From Gyrodactylus bullatarudis (lineage: Eukaryota > Platyhelminthes > Monogenea > Gyrodactylidea > Gyrodactylidae): a DNA stretch of 64,000 nucleotides. The notes under the pieces are model-generated. The model saw nothing but the letters and a program-made list of their open reading frames with translations. It did not search any database and had not been told where the DNA came from. Position numbers and translations under genes: made by a program. Below, piece after piece: positions 1 to 64,000 of this stretch (within the stretch, counting starts at the first letter, position 1; each line of letters begins with the position of its first letter). The stretch is taken from contig SSNU01000247.1 in the NCBI GenBank assembly GCA_012064415.1, positions 1,488,629-1,552,628 of the forward strand. Direction: 5' to 3'.

Positions 1-1498
1 AAGAGAAAGCTCATATAGTTCTTTTGTACCATGTCTTAATTCAACAAACTTACTGCTATTCTTCATAATTTATTTATAACTCAAAGCTATGTGTTCTCAT
101 GAATAATCTCTATTTTAGCCGGGGAGTCAATTTTGAAAATGTGTCTGTCCTCTTGAAGGAACTCACTGAGACTATACGAGAGATGAAATACTGCTGGTGA
201 GTCATTTGTGTCTTGAAAATTTATAAATATCTTTTGAACGATATTTTGGGTGAATGTTGTGAATTTTAGTTCAAACTTTGATCTCAAAATTTCAAAGATC
301 CTTACTACCACGAAGTGTCAAACTAAATTTTACACCAAATAATTTTATTCATCTGTAAGCTTAAAAATATCGATTTTGAACTGAGCCCACGTAGTTTTAA
401 TGTTTTAAGAAAATAAGGAATGAGAACAAAATTGGAAGTGAATAGACCAATTACAGATTTATTTTGAAATCACAAATTATTAATTAGAGGACCAATGGAA
501 TTTAAAAAAAATAAATTACCCAAATTTTGTGCCTGGAAACAGGGATTGGCCAACCACTTTTGGAGGGTTGGGTACATGAGGCTTTCTCTTAAATGGATGT
601 TCTCCTATTGTTGAATCCCCCAAAATTGATTACAGTTTGGCTTAAGTCTGCTAAAAATATCGAAGCATATATAAAAGCATCGAAGATCTCTATGTAACCT
701 ACACAAGTTTCAGGATCAAAATTAATCAAGAAAGCTGAAAATCACTGCCAAATTTCCGACAGTTTCACCATTTTGAGGGATTTTAAATTATAATTCAAAA
801 TTTCATGTATTTTCAAGTAGTGAAAATTACCAAAAAAACGAAATTCAGCTCCCAAACGATGATGCGGTTATGCATTAGAACACATTTAGAAAAATCGATT
901 CTCTTGTTTAATTTTGATCCTGAAAAACTTCTTTTATTTTATTGTACAATAAATTAAAATACAATTATTCTCGAAGAACTTTGAGTTGATTTTCATGGTA
1001 GGACTTTTTTTTTAAAGGAATATTTTCAAAATACAATGGTAACCCTTATGTGAATTTAAGTGAAAAATTATGCTGGCTCTTATCCTGAATGGTTTCTCGT
1101 AAACACAATGTTTCCTTTAATGGTTAATTTAATCGATTAAAAAGATCTTTTCATACTGCTCTTATATCAGACATTTTAATTCTCTGATACTCCAAAATCC
1201 CATTTTCCCAGACATCTTCAACATATCCCAAATTAATCGGATATTTTTACTTGAACATACAGTGCTGATTAAAAATACCTTAGAAACCTATTTCTATTTG
1301 AAATTCCATTCGAACGGCTCAAATTTTAGATTTTCATTGAAAATAGTTGGCGTTAATTCAAAAATCGGCATTTTCAATTTCTATTTGGGGTATCTAAACA
1401 AAATCTAAAATACATGGTTTAATATGAACTTTTTTACGATGAAAAATTCTCTTTAAAATGAGCTCTGTTAAAAAATTTGCCTCTCTCTAGTTTGTGTA

Positions 1499-1880
1499 CT
1501 AGGCAAGGGTGAAATATTTTTTCCTCCGAACAACTCACGAGAGTTCTTACTTTTCTTATAGAATTTTGTACTCAGATCATTTTTTTAGTATTTTTAAAGC
1601 GTGAAAGTCATTCTCTATCATGTCATTGCCCATTTTCCCACAATATGGAGTTATACGGACGAAATCAACGAAATTAACCATGAAGCCCCTCCTGATGATA
1701 AGATTGCTATTTTTGAAGATAAAACTAGAGGGATTCATTTAATGGCCGAGATATTCTGAATTATTAGTGATTGCGTAGTAAAAATTCAAAAGCGACAAAA
1801 AATTTTCGACACATGCTTCAATACATAATAATGCTTAGAACTGATAGTTCTATCAGAAAAGTCGCTACAATTATGGGGAC
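1499..1880. mobile_element. Diverged copy of the hAT-like MITE
   Basis: Starts TAGGCAAGGGTGAAAT and shares long stretches with 28248-28659 (AAAGCGTGAAAGTCATTCTC, GATAGTTCTATCAGAAAAGT). The right end has decayed, so no target duplication can be read. Confidence 0.75.
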
Positions 1881-2085
1881 ACTACAACCGTGAATAATGC
1901 TAGAGTATGTCGATAGGAAGAAGCCCACATATTAGCCAACCATCAGCCTTATCTAGAACTGTCGAGGGAATGCTAGTCTCTAATGAGACTTCTGCTCATA
2001 TTTATCTTATAGTAGCTCTGGTTGCACCTCAAATGACTTACTCAATGAAACTTACAATGAATTTAACACATCCAAAGGCCAAGCG

Positions 2086-2135
2086 AGAACTTTTACTATA
2101 GTTTCACCCTCATTAGGGATCGTCAGTAAGTCTCA
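2086..2135 (-). ncRNA. Hammerhead-like motif with palindromic stem III ACTATAGT
   Basis: On the - strand: CTGACGA (2126-2120), stem II CCC/GGG, GAAAC (2105-2101), with ACTATAGT in the place held by ACGCGCGT elsewhere, GUA at the cleavage site and a partly pairing stem I with a mismatch next to the site. A tRNA-like segment follows upstream on the same strand (about 2131-2180). Confidence 0.55.
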
Positions 2136-2180
2136 GTTCTTATGCTCGCTGGGCAAGCACTCAACCATTTAGTCCGACCC
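2131..2180 (-). repeat. Decayed tRNA-like head of hammerhead SINE
   Basis: A-box-like ATGGTTGAGTGCTTG on the - strand just 5' of the hammerhead-like motif, in the same relative position as in the 7.8 kb copy. The B box is not clear. Confidence 0.45.
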
Positions 2181-3199
2181 ACGTTGTCTTTGTTTGTGTG
2201 AGATTTATTTATCCTAGCTGCTTACACTAAGCTTATTTATTCAACATCGAGCTATGCTAGATTCTGATGAGTCCTCTGCTTGTTTTCCATCATCATACAA
2301 TTCTGAATAATATGAATAATTCTGTATTTATTCTCAATTTAATTTTTTGCAATATTTATTTCGTTCAATCTTGATTATGATTTTGACTTGGTTATTCAAA
2401 CATATCTAAATATACGTAAATACAAACTTGAAATATATTATCAATATCTTTCAATTTTATCGAAAAGTAATTGCCTTCAGAGTAGCAATACACTTGGGGA
2501 ATATCTAAAAAATATCCTAGGGCTGCCTAAAAATTATATTTGTTACCGTTAATATATCTTGATAGTCTTAAGAGTACATACGGCGTACCATTATAATAAT
2601 TAGGAAGTTGTCAACAAGATCTCACGATCACCAACATGAAATTAATCCTCTTCAGAGGTAGCGAATAGAACCTAGATTCGCGTAAGCTTTTTCATCAAAG
2701 CTTCTATATAAGGAGAAAGTTCACTTTCAATCTTTAAAAAGAAGTTTAACCGTTCAAAGAATGTATCTGACAATAAATCTGGTAGAGAGGGGAATTTGAA
2801 ATAAGAATAATTGATTTGAGAAAGCGTTGAAGTTTTCATTTGGTGTAATTTTTTGGGATATTTTGGAAAATATTTCCTTCGGGGTGGTTCTTGGAGTTAA
2901 CCCTTATCTAATAAATTATAAGACATCTTTCTAAAAAGAATTCAGTTTTTTTTAAACATGGGGCTTAATCAATGTATTCATTGGTGTCTCCTTGCGTAGG
3001 TTCATCTCCTACCCAATGTCACCATGATTTTAAGACTAAGAGTACACGTTAATATGAGGATTCAAACAGAGGTTTATTGCCCTATTTTTATTCTATTGAC
3101 ACGTTGTATTAATTTGTATGGGAAATCTCGCCCCGAGATACTAAGAAACTAATGTACCAAGAAACATTTTTCTCATTTAATTTTCTATATACTTCGAAT

Positions 3200-3410
3200 T
3201 AAAAATACACAGAGAGAGAGAGAGCGAGAAATAGATCTAAAAACATATAAAAGGAAAAGTAAAAAAACAGAGTGTATAAATAAAGAGATCAAACAAGTCC
3301 CCCGTTCCTTTTTGAATCTTTGTGTGTCTGTGTCTGTGTGTGAGGTAATATTCATTCCTCTAATAAAATCTCACTATATTAGACTCCCATTCTGTGTGTG
3401 TGTGTCTCTC
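3200..3410. repeat. Simple GA and TG repeats
   Basis: (AG)n at about 3210-3226, (TG)n at 3321-3346 and 3393-3407. Other microsatellites: AAT at 15297-15317, TATG at 48757-48784, TA at 62855-62868. Confidence 0.9.
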
Positions 3411-3514
3411 TTCAATGGGACAAATTTAAAAAGAGAACAACTACCAGTATTCTCACACCTTCCTTTTGGATTTTAATCTTTTTTTGAACTCATTTGATTA
3501 GAACGAGAGTAATC

Positions 3515-4110
3515 CCCTATGAAGATTGGGATTTATGGGTTTTACAAAATTCTCAATTTTTTTATCAAAAAATCGAATTTGATCAAGGTTTTTTTAGATC
3601 ACGAGGCCCTCATTCACCATATAGTGAAGAGAAATATTTGAATGAAATTTATGACATTTTTTGAATTTAGAGCTAGTGCCTTTTTTCGAAGACTGAGTTG
3701 AAAAATTTTGCTTATTTAAAAGTGAGAGAGTACCGAAAAGTTGATTTTTAGGATCACGAATCGTGATTCACAATCAGACTAAGAAATCAATTATGCTGAA
3801 CCAGATTTTGAGAGTCACTTCGTTATCGTGTGAAAATGGAATTTTGATTTTTAGATCATATTTACTGCTTGAAAATCAATAAAATTTTCATGATCCAAGA
3901 GCCGTTTGAAGTTTCAACAGTGATAAAAGGTTTTCTTTCTCATTGTGATCCTAAAGGTCAATTTTTGATAACTTTCTCACACTTTGAAGTCAACGAAAAT
4001 TTTTATTGATTTTTCGAAGCAATAAAATGCTGATATGTTTGGGATCAAAATTAGAATAAGAATTTGAATTCGCCTAAAGAAAATCAGGAAATTTTTGATC
4101 ACCCCGAAGG
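3515..4110. repeat. Diverged family A/B foldback sequence
   Basis: GAAGATTGGGATTTATGGGT, TCAAAAAATCGAATTTGATC and later AATTTGAATTCGCC segments match families A and B, strongly decayed. Similar scraps lie at 715-935, 5190-5300, 7216-7620 and 27000-27330. Confidence 0.6.
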
Positions 4111-4127
4111 AAAATGATCCAGAACTC

Positions 4128-4405
4128 AGATGGAGATTGTCTTCTCACGTCTAGATGTTAGAAATTCGGATAAGCTTGTATCAATTCCAACCAAGAAAGT
4201 CTAATAATATTCAACTCATGGTGGCAGATGTAGACCACCTCATTAGGACTCGTCAGTACACCACAGCCAGAATTCGAACCCGGGTTTTCAACGTTGGGAG
4301 ACAGACGAAACAGGTCTATATCTGCCACCGTAAGTTGAACTAATTTCACTCTTTTATGGAATTGACAGTTGCTTATCCGAATTCCTAACATTTTGGTGTG
4401 AGAAG
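4128..4405. repeat. Foldback composite with head-to-head hammerhead SINE remnants
   Basis: Outer arms GAGATTGTCTTCTCAC.. and ..GTGAGAAGAAAATCTC flank GTTAGAAATTCGGATAAGC and its inverse GCTTATCCGAATTCCTAAC. Inside, the - strand holds a B box (GGGTTCGAATTC, about 4269-4280) and CTGACGAGTCCTAATGAGG (about 4252-4234) with the GAAA part lost. The + strand holds GACGAAACAGGTCTATATCTGCC-like sequence at about 4311-4333. Both halves of a hammerhead are present in opposite orientations. Confidence 0.7.
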
Positions 4406-6079
4406 AAAATCTCTATCAAGTTAGATTTCATATCGATATATTAATTACCAATGACCACACTCTGCTAGTAGGTTTCATGTCTAAAGACACTGTATTCACT
4501 AAATTTTTATCGATATCAGATAATTAAAGCAATTAAATGCTGACATGTTTGGGATCAAAATTTTAATGTCAAGTTTATCTTTACATTGAACTTTTTCTTC
4601 TCCCAGTCACCAACAAAGAATGTATGACAATTTACTCATTAGACCGTGTCAACTTTCAAGAATATATAAACATAAAACTTGTGTGTGACTAGACTCATTA
4701 GAGCTTTTACTAACATTAGAAAAGATTGTAATTTTCATGCTCCAAATGACTTCACACCAACACATTATCATCATCTTCCTTTTCGTGCTCAAAGAATTAA
4801 AGTACACTCTATCTCTGTTTCTCTTAATTTTTTTTTCAGAGTGTATTCCGTTTTAAGAGTTGTACAAGGTACATCCCAACAATCTTTTTTATCAGATGAA
4901 ATGTAATTAAAATTTTATATAATAACATAGCAATCAAGATAAGAGAGAAATATGTCAATTAGAATTTAATTTTTCTTTGTTTCTGGGTTTCAAAACAGAT
5001 GCATTATTCATGATTCTTCATATCTATCCAGGACTATTTTCCCGTAATGATGACGATGGAGAAACGAATTCTATTGGGAAAAAACCAAATTTGAATTGTC
5101 TAAAATAAGATCAAGTCCATCAAGTACGGGAGACTGATTCAAATTTGTTGATTTCCTATTTTCAGGATAAAAGAATTGGTTAAACTAATCGAGCTATTAC
5201 GTTGGGAATCTATGATTTTTACAAAAATCCCCATTCGAAAAGGATCAAAATTTCTGTGAATCAAGGTTATTATGCCTAGTTATACCATTTGAAGAAAAAA
5301 AGTTTATTTTTAATCCTCAAAGTCCCAGAGAATTTTTCTTCATTCATTCGATATTTTGTGTGTTCAATCAATGTTATGAAGTGGGTTTTCAAAAAAACGT
5401 TCTAAATGTCCACTAAACAAAAATTAATTCTTTGAATAATTATAGCCTATTCTAAGAGAATGATGAACTTCCTATCAGATGGATGGTAAACAAAGTTCTT
5501 TCCGAGCCTTGAATGAATGATAAATTTATAAAATAATATGTGATGGAAATAACTATAAAAGTTATTAAGAAAAATATGGTCGTCTTTCACATTTCGATTT
5601 GAAATTTCATTGATTTTCTTGTTTTTTTATCAAGCATTTTAATTTAATTTTTATTAAGGTTTTATTTCATTGATTTTCAAGTGTTGATTCTTCTTCTGGC
5701 GTGATATTTTCCAAGATGTATTCAAGATTTAATGACTTTTAAGAATATCTTCCAATCTAAATTACCACTCGAGAAAGTTTAGTTTTCAGTTTATATAACT
5801 TAGAGCTTAGTATATATATGAAGGGAATGATGAGCTAGTCCAAACTAATCTGATTTAAAAGCTCCCTAGTCACGTCTATATACAATGATGATTATTTTCT
5901 ATAAGAACCACTTTAAAAAATGAATGTAGATGCGTTCTTTGCAAGATACATTTCCTAGTCTCGAAGTTCCTGAGGATCTTTAATCAGAAGATGGAACTGA
6001 TTTCCAAAGCAGAGAGTATATGGACCCAATTTGAAATCATTCGAACTGAAGGATAGCTTAAAGTGCATTATTCTATTGG

Positions 6080-6230
6080 TTAACTAGAAATATTTTATAC
6101 TAAGTTCTTAGGTAATACATCCCATAAGTTCATCCTGTATTTGGTAATGGATTAGTCAATGTCGCTGAATGTTAGACCTTACTAATGGATCGCACTGTGA
6201 CTAGTACGAAAGAAACTCACAGAGTATTTT
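6080..6230. repeat. Foldback repeat, family X copy 3 (diverged half)
   Basis: TAACTAGAAATATTTTATAC, GGTAATGGATTAG and GTCGCTGAATGTTAGA match the arms of copies 1 and 2. The hammerhead part is absent. Another scrap, with CGTGACTAGCAAAAAAGAAA, is at 63770-63830. Confidence 0.65.
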
Positions 6231-6280
6231 ACTTAGCAATTATGGGTGCAATCATCAATCATTTCATAGATGTTATTAAA

Positions 6281-6722
6281 CCTAATTGACATGAAGACGA
6301 GAATTTACTATTTGTTACAAAAAACTCGATATTTTTCTCCTGATTCACTGAAAAAAACTAAATTTTGAATTCTAAAACGGAATGAGATGTGGATATTCGG
6401 AAAAATTCAATCTGACCAAAACTAGGCCGTTTTTCGAATTTCGAAAATTCAACAAATTTCCCCTTTTTCAACTTTTGAACCCAATATTTTTTATCGATTT
6501 CGATGATTCGATCCAGTTAAGTGTTGATATTTGGGATCAACATTGAACGAAGAATTAGAATTCATTAGAAGTTCACTGAAATTTGTCATTACTGTGGGAA
6601 ATAGAACCATCCTAAATCGGGAAGTTTAACTTTAAATATTATTATTAAATATTAATTATTATAACTTTAAATATTGAGTTTTTTGTAAAAATAGTAAATT
6701 CTCATCTTCATGTAAACTAGCT
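6281..6722. repeat. Foldback repeat, family B, diverged copy
   Basis: Ends CCTAATTGACATGAAGACGA and inverse ..CTCATCTTCATG match 57058-57788. Internally shortened. Confidence 0.8.
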
Positions 6723-7817
6723 TTAGATAGACCATTAAGAGATAATATTTAAATTCTCTTTTGTGTAACAGATCAAAAAAAGAACAGAGTCTAAAATTAT
6801 TGGATTTCTTTCAAATTAATTAATGATAATTATTATTGAAGCATTAGAATACAACTTTTGTTTGAATAATAAAATCTAAATTTCTCTATTGAATAACAAC
6901 GTGATCAGTATTTACATGCCCTCTAATTTACCTTGCAGTCCCGCCACCCTATTTCCTCTTCACTCGTTCATCCCACACTATGCCCAATATTCCATCTTGA
7001 AACCAACCAGTCATGTTTATAAATGTGAAGGGGGAAGTATGCTTCTGTTTTATTGCCAATGAAAAAGTTGATTTTATTTTTAAATTATGAAAATTTAAAT
7101 TAATTTCTCTTCCCAAGAAATTATGGTAACATTGGCATAATCAAGAGAATATCTATTTTTCTCCGAACAGCTCATGACAGCATCCATCATTGAACAACGA
7201 ATTCATTGGTGAAGCTGGTTAATATGAAGATTAGAATTTATGATTTTTACAAATTCTCAATTTTTTCATCAACACATCGAATTTGATCAAGAATTTTTGG
7301 AATCTAGATCATGAGGCCCACTTTGACGATATGAAGGAAAAAATTTGGGAAATCAATGTTTATAAAAATATTGAATATTTCAAATCTCCAGTTAGCCCAA
7401 AATTCCAATTTTTGTTGACTTCAAAGGGAGAGAGCGATCAAAAGTTGATTTTTAGGATCCCAATGAGATAAGGGATCCAGTGCTCTTGGATCATCGGAAA
7501 TTCAATTTTCACACGATTCTCAAAATCTGGTTCAGCATATTTGATTTCTTTGCCTTATCGTGAATTGCGATTCGTGATCATAAATATCAAATTTTTATGC
7601 TCCAAAATTGTGATTTCACTCAAGATGTATTTCAGTTTTACATTCATAGTTAGAAAGAACAGATATGAACTAGAATACATAGATTAATCCATCACTGATG
7701 CAATTATCAGTTTTTGGTGACGAGAGATAAGTGCTTAAGTCTTGTAGTATCTCTAATAAGAATCAGCTTGTATGTAATTTATAAGCTAGTAAAGCAACAT
7801 TCCAAACATGTATGGCA

Positions 7818-7860
7818 GGTATAGACGCGTTTCGTCCTTATTGAGACTCCTCAGTATACA
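7818..7860 (-). ncRNA. Hammerhead ribozyme, minimal type I, core intact
   Basis: Read on the - strand: GTATA (7859-7855), CTGAGGAG (7854-7847), stem II GTCT/GGAC, GAAAC (7833-7829), GCGT, cleavage after C 7824 (GUC), then TATAC pairing with GTATA. Position 7 is G, which the core tolerates. Stem III has only two possible pairs, so activity may need a dimer. A tRNA-like head lies directly 5' of it. Confidence 0.8.
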
Positions 7861-7931
7861 GAAGCCGAGGTCATCGAACCATGGTCATGGGCATTAAGAG
7901 TCCAACGCTTAGACCACTGGACCAACTCCCC
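7861..7931 (-). repeat. tRNA-like head of hammerhead SINE
   Basis: On the - strand, A-box-like TGGTCCAGTGGTC (7924-7912) and B box GGTTCGATGA (7880-7871) lie at tRNA spacing, with an anticodon-arm-like segment between them. It runs straight into the hammerhead at 7860. It is not a functional tRNA because the T arm and acceptor are imperfect. Together with 7818-7860 it forms a tRNA-derived SINE with a ribozyme body. Confidence 0.75.
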
Positions 7932-8480
7932 AAGTCTATCATAAAGAAATATAATTTAAAAAAATAAGAAATATAAAAAATAAATTAAGTACTTAAATAA
8001 AATACTCAAATAACTAAAACAAAAATATAGAATATTGAGTTTCCTAGCTCTATAGTAATTAGCATATCTCAATTAGATAAATTTTCTATTATAATTATCA
8101 ACTTTGATGTCTTCATGACAGTTTTCATTTAATTAAATAAATGTCAAATAGTTATTGGATAAGTCTACACATAGATTCCACATGTCAGACCAATCAAAGA
8201 TATTACCAAACTAAAAAGTCCTCCTTATTACTTTTCTAGTGTGTAGATATCATCAAGTTGATATACCATCTATTCATTTATTTTGTAGTGCCTTGGTTTA
8301 AAATAAATCCAAATATCAAATTTATCAGTGTTTAATTGATGATTCCTTAAAATGTTAATTGATTAGCAAAAGTTGGTTTAATCTGACTATGAACCGTCAT
8401 TATACCAAAGCTTCAGACCTTATGATACGTTTCAGATAATAATCTAATGAATGAGGCCATTATCTATGTCTCACGACGGG

Positions 8481-9105
8481 AGATATAAAGTTGGGAATCT
8501 ATGATTTTTACAGAAATCTCGATTTTTTAATCAAGAATTCGAATTTTTTTTGGTATTATGGTATTATTATTTTTTGGTATCCTCATGTTGCCCACCTTTG
8601 ACCATTTGAAGAAAAAAATTCTGAAAATTCCCATTTGGCCCCAAAATCCCATTTTTTCGAACTTTGAACTGAAATTTTTTTGTTGATTTGAAAGCGGGAG
8701 AGTGATCAAAAATTGATGATCAAGATCAAGATTAGATAAAAAAGCTGACTAGCACCGTCAAATTATCAACAGTTTCCCCATTTTCATGAGATTTAGAATT
8801 TTCATGTAATGAAAATGATCAAAAAATTGAAATCCGACTGCCAAACGATTATGATGTTATGCATTAGAACAGATTCAGCTGAATTGATTTGAATTGTGAT
8901 CCTGTAAAACCTCTTTCAAATCAATAAAAATTTTAAGCTCAAAATTCGAAAAATGTGATTTTGAAAAATGACCATAATTTTCATAAAAATAATTTTTTCC
9001 AGAATTCTTTTCTTCAAATGGTAAAAGTGGGCAGCATGAGTAGGATCCCAGAAAATCTTTAACAAATTTGAATTCTTGATGAAATTTTTCTTGTAAAATC
9101 AGTTT
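8481..9105. repeat. Foldback repeat, family A copy
   Basis: GTTGGGAATCTATGATTTTT.. to ..TTGAATTCTTGATGAAATTT, same arms and centre as 30671-31330. Confidence 0.85.
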
Positions 9106-9719
9106 TTGATAGCTGTTTGAGTTTTTCCATGTGCATTTTTTATTCAGGACTATCCTAAGTACTAATTTGTATTTCCTCGAATTTAAATCAGGTAAATTTT
9201 CTGAATCAGACGTACCTCATGTACGCAGATAAGCTTGCTCAATAAATTGGTCCCTAATCACTAGGGGTAGATTTTTCATTTTCTCTGAATGAAAATGTGG
9301 TTGAGAATAAATTTTTTATTCGAATAATATAAATTTTTTATCAAAAATTATTCTCTATTAAAGTGGCAGTGATAGTGTCAAAGTTCTATTTTTAGTAAAA
9401 AATTTCTCAAATTTGATCTTATTACTTTCTAGTATCCATCAAAGACTTATTTTATTTATACTAAATATTGAAAATGATTAAGAGAAAAATATTTTAGCTT
9501 TCATCTCGAGAAAAATGTCCTAAATCAAATTCAGCAGATTTTTCATCACTTAAATTTAATACAAAATCATTGTTTCTATTGCGACCAGTTCTTAAATAGA
9601 TTTCGGACCATATGTTTTGTACATCATTCGATTTCCCCTGAAGAGCCCATTTAGATTCTGATCCAGGCTAGAAATTTGCAAAATCTATTAATCACGAAAT
9701 ATTTCACACATGTCAAATT

Positions 9720-9890
9720 AACCCTATCGAGACGATAAGAAAACCAATCTAGAAAAAGACTCAAAATTGATATAGGACTCTAAATGAGATTCTTATGGAA
9801 ATTCTATTCAATAAGGATTCATATGACCCCATCTAAGAAAGTCGATTTTCTATTAAATTCCCCATCTACTAATAAGTAGATGAAAACCAA
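9720..9890 (+). repeat. Dispersed direct repeat, copy 1
   Basis: GACGATAAGAAAACCAATCT.. to CCCCATCTACTAATAAGTAG; same order and orientation as 11885-12020. Confidence 0.7.
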
Positions 9891-11884
9891 ATTTTACTAA
9901 TCTTAGTTATTTTATCCAAATTTAGATATCTCTTTGAGACTTTTTGGTATTTTTCGGATTTGTTTAGCGTGAATTATAGAATAGATTATGTGATATTGTT
10001 GAGACTTGCGTAATAACTGAGAATTTCCTACTTTAAATGATCGCCCTATATAGGGCGAACCTCACGATAGGGTTAATGAGGAATAAGCTTAATACAATTA
10101 TTATATTAAAACAGACAAAAGCTTTCTTATTCCTATTTAAACTTGTAATTATAGTTATCACTTTCTTTTCTCTGTTAGTTCCCATCTCCTTTGATAATAT
10201 AATATATCTTGTTTTAATTTCCAATGTAATTGGAGACGAATTTTGTTAATTTTTACCTCTCTTTTAATTTCTTGAGTATTTCTCAAACGTATTGGTTCTT
10301 TAGATTTCTTTTGAACTTTATTCTTATCTTGGTGTGTAGATACATAGACACAAGTTTCTTCTGAAACCTTAAAGATCATTTTCGATCTCTTGAATAAGTC
10401 ATCGTCAAATCAAAACAGAATTATGGTCTAACATAGTTACGTGTCAAATATATATGACTTACTGTGGGGTTTTAAAGCAATTCTGATTTGATTGCCTTGA
10501 ACCATTAGCGATGGCATAAAATCTAGATAAATGATAATGACTGTTCTTTTCAATTGTATTGGTATTGGAAATTAATAACACTCTCAAGAAAGGTATTCGA
10601 ACTGCTATTCTATCTGAGAAATACTCTCGTGTATTGTGTAATCAAATGTTGTGAATAAATGTTTAACTGACATGCATTTATATCTACTCAGATATATGTA
10701 CAAGAGGGGCAGAGTAAGAGAGTATGCTCTAATCAGTTGCCAGGATACTAACTATGTCATACGATTTTCTTGTGATCTCACTCTCAGATAAAATAAATCA
10801 TAATGTATTAGAAGAACATATTTCTATAGTTATCCTCACATGGGGACTGGACCAAGTGGAATAATTCGAACCCATTTTCTGATAAATTACAGGTGTGGGA
10901 CCCGTTTTCTTTCTCATTCTGCTTGGTTATATACCTAAATCAGCCTTATTTCGAACCAATGGGAGGGCGACAAACTGTCAACCAATAAAATCCAAGTACA
11001 TTAAATTTATGAATCTCGTGAATAACTACAATGACTAAGATAAAATCGATCTGAAGTGTATTAATTTTTAGGTATTAATCTTAATTATTTCTAGATTGAG
11101 ATGTTAAAAAAATGTGTACGTCACTTCTACGAGAAGTTTTTTTTTTAGTCATCTTAGGGTAATGATTTTAGTATCATTAGATAGAGCACGAAAAATAGCA
11201 TCAATATGCAAATTTTTATCATGATTGAATTTTTTATTATGAACTAATAACTATCTGTAATAATAAACTGGTAATTTTCTCAAGAACATTATAACGACAG
11301 ATGAAATATGAAAATTTTTCAAAGAAGGTTATGCTGACAGTTTTTTGGACGAGAAAAGGATCTAATAGATTATGTTAGACAGTTACTTTACGAAGATAAA
11401 TACAAGTTCATTGGCTTTAGACGCAAAGGTTTTGGGATGAAGTTATCTACCTAAGAGATCTTTTCTCGCCTAGACCACGTTACCCTGAGTTTATGTGCAA
11501 ATCATTCAAAAAATTCAACTGGGGTTATCTGGTTCAAACTCGTGCATTAGCGTCTAAATCTTATTTTACGATCAATCAGTCGGAGAAATAATACCATGTG
11601 ATAACGGCGATACATTAAATAATAATAATTATTATTATTCGTAATAAAAGAAATCATTAAGAATTTCTAATCTCATAAATTTCGTCTGATTTATCTCCCT
11701 TTTTGTTCATTGCTGGCTATCCCAGTGTTCTTCGCTTAGATTATTTTTGAAAACTCTATTTCTACAATCTCGGAAATTTAACTCCCAATTTCGTACAGAC
11801 ATTTCCATTCTAAGCAATATTTTTCCATCGTATCATTCAGCTTGTTAATCGTTATTTCCCAAAAATACTCGGACATGTATATCA

Positions 11885-12020
11885 ACCAGACGATAAGAAA
11901 ACCGATCGAGAAAAATACTCAAAATTATTCTAAATAAGATTCTATTCAATAAGAGTTCTTTTGATCATATCTAAGAAAGTCGATTTTCCAATGATTTCCC
12001 CATCTACTGATAAGTAGATT
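11885..12020 (+). repeat. Dispersed direct repeat, copy 2
   Basis: GACGATAAGAAAACCGATCG.. to CCCCATCTACTGATAAGTAG, about 80% like copy 1. Confidence 0.7.
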
Positions 12021-13520
12021 GAAAATCAAAGCAAAGTAAATAACCTGTCGGTGTGTGCAATATTTTATATTATATGCTAATAAACAAGATTAAAGAATTT
12101 TTGAATGATTGAAATTGATGTAAAAGTAATCATTTGTATTTTTTCCTATTTGTAAAACGAATAAACTATTTTTTCGACAATTTGCAATTTTTTGCTATTT
12201 TTTAAAATTAATTTTGCTAAAATTTGCTAATTTTTCTATGAAAAATGCTAATTTTCGTGAAAAAAGTGCTAATTATTGCCCGCCCTAATAATGTCTTAAC
12301 TTGAAGTTTCAAAAAATAATCTTTTCCAAAAATTTGGACATAGCTCGAAAATTGAATAACATGTAAGACTTAACTTAGCAATTGGATCACTGAAGATTTG
12401 ACCGATGTAATTTCAGAAACTGTACATTGTATGACTAACTATAGTTGAAAGAATTCCTCCTGTTACTGGAATTCTATAGTGTTATTTTTCGTCAACCAAT
12501 CAGAGTCCTTGGATTTCATAATTTTCATTGGTTTGAAAATCTTTTGCACAAAAGGGTTCAATGGTACTAATATTTCGAGATATTCATTCAACTTAATCAA
12601 TGGAAAGGACTAAGGATTTCGAGTATTCTCCTCTAGCTTTATTTCAGCTTTTCGACATTCTCAGTAGAGTTTAAGTGCAATTCGAATAATGAATTGTAAA
12701 TAAGGATGAATCCTAGAAAAGACTTAACAGAAACAGCTAAATATTTTTATTATTTCTGGGGATAATATTTTCCCTACCAACCATATGAATATATCGAGAC
12801 TTTTTCTTTCATCTTATCGATTCAACTTATCACCACGATGATATTTTTTACAAGATCATTTCCAGAATAGTGTTTCAATTCGTTTCCTTCCAGCTTATGA
12901 ATTATGAATTTACAACTGGCTACCAAAAATATCTAAAATTACTAACTTTGTTATTAGAGAAAGAGAGTTAATTCGTTTAAAGAGCACCGTTAGAATCAGA
13001 AAAAATACTGAATCTATTAATGATTTTCTTTCATAAATTTTTGACATTTTTTAAAATTAATTTGAATTTTTGCAGACATTTGGGTTGTCGAAGCCAATTT
13101 ATTAACAGCTTATTCATGCCGAAATTCTACTCATCATATCCAAAATAGGAAAATTTCTACCCTAATAATAACTTACAGGTTATAGCACATTATGAAATGT
13201 TTACGCCCAATGAACGAACATGAAAAGGCATTGTATTTCAAAAATAAACAAATTTTATGACAAATATTTGTGGCAAAATATCAAGAATTATTATTTTTTG
13301 CCACATGGTGATAAAACTTAATGATTATTATTAAGTAACTTTTCATCCAGAATCACTCGTGAATGCAAAACAATTCTCATAACATAAAAGGATGCGTTCA
13401 TCTTAATTTTGGAAAGAATAAAATTTATGGGAATTTTTTCACAACGTAGTTACTTTTTTCCCAGTGAATTTCTCAAATATGCATTCTCATGATAAATAAA
13501 TTTCTTTATTCTTTCCTAAG

Positions 13521-13641
13521 GATTGATGACAAGGGAATGATCTGCGAACAACTAGGCCTGTTTCGGGTCAATTGTGTGGATTGCCTCGATCGTACAAACT
13601 TGGTTCAATGTGTCTTATCGAATGTCGTGATTGAAACACAG
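13521..13641 (+). CDS. INPP5F: INPP5F exon: Sac catalytic loop
   Basis: Acceptor CCTAAG before 13521, donor CAG/GTATGT after 13641. It contains C-V-D-C-L-D-R-T-N, the nucleophilic cysteine and arginine of the phosphatase. The first base completes a codon begun in an exon that I do not find in the window. Confidence 0.93.
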
Positions 13642-16600
13642 GTATGTTTATTACATGGTCGAATTTGATTGGTTGAAAAAAAACAAACCAATCAATATTA
13701 AACATCAATGAATTTTGTTACTCATGCTTAGTCTTCAAAAAAAATTTATTTTTTAGCTTCGTAAACTGGGTTTATTATCTCCTGAGAATGCTTTGCCTGC
13801 CTCGATTAATCGGAAAATTCAAGTTCTCTGGGCCAATAATGGGGATGCGCTGAGTCGTCAATATTCTGGCACAATTGCACTTAAAGTAATTTCATTCTCT
13901 CGATCCTATAAAGCATAGAAGTAATATTTTGAATTAACACCTCCTTTTGAATAAATAGGGTGACTTTACCAGAACCGGTGAACGTACAATGAACGGCATG
14001 ATGAGAGATGGTGTCTCCTCTGTAAACAGGTGAGTAGTTTGATTTTTATTAACTCATTTAACAGAGATTATTTTATTCGATTTGCTATCAAGCTTTAAAA
14101 TTATTGTATTTAAACAGATTGTATAAATGTTCTAGAATAAAATGGATCAATAAATTTTAAATAGTCTTTTTTGTGGTTCACACGAGTCCCAGCTAATCAT
14201 TTGCTATTAGAAACGTCAAATATGACAAATTAAAAATTTTTATACCAAGGTAAAAGCACATTGGTATAATCAGAAGAGGTGTGAGGTTTCATATAAAAAA
14301 GTTATAAGAGCATATATCGGTCATATATTTTGTAATAGGTCATATTTTTTAAAGGGCATATTTATAGGTCATATTAATACATAATATATACTCTGCATAG
14401 AATACACCCATACCTAATCTAATTGACCAATCACATTCATTCTTTGATTTCCCATGATTGACATTTTGATTACATCATGCAGCGTGCTTTATTCTATATT
14501 ATTTTAACCATGCCAAAAACTCCAACACCAAGTACCATATAAATAAAGAATTTTATCGAATCCTGACCCAATGCATTCCTAGAATCTAGAACGGGAGATC
14601 TATATTGTAATATTTGATGTTGCACTGCTAACCAAAGCAAATCATTTCTTGTTTGTTAACATTGACTCATTAAGTCATATAATATGAACAAAAAAATGAG
14701 TGCATTTTTATAAGCGCCTATAAATGAGTTTTTTAGGTCATATTTTTGACGCTCTATTGACTAATTACCAAATGCTTAATCTTATATATATAAGATTTTT
14801 CGAGTTACGCTCAAATTTTGGGAAATATTTTTTCGTTTGTTTCTCAACTCATAAGGAATTTTAGAGGAAAATTAGTGTATGTTCCAGTGAAAAATGTTAT
14901 AATTCGACAAGTCTCTTCAGACTCAACTCTGGTACTATTAAATACTATTACTATACAAAATACTTCTTGGCTTCCATAATACTGTAATGAATTTCTTGGA
15001 TTTGAAAATAGAAAGAATGCTAAACATTTTCATAGAATTTGCTCATCGGGTTTAGGTTGTTGTCTTTTTTTACAAGGTCTGAGTTGAAGAGACAACATCT
15101 CTACATAAGGAACAATGTGTGTGTTTGGATGGAAATTGTAAAATTTATTCTAAATGGTTTTTCCCTCTTTATTTTCATTATCATTTCAAGCTCATATGAC
15201 GATGATTTTCGTGCGTTTAGTTTTTGAAAACATGTGATTTTTATCACTTTTCCAATATCATTTTTTTATTTTCTTATTTAATATTTTAGTCGAATAATAA
15301 TAATAATAATAATAATGTTTCTCAAAATTATCTTTTTACCATTTATCTGATTCAGATTCAGTGTCACATTAGATTACACAGTCTTATAAATCAGACTCTT
15401 TTCTCTAGTCAATGATATTTTTGTAGAGAATTTTTTCGGTTCCAAGTTGAAAATTTACCCATACATAAATTTAGAAAATCGTCAACTTCAACTCGATTTT
15501 ATGTCTATTTAAAAAATCTACCTCAATTAGAATACAGTAGTCCTTGAAGTATCAAAAGCCTAGATTAATTTGATTGATGGATTACTACAACTTCAAATAT
15601 TTTACAGAAGCAAAATTTTCGAAATTTACGTCTTTTTCCACTTTTAAGTACTGATGTTTGGGATCAAGATTAGACGAACAATTCGAATTTGGCCACAGAG
15701 ATAGCAAAGATCTTACTGTTTCCGAGAAAAAGTTGAACCTCCAAATTTTGGATAATTTGCCTTCGTGATAACTGAAAAATTCAAAAGATTTGATTTCTCA
15801 CAGTAATGACGAATTTCAGTGAACTTCTGCAGGTGAATTTCAGTTCTTCGTTCAATGTTGATCCCAAATATCAACACTTAACTGGTTCAAATCATCGAAA
15901 TCGATAAAAATTTTGGGTTCAAAAGTGGAAATTTGGTGCATTTTCAAAATCCAAAAATTGGCCTAATTTTGGTCAGATTGAATTTTTTTCGGAATTTTTT
16001 CGAATATCCACATCTTATTAGCTCATTCCGTTTAAGAATTCATAAAATTTCTTTTTCTTTGAATCCGGAGAAAAATATTAAGTTTTTTGTAAAAATAGTA
16101 AATTCTCATCTTCATGGCAATTAGGTTTTTCTAATTTTGAAAGTAAAGTTTAACCTTTTCATATCATTTAGCTTGCTATTAAAGAATTCTTGCTATCCTA
16201 GAAGAAAAATACTCAAGCCAGGAGTTAAATGCTTTCTACTTCTTATCTAGATGAAATATCTTCACAAAATTCCTTAGAGTCCCTTTCAAATGACACAGGA
16301 AACACAAAAATTTCTATTTTGCTCTTGTATGATAAAATTTATATATATTACATACGTTTGTGTGTGTACGCTTTCTCTTTTCTAGAACTGTGGAACTGAG
16401 AACTTTTTTCCCTTTACAATAAACATTATCCACAAGCAATTGTTTAAAATTCAACGATCTATATTTCACACACAGTAAAAAGTCATAAAAGAATTTATGA
16501 ATTATGTAGACAAAAAATACAGAAAAATGTCTCCGAGAGAAAAAAACAATTCTTTTTTAAATTATTGATTAAATTTTTTTGCAAAACTACTTCTCTAAAA

Positions 16601-19600
16601 GTCATTTCACCATCTCTAAATTCAATACAAAGCTCATCTATCGAATGACACTTTAGTATGAACTACTCTACTCCTTCATCAGCTAATGGCCAATAGAGTT
16701 TTGAGAATCTCATAACCAATCATATTCAGGTTTATTTTTATAGCCCAAAGTCATGATATTATGATTGGTTTCAACTTGTCCCGATTCTTTAATACATTAA
16801 CTTCAAATATAACTCCAAAAATAGTTGAATAATTCAGATAATAATAGTTCAGATAAATTATGGGGAATTGAAGGATATGAATTATTCCAACAAGAAATTA
16901 CCCAATATTATTGTTCTCATAAGTGTTTACGTACATTGGTTTTGAGCTGGGTCGTCGAGGTCATATTAATTAAACGGAAGAAGATGATGCCAGTTATTTC
17001 AATAAGGCCTTAAATTTTGGGCATAAATTTGCTGATACATTCCCTATACATGGACATTTAAATCCGTATACTAGATGAGTCTGCTTTGAGTCATTGATTT
17101 TGTTCTTTCCATATAATACGTTTTCTTTAATTTCCAAAAACTATATTTCTGTCCACTAGGAAGAATAGGGAATCATCCATCTCCAATAGGAATAATTAAA
17201 CCCTTTTTTATTATGAAAAATTTATTTATCTCCCTTTTCATTTTCATCTCCAAAGGAACAGAGGAACACGAAAAATAAAAATAAATAAAAGAGAGGTTCT
17301 TAATGTTTTTACGGAAAGGGAGGACTGTATAACCCAACGTCTCGCTTTTGTTCCCACTTCCTCACTCACTCACTCTCTCTCCCTCTTTCAATTATTTTAA
17401 CCAAACAAGCAGAGGTTTTAGATATTTTTTATGCTTTCCAGTTATAAAGGACATTATCTCTCTTAAAAAATATAAAATATCCTTGACGAGCTAATATATA
17501 AACCAAGAGATTTAGTATTTACAAAAACAAACAGGGAAATCTTTATGATCTAAACGATTATCATTTGAAATGAACAGCCCATATCTAGCTGTTTTTCTCC
17601 CTCACCCCCACTCCTTCCTAACTCGTTCATTAATAAAGTTTTTCAAATCGCATTCAAATCATCCTTCGTTGTTTTAATTATTTTAGTCTTTTCTAGAATT
17701 TGGTGTTTTATTTAAACACACATTCTTCTATTTAAGTTAATTTTGTGTGGTCAGTGTAAAGAAAAATTAGAGAAAAGTTCTGGGTCGAATAAAATATTCT
17801 ATTATTTTATAGATATTACCTACGGTTTCGAGACATTTCCCGTCAAGCTGTCATTGATCTGATCCTAGGGAATGAAGAGATGCCAGAACTTCAATTTGTT
17901 CGCAGTGGTACCGAAGACGAACTCATCATCATGAGAGTATGTCATTGAATGAAACACACTTACAAAAAACTCAATATTTTTCTCAGGAAAGTCAGGAAAA
18001 AAATTTATTTATCGAATTCCATGATAAATTGAGCCTTTAAGATTAAGATCAAGGGTAAAATTCTCCTTTTTTCCACGTCTTTACATAGGCTCAATTAAAT
18101 TCATTAGCCACTGTAATAGTATTTTATTGGGGTGATGAAACTCCAAACAAAATGTGCCATTTCACTTGATTTGAAATTTCCCTTCTAACCCAAAGGCAAA
18201 AGAGGAGAATATCAAAAAAATAGTCAAGCGATGTCGTGAACTTTGTATTGGCCCAAAGGAGACCTGCTTCTCAGAATGTCTCCTGACCTGGTATAAGGAG
18301 TGAGTTTTTTAGTATAATCTAAGTCTAGTGGTCTAACTAAACTTTATATTTTCCCCTTTAGTAACTCACGCATATCAAGGGAAATCAATGTTGTCCTCCT
18401 TATATCCAATGAAAATATCCATGTCATCAGGTAGGTTGGGAGAGAAATTCGTTCTAAAGTGTAGTCTTGTATATCCAATCTCTCTCTATTCTTGATATTT
18501 TCTCCTTTGAGAATTTATGGAATTCTCAATATCTAGTCGAATTAATCATATATTTATTACAAAGCTTGATTAAAAATATTAACTTACCAATTTTGTAGTA
18601 ATCTATCAATATTGCCGTATGAAAAGTAAGTTATGTGCTGGTTAATTGGACATGTTTTTACAAATCATAAACACTGCTAATATACACTGCATTCTGTCCA
18701 TACTTTTACTCAAACCGCTTGATTAACAAAGCAAAAACAATGCATTTTTTGATTCAGTTAAACTTTTTAAGATTATTCATCAACTTATTTTTCTCAAATG
18801 AAACTTTGTGATTATCGTTCCAAACTCGTTAAATCTATCAGATCTGAAAAATTCTTCCAAATACCCTTTATGAGTAAAGCAAAAGATTAGGATATCTTAT
18901 ACTTTACAGTCTTGTTATGATTTATTACGGCTATTCTTTACTTTTTAAAGCCCATTTCCTTCTTATTTTTTCAAAAAGATGCTAATAATTTTCACGTGTG
19001 GGAACAATCCTGGATTTGCCTTTGTATAATCAATCAACTTAAATATAGTTAACAAGAGATAACAGAAAATGTGTCAAGTATTTTTCCATTTTTGGGCTTT
19101 CATCTAAAAAAACTATTCATTATATTCATCATTTCACACTGTATTGAAATAATCTGCTTCCTATCCTCTTGTCAAAAGTTTTTTTTTCTTGAAAATGTAA
19201 ATCTTTCAGATAATTTACAACGTTAGGTCTTAAATTAACTTGATATGATAGTCAAATCTAACTTCTTTAAAATTCTTCTCGATGCAATGATTCATTTCAT
19301 AAGGAAGTACTCTTGGTCTTGCCATGCTGTATTCAGTTTAACGTGGAAAAAAAAATTTGAATATTGATATGGAAAAAACGATTCTGATTGGTCAATATCA
19401 TATACACAAGCTAATACATGTATGGTTTGATGTATAATATACATTGTATATGATGGGAAAGCTGTTTGCTTTTCTGCGTTTTTAGATCTACAACTTTGGA
19501 CCCTAAACTTTTTAAGACCTTATGATGAAAATAAGACTTTATAACTTTGATCTGAATCATGAAAACATGTTATTAATTCTCGGAGGCACAGGATCCCTAG

Positions 19601-22600
19601 AAAAAATTGACTATTTAGGACTTTTTGAGGCCCTACTCATAATTAAAGTATGGATATACCATCTTTATTCCTTGCATACTTAATCATAAAGTTTTACCGA
19701 TAATGTTCTATATATCTCTGATTTGGTCCATTGATATTATATGCATACGAATGCTTAATGTGCTATAATTTAGACTTGTACCTAGTTTTTCAACGAAATA
19801 ACGCTCTGAAATATCTCTTTACACCTCTGTGATATGAGAGGAAGAAAGTAATTTTAAAAATCCAAATAGAACACGTTTTAAAAGAAAGTTAGATTAATGA
19901 GGCATGAAAAGATATTTATATCTCAATTTGTTGGAACTTGTATTTTTAAATAGCTAAAGATCACATTTTACTAATTATGATCCAATCTATCGGTCTAATC
20001 TGATTGTGGTTATATTTTCATTAAACGCTTTCAATGATTCACAGGTAGCTAATTCGTGCGGACCTGCCAACTCGTATATTTTCCACTAATATATTCAAAA
20101 ATTAAAACTTATGAGTCGCATAAGAAATATGAGCAGAACAATCTCTGGTAATTTAAACTTGACTACGAGTTTGCAGATCAATACGAATTAGCTACTGCAA
20201 CATGAACATTGTACAGAAAAGTTGATTAAAATTCCTTTTCTTTAAATAGTTTAGAGTTTCCGCCAACAGACGGTGCTCCCAGTCACTTGTGCATTCCGCT
20301 TGAAGATATCGAGAGTGTTGAAATAGGTAAGTCTACTTCTTCTCTTGACAGTTCTACTTGAATTGGTAGATTGTTTTCACATTTGTCTCAAGTGATTTTT
20401 AGAGGATAAACCAAATTTTGCACTCTTGATTTTGCTTTTGGTTTAGGTGTAACATTTTTTAACGATCTGATTATTATCAACACCACCATCGTCTTCATCA
20501 TATTTCAATGCATAACAAGTCTCTTCCAACAAAATCCATCTAAGCATGAATAAATAGGCCTAGTATCGTCTAGCTATCACTTAGTGTTGAAAAAAAACAT
20601 TGAACATACTAAGCAAAGTGTGGTCCCTGGTAATTACTACTTCTCACACCTAGATGTTAGAATTCCATACTCAAGACTCGTCAGTTCAACATTGCAAGGA
20701 TTCGATTCCGGGTCTTCAACGCTTCTAACCACTAGGCCAAAACCCTCGTTCATCTCTTATCACTCAACACTCCTATACTCTTGACACAATCTACACACTG
20801 CTTGTTTTGAAAAGATTACAGTGTTTTTAGACATAAAACCTACTAGAGAAGCGTGGTCACTGGTAATTACTATTATATCCATTAATTACCAGTGACCACA
20901 CTTTGCCAGTAGGTTTAATGTCTATAAACACTATAATCTCTAAATTTTTATTATTCAAAAACATTTAAACATTTCCTTTTCGACCTTTGATTAGTTGATC
21001 TGCGATTCTTGAAATTCTTCACTTGTTCATTCCTTTATGCTCAACGCATAGCTTCCGATTGAAATCCAAATTAATAGGCACACTATTACCGCTTCAAGAA
21101 AAAAACTATGGAGACATTTTTCCAATTGAATTTGTCAAGTTATAACTTGAAAATAATTATTTTTCAGGTTCACCAGTAACCAGACACTATTATTATTGAG
21201 ATTTTAATAAAAAACCTCATTATCGTGCTAAATTCTACTTCTTATTCTTCGACCATTTTTACACCTTGAAATTCTGTAAATTTGGGTGATCCGAGATCAG
21301 ATCAAATTGACAGTTCTTTCAAAAATTAATGGAGATCTTGAAAAATAGCGTTTTATTGCTTTAACTCTAAAATGCATCGAGAATAACTGTCCAATTACAC
21401 ACATCCTTTTATATTTGTAACTACTCTTTAGATATTCAAGAAAGCTTCTTCTGTTTAAATAATCTTTCCATCCAGACGTTTTGATACTGTTCAAATTACA
21501 AGCGTCTCATCCACTGGTGAAGGTACTTTAATATCTCAGTACCGAAACGTCAAGAAGAGGTTTTTGGGAAGAGATTGGTTTTATTGTAACTACAAATCTA
21601 CTTTTACTAATACATTTACTGAAAATCATTGACTCTTTTTTGATCTTCTTCCAATTTTAGGTTTGGAGCCTTCCGTCTTCAAGGCAATTCATTCTTGCAT
21701 TCGTATAAACTACATACCACCCCATTTGGAAAATCAAGTTAAAATGAACAAAAGAGTAAGTCTTCAACCTCAATTATTCATTAGATCTTCTTTTATTAAT
21801 GCAAAAAGTTTATCAATTGGATAAAACCTAAGTAGGAATTAGTTTTAAAATTGGAGCGCGAAATAAATATTTTGCATCTGAGTAAAATTCTGAATAATTA
21901 GCTCTAACTAAATTAGGCAAAAATAGTACATTAACTAAGCCTCTTCGTGGCTATATTATGAGTATAATGACACCCCTATTTCAAGTACATTCGGACTTTA
22001 ATTTTATTATCGAAACTTGTATAGGCTCTCGATTGAAAACCGACTAATATTCTGCTCAAAATTTTGACCTAGTCATCGCTGAAGCTATCAAAATTAATTT
22101 CATTCATACCTAGTTCATTTTCAAAAAAATAAATTGCGTCTTTGAACTTGAAACCTTGCTTTTAACATTTGGTTGACAATTGATTGAAAAAACCCTCTCT
22201 ACTCAGGCTTTCTCCTCAAATATTAAACCTTATTGGGATACCAATAATGATAATCCAACATTTGTGATTTATAATTTGCCTTTGGGTGATAGCCCCAGAG
22301 CAAAATATCGTATATATACATATTAGAATGTAGAGAGAATAATTTGGTGCATAATTATTATTTGCTGTAAATATAAATAAGATGATCTATATTTCCTTAC
22401 GGTGATCTGAAAATGAAAAATCTTTCAAAACATGTTTCCTTTTACAGAGCATTCATTCATCCTACATAAAATGCCTAATTGTTGCTTATTCCTTTCAATT
22501 GAAACAATTTTTGACAAAATTTCGGTTTTGTCCATATCAAGCAATATTGCATGATTTATGTTTGAGATGTATTCTTTTAGATTCTGCAAAACTCTTCCTC

Positions 22601-25600
22601 AAAGATAATCAGAGTCTGGTAAATATTTTCTCTAAACCAGAGTTAGAACGGAATCAACTCGTAACTTCGATAAACACCAAAATAATGTAATGAAAATATT
22701 TAATATCCTTGAGTAAATAATAGAATGTCAACATTTATTAATTTTACGTTGTAATTCGTACTGGGATTGCTCTGCTAATTCGTACTGAAACGACAGAGGG
22801 TAATACATCGCATAGACCAAGTGTATGCTAAATAATTTCAGTGTCAATTAGCAGAGCAATCCCTGCTAATTCGTACTGAAAAGATCAAGATTCTTATCTA
22901 TTATGCAAGTCAACCTTTCTGTTTCTGATCTCGATTTGTTCTCATCTATAGTGTTTTAATTTATTTTTCACACCTCATTCAAATATAGTATTTCTGGATT
23001 TTCGAGTTTTTAAAAATGATTTATAAAGATCGAAAATATCTTTGATTTTAGAAAAAATTGTGGAGTTCCGTTTCTCTATGAATAAAAATTCTCTATTTGA
23101 ATGAGTTTTGCAAAAAAAAATTTGAAAATTATGCAGGTGAATCCCTTTGAAGTAGATCAAATTAAATGTAAATGAGAACAAATCTATTACAGAAACTCCA
23201 GAGTTTAATTGCATAAAAGATACGAATCTTGATCTTTTCAGTACGAATTAGCAGGGATTGTACATCACAGTGATTCTGGAAACGTATGAGAGTCTGTAGA
23301 CTTCCTAGTAAACCAGGGAATCTCGAAACTCTGTATTCAGGTTAAAGTTTTCTACTGTAAACTTATGTTTCAATTGTGAAAATACTTGTGTATGCGGCTA
23401 AACACTAGCACTGACCAAGAACAGTGTATTTTCAATAGGAAAATTGTTTTGTTCCATGATGGAATCTGAAATCTTCAATAAAAATTAGAAGAGGCTTTGG
23501 AAAAAAGGTTGGTTATATTCTAATTAAATCTATTACTTTTACTAATCTTTATTGAAAATTGTATTTTATTCATATAAATGAAAATTTAGGGCTTAAAACT
23601 TGGTAGTTAAAATTAGTAATGTAGTTTGTCTTCTGAATTTCTGAGAGTACCCTTTGAGTACCTCATTAAAAAACTTTGAAGGAATCGTCCGATAAAATAA
23701 TGATGCTTAAGATTAAGGTTACCCTAACCTATTCTAGATAAATAAGGGCTTATTAGCTAACGATTCACCAAGTCGCACTGATGTAGTGTATCAGCAACAC
23801 TCGTTGATTTCCATAAGCTCATGCTAAAAGATGTGTTCAAAAATATTCTCAATATAAACAAATATCAAGATTAGATTGAAACATTCATATAGCATCGTAT
23901 TCATCCGGAAAACCCGTATTATTTATTAATTTTTCAGATTTCTTGATAATTTCAAAAATTTGATTCTCAATCCAGGAATTGAAACTGAAGTAACCTGGTG
24001 AAATACGTATTTTTTCTATAAATTATTTTACTTTTTTTAACAATGTATCAATCTTTAGGTGGAAGAATCAAGTTTTGTCTCGTTCATAACCACTCAGTCG
24101 CCACCAAGAGGAAATTTCATCTCAATAATGGTATTTTATAATCCCTTTTATCTGGATAGATTTCTTGATTCTTTTAATTATTCTGTGATTATGTCTTATT
24201 CTCCCCCTCCCTCCCGATAGGTTATTCAATTTGATTTGTTTGCATATCACACACACTGTGGTACACACTAGGGTGATACAAATTTTTACAACTTTTTCGG
24301 CTATTTGTTCATTCGTTAGGGAAAAAAATCTTTTTGAATTAAATACACTTTCTTCTGATATACAAAATCTCGTTTGAAAATTACAATTTTTAAATCCACG
24401 CCAACAAATGTTGAATGAATTTTACTATGATTATAATTATTATCGTAGTATTAATAATTAATAATAGAATTCACGCTTTTGAGCAATCTGAATGACATTT
24501 CTGATGAGAATTATTCTGATAGTTTATTTAAAATACCTTCGTCGCGACATATCTTCATCTTTTTGGTGAAATGGGTTTTATGGGTAACAGAACAATAAAT
24601 TTTTTAAATTTAATCTATGAAAATTGTCTTATCTGTGCAAAAGCTTCCAAATCGCCCAAAAGTTGTTCGGGTAAAAAAAATTTTGTATTACCCTACTTCT
24701 ACCTTCCTTGAACATCTTTCTAACATACTCCTCAGCCTTCCCAGCTCTCATGGGTAGGTAGGAATCATTGACAAACGCTTCGCAGAGACTTTAATCTCAG
24801 TTTTGTAAGAATTTATGATTATTTTGCACCTGAATTATTATAACCTGATTTCAGCTATTCTATTAATACACCACTGCTTTTCTCACTTACATTTTATTAT
24901 TTCACTTTCAAACAAGTGTAAGAAAAGCCCTTTGCTAAATTTGCGTTAGTTTGATTAATCTTTTCCTAACCCTCATAATGTCAGTCATTATTACTGGTAA
25001 TACAAATGGAAACCTTTTTCCCCACTGACAGAGGTAGGATTACTCAACTGTCGATTTGCTCTATCCTCTTTTATCTACTTTTATGTAGGCGTACAGCCAG
25101 AAATCATTAAATATCCATAAAATGTTAAAAATATAACAAATAGCCCTGTCATCAATAAGGCAAAATAATGTCTAGAATTGGGATAGACTCTCTTACATGT
25201 TATTTTTCTCTCAAGCCCAAACAATGTCATCTTTGAGGGAACCATATTTTTTGATTGACAAACAGTGCAACATATGGCATCCTCATGCTAGAATCCTTGT
25301 AGGCAAGATTATCTTTCAAGTATAAAATCATCAACCATCATCTAAATCAGCAAGCAAATCTTATGTTATCATTGATAACTTATCAATCAAATGCAAAATA
25401 ATATTATTGTTTTTTCGGAAGTTTAGGCCGACCGAGAAACTTGACAGTTTTTCCAAATTTCATCATCTAGAGACTTAACTTTCGAAATGAACGTGGATGG
25501 AAACGAAAATCCTGTGAACAACATGATAAACAATACCTCTAGACTATTCTGCACCTTTGGGATAGAACCCAAAACTTTCTTGAATAGTTGTGAATATATT

Positions 25601-28600
25601 TTTTCAGAATCTCTTTTCAAAAGTGTTACACATCAATAGAACCTTTACAAAAGATGATACCGGTAGAAATGAAAACTATACCTGTGTGATATTATCTAGA
25701 ATTATAACCTCAAACTTCATATTCATTTTCAATCCATACGAAATTTATTAACTAATCAGTTTATCAACTTTCATTTATAATCTAAACTTTTACCAAATCT
25801 TTGGGATCTAGTAAATTTTTCAAAATAATCCTTCGAGTTTTTCTCCTATTTATAGTTAGTTGTTTGTTTGAAAAGTAATCAAATACAGATGTATCATAAA
25901 TATTTATTCATTCGTACAAGAAAGACTGCTGTGACATCTTGAATTGCACAAACGGCCTTCTTTTCTGCATTTACATTTTAATGTATCACATTTTTTTTGC
26001 AGTCACACTTGAAGAAGCCTTGGTCATTTACAAATGAATGGAGACTTTTCATTCTTTGTACTGAATAAATAAGTTCAGAAACTTCCTCGATTGACAAGAA
26101 ATTTTCATCGACCCTAGTCAGTTAATTTTCTGAATAAAGACCTTCAATTATTCCTGTCTTAGTTCCGACCTTGTAGAAAATTTCTATAACTTCAAGTATT
26201 ACACACAATAACTTTTGAAATCGAGTTTTGATCGATCAAATTCCGATACTTTCACTAAAACATTTTCTCCAACATTGAATGTCCTTTTGGTTTGCAAAAG
26301 TATCTTGGCTTGGTTCTCTAGATGGCCTATGACTATTTCCTGATTCAATTCTGATCTATTGTATGTCTCATTGGATACGTCACAAGATGTTGGTACTTGG
26401 AATTAAAATTTATTATATTTGAAGGTTCTATTGATGTGTAACACTTTTGAAAAGAGATTCTGAAAAAATCCTAAGGGTGTTAGGATTCATAACTTATGAA
26501 TAAACTGAGTGATTTTTCTTTCTAAATTCTGAAAGTCAAAAAATTAGTTATTGTCAGTTAAACTTGTTACTAGTAACAAGATTCCCGGGATTCATGAGAC
26601 TATCAGATAATCTTGAAACCGAGTAACAAGTTTAACTGGCTTTGAGTTAACCTTGTTACTAGTTTTCTATGAATATTTTTACGATTAATATCTCATGTAG
26701 GTATTCTTCTGTTTAAACCATCAAATTATCTACATTAATTATGTTCTAACCATATTTTTTAATTGTACTGTTATCTGAGCTTATTTCATTGAAACCAGAT
26801 CAGATCTTTGAAAACAATGCTTTTAAGGAAGAATTCGTTTTAGTAAACATGTGTTTCAATTCTAATGCTATTTCATCTGTATAATTAAATTAGATCTTGG
26901 CGATAGCAAATCTAATTAACCTCCAATTCAATAGTCCGATTGAACAAGCTTTATTACACAGGGCACTTTATAGGAATCTTATAGTTGGATCTAATTCTCT
27001 TTTTTTCATAAAGAAATCGAATTCGATAAATATTTTTAGGTATATTCAAATCATGCTACCTACTCTTACTATATGAAGAATGTAGATTCTGAAAAAAATT
27101 ATTTTTACGAAAAATCTGGTCATCTTTCATCTTTGCGGTTTAACTTTTTGAACTTTGAACTGTAATGAAAGTGGCCAAAAGAAACTTTTCAGGATTAGAA
27201 TTAAGCAAGAAAATCTGTTTAGCTGTTCTAATGCTTGACCTCATTACCGGCTGGGAGTTGAATTTTCATTTCCTGATTCTTGAAAACTTCTTTTGATCAC
27301 CTCTTGTGACCTTCAATGATTTTATATCAAATTCAATTTCTTGAATTTCAGTTTTCACTTGTTCCATGCACCAGATACTTTTATTTATTTATTATTAATA
27401 ATATATATCTAATAGACAAGTATTCGATCAATGAGTCCACCCCCACATGAGACCAATACTGGTCTAATGGAGTTGAAAAAATCTTTGAGTCCAGTGACAA
27501 TGAATTCCATTCCTATAACTACATCAAAACATCATCTTACATTTGCCCAGCCTGATGTTCGCCTCTTCAATAATCTCCTGGTTCAAGTCGGCCGTTTACA
27601 CGAGTCAATATCAGCCCTCAAGGTATTAACGGTACACCTCTCCATTGCTATTCAAACAAAGCGTAAGTTGCTAGATGATTGGCACCCATTTATGAAAATT
27701 AACATCTTCTCATCAAGTTAACAGATATTTGAATGTTATCGAGAAGCCAGTTCCAATAAAGCTGGATCGTGTTCGTCAAGCTTCCATACCACAATGTTAC
27801 CAGAAAGAACTAAATGTTCCGGAAATTTTCCAAGAGCTTGAAATCAATCCGCTCGTCCTACGCCGGATAAATCTGGTGGAAAAGCTGTCTCGATCACTCA
27901 AAATCATCGGACCGAATGCAACTAATAAGCCGAGGGCTGTCATCTCAATGAAGGAGCCTGACCAGGACATTGCCCTATTTGTCAACAACACCGTTGATAA
28001 AAGGATCAGCTCTGATATCAGTATCAAATCTTCCAATTGGTTCTCCACCAATACCACAGCTGAGAAGAACCCTAATGAATCAATTAAGAAGCGTTTCAAT
28101 CAATTTGTAAGTCTACATGATTTCTGTTTAGATATGCCCGCAACTTGAATAATTGAGTTAATCCTTTTGTATAAAAACCTAAAAAGATGGCCAATCGAGA
28201 AAATGTAAGAAAAGTTCCTTATCCCCCCACTGATCATTACTGATTACTAGGCTAGGGTGATATTTTTTTGTCTCCTAACAACTCACGAGAGTACCAACTT
28301 TTCTGATATAATTTAGTACTCAGATTTGCATATTTTTAAAGCGTGAAAGTCATTCTCCATTATGTCATTGCCCATATGATAAAACAACGAATTTCACCAT
28401 GAAGTCCCTCTTGATGATAAGATTATTATTTTTGAAGATAAAAATTAAGAAATCCATTTAATGGCCAAGATATTCCAGATTTTAATGATTGCGTAGTAAA
28501 AATTGAGCGGTGATTTGAAAAATTTTTGATTTTTAAAACCGTATGGCATAATGGTGAATCATTTTCGACACATGCTTCAATACAAAATAATGCTTAGAAT

Positions 28601-31600
28601 TGATAGTTCTATCAGAAAAGTCGGTCCTAATATGAGGTTAAAAATTTCACCCTAGCCTACTGATTACTGTATTAAGGGTTCATATTTCCTTATTCATTCA
28701 CTATATTAGAACATTTTTGATTAATTTATGTACTATTAACAATAAAGTATTGAGTCTCTCCTCTCTTATTGGTTAAAGTTTATTTCAACGTTGATTGGTT
28801 CAATTTATCAAAATTTAATTCATGAAATTTCCCCTTTATTTTCAAAAATACTCTATAAATTACTACTATTACTATTATCGAACGGAAGCCAAAATAGAAA
28901 TTTAAATTTTATCAAATAACCGGATGTGATTTCTTTCTCATTTCTCTTGGTCATATATATATATATCATCTCTTATTTAACTCCATTGTTATACTATGTG
29001 AATTATTCTGTATTTACGTTTCTAAATTAGTTTGATGGAATAATACCACTATAAAACTAGGGTTTGCAATCTGTATCTACTAGATACTATCTAGAGAATC
29101 AAGAATCTGGTAAACTTGAATTTTTTCCCAATTTTCCACCGTGGTAAACCCTCTGATTAAAAATAAGACTTTTTCGTAGTCTTGATAAAATGTCAAAATT
29201 TGAGAAGCCAAAGGAAGCCATCCTGACCTTATCTGATTTAGTAAATGTCATTCCTTTCTTTCTACTGCTTAATTATGGATTCCGACAACCTAATGATGAT
29301 AATAATTTCCTCTATTTGGTTCATTATTAATTTGGTAAATTTTGCAAACCATGAAAAAAATAGAATTTACTACTGAATTCATGGTACAATTTGATCTAGA
29401 TTAATTAGGCCGTGTATTTTTCTATAGTTTGTTTACATTCCTTGAATTAGATCACACCGCGAACTACTCAGCATGAACCAAAAGATTTTATTCACGCTTT
29501 AAATTTTTCAATCTAAGAGGCGGAAATGTTCTAATGAGGCTAATTCTAAGTACAGTGAATTGGATAGATAACGCCTCACGATAGCTCTGCTCGTTTCAAT
29601 TTTCCCTACTTATACCTTTCTGCCCCAAATTTCATCAACCAATAATATTAGAGTATTTGTGCAACCAATGAGAGTGAAACATTATTTATCATTCTCCATT
29701 ATCTCCTATGTGTATTGTTTTTAGCTTATTATGAGTCTCAGTTTAAATAAACTATATGTTTTATTACATCATCAGTATGAGAATTCTCTGATCTTTACAA
29801 AAAACCAAAAATCATTCTTATATCTTTATAAATAACTGAAATAAAAAAACTTATTTGCATTTAGCAATTTTGAAGAATAGAAAAAACAAGAGGTTTATTA
29901 ACACCGAATACGTATTTCTTGAAGCTTCATCAGCAATATTACTTTAAAAATGAAAATTATCAATATAACAAATTGAAATAATAAATTACAAATATTAGTA
30001 AGAAAAAATAGGTGTTTTTTCAGCTTACATTCTCTTCTTTTTATGGAACTTGCTTCTTACTATTTTCCTTCTAATATATTTGTAATTTATTATTTCAATT
30101 TATTATTTTTATAATTTTCATTTTTAAAGTAACATTGCTGATGAAGCTTCAAGAAATACGTATTCGGTGTTAATAAACCTCTTGTTTTTTCTATTCTTCA
30201 AAATTGCTAAATGCAAATAAGTGCATTTTCGGACGTATATACAAAATTGCGTGAATCTCTAGTATATAAGGCTAAGATTTGAACTTTGTGTATGTATGTT
30301 CTGATTAATATTAAATTCGAATCTGTTTACCGAATAGTACTATATAGGTATGGTCAGAAGATGGGCTAAACTTGGTGAATGAATGACAATCTGTCTTGAA
30401 TATTACATTTGGCATTCTTCAAATGTTCCAAACACATTTGGGAAATTGTATGCTGAATTATTTTGAAAAAAAAACATTCTCCATTCTAAAAGTCCACATG
30501 TATTACTTCTCTCTACACTACATATGGTACATGAGATCAAAGAAAGTACCATATTATTTAGCCAAATTTGATAAAAGACCATTATCATCTTGTAAACAGA
30601 ATAAGTTCTTGTTCTCTTTTCTAAACTTCTTCTCCAGTCAGATTATTAGAATCAGATTAATAAAGTTAGCTGATATGAAGTTGGGAATCTGTGATTTTTA
30701 TAGAAATCTGGATTTTTTTATCAAGAATTCGAATATGTTAAAGATTTTTTGCAATCCTGCTCATGTTGCCCACTTTTACCATTTGCAGAAAAAAATTCTG
30801 ACAAAAAATTAATTTAAAAAAAATTCCCATTTGGCGCCAAAATCCCATTTTTTCGTACTTTGAGCTGAAAATTTTTATTGATTTCAAAGTGGGAGAGTGA
30901 TCAAAAATTGATGATCAGGATCAAGATTAGATAATAAAGCTGAATAGCACCGTCAAATTATCAACAGTTTCCCTATTTTCCAGAGATTTTGAATTATCGA
31001 AAATTCATTTTCAAGTAGTGAAAATGATCAAAAAATCGAAATTCCGCTCCCAAACGATAATATGGTTATGCATCAGATCAGATTCAGATGAATTGATTTT
31101 CTTGTCTAATTTTAATCCTAAAAACTCTTTCGATCAGCCGCCCACTTTCAAATCAATTTTCAGCTCTAAGATCAAAAAAATGAGATTTTGGCGCCAAATG
31201 GGAATTTTTAAAAATTAATTATTTGTCAGAATTTTTCTCTGCACATGGTAAAAGTGGGCAACATGAGTAGGATTGCAAAAAATCTTTAACATATTCGAAT
31301 TCTTGATGAAAAAATCCAGATAAAAATCATTCATTTTATCATAGATCATATTACCAAATTAATCCTTTCGATACCAGAGGTTATATATGACCTCTATGTT
31401 CAAACTGACTTTTTCCAATGATTTTGAAACATTTTTTCATGATTATTTTTCGATATCTAGGTTAATTTGTAATAAGATCGAATGAAATCTAATAAGTAAT
31501 TCAATAAAAATTCTGGTTTCTTGTGAAGATCTGGATAAAGGAGAGAATGAGTATAATCTAACTTCTTACGAATATGTTGCATTATAGATTTTATACATTT

Positions 31601-32720
31601 AGGATTATCACAGTCGTAAATTTTATACTTATCATTGATTGATTCATAAGATGAGAGTAGAAAAAAAAGATTTTAATTAATTGAAAAATGCCCAATTTAT
31701 TTATTGTTCTCGTGAATTTTCTCATTTATATTCCCAGTCCAATGACTTTAGAAGCAAATTTCCACCTAAAATGAACAATTTCGTCAACATATTCAAGAAA
31801 CATGACACAACAGAAAAAGTAAGTTTTACGATCACAACCAAATGAATTGAATGGTAAAAAAACTTGTTGAAATTTGGTGAAAACGATTCAATTTTACTTT
31901 AGAAAGCCCAATCTGATGTAAAGAAGGTGTCATTCTTAACACTGAATGCCGATGAAAATGAGGAAGCTGTTGAAGCTATGGATCTTATAGAGGATCAAAA
32001 TTATGCCATTAAACCGGGTAGGTAGGAATAAAATGTAGATTATTTCTTAATTTTTTTGATTTTCTCTTGATAGAAATACTCAAGAAATTCGATGATAAAG
32101 TAAAACAAAGCAATTTCAATCAAGATTGTACATCCCAAAAGTCAAAATTTAAAAAGAGATTATCTCTTGACCTCAATGCTAGCGGTGCTAACGATAAAGA
32201 CTTTAAATCTAGATATGATTGCTTTTACAATCAAGAAAAAAACAGGATTAATGTAAGTATCTACTTTAAAGTAATTACAGTATATATTTTTATATTTATA
32301 TATACGCAGAAACAAATTGGAATAATAAGCAAGCAACTAAGCAATGATGATCTTTGCCACAACTTGTGTATTAAAGAAAGTGAAAGTGAAGCTGAAAGCG
32401 AAATTGAAGAGGAAGCTGAAGAGAGTATTTCTGGCGAAGATTACAGTGGAAACGATGAAGAGGAGCATTATAATCGTACTCTCGTTGAAAAAGATGAAAA
32501 ATCCCAGATAGTAGTTGAGGCAAGCCCAGAGGATGATGATCCATCTACTCAGGAATTTTATCAGAATAATGTTATCTTACCTAGTCTGAGTTTTGAAAAG
32601 AACCACAAACGTTATACTTTTCTTGTCAATAAGCAAGAGAATTCTAAAAGAGTACTTAATTTGGAAAGATTATCGAGTTGTCCAAATGTCAAGATTGAGA
32701 CCAAATTTATTCTATTTTAA
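13521..32720 (+). CDS. INPP5F: INPP5F/SAC2-type phosphoinositide phosphatase, 3' fifteen exons
   Basis: Exons: 13521-13641, 13757-13885, 13959-14029, 17813-17936, 18196-18299, 18362-18430, 20250-20326, 21661-21755, 24059-24130, 27416-27662, 27751-28106, 31738-31818, 31903-32017, 32074-32252, 32310-32720. All introns are GT-AG, phases match at every junction, and after one leading base the joined length is 2250 nt with a stop only at the end. The first exon reads RVNCVDCLDRTN, the Sac-family CX5R catalytic loop. The next exons follow vertebrate INPP5F closely (WANNGD.LSRQYSGT.ALKGDFTRTGER), then comes an hSac2-like region (IESVEIGLEPSVF). The family removes the 4-phosphate from PI4P on endosomes. 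The N-terminal Sac exons are not visible upstream, so the gene is partial. The C-terminal half is poorly conserved and ends in an acidic stretch. A polyadenylation signal lies at 32726. Identity is secure; a missed micro-exon between the sixth and seventh exons is possible. Confidence 0.94.
13757..13885 (+). CDS. INPP5F: INPP5F exon: Sac domain
   Basis: 43 whole codons between TTTTAG and GTAATT. It matches the INPP5F segment with WANNGD and RQYSGT, directly downstream of the catalytic loop. Confidence 0.93.
13959..14029 (+). CDS. INPP5F: INPP5F exon: end of Sac core
   Basis: Reads GDFTRTGER, a conserved Sac motif, and ends in phase 2 at AACAG/GTGAGT. A 3.8 kb intron follows. Confidence 0.92.
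14280..14770. repeat. GGTCATATTT-rich dispersed repeat
   Basis: Repeated GGTCATAT motifs plus ATTGACCAATCACATTC. Related sequence is at 19370-19720 and at 63230-63740 (GATTCTGATTGGTCA, TATGACCTATTA). Probably a non-autonomous element; ends not defined. Confidence 0.5.
15640..16130. repeat. Foldback repeat, family B, one-and-a-half arms
   Basis: TTGGTCAGATTGAATTTTTT and GTAAATTCTCATCTTCATGG match the right arm of 57058-57788. Only part of the left arm remains. A further scrap is at 17960-18060. Both are in one INPP5F intron. Confidence 0.75.
17813..17936 (+). CDS. INPP5F: INPP5F exon: YYLRFRD segment
   Basis: Completes the split Arg codon and continues YYLRFRDISRQAVIDLILG, equivalent to the RYYLNRFKDAYRQAVIDL region of the vertebrate protein. 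Donor AGA/GTATGT. Confidence 0.93.
18196..18299 (+). CDS. INPP5F: INPP5F exon: start of hSac2-like region
   Basis: 34 codons plus two bases, lysine- and cysteine-rich, with acceptor CCAAAG and donor GTGAGT. Phase matches both neighbours. Sequence similarity is weaker than in the Sac exons. Confidence 0.82.
18362..18430 (+). CDS. INPP5F: INPP5F exon: hSac2-like strand segment
   Basis: Encodes REINVVLLISNENIHVI, equivalent to the DVDVLLLLSNSAYYV strand of vertebrate INPP5F. Donor CAG/GTAGGT. The preceding intron is only 62 bp. Confidence 0.85.
20250..20326 (+). CDS. INPP5F: INPP5F exon: hSac2-like, LEDIESVEIG
   Basis: Acceptor AAATAG, donor ATAG/GTAAGT. LEDIESVEIG aligns with LENLEKIEIG of vertebrate INPP5F. 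Confidence 0.9.
20644..20762 (-). repeat. tRNA-like SINE with truncated hammerhead
   Basis: On the - strand, A box TTGGCCTAGTGGTTAG (about 20745), B-box-like GAATCGAATCC (about 20710), then GAACTGACGAGTCTTGAG, after which the hammerhead stops before GAAA. The adjoining CACACCTAGATGTTAGAATTC is shared with the composites at 4.1 and 55.3 kb. Confidence 0.7.
20815..20950. repeat. Palindrome TAGACATAAAACCTACTAG..
   Basis: AGTGTTTTTAGACATAAAAC.. and inverse around TTATATCCATT. The unit GTGACCACACTTTGCCAGTA also occurs at 4446-4500, 20610, 55505-55560 and 55990-56050, next to the hammerhead composites. Confidence 0.75.
21661..21755 (+). CDS. INPP5F: INPP5F exon: hSac2-like, LEPSVF
   Basis: Acceptor AATTTTAG, donor GTAAGT. 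GLEPSVF..IHSCIRINYI aligns with the GPEPTLF..KFSCMRLHYRY segment of the vertebrate protein. Confidence 0.88.
22763..22863. repeat. Short palindrome, family E inner copy
   Basis: GGGATTGCTCTGCTAATTCG at 22763 and its inverse to 22863. It directly abuts the larger palindrome that follows. Confidence 0.85.
22857..23260. repeat. Palindrome, family E large copy
   Basis: CAATCCCTGCTAATTCGTAC.. and inverse, ending GCAGGGATTG at 23260. Arms match for about 40 bp well and then more loosely. Confidence 0.85.
24059..24130 (+). CDS. INPP5F: INPP5F exon: end of hSac2-like region
   Basis: 24 whole codons between ATCTTTAG and GTATTT, in phase with both neighbours. The surrounding introns of 2.3 and 3.3 kb hold palindromic repeats and a Ginger relic. 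Confidence 0.75.
25598..25645 (+). repeat. Inverted repeat flanking the Ginger relic, left
   Basis: 48 bp that recur inverted at 26422-26469 with almost no mismatch, including TTACACATCAATAGAACCTT. They are probably part of the terminal repeats of the relic. Confidence 0.85.
25905..26400 (-). pseudogene. Second Ginger integrase relic (C-terminal part)
   Basis: On the - strand, broken frames read NVGENVLVKVSEFDRSK and then FFKCDC..CKCRKEGRLCNSRCHSSLSC. These line up with EVGENVLVPIPEIDRSR and the Cys-rich tail of the element at 44.7-46.8 kb. Several frameshifts and stops show it is dead. It lies in the intron between INPP5F exons 24059-24130 and 27416-27662, antisense to that gene. The sequence is well diverged from the first copy, so it is a different subfamily and not a recent duplicate. 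Confidence 0.8.
26422..26469 (-). repeat. Inverted repeat flanking the Ginger relic, right
   Basis: Inverse partner of 25598-25645. Confidence 0.85.
27416..27662 (+). CDS. INPP5F: INPP5F exon: linker/coiled-coil region
   Basis: Acceptor TCTAATAG, donor AAAGC/GTAAGT. The open frame runs on to 27721, but only the GTAAGT donor joined to the acceptor at 27750 keeps the downstream frame. That makes an 88 bp intron. Confidence 0.82.
27751..28106 (+). CDS. INPP5F: INPP5F exon: C-terminal region
   Basis: 118 codons after two shared bases, acceptor AGCCAG, donor TTT/GTAAGT. Lineage-specific sequence with no domain that I recognise. Confidence 0.82.
28248..28659. mobile_element. hAT-like MITE with 8-bp target duplication
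   Basis: Terminal inverted repeat TAGGCTAGGGTGA at both ends, flanked by a perfect 8-bp duplication CTGATTAC (28240-28247 and 28660-28667). It has no coding capacity. Eight-bp duplications and TAGGG-type ends point to the hAT group. It lies in an INPP5F intron. Confidence 0.85.
29851..30220. repeat. Palindromic repeat, family C
   Basis: TTATTTGCATTTAGCAATTT.. (29851) returns inverted as ..AAATTGCTAAATGCAAATAA (to 30220), with arms of about 145 bp that are almost identical. The centre of about 80 bp is unpaired. In an INPP5F intron. Confidence 0.9.
30671..31330. repeat. Foldback repeat, family A
   Basis: Arms TGATATGAAGTTGGGAATCT.. and inverse, about 300 bp each, with a central segment (TCAAATTATCAACAGTTTCC). 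The open frames at 30396-30812 and 31018-31218 fall in it and are not genes. Confidence 0.85.
31340..31680 (-). mobile_element. Second LINE 3' end copy
   Basis: Inverse match to 38885-39372, including the C-terminal coding part (CIKSIMQHI) and the 3' hairpin. It abuts foldback family A at about 31330 and ends 60 bp before an INPP5F exon. Confidence 0.72.
31738..31818 (+). CDS. INPP5F: INPP5F exon: basic segment
   Basis: 27 codons, ATTCCCAG acceptor and GTAAGT donor. It has a KFPPKMNNFVNIFKKH-type basic stretch, loosely like the NLRKLGNFTKPEM repeats of vertebrate INPP5F. Confidence 0.78.
31903..32017 (+). CDS. INPP5F: INPP5F exon: acidic segment
   Basis: Acceptor ACTTTAG, donor CCGG/GTAGGT, ends in phase 1. 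Encodes KKVSFLTLNADENEEAV. Confidence 0.8.
32074..32252 (+). CDS. INPP5F: INPP5F exon: Lys/Asp-rich segment
   Basis: Acceptor TTGATAG, donor AAT/GTAAGT, phase 0 at the end. The flanking introns are 56 and 57 bp. Confidence 0.82.
32310..32720 (+). CDS. INPP5F: INPP5F last exon: acidic C-terminus and stop
   Basis: 136 codons then TAA. It is rich in Glu/Ser/Asp (ESESEAESEIEEEAEES) after acceptor ACGCAG. AATAAA at 32726 lies 6 bp after the stop and probably serves as polyadenylation signal. Confidence 0.85.
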   Translation, partial: KQIGIISKQLSNDDLCHNLCIKESESEAESEIEEEAEESISGEDYSGNDEEEHYNRTLVEKDEKSQIVVEASPEDDDPSTQEFYQNNVILPSLSFEKNHKRYTFLVNKQENSKRVLNLERLSSCPNVKIETKFILF

Positions 32721-33487
32721 CTTCAAATAAATATATATTTTGATCAGAATAGAATGCTCATTATTTCTAATATGAATCTCATTTATTTTAGTCTAATTTA
32801 CCATGCGAAAGGATTCCTTCTCTACTTTTAAACTGAAGATTTCTCGTTTCTTGTTAATTTTAATTAATCCAAAGGCAAGCTTTAGCCAGCAACTCATTCA
32901 GTTACTGAATTTCAGTCAATTTGACAGTATGCTAAGAAAAATGTCTTTGAATCATTTGAATCAAAGCAGCTACGATAATTTATCGTCGATAATATACATG
33001 TATAGAGAGATTTAATAACGTTCTAATCTGCTTCAACGATGGTACCTTGTAGTAAGGCAAGTTATCAGCTAAAATTTTGATGATTGAATAATTCAATTTG
33101 AATTTGAAAATAACCTCTAACCTCATTAGAAATACAATAAACCTTATAAATTTGAGCTGGCTTTAATAATTGTTAATTTTCGAAATTTGAAAAATAGTTT
33201 GTCTCCTGATGTCCACCTGTCCCATTAATATTCCAAAAGATGTCGATAGCCTTGATTTGAGACTCTTGGATGCGTCGTTGAAGTTCACAAATTGATTACG
33301 ATAAAATCGTCAAAAGTTCCACTTGTTCTCAAGTTGAGAATCACAATTTAGATCAGTCGTGAGTTCCTTGATATGATACTATTTTTCATTTATGAAAACT
33401 CAAAATTTTCAATTGATTTTCATTAGATTTCTGTACACTTTGTAACATAGTGCTATTTGAACGATAATATTGTCGAACTTCATCAAA

Positions 33488-33590
33488 AATATTACTATTA
33501 TTTGGTTCTGAACTCATTATAATCACTATAATATACGTCCGTTTTCTCTAACCTTCCCTCATGAGTTCAGAACCAAATAATAGTAATAAT
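33488..33590. repeat. Short hairpin repeat
   Basis: TTACTATTATTTGGTTCTGA (33491) and inverse near 33565, with a spacer of about 55 bp. Confidence 0.75.
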
Positions 33591-35502
33591 GCTATTTATT
33601 TTATCTTGAATTTACTTAAAATTAGGATAGCTAATAATTATTATTTTAACCCAAACTTTTTCCATTTTCGAAGTGTTAAAATGATTATTTTTCGAATTAA
33701 TAGACATTAATCAAAGTTTTCTGTGAAATTTCCACATATAACTTAAGTCATTAAGTTACCTAAGTCATTAAAAATTGATTCTGATAGAAAATTTTTCGCC
33801 GATGCCAGATCTGGTCTCAGATCCGAAGTATCAATATACTCTAAACACACTAAGATCCTCAAAGTAATCAGGAAATCGTTTTAAGCAAGAAAGAGGGGTC
33901 TGATTCTTGAGATATACAGTGTCTAGTACGTTGCATGCAGATTCAAAATAATTTTAAAATTCACTAATGAGTAGGGGCGATATACTTTCTGGAGGTTTAG
34001 TATGACGAAATTTTTCAGATTAAATAATTATACTTCATCTAAAACCGCTTCTCAAACACCGATGCTACCCAATGGTCGAATTTTATAAGAAATATCATGA
34101 TACAATTTTTCCTTTCAGGTTCCCTCGGACCAATACCTACAGGAGGATCAGTTTACCAATAACCACCAAGTTTAATCACCCTTTCCAATATCATGTTTAT
34201 TATAACTATCCTCAAAAAATTGCATATATATAATGCATTAATTTGAGCCCTTCCTTCGGTTTGTTTGTTACTCGATAGGAATAAGGATTGTATTGGGAGA
34301 AATTGACAAATTTTATTGTTTGTATTATCAATAAACATACAAAAATAATGGATATTTCTAAACATGAATTTCATGCTGTCTTATTCCAGGATTTTATGTG
34401 ACTCTGTAGACGATCAATTAAGCAGCAGTTCTTTTTACCCAGATTGAGAACAGAGAGGCAATTCCTGTAGTTTTCAGTACCAGAAAAAGAATTTGGATTG
34501 GATGCGTCCAATTTGTTTATATTTTAACAGTCAAATTTGTAAATAATGATCCTTTCTAAGACAATAAGTTTGAGTTTAGGCGTTATTACCTCAGTGTTTT
34601 AAGCAAATCAGCAAATCATGTAGGGTTCAATTTGAATATGCCTGTCATGGTTGCTTTTGTTTTTTGATGAGAGGAATAATTTGTAGATACTAAGCGTTTC
34701 TTTTGAATGATAAGGACCGTGGTTATCTTCTCGGGTTGATTTCTCTTAATTCTGTGAGAGATATTTTTCAATATTCAGCCGTCAACTTGTTCTTGGGTCA
34801 AATATTCACTGACCCCTTTTCTTTACAAACCTCACTCAATACCGAAGGATATCATAATTTGATCTAAAGAGCACTGACTCTCTCCTTCACTATATCCTAT
34901 TCGACAATTTTGTATTAGAAATTAACCAAAATTGATTTCATAAGATTTGTAGTCATACTCAATTCATATATGCCCTCTTCTTTACTGTTCATGAATATTG
35001 CAATTGCTTTCACAGTCCGTTGAGATGTCGTTGTTCAAATATAATCCGAAAACTTTGAATAGTGATTTTAGATCGACCCTTTCTTATTTTCAATATTTTT
35101 CAGCTGTTAACTTGTCCTTGGGTCACATCTTCACATCATAGTTGGGCAAAGCATAATACTTCATGGGTAACAATATAAACAGCAGATTAATATTATAAAT
35201 CATCGAGTTCTTTTGATTATTTATATTCACTGGGTCGGCTTTCGATCGATAACTAGGTTGTCTCAATTTTAAGCCATTGAATGATTTGGGCTACTAGTTT
35301 TATTGGGATTGCAAAATGCTCACTCGTCACTCTCACTCGTGATCGTTCTTTTCTCAAATAAGAGCAAATTATGCGGTTCATCGTGGACCTTTTTGTTTGT
35401 CATCTCGCTCTTCTCTGTAATTGCAATCTTTTCCAAGGTTCTGATTGATTAATATTATAAATCATTGAGTTCTTTTTAAGGATATACGTAATATATATGT
35501 AT

Positions 35503-36360
35503 TAGGTTGCGTCAAAAGAAATGAGACTTTAGAGATAAAAAATATATTCAAGAATCTGCATAAAAAAGGGAAAAATCAGGTATCAAAATATTCTCCAGTA
35601 GAATTAATACATTTCTTCCAACGAATAGGAAGCTGATCAATCCCATCAGCGTAAAACTCTTTACTTTTTGAATCGAAAAAGTTGATATGGCCATTTTCGA
35701 CCTCTCCTTTATTGAGGAATTTTTTCCCCTTTAAAAAGTATTGCATCGACCTGAAAAGATGATAATCTGACGGAGCTAGATATGACAGATATTCTCATCT
35801 TGAAAAAATTTTTTGACTCCTCTTCCCAGATGAGATCGGGCGTTATCTTGTTGGAATGAAATCCTTCCGAATTTTCTCTTTAATTTGGTAACCATTTGCC
35901 TTAATGATAGAGTCCTAGATATCTTTGAGAAGTGACAGTCTGACCACAAGTTCATAGTGGATTACTTCTTTTCTTGTACAGAAAACTGTGAGCATAACTT
36001 TCTTTGAGGACCTGTTTGGAGAGGGTTGAGTTGCTTCCTCCCCAACTCGTTTCCAAGACCTTTTTTGACTCTGATCCTGAAGATAGATCCACTTTTCGTC
36101 TGTTGTAACGATAGAGCGTCTTTCGGACTTGTATTCTTTTTCGATCACTTTTCGGCCTTTTTAATGTGGATTAAGTGTATATTAAGTATTGGCCTCTGCA
36201 ATACTTTACGCCAAATTCTATTCCGAAACAAATGGTCAGACTGTTTTTTCCGTTTGCTCCGACTTGAAAAAATCAAAAGAATCTTTGATTATTCATCAAG
36301 TTCTGTGTCAGATAACCTCTATTATTTTCATCGATTTTTTTCAAATTAAAAGGCGTGAGC
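35503..36360 (-). pseudogene. mariner transposase relic
   Basis: On the - strand, RSIVTTDEKWIYLQDQSQKR (36148-35915 frame) matches the mariner motif around the first catalytic Asp. QQDNARSHLGR near 35850 corresponds to the second Asp region, and the end reads QLPIRWKKCINSTGEYF before TGA at 35578-35576, the typical mariner C-terminus. Frameshifts separate these blocks and the N-terminal DNA-binding part is scrambled. TTAGGTTGCGTCAAAAGAAA at 35504 after TA is probably the 3' terminal repeat; the other end is not clear. Confidence 0.82.
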
Positions 36361-37419
36361 ACATTCTCAACTAATTAGGAAGTTTACTGAGTAATAAGCG
36401 CTTGTGTAAATAATAGGCGAAACATTCATCAACATTTTCAATAATAAAAATATATTAATTTTTAAACCAATCTACTCTCAAGTAGATACACGAAAAGAAA
36501 AAGGTCAGTAATCACACTGGTAATAGAATTCTCTCTCAGATGTGAAGTGAATTATGATTGTGGTATATGGTCATCATGATGAAATTGATATTTAACGCTA
36601 GTAATTATCCCCAGAATAGCAAGTCTACTAGCGGGTTTATATGCTTAGGTCATCTCGGAAGTGTCAGACAGAAGATGTGTATAAGTCTTTGGGTTTTTAG
36701 GTATTTATGCGATGGATATTTTTGAGTTAATATTTACGTGTCTACTATGAAGTAATTATTAATATTTTCTATCTCAAATCTAGATGGGACCACATAAACC
36801 GAGTACCATGGAGTATGATACTCCGAGTATCTATATCGCTCAATCTGCTCAAGAACCTATAGCTGTTAAATTGAATAATAATCTACTCATATGTTAACTA
36901 ACTCATAATGTTTAATAAACATTTATCTTGTCTCCTAAACCTATGAGTTATCTATATATTTGAGGAAAAGCAATATTGAGATTGAGTTTATTATTAACAA
37001 GAAACAGAAAATATAAAACAATGGAAAAAGGGACTGGATAATTTCCTCAGTACATAGTGGGCCGATGTGAAAAAGGAATCAACTTCAAAGTCCATGCGAT
37101 GAATATCCATCTGGTTAGAATATCTAAAAGGAAATCAATTATTAATATAGTTATTATATTTCAAATGTAAAGTTATATAGTTGAGATTCGCGTAAGGATT
37201 TAATAAATAATAAGGTATAATAATTGTATCTAAATAAAGCTGGACAAAGAGAATTTTTTTGTAAATTGAATCATTCCTAACCAATTTAACCAATATGATA
37301 CATAAATGTAGACTTTAGTACAGACTACCTTCAAAATGGGAATAGATGAATAGATTTCACCTAAATTTGGATCTAAAATCTATCCGGAAAAGGATCCTCA
37401 AAAAACCCGCGATGAAGTT

Positions 37420-37794
37420 TTGAATTGCTCAAGAAGAGAACCAGGAATCTTAGATGTAGGCAATCACAGTTTAGCTGAAGCAATCAATGTAGAGTTGACA
37501 AGACCCTTAGTCATGACTCGTAATAACTCTCAGACTGCCACCTCAGTCAGATTGAAGCACCGGAGGAACCACAACTCTTTCTGGTATCAATCCACAAAAC
37601 AAATTGCTAATTTCTATCTTGAAAGAATCCATGCAAGAACTCCTGATTTGAGCCCCATAAAAACTTTGTGCAATTCTAGCGCGAAAAATGTTCAATCGCT
37701 GTGCCAATTTTTATTTATTCGCTATTCACAAATCGATTACGAAGAAAATGGAAGAGAAAGCAAATCTAATTTGGGATTTCTGGATTTTTTTTGA
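37420..37794 (+). pseudogene. Possible Tc1-like transposase remnant
   Basis: An open frame of 124 codons contains RIHARTPDLSPIKTL, which resembles the PARSPDLNPIENLW motif around the second catalytic Asp of Tc1 transposases. The Asn-Trp part is lost (KTLCNSSAKNV). The 80 residues upstream are not recognisable, so only this motif supports the call. Confidence 0.45.
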
Positions 37795-38659
37795 AGTTTG
37801 GATGAAGCTACTATCGAATAAATACTAGCATCCGTCGGCAATTCGAATTTCACATTCTAAACTTCTCATAACATGTAAACTAAAGCGGGGTACTCAGTTG
37901 GAATAAATTTCACCTAGAAATGATAAGTATTCTTGAATTTCCCGTTCTGAAGGACTCAAACTAGGCCTTACAAAAATAGGGCCACATGTACCGTAAGGAT
38001 TAGTCATTTGGCCAACTCTGTATAATCTGACTATAACGTTGTTCGCTTGCTACCTGACTATGTTGTCTTCTGCCTTGTATTGGTCTATCTGTAGAAAAAG
38101 AAAGGGAAGAGAAAGGTCTAGTATTTCTTAAAAAATAAGTACTGTATTATAAAAATTACAGTAATCAGAGTAAAAATAATGTACAAAAAACTTGTCAAAA
38201 TATGTATTTAAAATTTTGAAAATATGTATTCTAAATGTGGGAAATTTTTTCAATCAATTTTGACACATTTCAAACATAATTTGTGTATTATATATAAAAA
38301 TATCTATATAATTTGGAGTTGAGAGATTAATTTTCAAAAAAAGTTGAGTCTATTTAACATCAAATTTTAAATTTTTTCCATTAAAAACATGAACTGTTTT
38401 AGGTAGACAATAATAGAATTCATCATTGGTTAATTTATAAAAAGAATTTTATAAATATGTATATGTAAGTATACGTGAATATTTAACTAATAATAATAGA
38501 ATTGATCTTTGAAAATTATTTCAAAATTTTTTTTAAGATAAGATACAGTCGGAACCAATACTCAATGGCCAATGGCCACCCTCTTTTGAGAAACTCCGAT
38601 AAAGTTAATATTAATAACATGTAATCCCTGGTGTTGCCTTTGATAGATTAAAACTCTAC

Positions 38660-39372
38660 TTTTTTGGTCAATCTGACTAACTCTCAAGCTCGAGAGATTG
38701 AAAGAATTCAAAGTAAATTTCTATATTGGCTTTTACCCTCTTTAGAATCATAAAATTCTCGGATTCTAGCCTCGGGTCTTCAGCCTCTTTGGGTTCGAAG
38801 ATATGCTTTTATTGTAAAAAATTTTCTAGCAACTTCTTCTCCTATCGAGCATAATTATAACTTTAGACATCAATTCTATAGAAAATCTTTTCTACTCTCA
38901 TCTTATGAATCAATCAATGATAAGTATAAAATTTACGACTGTGATAATCCTAAATGTATAAAATCTATAATGCAACATATTCGTAAGAAGTTAGATTATA
39001 CTCATTCTCTCCTTTATCCAGATCTTCACAAGAAACCAGAATTTTTATTGAATTACTTATTAGATTTCATTCGATCTTATTACAAATTAACCTAGATATT
39101 GAAGATCTAAGGTAAAAATGGGGTTGAAAATTGCCCCATTTTCACGAGACTATTGATGGAACTGCTCATTGATTTCATGCATAAAGAATATACCTTGTTT
39201 TGGATTAATTATTTAGCTTCTACGGAAATTAATCTTAATATCTCTGAACATTGATAAGTTTGTGATATACTATCAAAAAATATACTAAAAAAATGTTTCA
39301 AAATCATTGGAAAAAGTCAGTTTGAACATTGAGGTCATATATGACCTTTGGTATCGAAAGGGTTAAATTAAT
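38660..39372 (+). mobile_element. LINE-type retrotransposon 3' end
   Basis: Broken + strand frames read AREIERIQSKFLYWLLPSLE, then ILASGLQPLWVRRYAFIVKN, then HQFYRKSFLLSSYESIND and KYKIYDCDNPKCIKSIMQHI to TAG at about 39094. This is the usual pattern after a LINE reverse transcriptase. The 3' UTR ends with a hairpin GAGGTCATATATGACCT. The same 3' sequence occurs inverted at 31340-31680, which shows it is repetitive. About 170 bp around 39100-39270 are absent from the other copy. Confidence 0.68.
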
Positions 39373-42300
39373 CTTTTTACTTCTCATTAGAAAGAACAAA
39401 TGTAAAACTCATCAAGATAATGAAAAATGGTTTTCAGAGAGCTAAATTGCCGATTTTATAGGTTCCATAATAGAATCATGGCTGTAGATTTCAAATGGGT
39501 AATCACCTGCTCAGAGTTTAAGATTCGGAATCAAAATGTAATTATTTAGCAAATAATCTAAATTATAATTCGGGACATGAAGGGCTGAGAATTCTAAGTT
39601 ATTTGCTTCTACGGAATAAGTGTATGAGCAAGGATCAGGTTTACTCAGCTGAACTCAGGATAATACAGAACTTAATTTTTACCATGCCTTGATCGAATAT
39701 TCATGTTTGAACTGAGATTAGGAATGTAAATGAATCCCATTTTCCCGAAAATCATTGAAATTCACTTATTTTCCCAGAAATTTCTTTCAACATGTAGAAT
39801 TTTTGACTTTTTCCACTCTGAACTACTCAGAACTAAGCTTTACTCTACTCTCTTACCTTAGACTTTTAGGGAATCTTAAGACTACCAGTTACAATGAGAA
39901 AATGTTTGGTTAATATTAAATCTACTTTTACTAATACAATATTTACTGCTGAATCATAATTGCAATCACCAACAAGATAAAAATTCCATAGATGGAATCA
40001 AAAATGAGATAAAAAAGAGGACGGGGCCAAAAAGACCTCAAATTCTGACTCTGTTATAATTTTTTTTGAATTAGTTATTCCATGTAATAAGAGACTGACG
40101 ACTGGAAAAAAACCATCACGTTTGATTGAAAAATTATTGTTCTAGGATTACAAAAAGATTTCATACAAAAAGAAAAAAACAAAATATAAAGAATTGAAAT
40201 TGTCTTGGGGTCTTTTTGATCCCAAATTCCATGCGAGGGTTAAACAAAATCAGATTTCTATCTTTTATGCTAAAATAAAACCCAGGTGTTCTTTTTTCAA
40301 AGTACGACTCACCTGTTTAATTATGCGTCATACGTTACAGGAGCATTTCTCATAACTTGGAATCGCCAAAGATATCGCAGGCTGGATTTGAACACGATTA
40401 AATCTAATTTCTAGATATTAGATTGTAAAAATATTTTCCATGAGTAGCTTACTTTCTTTTAGGAATATTCAATGGTATATTGGCTAAAATTATGACTAAA
40501 GAGACAGAGAATATTGGGGATTGCCTTCATGAAAAGCTTTTAACGACTAAAGGAAAGTAATATTGAAATTAATTAAATATAGATATGTACTAAAAAAATG
40601 TAGAGTAGCAAAGCTAGCTTAATCTTATGGGATTTTGACAGATTTTTACAATCCTATAATGAAATTATAATTAAACTGAAAAAGGTATTTTGCATTCATG
40701 ATGTTTGGAAACTCTGCGTGTCTGTCCACCACAGAATGTAATGTCTCTAGGTTAAATAGCTATTTGATAAGTGTCTGCTTCATATAACTAGTGGAATTGA
40801 GAATTGGGAACAAGACAAAATGAGTCATATTCTGGAACAAGCGCCAAAGACACTCCTAAGCTTCAACCTCAGATTACTCTAATGAACGTATTCGCTTTTT
40901 GGTATTTTCTATCAGAGATTTGTTTTCGTTCGGTTTATTTTAACGGGAAAATTGGTTAGATAGGAAATCTAAAATCTGTCCTCAATGGCCAAGTGACCAA
41001 AGAAGGTACCTCATTAAATAAGAAATAAGCCAAAATTTTATAGGAAACACAATTTAATTCGAGTTTCAGGTTGAAGGTCAGGAATAGTGATCGAGTTTGA
41101 TTGTGAATCAAAGGACGATGAACTCGTATTCAGTTTTTTTCAGAAATATTTGCTTGCATTACTTTGCTAAATAATTTAAGTCTGTCCAACTGGTAATTTG
41201 TTAGACTCATCTTAGCATCGAGGCCCAAACGATCAGATAAAAATGAAATCCTAAATCCTAGAGCATTTACTACCAATGGTTATGATCTAATAACAACTCA
41301 CCAATAATAACAGAATCATTTCAAGGTTTCTATAACTCCATGAAGACAAACAGGTCTTGCCAATAGGCTTGAAGTTATCCATAGTTTCTGAAAATAAGTC
41401 CAATTTACGTTCAGGAAAGTATAAGTGGGTTCATATAATGCAATTAATTAACTTCAAGCATGCCATGCTCACTGAGTGTATAATGAAATTTGAAAATAAC
41501 CAATGAGAATCGAGAATACATCATTACTCATATACATAATTCTACTTATTGAATTATATTGACCAATCAGGAGACAGTTCAGATAGATAATTGAAGCATG
41601 CCACTTGGGTAACTGTGTAATTAGTAGGAAAATTTCAAAACTGGGTTTCATGCTAATAGATAAAAATAGGATAATCTAATAGTTCAAAAAGGATCAAGTA
41701 AATTTGACGTACGTTGGAGAAATTTCAATAAGAAAAGTTGTAACCATTCCCATATAGGAATGGAAATTTTTGAGAGAAAATTTGTTAGTTTTTGTAGGAC
41801 TGTTAAATCAACAGTGTTAATCACTATGGGTTTTAGTTTAAAAAGTTTGAAGAAACAGCTACTCATCGAAGCCAGTGTGAGTAAAGAGAAGAGAATTTTG
41901 AGTTAATGTGAGGGTTAACTGATGTCTTCGAACTTCTAAACTATGAATAAGAACGGATTAAACTAATCTGAGATTAGGCTAAGTTAAAAACCATAAAATC
42001 TCCTTGGTTTGGTTAATTCGAAACCAAATTTCATTTCAACGGTATATCAATATGATCACGTGGATGCAGTTGATAGATTGAGACAATCTCAACCGTTTAG
42101 TATAATAACTTAAAATTTCTACAAAAAGGAGAATAGTCATCTGATCTAGTATTGATGATCTGAAGAGAGTTCGATTGTTGAAAAAACTAGATTGATCGAT
42201 TAAGGACCCATGGTTGAAATCTGAGAGACTATTGATTGGTATTGAGCCTCATTTAACACTCCTTTAATGGAAATATGGAAATGTGTAAAAAGTTTCATAA

Positions 42301-42564
42301 ATGAAATCTAGTTCCTAGAATCGAGTGGAAATTCTTATGAGTAATAAATTATATAGTTTTTTTGAAGAAACTCAATTAATTATGAAATGAAATAGGCTCT
42401 GTCATTTCACGACTTAAATCACGAGTTTGACATAATAATTTGAATTGTAACTTACAAATTGAAAGTAAAAACAAACAACTACGTATTAGGATAATTTTGT
42501 TTAACCTGATTAAAATTTAAATGCATTTTTTCTCAGCAGTAAGTTATTCTAATAATTATTGTAG

Positions 42565-42963
42565 CATTCATTTGGAAATAGCGTTATTGAACCAACTGAT
42601 GATCTTAGACAGTATGAAAAACGTTTGAAGGAAATTGTTAGCGATCTAAATGGACGAACAAAAATTTGGAGAATTGTCAGCAGCATAATTTTCTTCTTTT
42701 GGGCTTTTACACTATGTCGTTTTCTCACAAACTATTTCTCCTACCAGATCTCTCTTATCACCTCTCTACAAGGTCACTTGGACCTTTGTGCAATGACAAT
42801 ACTACTCTTAATTGGTCTTATGCTTGGTGCTCACCGAAATATTCATCTATCCAAAACTATAGTTAATCGTTGCATATCCGTACTTGAACATTACAACATG
42901 AGCTGTGATTATTCTGGGAAATTAATTCTCCTCCCAAGACCGACAAACATTGAAATTAGATAA
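42565..42963 (+). CDS. CNEP1R1: Nuclear envelope phosphatase regulatory subunit 1 (TMEM188), last exon
   Basis: 132 codons and a TAA stop. The C-terminal CISVLEHYNMSCDYSGKLIL matches human [20 protein letters not shown] almost residue for residue, and EPTDDLRQYEKRL near the start matches the N-terminal EDLKAFERRL. Two hydrophobic helices (about residues 40-57 and 72-88) are the two membrane spans of the family. In animals this protein binds CTDNEP1 in the nuclear envelope and ER and helps it dephosphorylate lipin. Human length is about 125 residues, so almost all is here. A TAG sits directly before 42565 with acceptor TTGTAG, so the start Met must be on an upstream exon that I could not locate; ATAG at 42581 is an alternative acceptor. 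AATAAA signals lie at 43007 and 43023. Confidence 0.92.
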   Translation, partial: HSFGNSVIEPTDDLRQYEKRLKEIVSDLNGRTKIWRIVSSIIFFFWAFTLCRFLTNYFSYQISLITSLQGHLDLCAMTILLLIGLMLGAHRNIHLSKTIVNRCISVLEHYNMSCDYSGKLILLPRPTNIEIR

Positions 42964-42969
42964 TTAATT

Positions 42970-44665
42970 TTAGTTTTTTTGTAAATGAGATTTATTTTGA
43001 TCCATTAATAAATTTTTAATTCAATAAATATGAATGATTCTACTCTTGTCAAAAGTTGACTTGATGATGACGAATGAGCTTTTGAAAAGAAATCGTTAAT
43101 CAAAACATTTGGCTTACAAAGTAAGCTACATTACTTCAAATCGTTTGAACAGTTCAACTTGAACTTCTCACTTGGTAAAAATATGCTACAATCCATGAAT
43201 CTACTATAAAGTAGGCATATATAATTAAATATTTTGTTATGATTATAATTTAAATAATGCAATTCTGATGAGCTTTCCTCATTGAGCAATGGACTGTTGA
43301 ATGAAAGTCGAACTGACCACTGGTAGTTATCTGAAATGACAAGAAAAATTTATTAAAATTGGAAATCTCTTTGAGGAATTGCATGATTTGGTTAGGAGTA
43401 AAATCAAGTTATTTCATGCCCGAGTAAAACTGGGATGTGAACTTCTTACTATAAAAAGAGGTAATCGGTATGCATTTACGCATTTAAATACCCCAAGGAA
43501 GAGATTTAAACGAAAAATGAATCTACACTCTGATGATCTTTAAGAAGAATATGAAAACTTTTTATCATTTCAAGGGCGAATTCCCAAAGTTTGAGTACTA
43601 CAAAACCGCTCAATCGAAACAAAATATTATTCTTTCAAAATCATTCTATTGAACAATGTGTTTCAAAATTTATTTTTTTTTTTCAATGAATTTTACTACG
43701 AGGAACGAAAATCCAGATGTCCAGAAAATGTTTTGAAGAAAATTGTGATTATCTGGTGCAAAAGTTAATAAACATGATCAAAATTATCATAAAATTGAGA
43801 AAAGAAAGACATTGAGCAGAATTGAGTATCCTCGTACTGAGTGTAGCTTGTATCAGCCATTTGGATGGAAATTGCACTTTGAGCATAGGACTGATGAAGA
43901 TGAAATCTGCCTTGGCTCGTTCTAGAAGTCTGAGAGAGAATCGATCTCAGGACAGCATGATCTCAGGTGCGTTCAAGCGATTAAAAAGTTTAATAAAAAA
44001 AGCTTTTGCATCGAATCCTTTCCAGGATATCTTGGAAGTGAACGTGTAGGTTTTGAGATTATTGCTCTGATGAAGGCCGATGATAGAGACAAAAACTATA
44101 ACGGAATGACTGGCTTGATGCGCCATAACTCAAGTCCAAATATGAGATTTATTCACTTCAAAATTGAGAGTTCTCTGGACATTTTTGCGTACTAAATTGA
44201 AAGATTTGAATAAAAATCGGCAATTGGCCCAAAATATTGGCCGGGAAAAACAAACTTTTATAAATACATTGAAGATCAAGAGAAAATATGCTCTTTTAAT
44301 GATAAACCTGATTTTTCAAGATCAACTCTTGGCTAAATTTTAATTGAATTGAATTCGATATGTAAAAATAATTTTTTGGAAATCAAAATTTTCCTACCCT
44401 CACACTAACCAACTTTACCTAGTAAATGTTTTGATCACAAATGTTTCAGCAAAAGAAATGACCAGGTTTCATTATGCTGGTATGGGAATTATAAATAAGC
44501 GAAAGTAGATGCCGATAATTAATCGATGATTAAATAATTTTGAAGATTTCAGCTTTCAAATGTTTGATTCCTTCTGTGATATCTTTGAGATCATTAGTTT
44601 AAACCCTTGAAAAACATGAACATTTTATTAGGAGATTTAGAAATAATGTATATATTAGGGCCATA
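42970..44665. other. CNEP1R1 to Ginger interval
   Basis: Two weakly coding-looking stretches lie here: about 43378-43542 (+) with VRSKIKLFHARVKLGCELLT and a basic tail, and 43822-44049 (+) with ARSRSLRENRSQDSMI. Neither has clear splice sites or a family that I know. Confidence 0.35.
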
Positions 44666-44669
44666 TGTA

Positions 44670-44955
44670 TGTTGCAATCATTTTGTAGAACTTGATAGTT
44701 ATATATAATCTTCGCCGATTATGTATAATAATCAAGCCTCTGATCATTATATATAATTCTTATCTTGAATGAAGAAAAACTCTGACGATTATATAAAACT
44801 CTCGTCTGATAAAATAGGAGGGGTAGTAACATACATGCCAACCATAAAGAACATGGTGTACCTAATAATGGTATGAAGAACTATTGTATACTAAGTTGCC
44901 AAGGCCATGTTCCTTTCCTTCTTCGTGAGACTGATATTATCAAATAAAGAAAATT
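44670..44955 (+). repeat. Ginger left terminal inverted repeat
   Basis: Pairs with 46532-46804 in inverse orientation. It has about 13 extra bases near 44810 that the right arm lacks. Its inner end lies 49 bp from the stop of the integrase gene. Confidence 0.9.
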
Positions 44956-45003
44956 AAATATGAAAATAATTAAAAATTTATTAAGTGTAAATTTTCTTAA
45001 ATT

Positions 45004-46511
45004 TCAGCATTTATTTTCGCAGCTTAAGGATGAATGGCACTTGGAGTTGCATGTAACATGGTTTTTTCGACACTTGCACATCCTTGTATTACAACCTGAG
45101 GTACAGTTGCACTTAAAAAAACCTTGCCCACCTGAACGAGATTGTTTCGAGCTTGCTGTTCGTACACTCAATACTTCATTAGGCTTATCTTTGATATTTA
45201 AGATTTTTTCCTTTATTGGTTTGACTTGTCCGAAGCCCAATACACCTTGAAGATTACCGTTTTCACAAGCTACTGAGTAGCCGATTTCCTTAATTTCGGT
45301 TACGACACCAAGCAAGTTTCTGTCATCAATTCGTGATCTATCGATTTCAGGTATTGGTACAAGAACATTTTCTCCAACTTCAGCGCGAATCAATTTGTTG
45401 TTCTTTAACATTTTTGTTGCGCATACAATTTGATTTTCTCTTGCTCTCTCTCTTAGATCGTTTTGGGTTCCATTCAATTCTTGAGATTCTAAAAAATATT
45501 TACATAAGAATTAAATTACCTTCGAGCATTTCCATGTTGTCTTCAAAACTGACATAATGATCCTCAGAGAACTCATCTTTTTCGTTGATAAAATCTACTC
45601 CAAACAATACTTTATAAGGAGTTGATTTTATTGTTCGATGATATCTATTATTTTTGATCATCTGAACTTTGAGCACGCCCTTTGCCCAGCAAGAAGTTTT
45701 ATTTTCATGAAGCCAACTCTTGAGAATATCCTCAATGTCTCTGTTAGCACGTTCTACTGAACCTTGTGATTGACTGTGTCTGGGACGACCATGTACAATA
45801 GTTAATCCCGGAAATTCATTGGTGAGAGAATCTATGAGGGCATTATTGAATTCTCTGCCATTGTCTGATTGGAGTATTTTAGGAGGTCCAAATGTAGAAA
45901 ATATTTCCACTAGTTTAGATTTCACTTCCGCTGCTGTTTTTGATTTCAAAGGGCGCAAGTTAACAAATTTTGTAAAGTGATCTTGAACCACTAATATAAA
46001 CTTGAATTCGTTGTCCGGCGATGATTGGTAATCAATCAGATCCATCTGAGCTCGGGAATTGAAATTTTTTGATAAAATAGTTTTGACAACCAAACCTTTA
46101 TTTTGCTTTGGAAGATTTTTCATACAATGATCGCAGAGAGAAATAAAATTTTTTATCTGATCCATCGAAATGTTCTTGTATTTAGAGTCGACTTCGGATT
46201 TATTAATTTTTGATTTTGCATGTCCCATTCTTAAATGACATTCTAAAATTATATCATAAATATCCTCTCTTTGCATAGAATTTGATAACATTGTCATTTT
46301 CGACGTTTGAAATTATTTTAGATACACCATCGATTGTCTGGTAATTAAATTTCCTCTTAAGCCTGTAGTGTTCAGGGTTTAGTTTTTGACCTGCATGAGC
46401 ATATTTGATCTTATCTAATAAACAGTTGTATTCTTGCTCAGGTAAGATTTGAGAATTTTTAGCATAATTCTTTTCATCTAAAATTTGATAGAACCTTTCT
46501 TTAGGATTCAT
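45004..46511 (-). pseudogene. Ginger/KRBA2-like integrase-transposase, one frameshift
   Basis: Starts at a real ATG (46511). Frame one runs to 46254; frame two covers 46297-45521; a last exon covers 45488-45004. Frames one and two join if one base is skipped near the KFYAK..EDIYD junction, so this copy carries a one-base insertion. The middle part is a retroviral-type integrase core: first Asp in MDLIDYQS, second in LQSDNGREF, Glu in SQGSVERANRD, and an upstream H..H..C..C zinc site (HLRMGH, CDHC). After a 31-bp GT-AG intron (45519-45489) comes the tail, with VPIPEIDRSR and a cysteine-rich FKCNCTSGC..CKC..C..KCHSSLSC block typical of KRBA2-like proteins. It would act in the nucleus to cut and join transposon ends. 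Confidence 0.88.
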
Positions 46512-46531
46512 AATGAATAATTGAGGGACCT

Positions 46532-46804
46532 AAATTTTCTTTATTTGATAATATCAGTCTCACGAAGAAGGAAAGGAACATGGCCTTGGCAACTTAGTAT
46601 ACAATAGTTCTTCATACCATTATTAGGTACACTATGTTCTTTATGGTTGGCATGTATGTTACTACCCCTCGAGAGTTTTATATAATCGTCAGAGTTTTTC
46701 TTCATTCAAGATAAGAATTATATATAATGATCAGAGGCTTGATTATTATACATAATCGGCGAAGATTATATATAACTATCGAGTTCTACAAAATGATTGC
46801 AACA
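46532..46804 (-). repeat. Ginger right terminal inverted repeat
   Basis: Inverse copy of the left arm. It ends 21 bp before the integrase ATG at 46511, so it should contain the promoter. Confidence 0.9.
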
Positions 46805-46808
46805 TGTA

Positions 46809-46930
46809 CATTTCATAAAACATCATCAGTGGCAATACTTTAAAAATGATACAAGTTAAAAGATTCATTCAAAATAATAATTTACAAATTAGGAAAGAAA
46901 TAGTAAAAGTCACAGAAGAATAAAATGTAA
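46809..46930. repeat. Family C-like fragment flanking the Ginger element
   Basis: CATCATCAGTGGCAATACTTTAAAAATG.. resembles CATCAGCAATATTACTTTAAAAATG of the palindrome at 29851-30220. The Ginger element may therefore have inserted into such a copy. Confidence 0.45.
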
Positions 46931-49569
46931 GCTAAAAAAACACCAAAACTCTCCAATAAGTAGCAACAGTGGAGAGAAAAGTGAAAAATAGAATTGATTG
47001 TCTTAGATTCCTGTCTTAGATGCCTGGTCACCGCTGTATCTTTCTTAAGATGATCGTTCCCTCTAGTTGATAACTTCCTGAACATTTTACGTCAACTTTA
47101 AATTTTTCCCTATTTTTTTCTCAGGAAATATTTTAATCTTCAAATGGTAAAAAAGTCTGCCTTGAAATCTGGATATAAGATCAGGTGAATTCTTACCCGA
47201 ACCCAAAATTTGCATGCCAAATGCTTTCTTCTCCCTTTTCTGAGTGAGAAATTACGTAGAGAAATTAGTAATAAGTAAGAAGAAATAACATTTGCCAATA
47301 ATTATTTAATTATGTCGATTTAGTAGAGAAGATTCTTACCTATTAATTCAGGGAGCCAAGATTAAAAAAATCTTCAAAATGGTTATAATTGGCTTACGTA
47401 AAACATATTTAATGCACTAGAATAACTAAGAAATAAAAACTGGGAAAAAACATGGGAAGTTTAAAAATATAAGGAAACCTGAGACTGTGGGAAAGAGTAC
47501 ATATTATTCTATTCATAAAAGAAATTTGTTCGTTTTTTCAAGAGCAGGCTAGACTAATAATTGAATTAGGAAGGTTGAAACTGATCTAAAAGGATTAATT
47601 CAGCAGCTAAGATATTCAGACGCTTTTCAAGCAACAAATCTGACCTGTTGTTTCCATGTAATCTAGTCAGTCTAGGAAGAGAACTCAAAACGATAAGGCT
47701 GATTCACTCATCCCCGTTGAACTACTTAAACAAATCAAATCTAACAGAATTGGGAAATCTAGCAATATTCAATGGATGCAAAAATATTTTCCAAAAACTT
47801 GAACCAAAAAACAAATTCAAAACTATCAAAAGATTCATCACATAAGTCTTATTGAACAAAAATTACTAACAAAAATAAACATGATTAAAGAAACATAACC
47901 CAAGAAGAGACTTGAATTGAAAATTTATTCTATATTTTTGCTGCGATAATAAGAAGAGGACTGTCAAATATGAGAGAAGGTTTTAGTACATATTTTTCTG
48001 AGCTTTCCAAAGTCTCAAGAAGTCTAGACGAATACAGTAATGAAATTAAACAAGAAAAAACCTGACCTATCCAAATTTCAACAAGTTTTCTAAAGAAATT
48101 TTTTAAATAAGAAGGTGAATAAAATTTCAGGGCAGTAACTCACCTCTTTCTGAAATCACGTCAGCTTCTCACGAGACTGAATGAACAATCTCAGATCTTA
48201 GGTTTCGTCTTGTCGTTAAGCCATCACATTGTCAAATAAGGAATGGTTCAGTATACCACATGTCACATTTGAAGATAATGACCAATGAGAATCAAGTTTG
48301 TCTGTCAATTACATGGTAATTGCCATCTTTTGTGTGTACGTATGACCAGTGTTCACTAACCAATAGTCAGGAATAATTGATAGATATAGTTATAAATTGA
48401 TTACTATATCATGTAAAAGAACACATGAATTATGATTTGTATAATTAATTTTTTGTTTATCTTATAATACCCATGAGCCAGGTATTATGGTTCGCCCAAC
48501 TTGAGAAAGTCTCAATACGTTTATTCTTGATCTAATCCAATAGTCTACCCCATAACAAAAGTGAATATGGAATAAACTTTTTTCCTATATGCAATAACAA
48601 AAATCTCAATTCAAGACTTTTGACAGCCATCAGAGTACATTTTCACGATCTCATCAATTTCTTCCAACCAGATTGAAGAATTAGCATGGTAAAACTATAT
48701 TATATGAAGTTTGGAAATTATTTAGAAAAAAGGTAAAAATTCTTTATAAATAGAGTTAAAATATGTATGTATGTATGTATGTATCGTATGTATGAGTATC
48801 GTATCCAGTATCGTCTGAAAGTTTCAAAGTTTATTTTTTTTTTGAAATTATACATTTATTAATTCAATAAGAAATCATTATTATAAAATAAGTTATGACA
48901 AAGTATGTTTTGGAAAAATTAAAATAAAAGTTCGACCTTGTCTTCGGACAATCGGCAATATCAGGTATCATTTATTCACACTTTTGTATTATTAAATTAT
49001 TGGGAAATTTACCCTTGGAGTATCATTTTTTCTTCATCAGTATCAATAGATGAAATAATTACTGAAACAGTATTATGCAACAATAAATTCTTTGAGTTAA
49101 AGTATCAATGATTATGAAAACTTCCTAAAACAGTATCATTTAATGTTTTTTTAAAAATATTTCTCATCATACTTGTAATATTTTTTCCAATCTAAACTTG
49201 GTAATTGTTCAAGAAAAAAGAGCTGCAATTGAATAAAAATCATCAGTCTATTATACTGTAACTGAAATTTGAAAAAAATTGTAAGTTTCCCTAAATTACT
49301 AGATAAGGATGATCTGTTTTCATTCATTGAAATTTTTAATCATTTAGATAGTCAAAAGAGTAGAAAATATTTTCCAATCTCTAGTTCCAACTTACAATAG
49401 ATCATTAATCAATGTTCTATAGATTGACAAATTTATGTATCCCATCTTCAATTTAATGATGAGTTTTTAAAAAAGGGAACAGAAAAATGATTGATTGATA
49501 TCTCCTCATGAGAGATCAATACTGCCAGTTATATGTGAGGGTCATAGCAGGTAAAAATTCTAATCTCAA
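46930..49569. other. Gene-free AT-rich interval
   Basis: No exon seen on either strand; only the TATG microsatellite. The sequence is low-complexity AT-rich DNA. Confidence 0.55.
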
Positions 49570-50110
49570 TGAAGGATTTGAAGACTATTTCTAAATAGAC
49601 TTGGACGAAATTTTGCAAAATTACTTAAATCACCCATCGATATGAAAAAACTAATCTTCAAGTATTTAAATATAATCCCAAATTTCGCTTCAAAATACCT
49701 CTCCATGCTTCTGGAATAAGATAAACAAAATTGTGAAAATTTTCAAATTTAGAGCGTTTTTAATTGTTTCATATTTATAACTTCAACTTGGTTTCACATT
49801 ATTACTTTACATTAAGTTGTAAAAATGACTTTACATTAAGTTGTAAAAAATCCTCTTAAAATTGTTTTTTTGATAGCTCAAAACGAAATTTCTCTTATTT
49901 TTCATGAATCTTACAATTTTGATAGGTCAAAAACGCTTTAAATTTTCACAATTTTGTTTATCTTATTCCAGAAGCATGGAGAGGTATTTTGAAGCGAAAT
50001 TTGGTGGGATTATATTTAAATACTTGAAGATTAGTTTTTTCATATCGATGGGTGATTTAAGTAATTTTGCAAAATTTCGTCCAAGTCTACTATTTAGTAA
50101 TCTTTAAATT
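49570..50110. repeat. Palindromic repeat, family D
   Basis: CTTCAAGTATTTAAATATAA, CCATGCTTCTGGAATAAGAT and AGACTTGGACGAAATTTTGC recur inverted between 49925 and 50095. Arms of about 170 bp, spacer of about 160 bp. The open frame 49904-50107 is a by-product. Confidence 0.88.
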
Positions 50111-50723
50111 CGTTGAGAGAAAATCCCCATATACTTTTTCTTTGATAGATTCTGTAATGCTTAGTTATCGCCGTTTTCGATGACAAAATTTGAATATTCT
50201 AATTTTCTGATATGTATAACTTCAAATTTCTCTAAATACCATTAAAACTTTCAGAGAATGAGGTAGCGAAAAGGTTTAAAATAGCCATCAGAATAATTTC
50301 CATCCGAAAAGTCTAACAGATTGCTAAAAAAGGTGAATTTTATTTATAATCGTAGTAAAGTTCATTCAAAATTTGTTATTTTCAAATGAGATTTCAGAAA
50401 AAAATTTAAAATATTTAATTCTCAAAATTTATTTGTCTATCGAAATAAAATTTAGGCTATTTCTCAAGGGTTCAAATTTGTATATATGATAGAATAAGGG
50501 ATTATAAAAATATTCAGTAAATTCTCTTCTCCATCACTCTAGATAGATCAAAGAGAGACTTGAACCCAACCAGGCCATAAAGTCCTAACCCCGGATTTCT
50601 TATTGTTCCTCCAGGCGAATAGCTTCTTCTATCAGACGATAATTTAAAACCAAGAGACGTATGCCAAAACGTAATAAAATATCTAATTAGCTAATGGATA
50701 GTGCAGCACCTATACTTACAAAG

Positions 50724-51014
50724 TTTAACTAGAAATATTTCGTTCTAGGTGCTTAGGTCGTATATCCCACAGGAACGTCTTATTTGATAATGGCATACTG
50801 ATGAGTCCAGAAAAAGGACGAAACGCGCGTATATGTCTACCATATATGTATACTTAAATTATTTCTAAATGCTTTGTAAGTTTCTTTCATACCAGACTCG
50901 GTGGGATCCATTAGTAAGCTGTAACATTCAGCGACATGGGCTAATCCATTACCAAATAAGACGTTCCTGTGGGATATACGACCTAAGCACCTAGAACGAA
51001 ATATTTCTAGTTAA
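50724..51014. repeat. Foldback repeat, family X copy 1
   Basis: Arms TTAACTAGAAATATTTCGTT.. (from 50724) and inverse ..AACGAAATATTTCTAGTTAA (to 51014) are nearly identical over 60 bp. The loop carries the intact hammerhead. The copy lies just past the stop of the - strand gene. Confidence 0.85.
50792..50837 (+). ncRNA. Hammerhead ribozyme, minimal type I, core intact
   Basis: Stem I 3' strand GGCATA (50792-50797), then CTGATGAG (50798-50805), stem II GTCC/GGAC with loop AGAAAAA, GAAAC (50820-50824), the self-complementary ACGCGCGT as a very short stem III, predicted cleavage after A 50831 (GUA), then TATGTC (50832-50837), which pairs with GGCATA. All invariant core bases are present. The layout matches the minimal type I hammerheads of Schistosoma satellites and animal retrozymes, which have the same tiny stem III. 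It sits in the loop of a foldback repeat, antisense to the 3' flank of the - strand gene ending at 51083. Confidence 0.85.
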
Positions 51015-51082
51015 TCTAATTAGTTATATATCCATAGAATCTTACTTAGTGATGCAAAATTGAATAAATGGAGAATTCAATT

Positions 51083-52915
51083 CTAAGAGAAATATTCATT
51101 TAATAATCTATTGACAACGTTCAAGTAATCCTTTTGTTTAGACACACTGCCATAGTTTCCCTCTAAGAATTCAGCAAGAATCTTCAAGCAGCCAGTTCCC
51201 CTATCGAGACGATAGGTTAGCTGATTGATAAACTCCAAGTCTTCCTCTGAGTTTTCATCAAATAGGAGTGCCCTGTAGATATCTTGGCATAGCTTGAGAA
51301 AATGAAAAATTAATAATTTCGGACCTTTTATTTAAACTCTTTCATAGACGAAATCATTCAAATTTACAAAAGATTATTCGTCGATTAGTTAGAAATTCGA
51401 GGATATTACAAATGAAGTATTCATAAAAATTTTACTTGAAATCATTGTGGCAAAAGTACAGACAAGATATACTTTCAATGCTAATGACCCTGGTTCAATT
51501 CTTGGCTATGGTATAATTAGGAGTCTCAATAAAAACGAAACGTGCCTGCCATCCACCAAAAAATAAAATCAGTACAAGTTGAAGAATACAACGTCAGCAC
51601 CACTAAAAGTAAGAATGATTCTTTCAAAGATTAACAAGAAATATTTCGTTCTAGGTGCTTAGGTAATATATTCCACAGGAACGTCTTATTTGGTAATGGA
51701 TTGAGCATTTGACTACAATGTGAGAGGTCCTAGGTTCAAATCCCAGGCTGCGGCATACTAACGAGTGCAAAAGAGGACGAAAGGCGCGTGTATGCATACT
51801 CAGATTATTTCTAAATCCTTTGTGAGTTTCTTTCGTACCAGTCTCGGTGGGATCCATTAGTAAGCTGTAACATTCAGCGACATGAGCTAATCCATTACCA
51901 AATAAGACGTTCCTGTGGGATATATTACCTAAGCACTTTAGAACGAAATATTTCTAGTTAACCTTTATAAGATGTATTTAAAATGAATAGAGGCTCGTAA
52001 AAAGTTATTTCTTTTTCATCTTGATGACACAAAAAATTCTCTAATGAACAATACAAAGAATTCTCTGTTCTTTTTTCTTCTTCTCAAATGCTACAATTAG
52101 AGGAACAAGAACATGTCCACATTCATACGAGTATGAATAAATTAATTTTAAAAAATAATCACAATTGGATATTTAAAATCGATGCACGTTAAATCTATAT
52201 TATTGTTGATGATAAAGATCCTATTCACATTAACTGATAAGTTATCAGTGATAACTCTGCCGTAGGAAAAGGCTATATTTGAAGAGCGGAAGATCATCTT
52301 AAGAAGGATATTACGAATTTTAGACAAAAAGTAGATGCGGTTTCAATACTAAATTTTCCTTTTTAAACAGAAACCTTGATGATGTATAGATGTTTGAGTA
52401 AAGGAGAAATTCTTTACCAATCAAAAATACCTGATCTCCTGTATTCGGAAAAATTATTTCTATAATCTTTAACTACCTTAGCCTATGTGAAAGCTTTTCA
52501 CTTTTCTCTTCCTTGACACTGATTATGGTCTGAGAAATGAAACATTTGTTTTTAAAACACGAACCAATCAAATTAAAGAGAAAATCAAAACCTCATTGGT
52601 TAAAAATATTGACTCACCTGATAAATTCTCTGGGCCAATGCTACTTCAGTGCATCTTTCTTGTTCAAAACGTACCATTTTTATGAGATAAACGATAATAT
52701 CAATTGCCTGATAGACATCTTGTAGTCGGGATAATTGATCGATCATGATCAAGGTTGGACTCCTTATTCTACTTCCAATGTTTAGGAAAATATTCTTCTT
52801 CAAATGCAATGAAATTTGACTTAGCCGACCCTCGGCAAATACGAGAAGCTGATTGAAATCTTCCTTCTCTTGCATTCCCAGACAGATAAAAGACTTGAGG
52901 ATTAGAGTGCTAATT
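51083..52915 (-). CDS. Unrecognised helical protein, last two exons
   Basis: Two - strand exons, 52915-52618 and 51292-51083, joined by CAG/GTGAGT and TTCTCAAG in phase 0, give 168 residues and a TAG stop. The sequence is alpha-helical, leucine-rich and soluble-looking (FAEGRLSQISLHLKKNIFLN, LAQRIYQLCQDIYRALLFDE, CLKILAEFLEGNYGSV). It resembles the end of a large helical-repeat or complex subunit, but I do not recognise the family. The acceptor before 52915 is CTCTCAG. A donor at about 52949 would leave a 35-bp intron and an open frame above it, but I cannot confirm that exon. The 1.3 kb intron holds a foldback repeat with a decayed hammerhead. Even phase and good splice sites make it a real gene. 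Confidence 0.72.
51508..51555 (+). repeat. Decayed hammerhead remnant
   Basis: GGTATAATTAGGAGTCTCAA, then AAAACGAAACGTGCCTGCCA, aligns with the - strand ribozyme at 7818-7860 but has lost CTGA and one side of stem II. Confidence 0.6.
51631..51961. repeat. Foldback repeat, family X copy 2
   Basis: Same arms as copy 1. The loop holds the tRNA-like head with the mutated hammerhead. Located in the intron of the - strand gene 51083-52915. Confidence 0.85.
51684..51797 (+). repeat. tRNA-like head plus decayed hammerhead
   Basis: The tRNA-like part has B box GGTTCAAATCC at about 51733, then stem I GGCATA, CTAACGAG where CTGA should be, a poor stem II, GAAAG (51779-51783) and GCGCGTGTATGCATA. The G5-to-A change in the core should abolish cleavage. 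It lies inside foldback copy 51631-51961. Confidence 0.75.
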
Positions 52916-53346
52916 CTGAGAGAGTAAATGAACAAGGAAATTTAGCTTACAAGTCTTTACACAAATTTATTATTAATTTCTCCAATGAAATACATGAAAC
53001 AATGATTAAAATTCTATTTGTATGTACTATGTTCTTCTCATGTATGTATATTTTATTAAATTATAATTACATTATGTTCTTGGTTTGTCTATTGATTGCA
53101 ATTGTCATGTCTTTGAAAAAAGAGAAAATTTCATAAAATTTTACACACATTCATTCATGAATTTAAATTTGAATAATAATAAATAATAAGGATTAGCCAA
53201 TCAGAGAGTTCTACATAAGTATTCCTCTCTGCCAATGGAAAACGACCATCTCTTTATAAATTACACAATTTTCACAAGGGGAAAGGCAGAAAACTGATAT
53301 ACTCTAGGGACTGTGGGGATTTCAAGTGTAAATAGAGAGGAAACTC

Positions 53347-54503
53347 TCATGAAAAATCAATGATACTCCTTTTCTTACGATCTTTCGGTGGTTTTTTCAA
53401 ATGATTCGAATTCTTTAGGATATTATAGTGCATCGTGACATCTTCAAGGGTCTTTTTCCGCTTACTCTTTGCTGTTACCTCATCCTTATTAGCAGCTGCA
53501 TCATTCTCACTATTTCCAGTCTCATATGAGATATAGTCATCTTCATCATCCTCACCAAGGTTGCTTTGATCGCTAACATTTGTCTGCCAACGGTAGGCTA
53601 TATTGAATTGTTTCTGCATGTTGGTGATAACGTCATTCCGGCGTCGGGAATTGTTGTCGCCAGTTGACGGAGTCTCATCAGTAAATGCTAGGGCTCTTTT
53701 CCTCTTGTCGGCTTGTATCTCTGAAATGATTGAATGTATTGTGGCCATAACAAAATTTCCACTAAACGACATGTGATACAGGGCATAAGCGATGCAGAGA
53801 AAGTCGGCAAACTTGCTGTCAGCAATACTTTCATCATATCCAGCCAAAACCATGATGAAAATGTACAGGTTGCCAAGGACAAAGGGCAAGTTTAATGCAA
53901 GAAAGGTTAGCGGTTCATAGAATAGGCCGTATTCATTTCTATGGAGATTCTTTAGAAATATTATTGTCAAGAAAATAATAACAACTGATGGGATAATATT
54001 ATTAACAATACAATCGGCAATATAGGAAAATGAAACGGGTAAAATTCTGAAAAACATTAACGAGTACATGGGTATCGACAGCGTAGCACCGACAATAAAA
54101 ATAGGAATTGAAGACCAAACTATTGACCTGAAAATATTTTTTATGATCAAATGACGTCGTTCCGGTGACTGGGTACAAGAGTAGTTCCAGAAGAATAAGA
54201 AATACGGTACAACTATCAGGTAGGTTGCAAAGAATCTGGCCATGAAGCCAAAAACAATGATGGCTTTACTGATGTTGGAATAAATACGATTCATTGTGAT
54301 AAGACGATAGAGTCGGGGGGACGATTCGAATAAAATTACTAACAGAGAAGATATACAGGCGACAAGCCGATAAAGGAACAGGTTTTTGTCGTAATCTGGA
54401 ATTTTCGACGTGTCATTTGTCTTGCCCCGAATAACTCTCATTTTCTTACATTGCCTCGCCCAAATGTAGGCTGCAGCTGTCTGGACAATGGCTGGAATGA
54501 TCA
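53347..54503 (-). CDS. Divergent seven-transmembrane receptor, last exon
   Basis: 385 codons ending in TGA at 53347. The first in-frame start is not real: TTATTCCAG is an acceptor at 54504, so an upstream exon supplies the N-terminus and part of helix 1. Hydrophobic segments fall at about residues 1-17 (partial), 41-60, 78-108, 124-152, 161-186, 197-222 and 233-262, followed by a charged 120-residue tail. Spacing and the IVNNIIPSVVIIFLTIIFLK fifth helix look like rhodopsin-class neuropeptide receptors of invertebrates. However, helix 3 ends FFWNYSCTQSPERR in place of a clear DRY, and helix 7 reads SFSGNFVMATIHS in place of NPxxY. The tail has acidic and basic tracts. It is probably an orphan GPCR; a non-GPCR membrane protein is possible. 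Confidence 0.75.
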
Positions 54504-55284
54504 CTGGAATAAGAAAAAATAATCATTTTCATCCATTTTAGGGCAAGACAAATTTAAATTTAAAAATGTTAAATTAATATCAAATATATTCTGAATATAC
54601 CCTGAAAAAATCCGGTCAATTTGGAAAAAAACATAAAGAATCTATCAAAAATAGGAAAAAGACATATTCCCAATCTGAAAATGTTTAGAAAGCTTTACGC
54701 TACGGAGCATTGAGTAAAAACCTGAAAAGTAGATCAACTTGTATCTTTATTTTTTCATGTCAGATAATTACAATGAATTACTAATGAACTGATAAGGAAA
54801 AATGATTCCTTCCTATACTGAAAAAAGAGATCATGATAAAAATGAATTTCTCCAAGAGAATAAATCGGCCTCTAGTTTCATGCTTGACTTGAGGCATTTT
54901 TCTACAGAGAGTAATAATAATGAATGATTTTGTTGAGGAAAGAAACGTTAGCAGATTCCCGTACTGTATCACGTAAAAGAGTATTGAAAAAAGATTCGTC
55001 AAGAAGAAGAGGAAATTGCTTCAAAAACTATGCGCCCTCATTTACTAATAGGATGAATGGGAAAAAATGCCAAAGCAATAAATGGCCCCGCTCACACAGC
55101 TAGCTAATAATCAGTTTTTTCTTGAAACGGAGATGAAATATTCCTATCTAAGTGATGATCTTTTTCACATTGCAAGAAGAAATGAGCTTGGAAGATGTAC
55201 CTTGGAGAAGTACAAAAAATAACTATCATAAATTAACTCTTAAACCTACCAGTAGTTACTATATCCATCTGAACTCAAACTTGA

Positions 55285-55510
55285 TGGAGATTCTCTTCTC
55301 ACACCTGTAGATGTTAGAATTCGGATAAGCAAGTGTCGATTCCATAAGAGAGACAAATAATATTCAACTCACGGTGGCAGATGTAGACGTGTTTCGTCCT
55401 TCAGTCAAAACCAGTCAACGTTGAAGACCCGGGTTCGAATCCGGGTTATGGTTTACTGACAAGTCTTAACAAGGACGTAACGCGTCTACATCTGCCACTG
55501 GATATAGTTA
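55285..55510. repeat. Second foldback composite with head-to-head hammerhead SINE remnants
   Basis: Same family as 4128-4405 (TCTTCTCACACC, GTTAGAATTCGGATAAGC). A perfect tRNA-type T arm, CCCGG-GTTCGAAT-CCGGG, lies at 55428-55445. On the + strand, CTGACAAG (55456-55463), GGAC, GTAAC, GCGTC is a hammerhead with two core mutations. On the - strand at about 55410-55375, GGACGAAACACGTC has lost its CUGANGA side. Confidence 0.75.
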
Positions 55511-57057
55511 TTACTACTGACACTTTACTAGTACGTTTAATGTCTAAAACCAATGCAATTTCTACATTTTTATTGTATAAATAAGCTCAAATTTATCACT
55601 AAACATCAGTCCATGGTAGAATTGGGAAATATATATAATAAAAGCGAATCTCATGGGGTTTCTTTTCTCTAAGATGAAATTTTTAAAATGGGCCTAGTTT
55701 TTGGATTTTTTCAAAGATTCCTTGGGCTACTTTCAAGAATAAACACATGTTTTAATGTATTTTTGCTGTGGCATAGTTAGACACATTGAAGAAAAACATC
55801 TTTACTTTTTCACTAATAGTTATCGATGAAAATCATCATTTCTATGACAACAGAGAGATTGAAATCAGTTCAGTAGAATCGAATGTTGATACTAGTTATT
55901 TTTAGTCGAATAATGATTAGTATTTAGCTAGTGATGAAAGAGGCTGAGGGAATCGGTAATGACAGGAATAAAATTATTACAATGTATAGAATTTAAAGGG
56001 ATTTTAAACACTCAACCTACTGGTAAAGTGTGATTACAGGCGCGTGAGAAGACAAACTCCATCAAGTTGGCTTTTAATGAAGTTTGTAACAACCTGGTAC
56101 CCAACACTAGGCCTGTAGGTTTAAGGGATCAAGTATTTTCGTGTAGCTTGATTAACTTGTACAAGAACCCAAGACTGGAAATATTGATTTTCAGTTTAAA
56201 CAAGGCAAACTATGATATTCATTTCTATAATAAAATGATAAATGTTCAAGTTCACAATATTGAAATTAGAAAAAATGCTTAATCATTTTAAATGTCTTAA
56301 ATTTCCAATATCCAACTACACTGAATTCACTTTAAACTTTTTTTCTGTCAACTCTTGTTTTAAAATAATAAATATTAATTTTATGAACTTGAATAAAATT
56401 AGTGATTCTGAAAATTTGCTCTAAAAATTTAATGATAAAATCTTTTTGAAGAACTTTTTCATTAATTAACACAACTTCTGATGGTCTTCTGATTTCTCTG
56501 AAAAAATCTTTTTGTTATTGTCCTTGTCCCCAGAACAATATTTCTCACAATTTTGAAGGTCTCTAAAATTTTTAATAATGGATCTTCAGATCACAAAATT
56601 TCTTAATCTTTAATTTAATTTCTTATTTTTATGTTTTTGCCTTCAATTCTGTTGAAAAATGAATAGATTCTTGGTTTCGGCATATGCGAAGACTATTTTC
56701 AGAACAGCTTTACTCTCTTTTTTGTTTAAGGGAAAATTAGTAGTAACCTTGGATCAATGAATTGGATTTATTAGTTAGAAGAGATTGGAGAACTATTTCA
56801 CGAATAAAACATAATTCAGGATGGGGAAAATATATGTCACGACATCTGCGGTGTAATTTGATAGAGGAATATATGATTTATTGGAAATCCTAATTTGCCC
56901 TAAGCAGAAAAATACAAGCAAGCTCATTCCTACCCAAGTCGAATGTAGCATCTTAAAAATCATTAGCCAAGATTAGTACGCCATCTAAAATACCAAAAAC
57001 GAAGGAGGTTGAAAAGAATAAGTGAAGATAAATTGACTGATAAATTATCAATGATAT

Positions 57058-57788
57058 CTAACTGACATGAAGATGAGAATTTACTATTTTTAGAAAAAAC
57101 TCAATATTTTTCTCAGGAAAAAATTTATTCTTCGAATTCCATGATAAAATGAGCCAATAAGTTGAGAAATTTTCTAAAAATTTCTGAAAAAATTCAATCT
57201 GACCAAAATTAGGTCGCATTTTGAATTTTGAAAATGCCCCGAATTTCCACTTTTTCAACTTTTGAGTCCAAAATATTTATCGATTCCAAAGATTTGAAGC
57301 AGTTAAATGCAGATAATCAAGATCAGCATTACACAAAGAATTCGAATTCGGCGGCAGAAAATCACAGAAATTCGTTATTATTATGGTAAATCGAAAAATT
57401 TGAATTCATTGATTATCTAGAAAGGGAATGATCAAAAATTAAAAAGTTTGACTCTTTCTTGAAAACAGTAGATTCCTTTCTGCTTCCACGGTCCAATTCG
57501 AATTCTTTGTGTAATGCTGATCTTGATTATCTGCATTTAACTGCTTCAAATCTTTGGAATCGATAAATATTTTGGGCTCAAAAGTTGAAAAAGTGGAAAT
57601 TCGGGGCATTTTCAAAATTCAAAATGCGACCTAATTTTGGTCAGATTGAATTTTTTCAGAAATTTTTAGAAAATTTCTCAACTTATTGGCTCATTTTATC
57701 ATGGAATTCGAAGAATAAATTTTTTCCTGAGAAAAATATTGAGTTTTTTCTAAAATTAGTAAATTCTCATCTTCATGTCAATTAGGTT
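57058..57788. repeat. Long near-perfect palindrome, family B
   Basis: Arms of about 350 bp. Their translations on opposite strands (57258-57058 and 57585-57785) differ at only two of 66 positions. Ends read TGACATGAAGATGAGAATTT and inverse. No coding role: the matching frames are a by-product of the symmetry. Confidence 0.9.
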
Positions 57789-58648
57789 TAGTTAAGAATT
57801 GAAAACATTCTGATGGAAATCGGGCTAAATTTATTCAAATTTCAACTGTAAAGAATAAATTTCTGGTTAGAATGAAATTAAAAAAATAAAACTAGAGATT
57901 TGTCAATGGAAATTCATTGGCCTGTGGCAGAAAGTAGGAATGTTTCTCTGAGGTTCTAAGAAAATTAAGATAACTCTCTAATAAAATCAATTTCCTGTCC
58001 GATATTTGGATTCAGTATTAGCGTAATCATGTTGACATGTTTTCAACAATTATCCAAGTGGGTGATGAAAAATGTTTTAACCTAACGAATTGGTTAGTTC
58101 AAGTAATTTCCCTTGGGAATAGCAACGTTTATTCATCAACATAATGGAAATTCACCTTATTTCAAAGTCTAAAATGTTCTATTTCTTAATCAAAAATTGA
58201 TGTTTTAACCCTGAAAAACACATTTTTGAAAATCAAAAGGAAAATTTTCCATGTTCTGATATACAAACATCCCATTTTCCTTAAAATCTTCAAAATTTGC
58301 CTAATTTCCTGGGACTTTCTTTCGACATGTGAAAGAACACTCAATTTCTGCTATAAGCCCAATTTTATTCAAAATGTTGCAAAAACTATTCAAAAATCTC
58401 AATTTTGTCCTTTCTTCTAGTGAAATTCTTGGCGCGTGTTCAAAAATTGTCATCCTCAATCTAAATTTTGTATATCAGAACAAACTCGAAAGCGTATTGT
58501 TTCATAGGAAAAAGTGCTTAGTTTTCGATAATCTCTAAAATGATATTAAGGCTGGGAAAATTTGAAAAATTTGTCCTACTCTACATGCATGTATATTAGG
58601 GGTGGTTGGCGAATTTTAAAAAGAAAATTTTCGATACTCCTGATATAG

Positions 58649-59725
58649 CATTCAATAGATGATTTCAATTATATAAGATTTATTAGAATACACGCCAGAG
58701 TGAAAGAGAAGGACAAAACAATGTACGAAACCAACACTAAACATCTTTTGCTCAAACTCCCATTTAAAGGTGATGTTACCAATTCCGTATTGAGAAACAA
58801 GTTGACAAAAATCACAACAGAAACCTTCCCTGGACACAAGGTACGGTTCCTGTCGAAGACAACAAAGTTGCTCAATGACCGAAACAAGGATCCGGTCAAT
58901 TGGCTCAATAGGAAAGGTGTCGTCTACGAATTCAAATGCTCCTGCAGCCAATCATACATTGGCATGACTGTAAGGCCCATTTCAGCTAGGATCAAAGAGC
59001 ATCTCAATCCCAGCAATGACGGTTCTTCTATACAGGAACATTTACGTACGACTAGCCACTCAGCGGGAATCGAGAACTTCAGAATCAGATACGCCGCAGA
59101 TCCAAAGCTCAGTAAGCACCAAATCCAAAAAGTCTTGGAGATAGCTGAGACGAAGCTGGTGAATGAGGAGTTATCCTCGCTATGTGCACAGAAAATATTG
59201 GGCAGGAAGTTAGGTTTCACAGGTGTCAATTTCCACAGAGCATCCAAGATAATTAAGAAAGTTTCAAAGATGATCAGAGGGTCCCCTGTGAGTCCCCCAT
59301 CTCCAACTCAAAACTTAGACCCAAAATCGGAAATTTTACCCTCCACCTCAACATCAGTTGATACAAAACAATCCAAGAGCGGTCCAATGTTCACCTCTAC
59401 ACAAATAAATGGATCAAATAACGATGACCCAGCAACTATATTGGCAAAAACTCAAACCTCGACATCAGTTGATATTAACACCTCCTCTAGTTGCAAATCA
59501 TCAAATGAATCCAACTCACAAAACCCTAGTAACCAAATTTCTACTGTACCCCACGATGATCGAAAAAGGTATTTTTCTCAGCCAGAAGTACAAGCCCCTA
59601 CTCCATCACGAAAAAGAAATCTGTCGACATCACCTAAGCAACAAAAAAGAAAGGGGAAACAGAGAAAACGATTACCAACTAACAATCAGACAATAGATGT
59701 ATTCCTCACAGCCCCAAGAGTATGA
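58649..59725 (+). pseudogene. Penelope-like element, C-terminal part with GIY-YIG endonuclease
   Basis: The frame is open from just after a TAG at 58646 to TGA after 59725. Residues near the start (FNYIRFIRIHARVKEKDKT) look like the end of a reverse transcriptase thumb, then VYEFKCSCSQSYIGMTVRPI is the GIY-YIG core with its cysteine pair, followed by SARIKEHL and the conserved Arg/His. This order, reverse transcriptase then GIY-YIG, is that of Penelope-like retroelements. The last 140 residues are Ser/Thr/Pro-rich then basic (RKRNLSTSPKQQKRKGKQRK), which is unusual for the family and could bind nucleic acid. The reverse transcriptase core is missing, so this is a 5'-truncated copy. The coding frame is intact, so insertion may be recent. 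Confidence 0.85.
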
Positions 59726-59831
59726 GCACACTCAACCCCCATTGGTCAATCTTGGATGATTAATTGCTATTCGTCAGATTTTATAATGTTCCTTAATCTT
59801 GCATGTATATAAATATATCTGAAGTCGGTGT

Positions 59832-59874
59832 TTGGTCTGAAGAGAACCGACGAAAATAAAGCTTTATTCACCAA
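59832..59874 (+). ncRNA. Hammerhead-like motif at the 3' end of the Penelope-like element
   Basis: TTGGT (59832-59836), CTGAAGA (59837-59843), GAACCGAC, GAA (59852-59854), the perfect palindrome AATAAAGCTTTATT (59855-59868) as stem III, C as cleavage base, then ACCAA (59870-59874), which pairs with TTGGT. The weak part is stem II, which has only one closing pair in this fold. A competing hairpin pairs GTCGGT (59824-59829) with ACCGAC (59846-59851). Penelope-like elements are known to carry hammerheads. Confidence 0.5.
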
Positions 59875-61080
59875 TAATCCTTCGTTCGTTCTTAACACTA
59901 GCATGACTTCGAGTCAGCAAGCTCAAAATCATATAAGAATCAATTTTCTAAAATGCCAGAAAAATTTAAAAAATCAATCTCAAAGTTGCATTTTTTTGAT
60001 TTATAATTACTATACTACTTATAAGTATTTTTAGAGGAACCTAACTAATGAAATTCAATTTGAAAATTAAAAACGTTCTAAATATTTTTTCTGAAGTTTT
60101 TCAATTAAGAATAGGCTTAATAGAATCAGAAAAATTCAGGGATTAATATAATTGATTGTATTTGAAAAGTTGAAAAATTTGTTCAAATTGAGCGATTTTT
60201 CAAACTGAGAAAAATTTATACATTGTATATTGTAAAATATGCATAAGAATAGTTGAAGGGTCATTTTCTATCATGCAAAAAATTTGAACAAAAATCAGAA
60301 ATTTTGTTGACACAAGATTGACTAAAAATTCTGCAACAATTTACGGTAGAGAACTTATTTTTACTCAAAATCCCTTGAACTTTCTTGAAAGTACTTTTCT
60401 CTACTTATTTTTCAGTTTACGAGATATTATTTTTTATGGTACTATTTTTTCCAATCAAGTATCGGAAATACTTGGTTAAAAAATTTAGAAAGAAAAATTG
60501 ATGATCATGATAAATTTGATTTTAATGAATGAATAAAATTCATGTTACTTAAAATTTGTTCCTGCATAGCTTAGCCTTAGTTGGTGGGAAGTGGAGGAAA
60601 AATTGGTTAGGAAAATACTCAAATTCTATTGGTTGTTGGTTTTCATGCATATTATTGGTCACCTGAACAGGAGCAGAGAAGTATAAATATAATTTTGGTA
60701 GGAAATATATTCATCCCGTGAGCCATCATGTATGTAATTAACTGTACTTGACTAATATAGAGACTCAATACCAAAACGTCTGGGAGGGGCTTCGGTAAAT
60801 GGGTGGTTAACCCTTAAAATCCCTCTGAATTCTATCAGATATTGCTTTAACAACTCATTCATTCATCTAGGCTTTGTAGAACACTTGTCAGATATCAGCT
60901 CTATCATTTGAATTTGAGGAAATTAATCGGGTTTCCTGGCAGAGATCGATATCAAATATAAAAAATCTGTGTAGCCTATGACACGAAAGTGATAATCCTT
61001 CATCCAGGTTATCTTAATTTCATGAAAAATTGATCGAGTGATTTTGAAGTGTAAAAGCGCACAAAATTGATTATATAAAG

Positions 61081-61756
61081 CTAATTGATATGAAGTTTGG
61101 AATCTATGATTTTTACAGAAATCTCAATATTTTCATCAAGAATTCGAATTTGTTAAAGATTTTCTGGAATTCTACTCATGCTGCCCACTTTTACCATTTG
61201 AAGAAAAAAAATCTGAAAAAAATTATCTTAATGAAAAATATTGTAATTTTTCCCATTTGGCCCCAAAATCAATTCAACTGAATCTGATCTTATGCTTAAC
61301 CTTATTATCGTTTGGGAGCGGAATTTCGTTTTTTTGATCATTTTCACTACTTGAAAATCAATGAAATTTCGATAATTCAAAATCTCTCGAAAATGGGATA
61401 ACTGTCTATAACTTGACGGTGCTAGAATCAAACAAGAATCAAAGAATATAAAAACATTATTTTGAGAAATGATAATAAGTCACATGTTTTTCAACATGTT
61501 CTTAACAATAATGGGCATAAAATCAATATTGAGGAGGTTAAAATTCTTAGTGTAAAGAAAAACTTTATAAAGAGGTTAATTCATGAAGCTCTAGAAATTG
61601 GCAATAATGATACTTTTAATGGAAATTTTGGTGAAGTGAACATTTCAAATGGTGGGCAGCATGAGTAGGATTCCAGAAAATCTTTAACAAATTCGAATTC
61701 TTGATGAAAATATCGAGCTATCTGTAAAAATCATAGATTCCGAACTTCATATCAAC
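61081..61756. repeat. Foldback repeat, family A copy with captured fragment
   Basis: TTGATATGAAGTTTGGAATC at the left and GATTCCGAACTTCATATCAA at the right. The centre is inverted relative to other copies and holds the Penelope-like fragment 61452-61650. Confidence 0.85.
61452..61650 (+). pseudogene. Penelope-like GIY-YIG fragment captured in a foldback repeat
   Basis: Open frame 61462-61668 reads SHVFQHVLNNNGHKINIEEV, then KNFIKRLIHEALEI, which resembles the C-terminal side of the GIY-YIG domain of Penelope-like elements (the GH..x..vkIL..e..y.kR...Ea.eI pattern). The fragment is flanked on both sides by sequence of foldback family A. It is from a different lineage than the copy at 58.7 kb. 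Confidence 0.6.
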
Positions 61757-64000
61757 CAACTTTAGATGTCAAAAAATTAGGTCAATTTTTTACTGATCAT
61801 CCTTGATTACTAAGGCGGTCATAATGAGAGTTTGAAGGGTTAAATATATTTGAGTATTGTCGTGATAAGATTAAAACTTGCAGTAAAGGAAGACAGAAAT
61901 AGAGGTATGCTTAGCTTAGAATGCATTTATATTAATTAAAGGAATAAGTATTCCTGAGATAAATAGAGGAAGAGAATGGGAAGGATGCGAAGACAGAATG
62001 GAAAAATGCAATCACAAAAGAAAAAATGGGAATCCTCTTGGGAGAAAACCTTTTTCTTGATTAATATTTCAAATTGCTTTCGAACAGGAGAGGACGAATA
62101 TATTGACGAATATTATCATCATATATGAATAAAAGCTAAAGGATATTATTTATTTTTCAACAAGAGTACCAACGGAGTGACGAGGAGGAATGTTATTGTC
62201 AAGAAGTTTAAGAGTTTTTAGATAATGGACAAAATCCTTTACCGAAAAAGTAGATCGTTCAGATTAATACATATAAATCTAGGGCCTAATAATTATATCC
62301 GATAACCAGGATAATATTGTAGGATTCAAGTGTGACAATAATAAATATTTGAGGACTCGTATCATGTGAATATTTCAATCATTTGAAAGATTTGAATTGT
62401 ACAAGTTATTAATTGTACGACCTAAATATGTAGATCCACAGATTTTAAAAATAATCTTTGTCAGACTAGGTATCACGTTAAACCTTTTGGCTAGAATTGA
62501 CAACAGTAAAACTCAAAGTTTCATGACAACGGGAGAATACCGGTGCCATTTTCAGATCTCGTTGCCAAGGTGGTAAAATTTTTATAAAAATTCCAGAATT
62601 CAATGGTTTATGTTTGGCTTTAAGAGGTTTATAATCAGAATGAGAACCCTTCATTCGAATAGAATTGAATGATACAAGTTTTGTAAGAAACAATCTTGCT
62701 TAAAGGCTACCTGGCAAGAAAAATTGAAGCATTGTCCAAGAGGGAGAAGAAAAAATTGTGAAATCTGTGCGCTTATCCGAGTTAAATTAGAGATTGTAAT
62801 GTCATAAAAAATCATATGATGTAACAACAGCAACAACAGCAGAATAGATATTCAGCTATATATATATATTTAGATACTTCTATATACATAATACTGAATG
62901 AAGACCAACTTTGGTAGTTTAAATATCCTACAAAAATATATATCTATGTCTAGGTAGGGGATATTAGCTGGATTAGTTCAAGTTAATAATTCAGATTACA
63001 ACTGGCACACATGTTGGATGGAAACTTTTTATTCTTGAACGAATTCCTTTGACTTTTTTATTCAGGGAAATTGTTGAAGACACAAGCCTGTGTGTGTTGG
63101 GGGGGATGGAATTTTCAATTCTACAATATCTTTAATTTTTAATTATCCCTGGGTAAAAATATTATTTTGTCTCTAAAATAATCTACCGTTAAAGTGGAAT
63201 TGATAATGCCAAAGTTAATTTTAAAACATAATCATTAGGGCTTCAAGAAATATGACCTAAAAATTCATTTGTAGGCGCCTATAATATGGTCTAACGATTT
63301 TTTCTTGGAAACCATATACTACTTGTAAGTTTTTCCCTCAAAGATCGATTTTCACTATCTAATTTTCTTCTAATTCATATATTACTTTAAAAACATTACT
63401 ATTTTTGTAATAAATCTCTTAATCAGACATATACAAAAATATATAAATTTTATAATTTGAATTTTTGAAATAACCTCAAGTGGCGTGGGAAATTTGAATA
63501 TAGTATGACGTGATTGTCTTAGTAAGAACGATTCTGATTGGTCAGTTCAAGTCAAAATGTATTGCAAAGCCAAATATGACCTATTATACATGCTCTTTTA
63601 ATATGCCCTAGAAACTCTATAACCCTTAGCCCCACAATGATTTTGGATACTCCATTGGGTTTGTTTTGAGAAATAGACCTATCAAACGAAATATAACTTT
63701 TATGACTTTTTGGGGCCCTAATAAAATAATCATTATTTCTATTTTAACCCAAATAACTCAAACGCATCCAAACGTGACTAGCAAAAAAGAAACTCTCTGA
63801 GCATTTAGAAGGAGTATGAACCATCGTATAATCAAATGGTAATTGCCTCCATAAATTACCTCAGGCTTAATTACAACTCTAAACTCTAATAATAATTAAA
63901 CCAATGAACTATAAGTTTCCTCAAAAAGTTCTTCATGTCTTCATGTCCAATTCCTCAGACAATTTGAAAGAAGATTCAATACCTTTTTCTCCGCTCCCGT

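Follow-up and report, generated by a model that had tools for sequence, protein, structure and literature searches.

Hammerhead ribozymes joined to tRNA-like heads in a dispersed Gyrodactylus repeat family with Penelope-like insertion anatomy

The window analysed here, a stretch of 64,000 nucleotides from Gyrodactylus bullatarudis, carries copies of a repeat in which a hammerhead ribozyme sits immediately 3' of a tRNA-like head. This head-hammerhead join is real and is repeated in three subfamilies. On balance, we lean towards a model where the repeat is a non-autonomous retrozyme of about 340-380 nucleotides that carries an RNA polymerase III promoter and is moved by a Penelope-like enzyme. 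Combinations of tRNA-related sequence and hammerhead are of a kind known from schistosomes; what is new is an insertion anatomy that resembles that of Penelope, with paired ends that are mostly unequal.

A sequence-only reading of the window had proposed a tRNA-like segment running into a hammerhead with an intact core, on one strand, at 7818-7931. We confirm this arrangement on the minus strand, from 7940 to 7818. The elements of the window are given below, where long-form and short-form refer to two classes of 3' end described later.

4129-4303, minus strand: subfamily 3 element with truncated hammerhead; its inverted arm is at 4304-4497, plus strand
7940-7863, minus strand: tRNA-like head, subfamily 1, with A box at 7924-7914 and B box at 7880-7870
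7860-7818, minus strand: type I hammerhead with intact core and a very short stem III (ACGCGU)
7817-7711, minus strand: body of the subfamily 1 element of 7940-7818, ending ..CGTCACCAAAAA, with an internal deletion
7972-8032, plus strand: inverted tail piece of the subfamily 1 element at 7711-7940, with long-form end
20597-20938, minus strand: subfamily 3 element with truncated hammerhead, whose arms form a palindrome at 20828-20924
50681-50690, plus strand: target site duplication ATCTAATTAG, left copy
50688-50793, minus strand: inverted arm of a subfamily 2 element, with long-form end
50791-51011, plus strand: sense part of the subfamily 2 element of 50688-51011, with head gone, hammerhead intact at 50792-50837, and short-form end
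51014-51023, plus strand: target site duplication ATCTAATTAG, right copy
51471-51542, plus strand: truncated subfamily 1 fragment with decayed hammerhead
51618-51702, minus strand: inverted arm of a second subfamily 2 element
51697-51971, plus strand: sense part of the second subfamily 2 element, with B half of the tRNA-like head, decayed hammerhead at 51752-51796, and body
55252-55401, minus strand: inverted arm of a subfamily 3 element
55416-55559, plus strand: sense part of a subfamily 3 element, in which the B box is present and the hammerhead at 55450-55492 is decayed
58700-59929, plus strand: Penelope-like element with short-form 3' end; open frame at 58700-59725 with a GIY-YIG-like motif (by eye)

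The head at 7940-7863 has the A box TGGTCCAGTGG, which matches at 11 of 11 positions, and the B box GGTTCGATGAC, which carries a small insertion and matches at 9 of 11 by eye. In the adjoining hammerhead at 7860-7818, the CUGANGA, GAAA and GUC elements are all intact and five of six stem I pairs form. The subfamily 2 element at 50688-51011 is flanked on both sides by ATCTAATTAG. Four further loci had been read as head followed by ribozyme: 51684-51797 and 55428-55496 on the plus strand, and 20762-20644 and 4280-4234 on the minus strand. The order holds at all four (subfamilies 2, 3, 3 and 3, respectively), but their cores are broken. The ribozyme at 51752-51796 reads CTAA, that at 55450-55492 reads CTGACAA and GTAA, and those at 20762-20644 and 4280-4234 are without the GAAA half. 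A further copy suggested at 2180-2086 (minus strand) mapped to none of the subfamilies and is left without support. The top-scoring hammerhead of the window, at 50792-50837 on the plus strand, has an intact core and was absent from the loci of that reading.

Rfam gave no match in the window at the gathering score. With a lax threshold, the Hammerhead_1 model matched 50792-50837 (29.2 bits, E 0.004), 7859-7819 (24.9 bits, E 0.11) and 51755-51793 (22.9 bits, E 0.5), all below its gathering score of 34. ARAGORN called no tRNA gene in the window. A scan of both strands for A and B boxes, each matching at 10 or more of 11 positions and set 28-60 nucleotides apart, found no pair (0.4 per shuffled window), and the window copies are thus decayed in their box content. 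Weak Rfam scores for miRNA precursors at 20828-20924 were set aside, since this near-perfect palindrome consists of the inverted 3' arms of the subfamily 3 copy. Elsewhere in the window, the remnant of a retroelement lies at 45004-46297 (minus strand), where an integrase core domain was matched (PF00665, 35.2 bits). An open frame of 385 amino acids at 53347-54504 (minus strand) has several hydrophobic stretches and looks, by eye, like a multi-helix receptor; Pfam found no match for this frame, even at E 5.

The prediction that these copies belong to a dispersed family was borne out in the genome assembly (77.3 Mb in 471 contigs). The mitochondrial COI frame of this assembly, on contig C13, reads with the flatworm code, and its best named matches are Gyrodactylus albolacustris (89%) and then Macrogyrodactylus (84%), as expected of a gyrodactylid monogenean and not of a schistosome. 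At least three subfamilies were mapped, based on an oriented alignment of eight copies and the mapping of 98 loci, the window and five short loci. The order within the unit is head, hammerhead, body, tail and leader, and the units are 375, 378 and 342 nucleotides long. In the composite units of subfamilies 1 to 3, the A and B boxes match at 11 and 10, 10 and 11, and 11 and 11 of 11 positions, respectively, with a spacing from A box to B box of 44 nucleotides in every one. Real copies are often decayed relative to these composites.

Searches with parts of the unit indicate how firmly the parts are joined. A 32-nucleotide pattern for the ribozyme type at 7818, allowing up to three mismatches, has 59 matches in the genome, and the reversed pattern that served as control has none. 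RF00163 has at least 57 genome matches at E of 0.001 or lower, with 73 of 11180 candidates scored; 29 are over the gathering score, and 30 of the 57 were taken as loci. For the subfamily 1 head, a 28-nucleotide pattern has 20 matches, again with none for the reversed control. All 20 lie within an element and none resembles an ordinary tRNA gene. Seventeen run on into a hammerhead segment (L093 partly, L123 in decayed form), and the join thus survives, for subfamily 1, a search for head and ribozyme apart from each other. In L120, L121 and L124 the head is without hammerhead, yet body or tail of the element follows, so these copies look like internal deletions. A chance adjacency of tRNA remnants and hammerhead-like motifs at a few loci could account for the sub-threshold Rfam scores and decayed copies of the window, but it is refuted by the head and ribozyme match counts and carries practically no weight with us.

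Many copies have lost part of the head. Among 100 elements that keep 30 or more nucleotides of the hammerhead, both boxes were mapped in 27, the B box alone in 38, the A box alone in one and no head in 34, frequencies that are conditional because loci were chosen by similarity to the ribozyme or the unit. Among copies that were read out, the head was lost through 5' truncation or at the junction with an inverted arm. A tail pattern with up to three mismatches has 545 genome matches and none when reversed, a count that covers subfamily 2 only. Throughout the tallies, L001 (the window copy) and L039 (the same place as L029) are included among 105 elements and in the grouping of ends, and dropped from the counts of 100 elements, of 103 elements and of hammerheads. 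Subfamily 1 copies at L007, L047, L061, L062, L098 and window position 51471 have different flanks and start at about H38-41, in the would-be anticodon arm, possibly because of a reverse transcriptase stop or a single truncated source. Subfamily 1 copies mapped from about H36 gave no ground for claiming a stop at a tRNA position; of six copies read, five seem to start at about H38-41 and one is an internal deletion.

The hammerhead of the unit is of type I and sits directly after the head. With inverted arms counted, the loci examined contain 49 hammerheads that have CUGANGA, GAAAC, a GUH site and at least four of six stem I pairs. This tally is a count of patterns in which stem II was not judged, and one stem II pair is broken in L005. 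The subfamilies differ in stem I through changes on both sides (GGUAUA/UAUACC, GGCAUA/UAUGUC and GGUGUA/UACAUC). The stem I pairs were tallied by a script from unaligned ends, because MAFFT, applied to 50 hammerheads, put the 3' strand of the subfamily 2 stem I in the wrong place, and the count is biased in that only copies with at least four of six pairs were retained. As read from the sequence, subfamily 2 has a stem III of three base pairs and the other two subfamilies have one of two base pairs. Hammerheads with such a short stem III tend to function better as dimers.

Kinship of the head with tRNA genes was assessed against 20 of at least 33 RF00005 matches in this genome (63 of 5621 candidates scored), 18 of which are called by ARAGORN. 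The best alignment scores for the heads of subfamilies 1, 2 and 3 are 19, 19 and 22, and the maxima among 200 shuffles are 13, 19 and 15. Alignment to tRNA therefore beats every shuffle in subfamilies 1 and 3, whereas subfamily 2 ties the best shuffle. Among those 20 loci the best-matching tRNA is Gly for subfamilies 1 and 3 and Arg for subfamily 2; a Gln-TTG gene (L128) ranks second for the subfamily 1 head, at 17 versus 19. Rfam reported no head as tRNA at E 1 in 20 loci. ARAGORN called the three heads at a relaxed threshold only, at which it also called 5-9 of 200 shuffles.

The sense strand of the composite units is without a TTTT run. Only 61 of 2545 stretches of 375 nucleotides on the plus strand of the window are likewise TTTT-free, but among dinucleotide shuffles of the three units the fractions are 0.61, 0.19 and 0.39, and against these the absence of TTTT is weak evidence. 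With two boxes at fixed spacing and no TTTT run, transcription by RNA polymerase III is plausible on sequence grounds, and the hammerhead would be expected to cut the resulting transcript.

A check for target site duplications, which the sequence-only reading had suggested, was positive. Duplication scores of at least 9.5 occur in 15 of 105 elements (0.3 expected) and scores of at least 6.5 in 30 (6.1 expected), where the expectation comes from flanks re-paired between loci; the other 75 elements have no scorable duplication. The 23 duplications scoring at least 7.5 are 8-14 bp long.

Parts on both strands are present in 45 of 103 distinct elements. All 45 face outward and none is arranged tail-to-tail, and the remaining 58 elements lie on one strand only. 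Such long inverted arms might bring to mind a DNA transposon of the MITE or foldback type, with a tRNA remnant and a ribozyme present by chance in its inverted repeats. This explanation was rejected because the duplications vary in length and the outer ends are unfixed, differing between the two arms; the one-stranded majority also speaks against it, and we regard it as highly improbable. The inner limit of the inverted arm is likewise variable. Some arms pass through the hammerhead, and that of L029 reaches the B box. In this subfamily 2 copy (L029, the same place as L039), the two inverted arms both end just past the hammerhead (B2-B4), unlike the usual 3' ends.

The usual 3' ends fall into two groups, at about T1-T19 and T40-T68 in subfamily 1 and at about B150-T16 and T31-L7 in subfamily 2, with the two places about 33-40 nucleotides apart. 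Subfamilies 1 and 2 together have 37 inverted copies. Both ends lie in this tail zone in 22 of them; at least one end falls outside it, mostly inside the unit, in the other 15. The 22 zone copies comprise 17 with one long and one short end, four short/short and one long/long, against 11.3 mixed copies expected (p 0.019), with a long/short cut that was chosen after viewing the positions and whose alternatives yield 15-19 mixed copies of 22. Mixed ends are found in 12 of the 14 zone copies supported by duplications (7.4 expected, p 0.019). Subfamily 3 does not enter the test because its tail was not resolved. Among the 17 mixed copies, 11 carry the long end on the inverted arm and six on the sense side. 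Folding near the initiation places revealed no common structure; only the subfamily 1 tail beats its shuffles (z -3.9), with z of -0.1 and 0.8 for the other tails and -1.2 for Penelope.

This anatomy bears on whether the repeat is a conventional SINE like Sm-alpha, moved by a LINE, with inverted arms due to twin priming or later rearrangement. A tRNA-like head, duplications of variable length and 5'-truncated copies would all be expected of such an element, and Sm-alpha is termed SINE-like and tRNA-Gln-TTG-related in the accessible text of PMC2770079. The 15 inverted copies with an outer end off the tail zone are also in keeping with it. However, that both arms start in the 3' zone of the RNA in 22 copies is unexpected under twin priming. 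Duplications flank 14 of these 22 whole inserts, which are therefore not later rearrangements, and Penelope-like copies of this genome show a like anatomy. We consider a LINE-moved element unlikely. The label SINE, used in the sequence-only reading, is apt as regards the tRNA-like head, the dispersed copies and the variable-length duplications, but its LINE-driven sense is doubtful, because outward inverted partial duplications and two end places are Penelope-like.

Another proposal is that inverted arms arise by self-priming, or snap-back, of a single cDNA or RNA rather than by priming at two target ends. The authors of PMC3846280, in the part of that article available, prefer self-priming for rotifer Penelope elements. 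At L005 (1080-1880), the inverted repeat extends beyond the unit into both flanks and both ends are long-form, so that this locus looks like a snap-back copy of the target side. Neither its two equal ends nor its continuation into the flanks is predicted by a model of two-end priming. Self-priming predicts equal outer ends, whereas 17 of the 22 zone copies are unequal, which favours two separate starts. As a general explanation, self-priming therefore seems to us very unlikely.

Some inserts point to templates longer than one unit. In L002, L004, L044, L010 and L018, body end, tail, leader and head follow one another in direct order, forming partial direct tandems. Together with the type I hammerhead and the unit length of 342-378 nucleotides, these tandems might suggest a metazoan non-LTR retrozyme that has an RNA polymerase III promoter and is copied from circular RNA, with some other retroelement as its mover. 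Retrozymes of metazoans, including platyhelminths, are on record in the accessible text of PMC7229834. Against this proposal, the loci examined (about 1-3 kb each) showed no array of complete direct units, and two-strand copies are common. It departs from the reading that we favour in the enzyme alone, and we judge it quite unlikely.

The candidate mover belongs to a Penelope-like family of this genome. The open frame of the Penelope-like element in the window has at least 130 genome matches, with 118 of 2372 candidates scored. A reverse transcriptase domain (RVT_1, 33.7 bits) was matched in a representative frame of 802 amino acids. The same frame shows, by eye, a GIY-YIG-like motif, for which Pfam gave no match. 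The relatives matched are unnamed proteins or proteins with a reverse-transcriptase domain, from flukes and other organisms. At 59837-59870 (plus strand), within the 3' region of the window element, a minimal hammerhead-like motif was recognized by eye (CTGAAGAG..GACGAAA, then the palindrome ATAAAGCTTTAT). This motif is present in seven aligned Penelope-like copies (L100-L104, L110 and L111), with changes in L104, and was not reported by Rfam. We base the name Penelope on the reverse transcriptase, the GIY-YIG-like motif, the ends and the minimal hammerhead-like motif.

The 3' ends of these Penelope-like copies lie at two places 36 nucleotides apart, 27 and 63 nucleotides into an open ATG frame of 21 codons. 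An inverted 3' arm is present on the other side in four of 20 Penelope-like loci; L103, L114 and L119 have one long and one short end, and L108 is intermediate. In all, Penelope 3' pieces occur in both directions at six places; L105 and L061, where the two ends are not both present, were left unclassed. The L103 duplication is 8-11 bp long, and its edge overlaps the element end. No clear common sequence was found between the unit tails and the Penelope 3' ends, so that the identity of the mobilizing enzyme is a deduction. Sequence kinship between tails and Penelope ends was rejected; the comparison gave a 23-nucleotide match where L101 is rich in A/T and, in L105, a piece resembling subfamily 3.

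In the model that we favour, the A and B boxes of the head would serve as an internal RNA polymerase III promoter, and the hammerhead right behind it would cut the transcript. Templates of more than one unit, which might be read-through multimers or circles, are indicated by the copies that run in direct order from body end through tail, leader, head and hammerhead to body. Reverse transcription would begin towards the 3' end of the unit, from either of the two places about 33-40 nucleotides apart where ends are observed to cluster. A Penelope-like enzyme would prime both ends of a staggered target cut, such that both outer ends of the insert represent antisense starts, in most cases from different places. 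Once joined, the two cDNAs would give the arrangement observed, an outward inverted partial copy beside head and hammerhead, flanked by duplications of 8-14 bp. The units are too short for an open frame of their own with reverse transcriptase and GIY-YIG. The off-zone ends of 15 of the 37 inverted copies count against this model.

We tentatively extend this model, with rather less confidence, to a Penelope-dependent SINE, that is, self-cutting polymerase III RNAs that are parasitic on Penelope, with the paired long and short ends recording both initiation places, each used once. It is conceivable, at a similarly cautious level, that one initiation place serves each target end, as a dimeric enzyme that primes on two strands would do. 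If the rule of one long and one short end holds across a full census, it would provide a concrete and testable model for Penelope integration, in a cycle that is poorly known. In a compact genome with many short inserts, the inverted arms, the duplications and the pairing of ends give access to the chemistry of insertion.

A literature search found nothing that pairs a hammerhead ribozyme with Gyrodactylus. Within its scope, mostly titles and abstract openings with most subscription journals outside, there was no account of this family or of a Penelope-driven SINE. The nearest published analogue is Sm-alpha, as the sequence-only reading had held. The accessible portions of PMC2770079 and PMC8490949 describe an element that joins a tRNA-related part to a hammerhead. 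According to the former, S. mansoni has about 38,500 hammerhead candidates, and 2,342 of its 2,368 tRNA-Gln-TTG calls are SINE-like and similar to Sm-alpha. Like the Schistosoma elements Sm-alpha and Sj-alpha, the gyrodactylid repeat belongs to a flatworm and combines tRNA-related sequence with a hammerhead; its head with A and B boxes lies 5' of the type I hammerhead and in the same orientation. It differs, as far as the published descriptions allow comparison, in having at least three heads (best matched by Gly and Arg) and Penelope-like inverted inserts. Elements that combine tRNA-like sequence with a hammerhead are thus extended from blood flukes to Monogenea.

Metazoan non-LTR retrozymes, as portrayed in the available part of PMC7229834, resemble the present units in being short and non-coding, with type I hammerheads and tandem structure. 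The gyrodactylid units differ in their tRNA-like head, their frequent outward inverted copies and their direct tandems, which are partial only. The same source treats Penelope-like elements as a strong candidate for the mobilizer of retrozymes, a proposal made from co-occurrence, tandem structure and shared ribozymes. The inserts described here bear on which enzyme moves animal retrozymes. A looser parallel is offered by Helenus and Ajax, non-autonomous retroelements that contain sequence from a small-RNA gene. However, these are LTR retrotransposons, and in the text of PMC10886601 that was accessible hammerheads appear only in the title of a reference.

The closest likeness in insertion anatomy is to Penelope itself. 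From the accessible text of PMC3846280, Penelope copies have an inverted pLTR, duplications of 8-10 bp and an optional 31-bp tail on one inverted pLTR, and the pLTR contains the first 12 codons of the frame, or 22 with the tail. That study explained the inverted repeats of rotifer elements by self-priming on an antisense template. For a Penelope enzyme, the available part of PMC11167929 reports cleavage and extension on both strands of the target. Synthesis starts at two neighbouring internal sites of the RNA, close to the beginning of the frame, with no bulk difference between strands. Judged against these two partial sources, the units share with Penelope a one-sided inverted partial copy, short duplications, an optional tail of 30-40 nucleotides at one end and a hammerhead. 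Unlike Penelope-like elements, they are without a frame for reverse transcriptase and endonuclease, their hammerhead is canonical rather than minimal, and they have a tRNA-like head. The Penelope-like copies of this genome, for their part, have 3' ends placed within the frame start much as in the Penelope copies described in the accessible text of PMC3846280.
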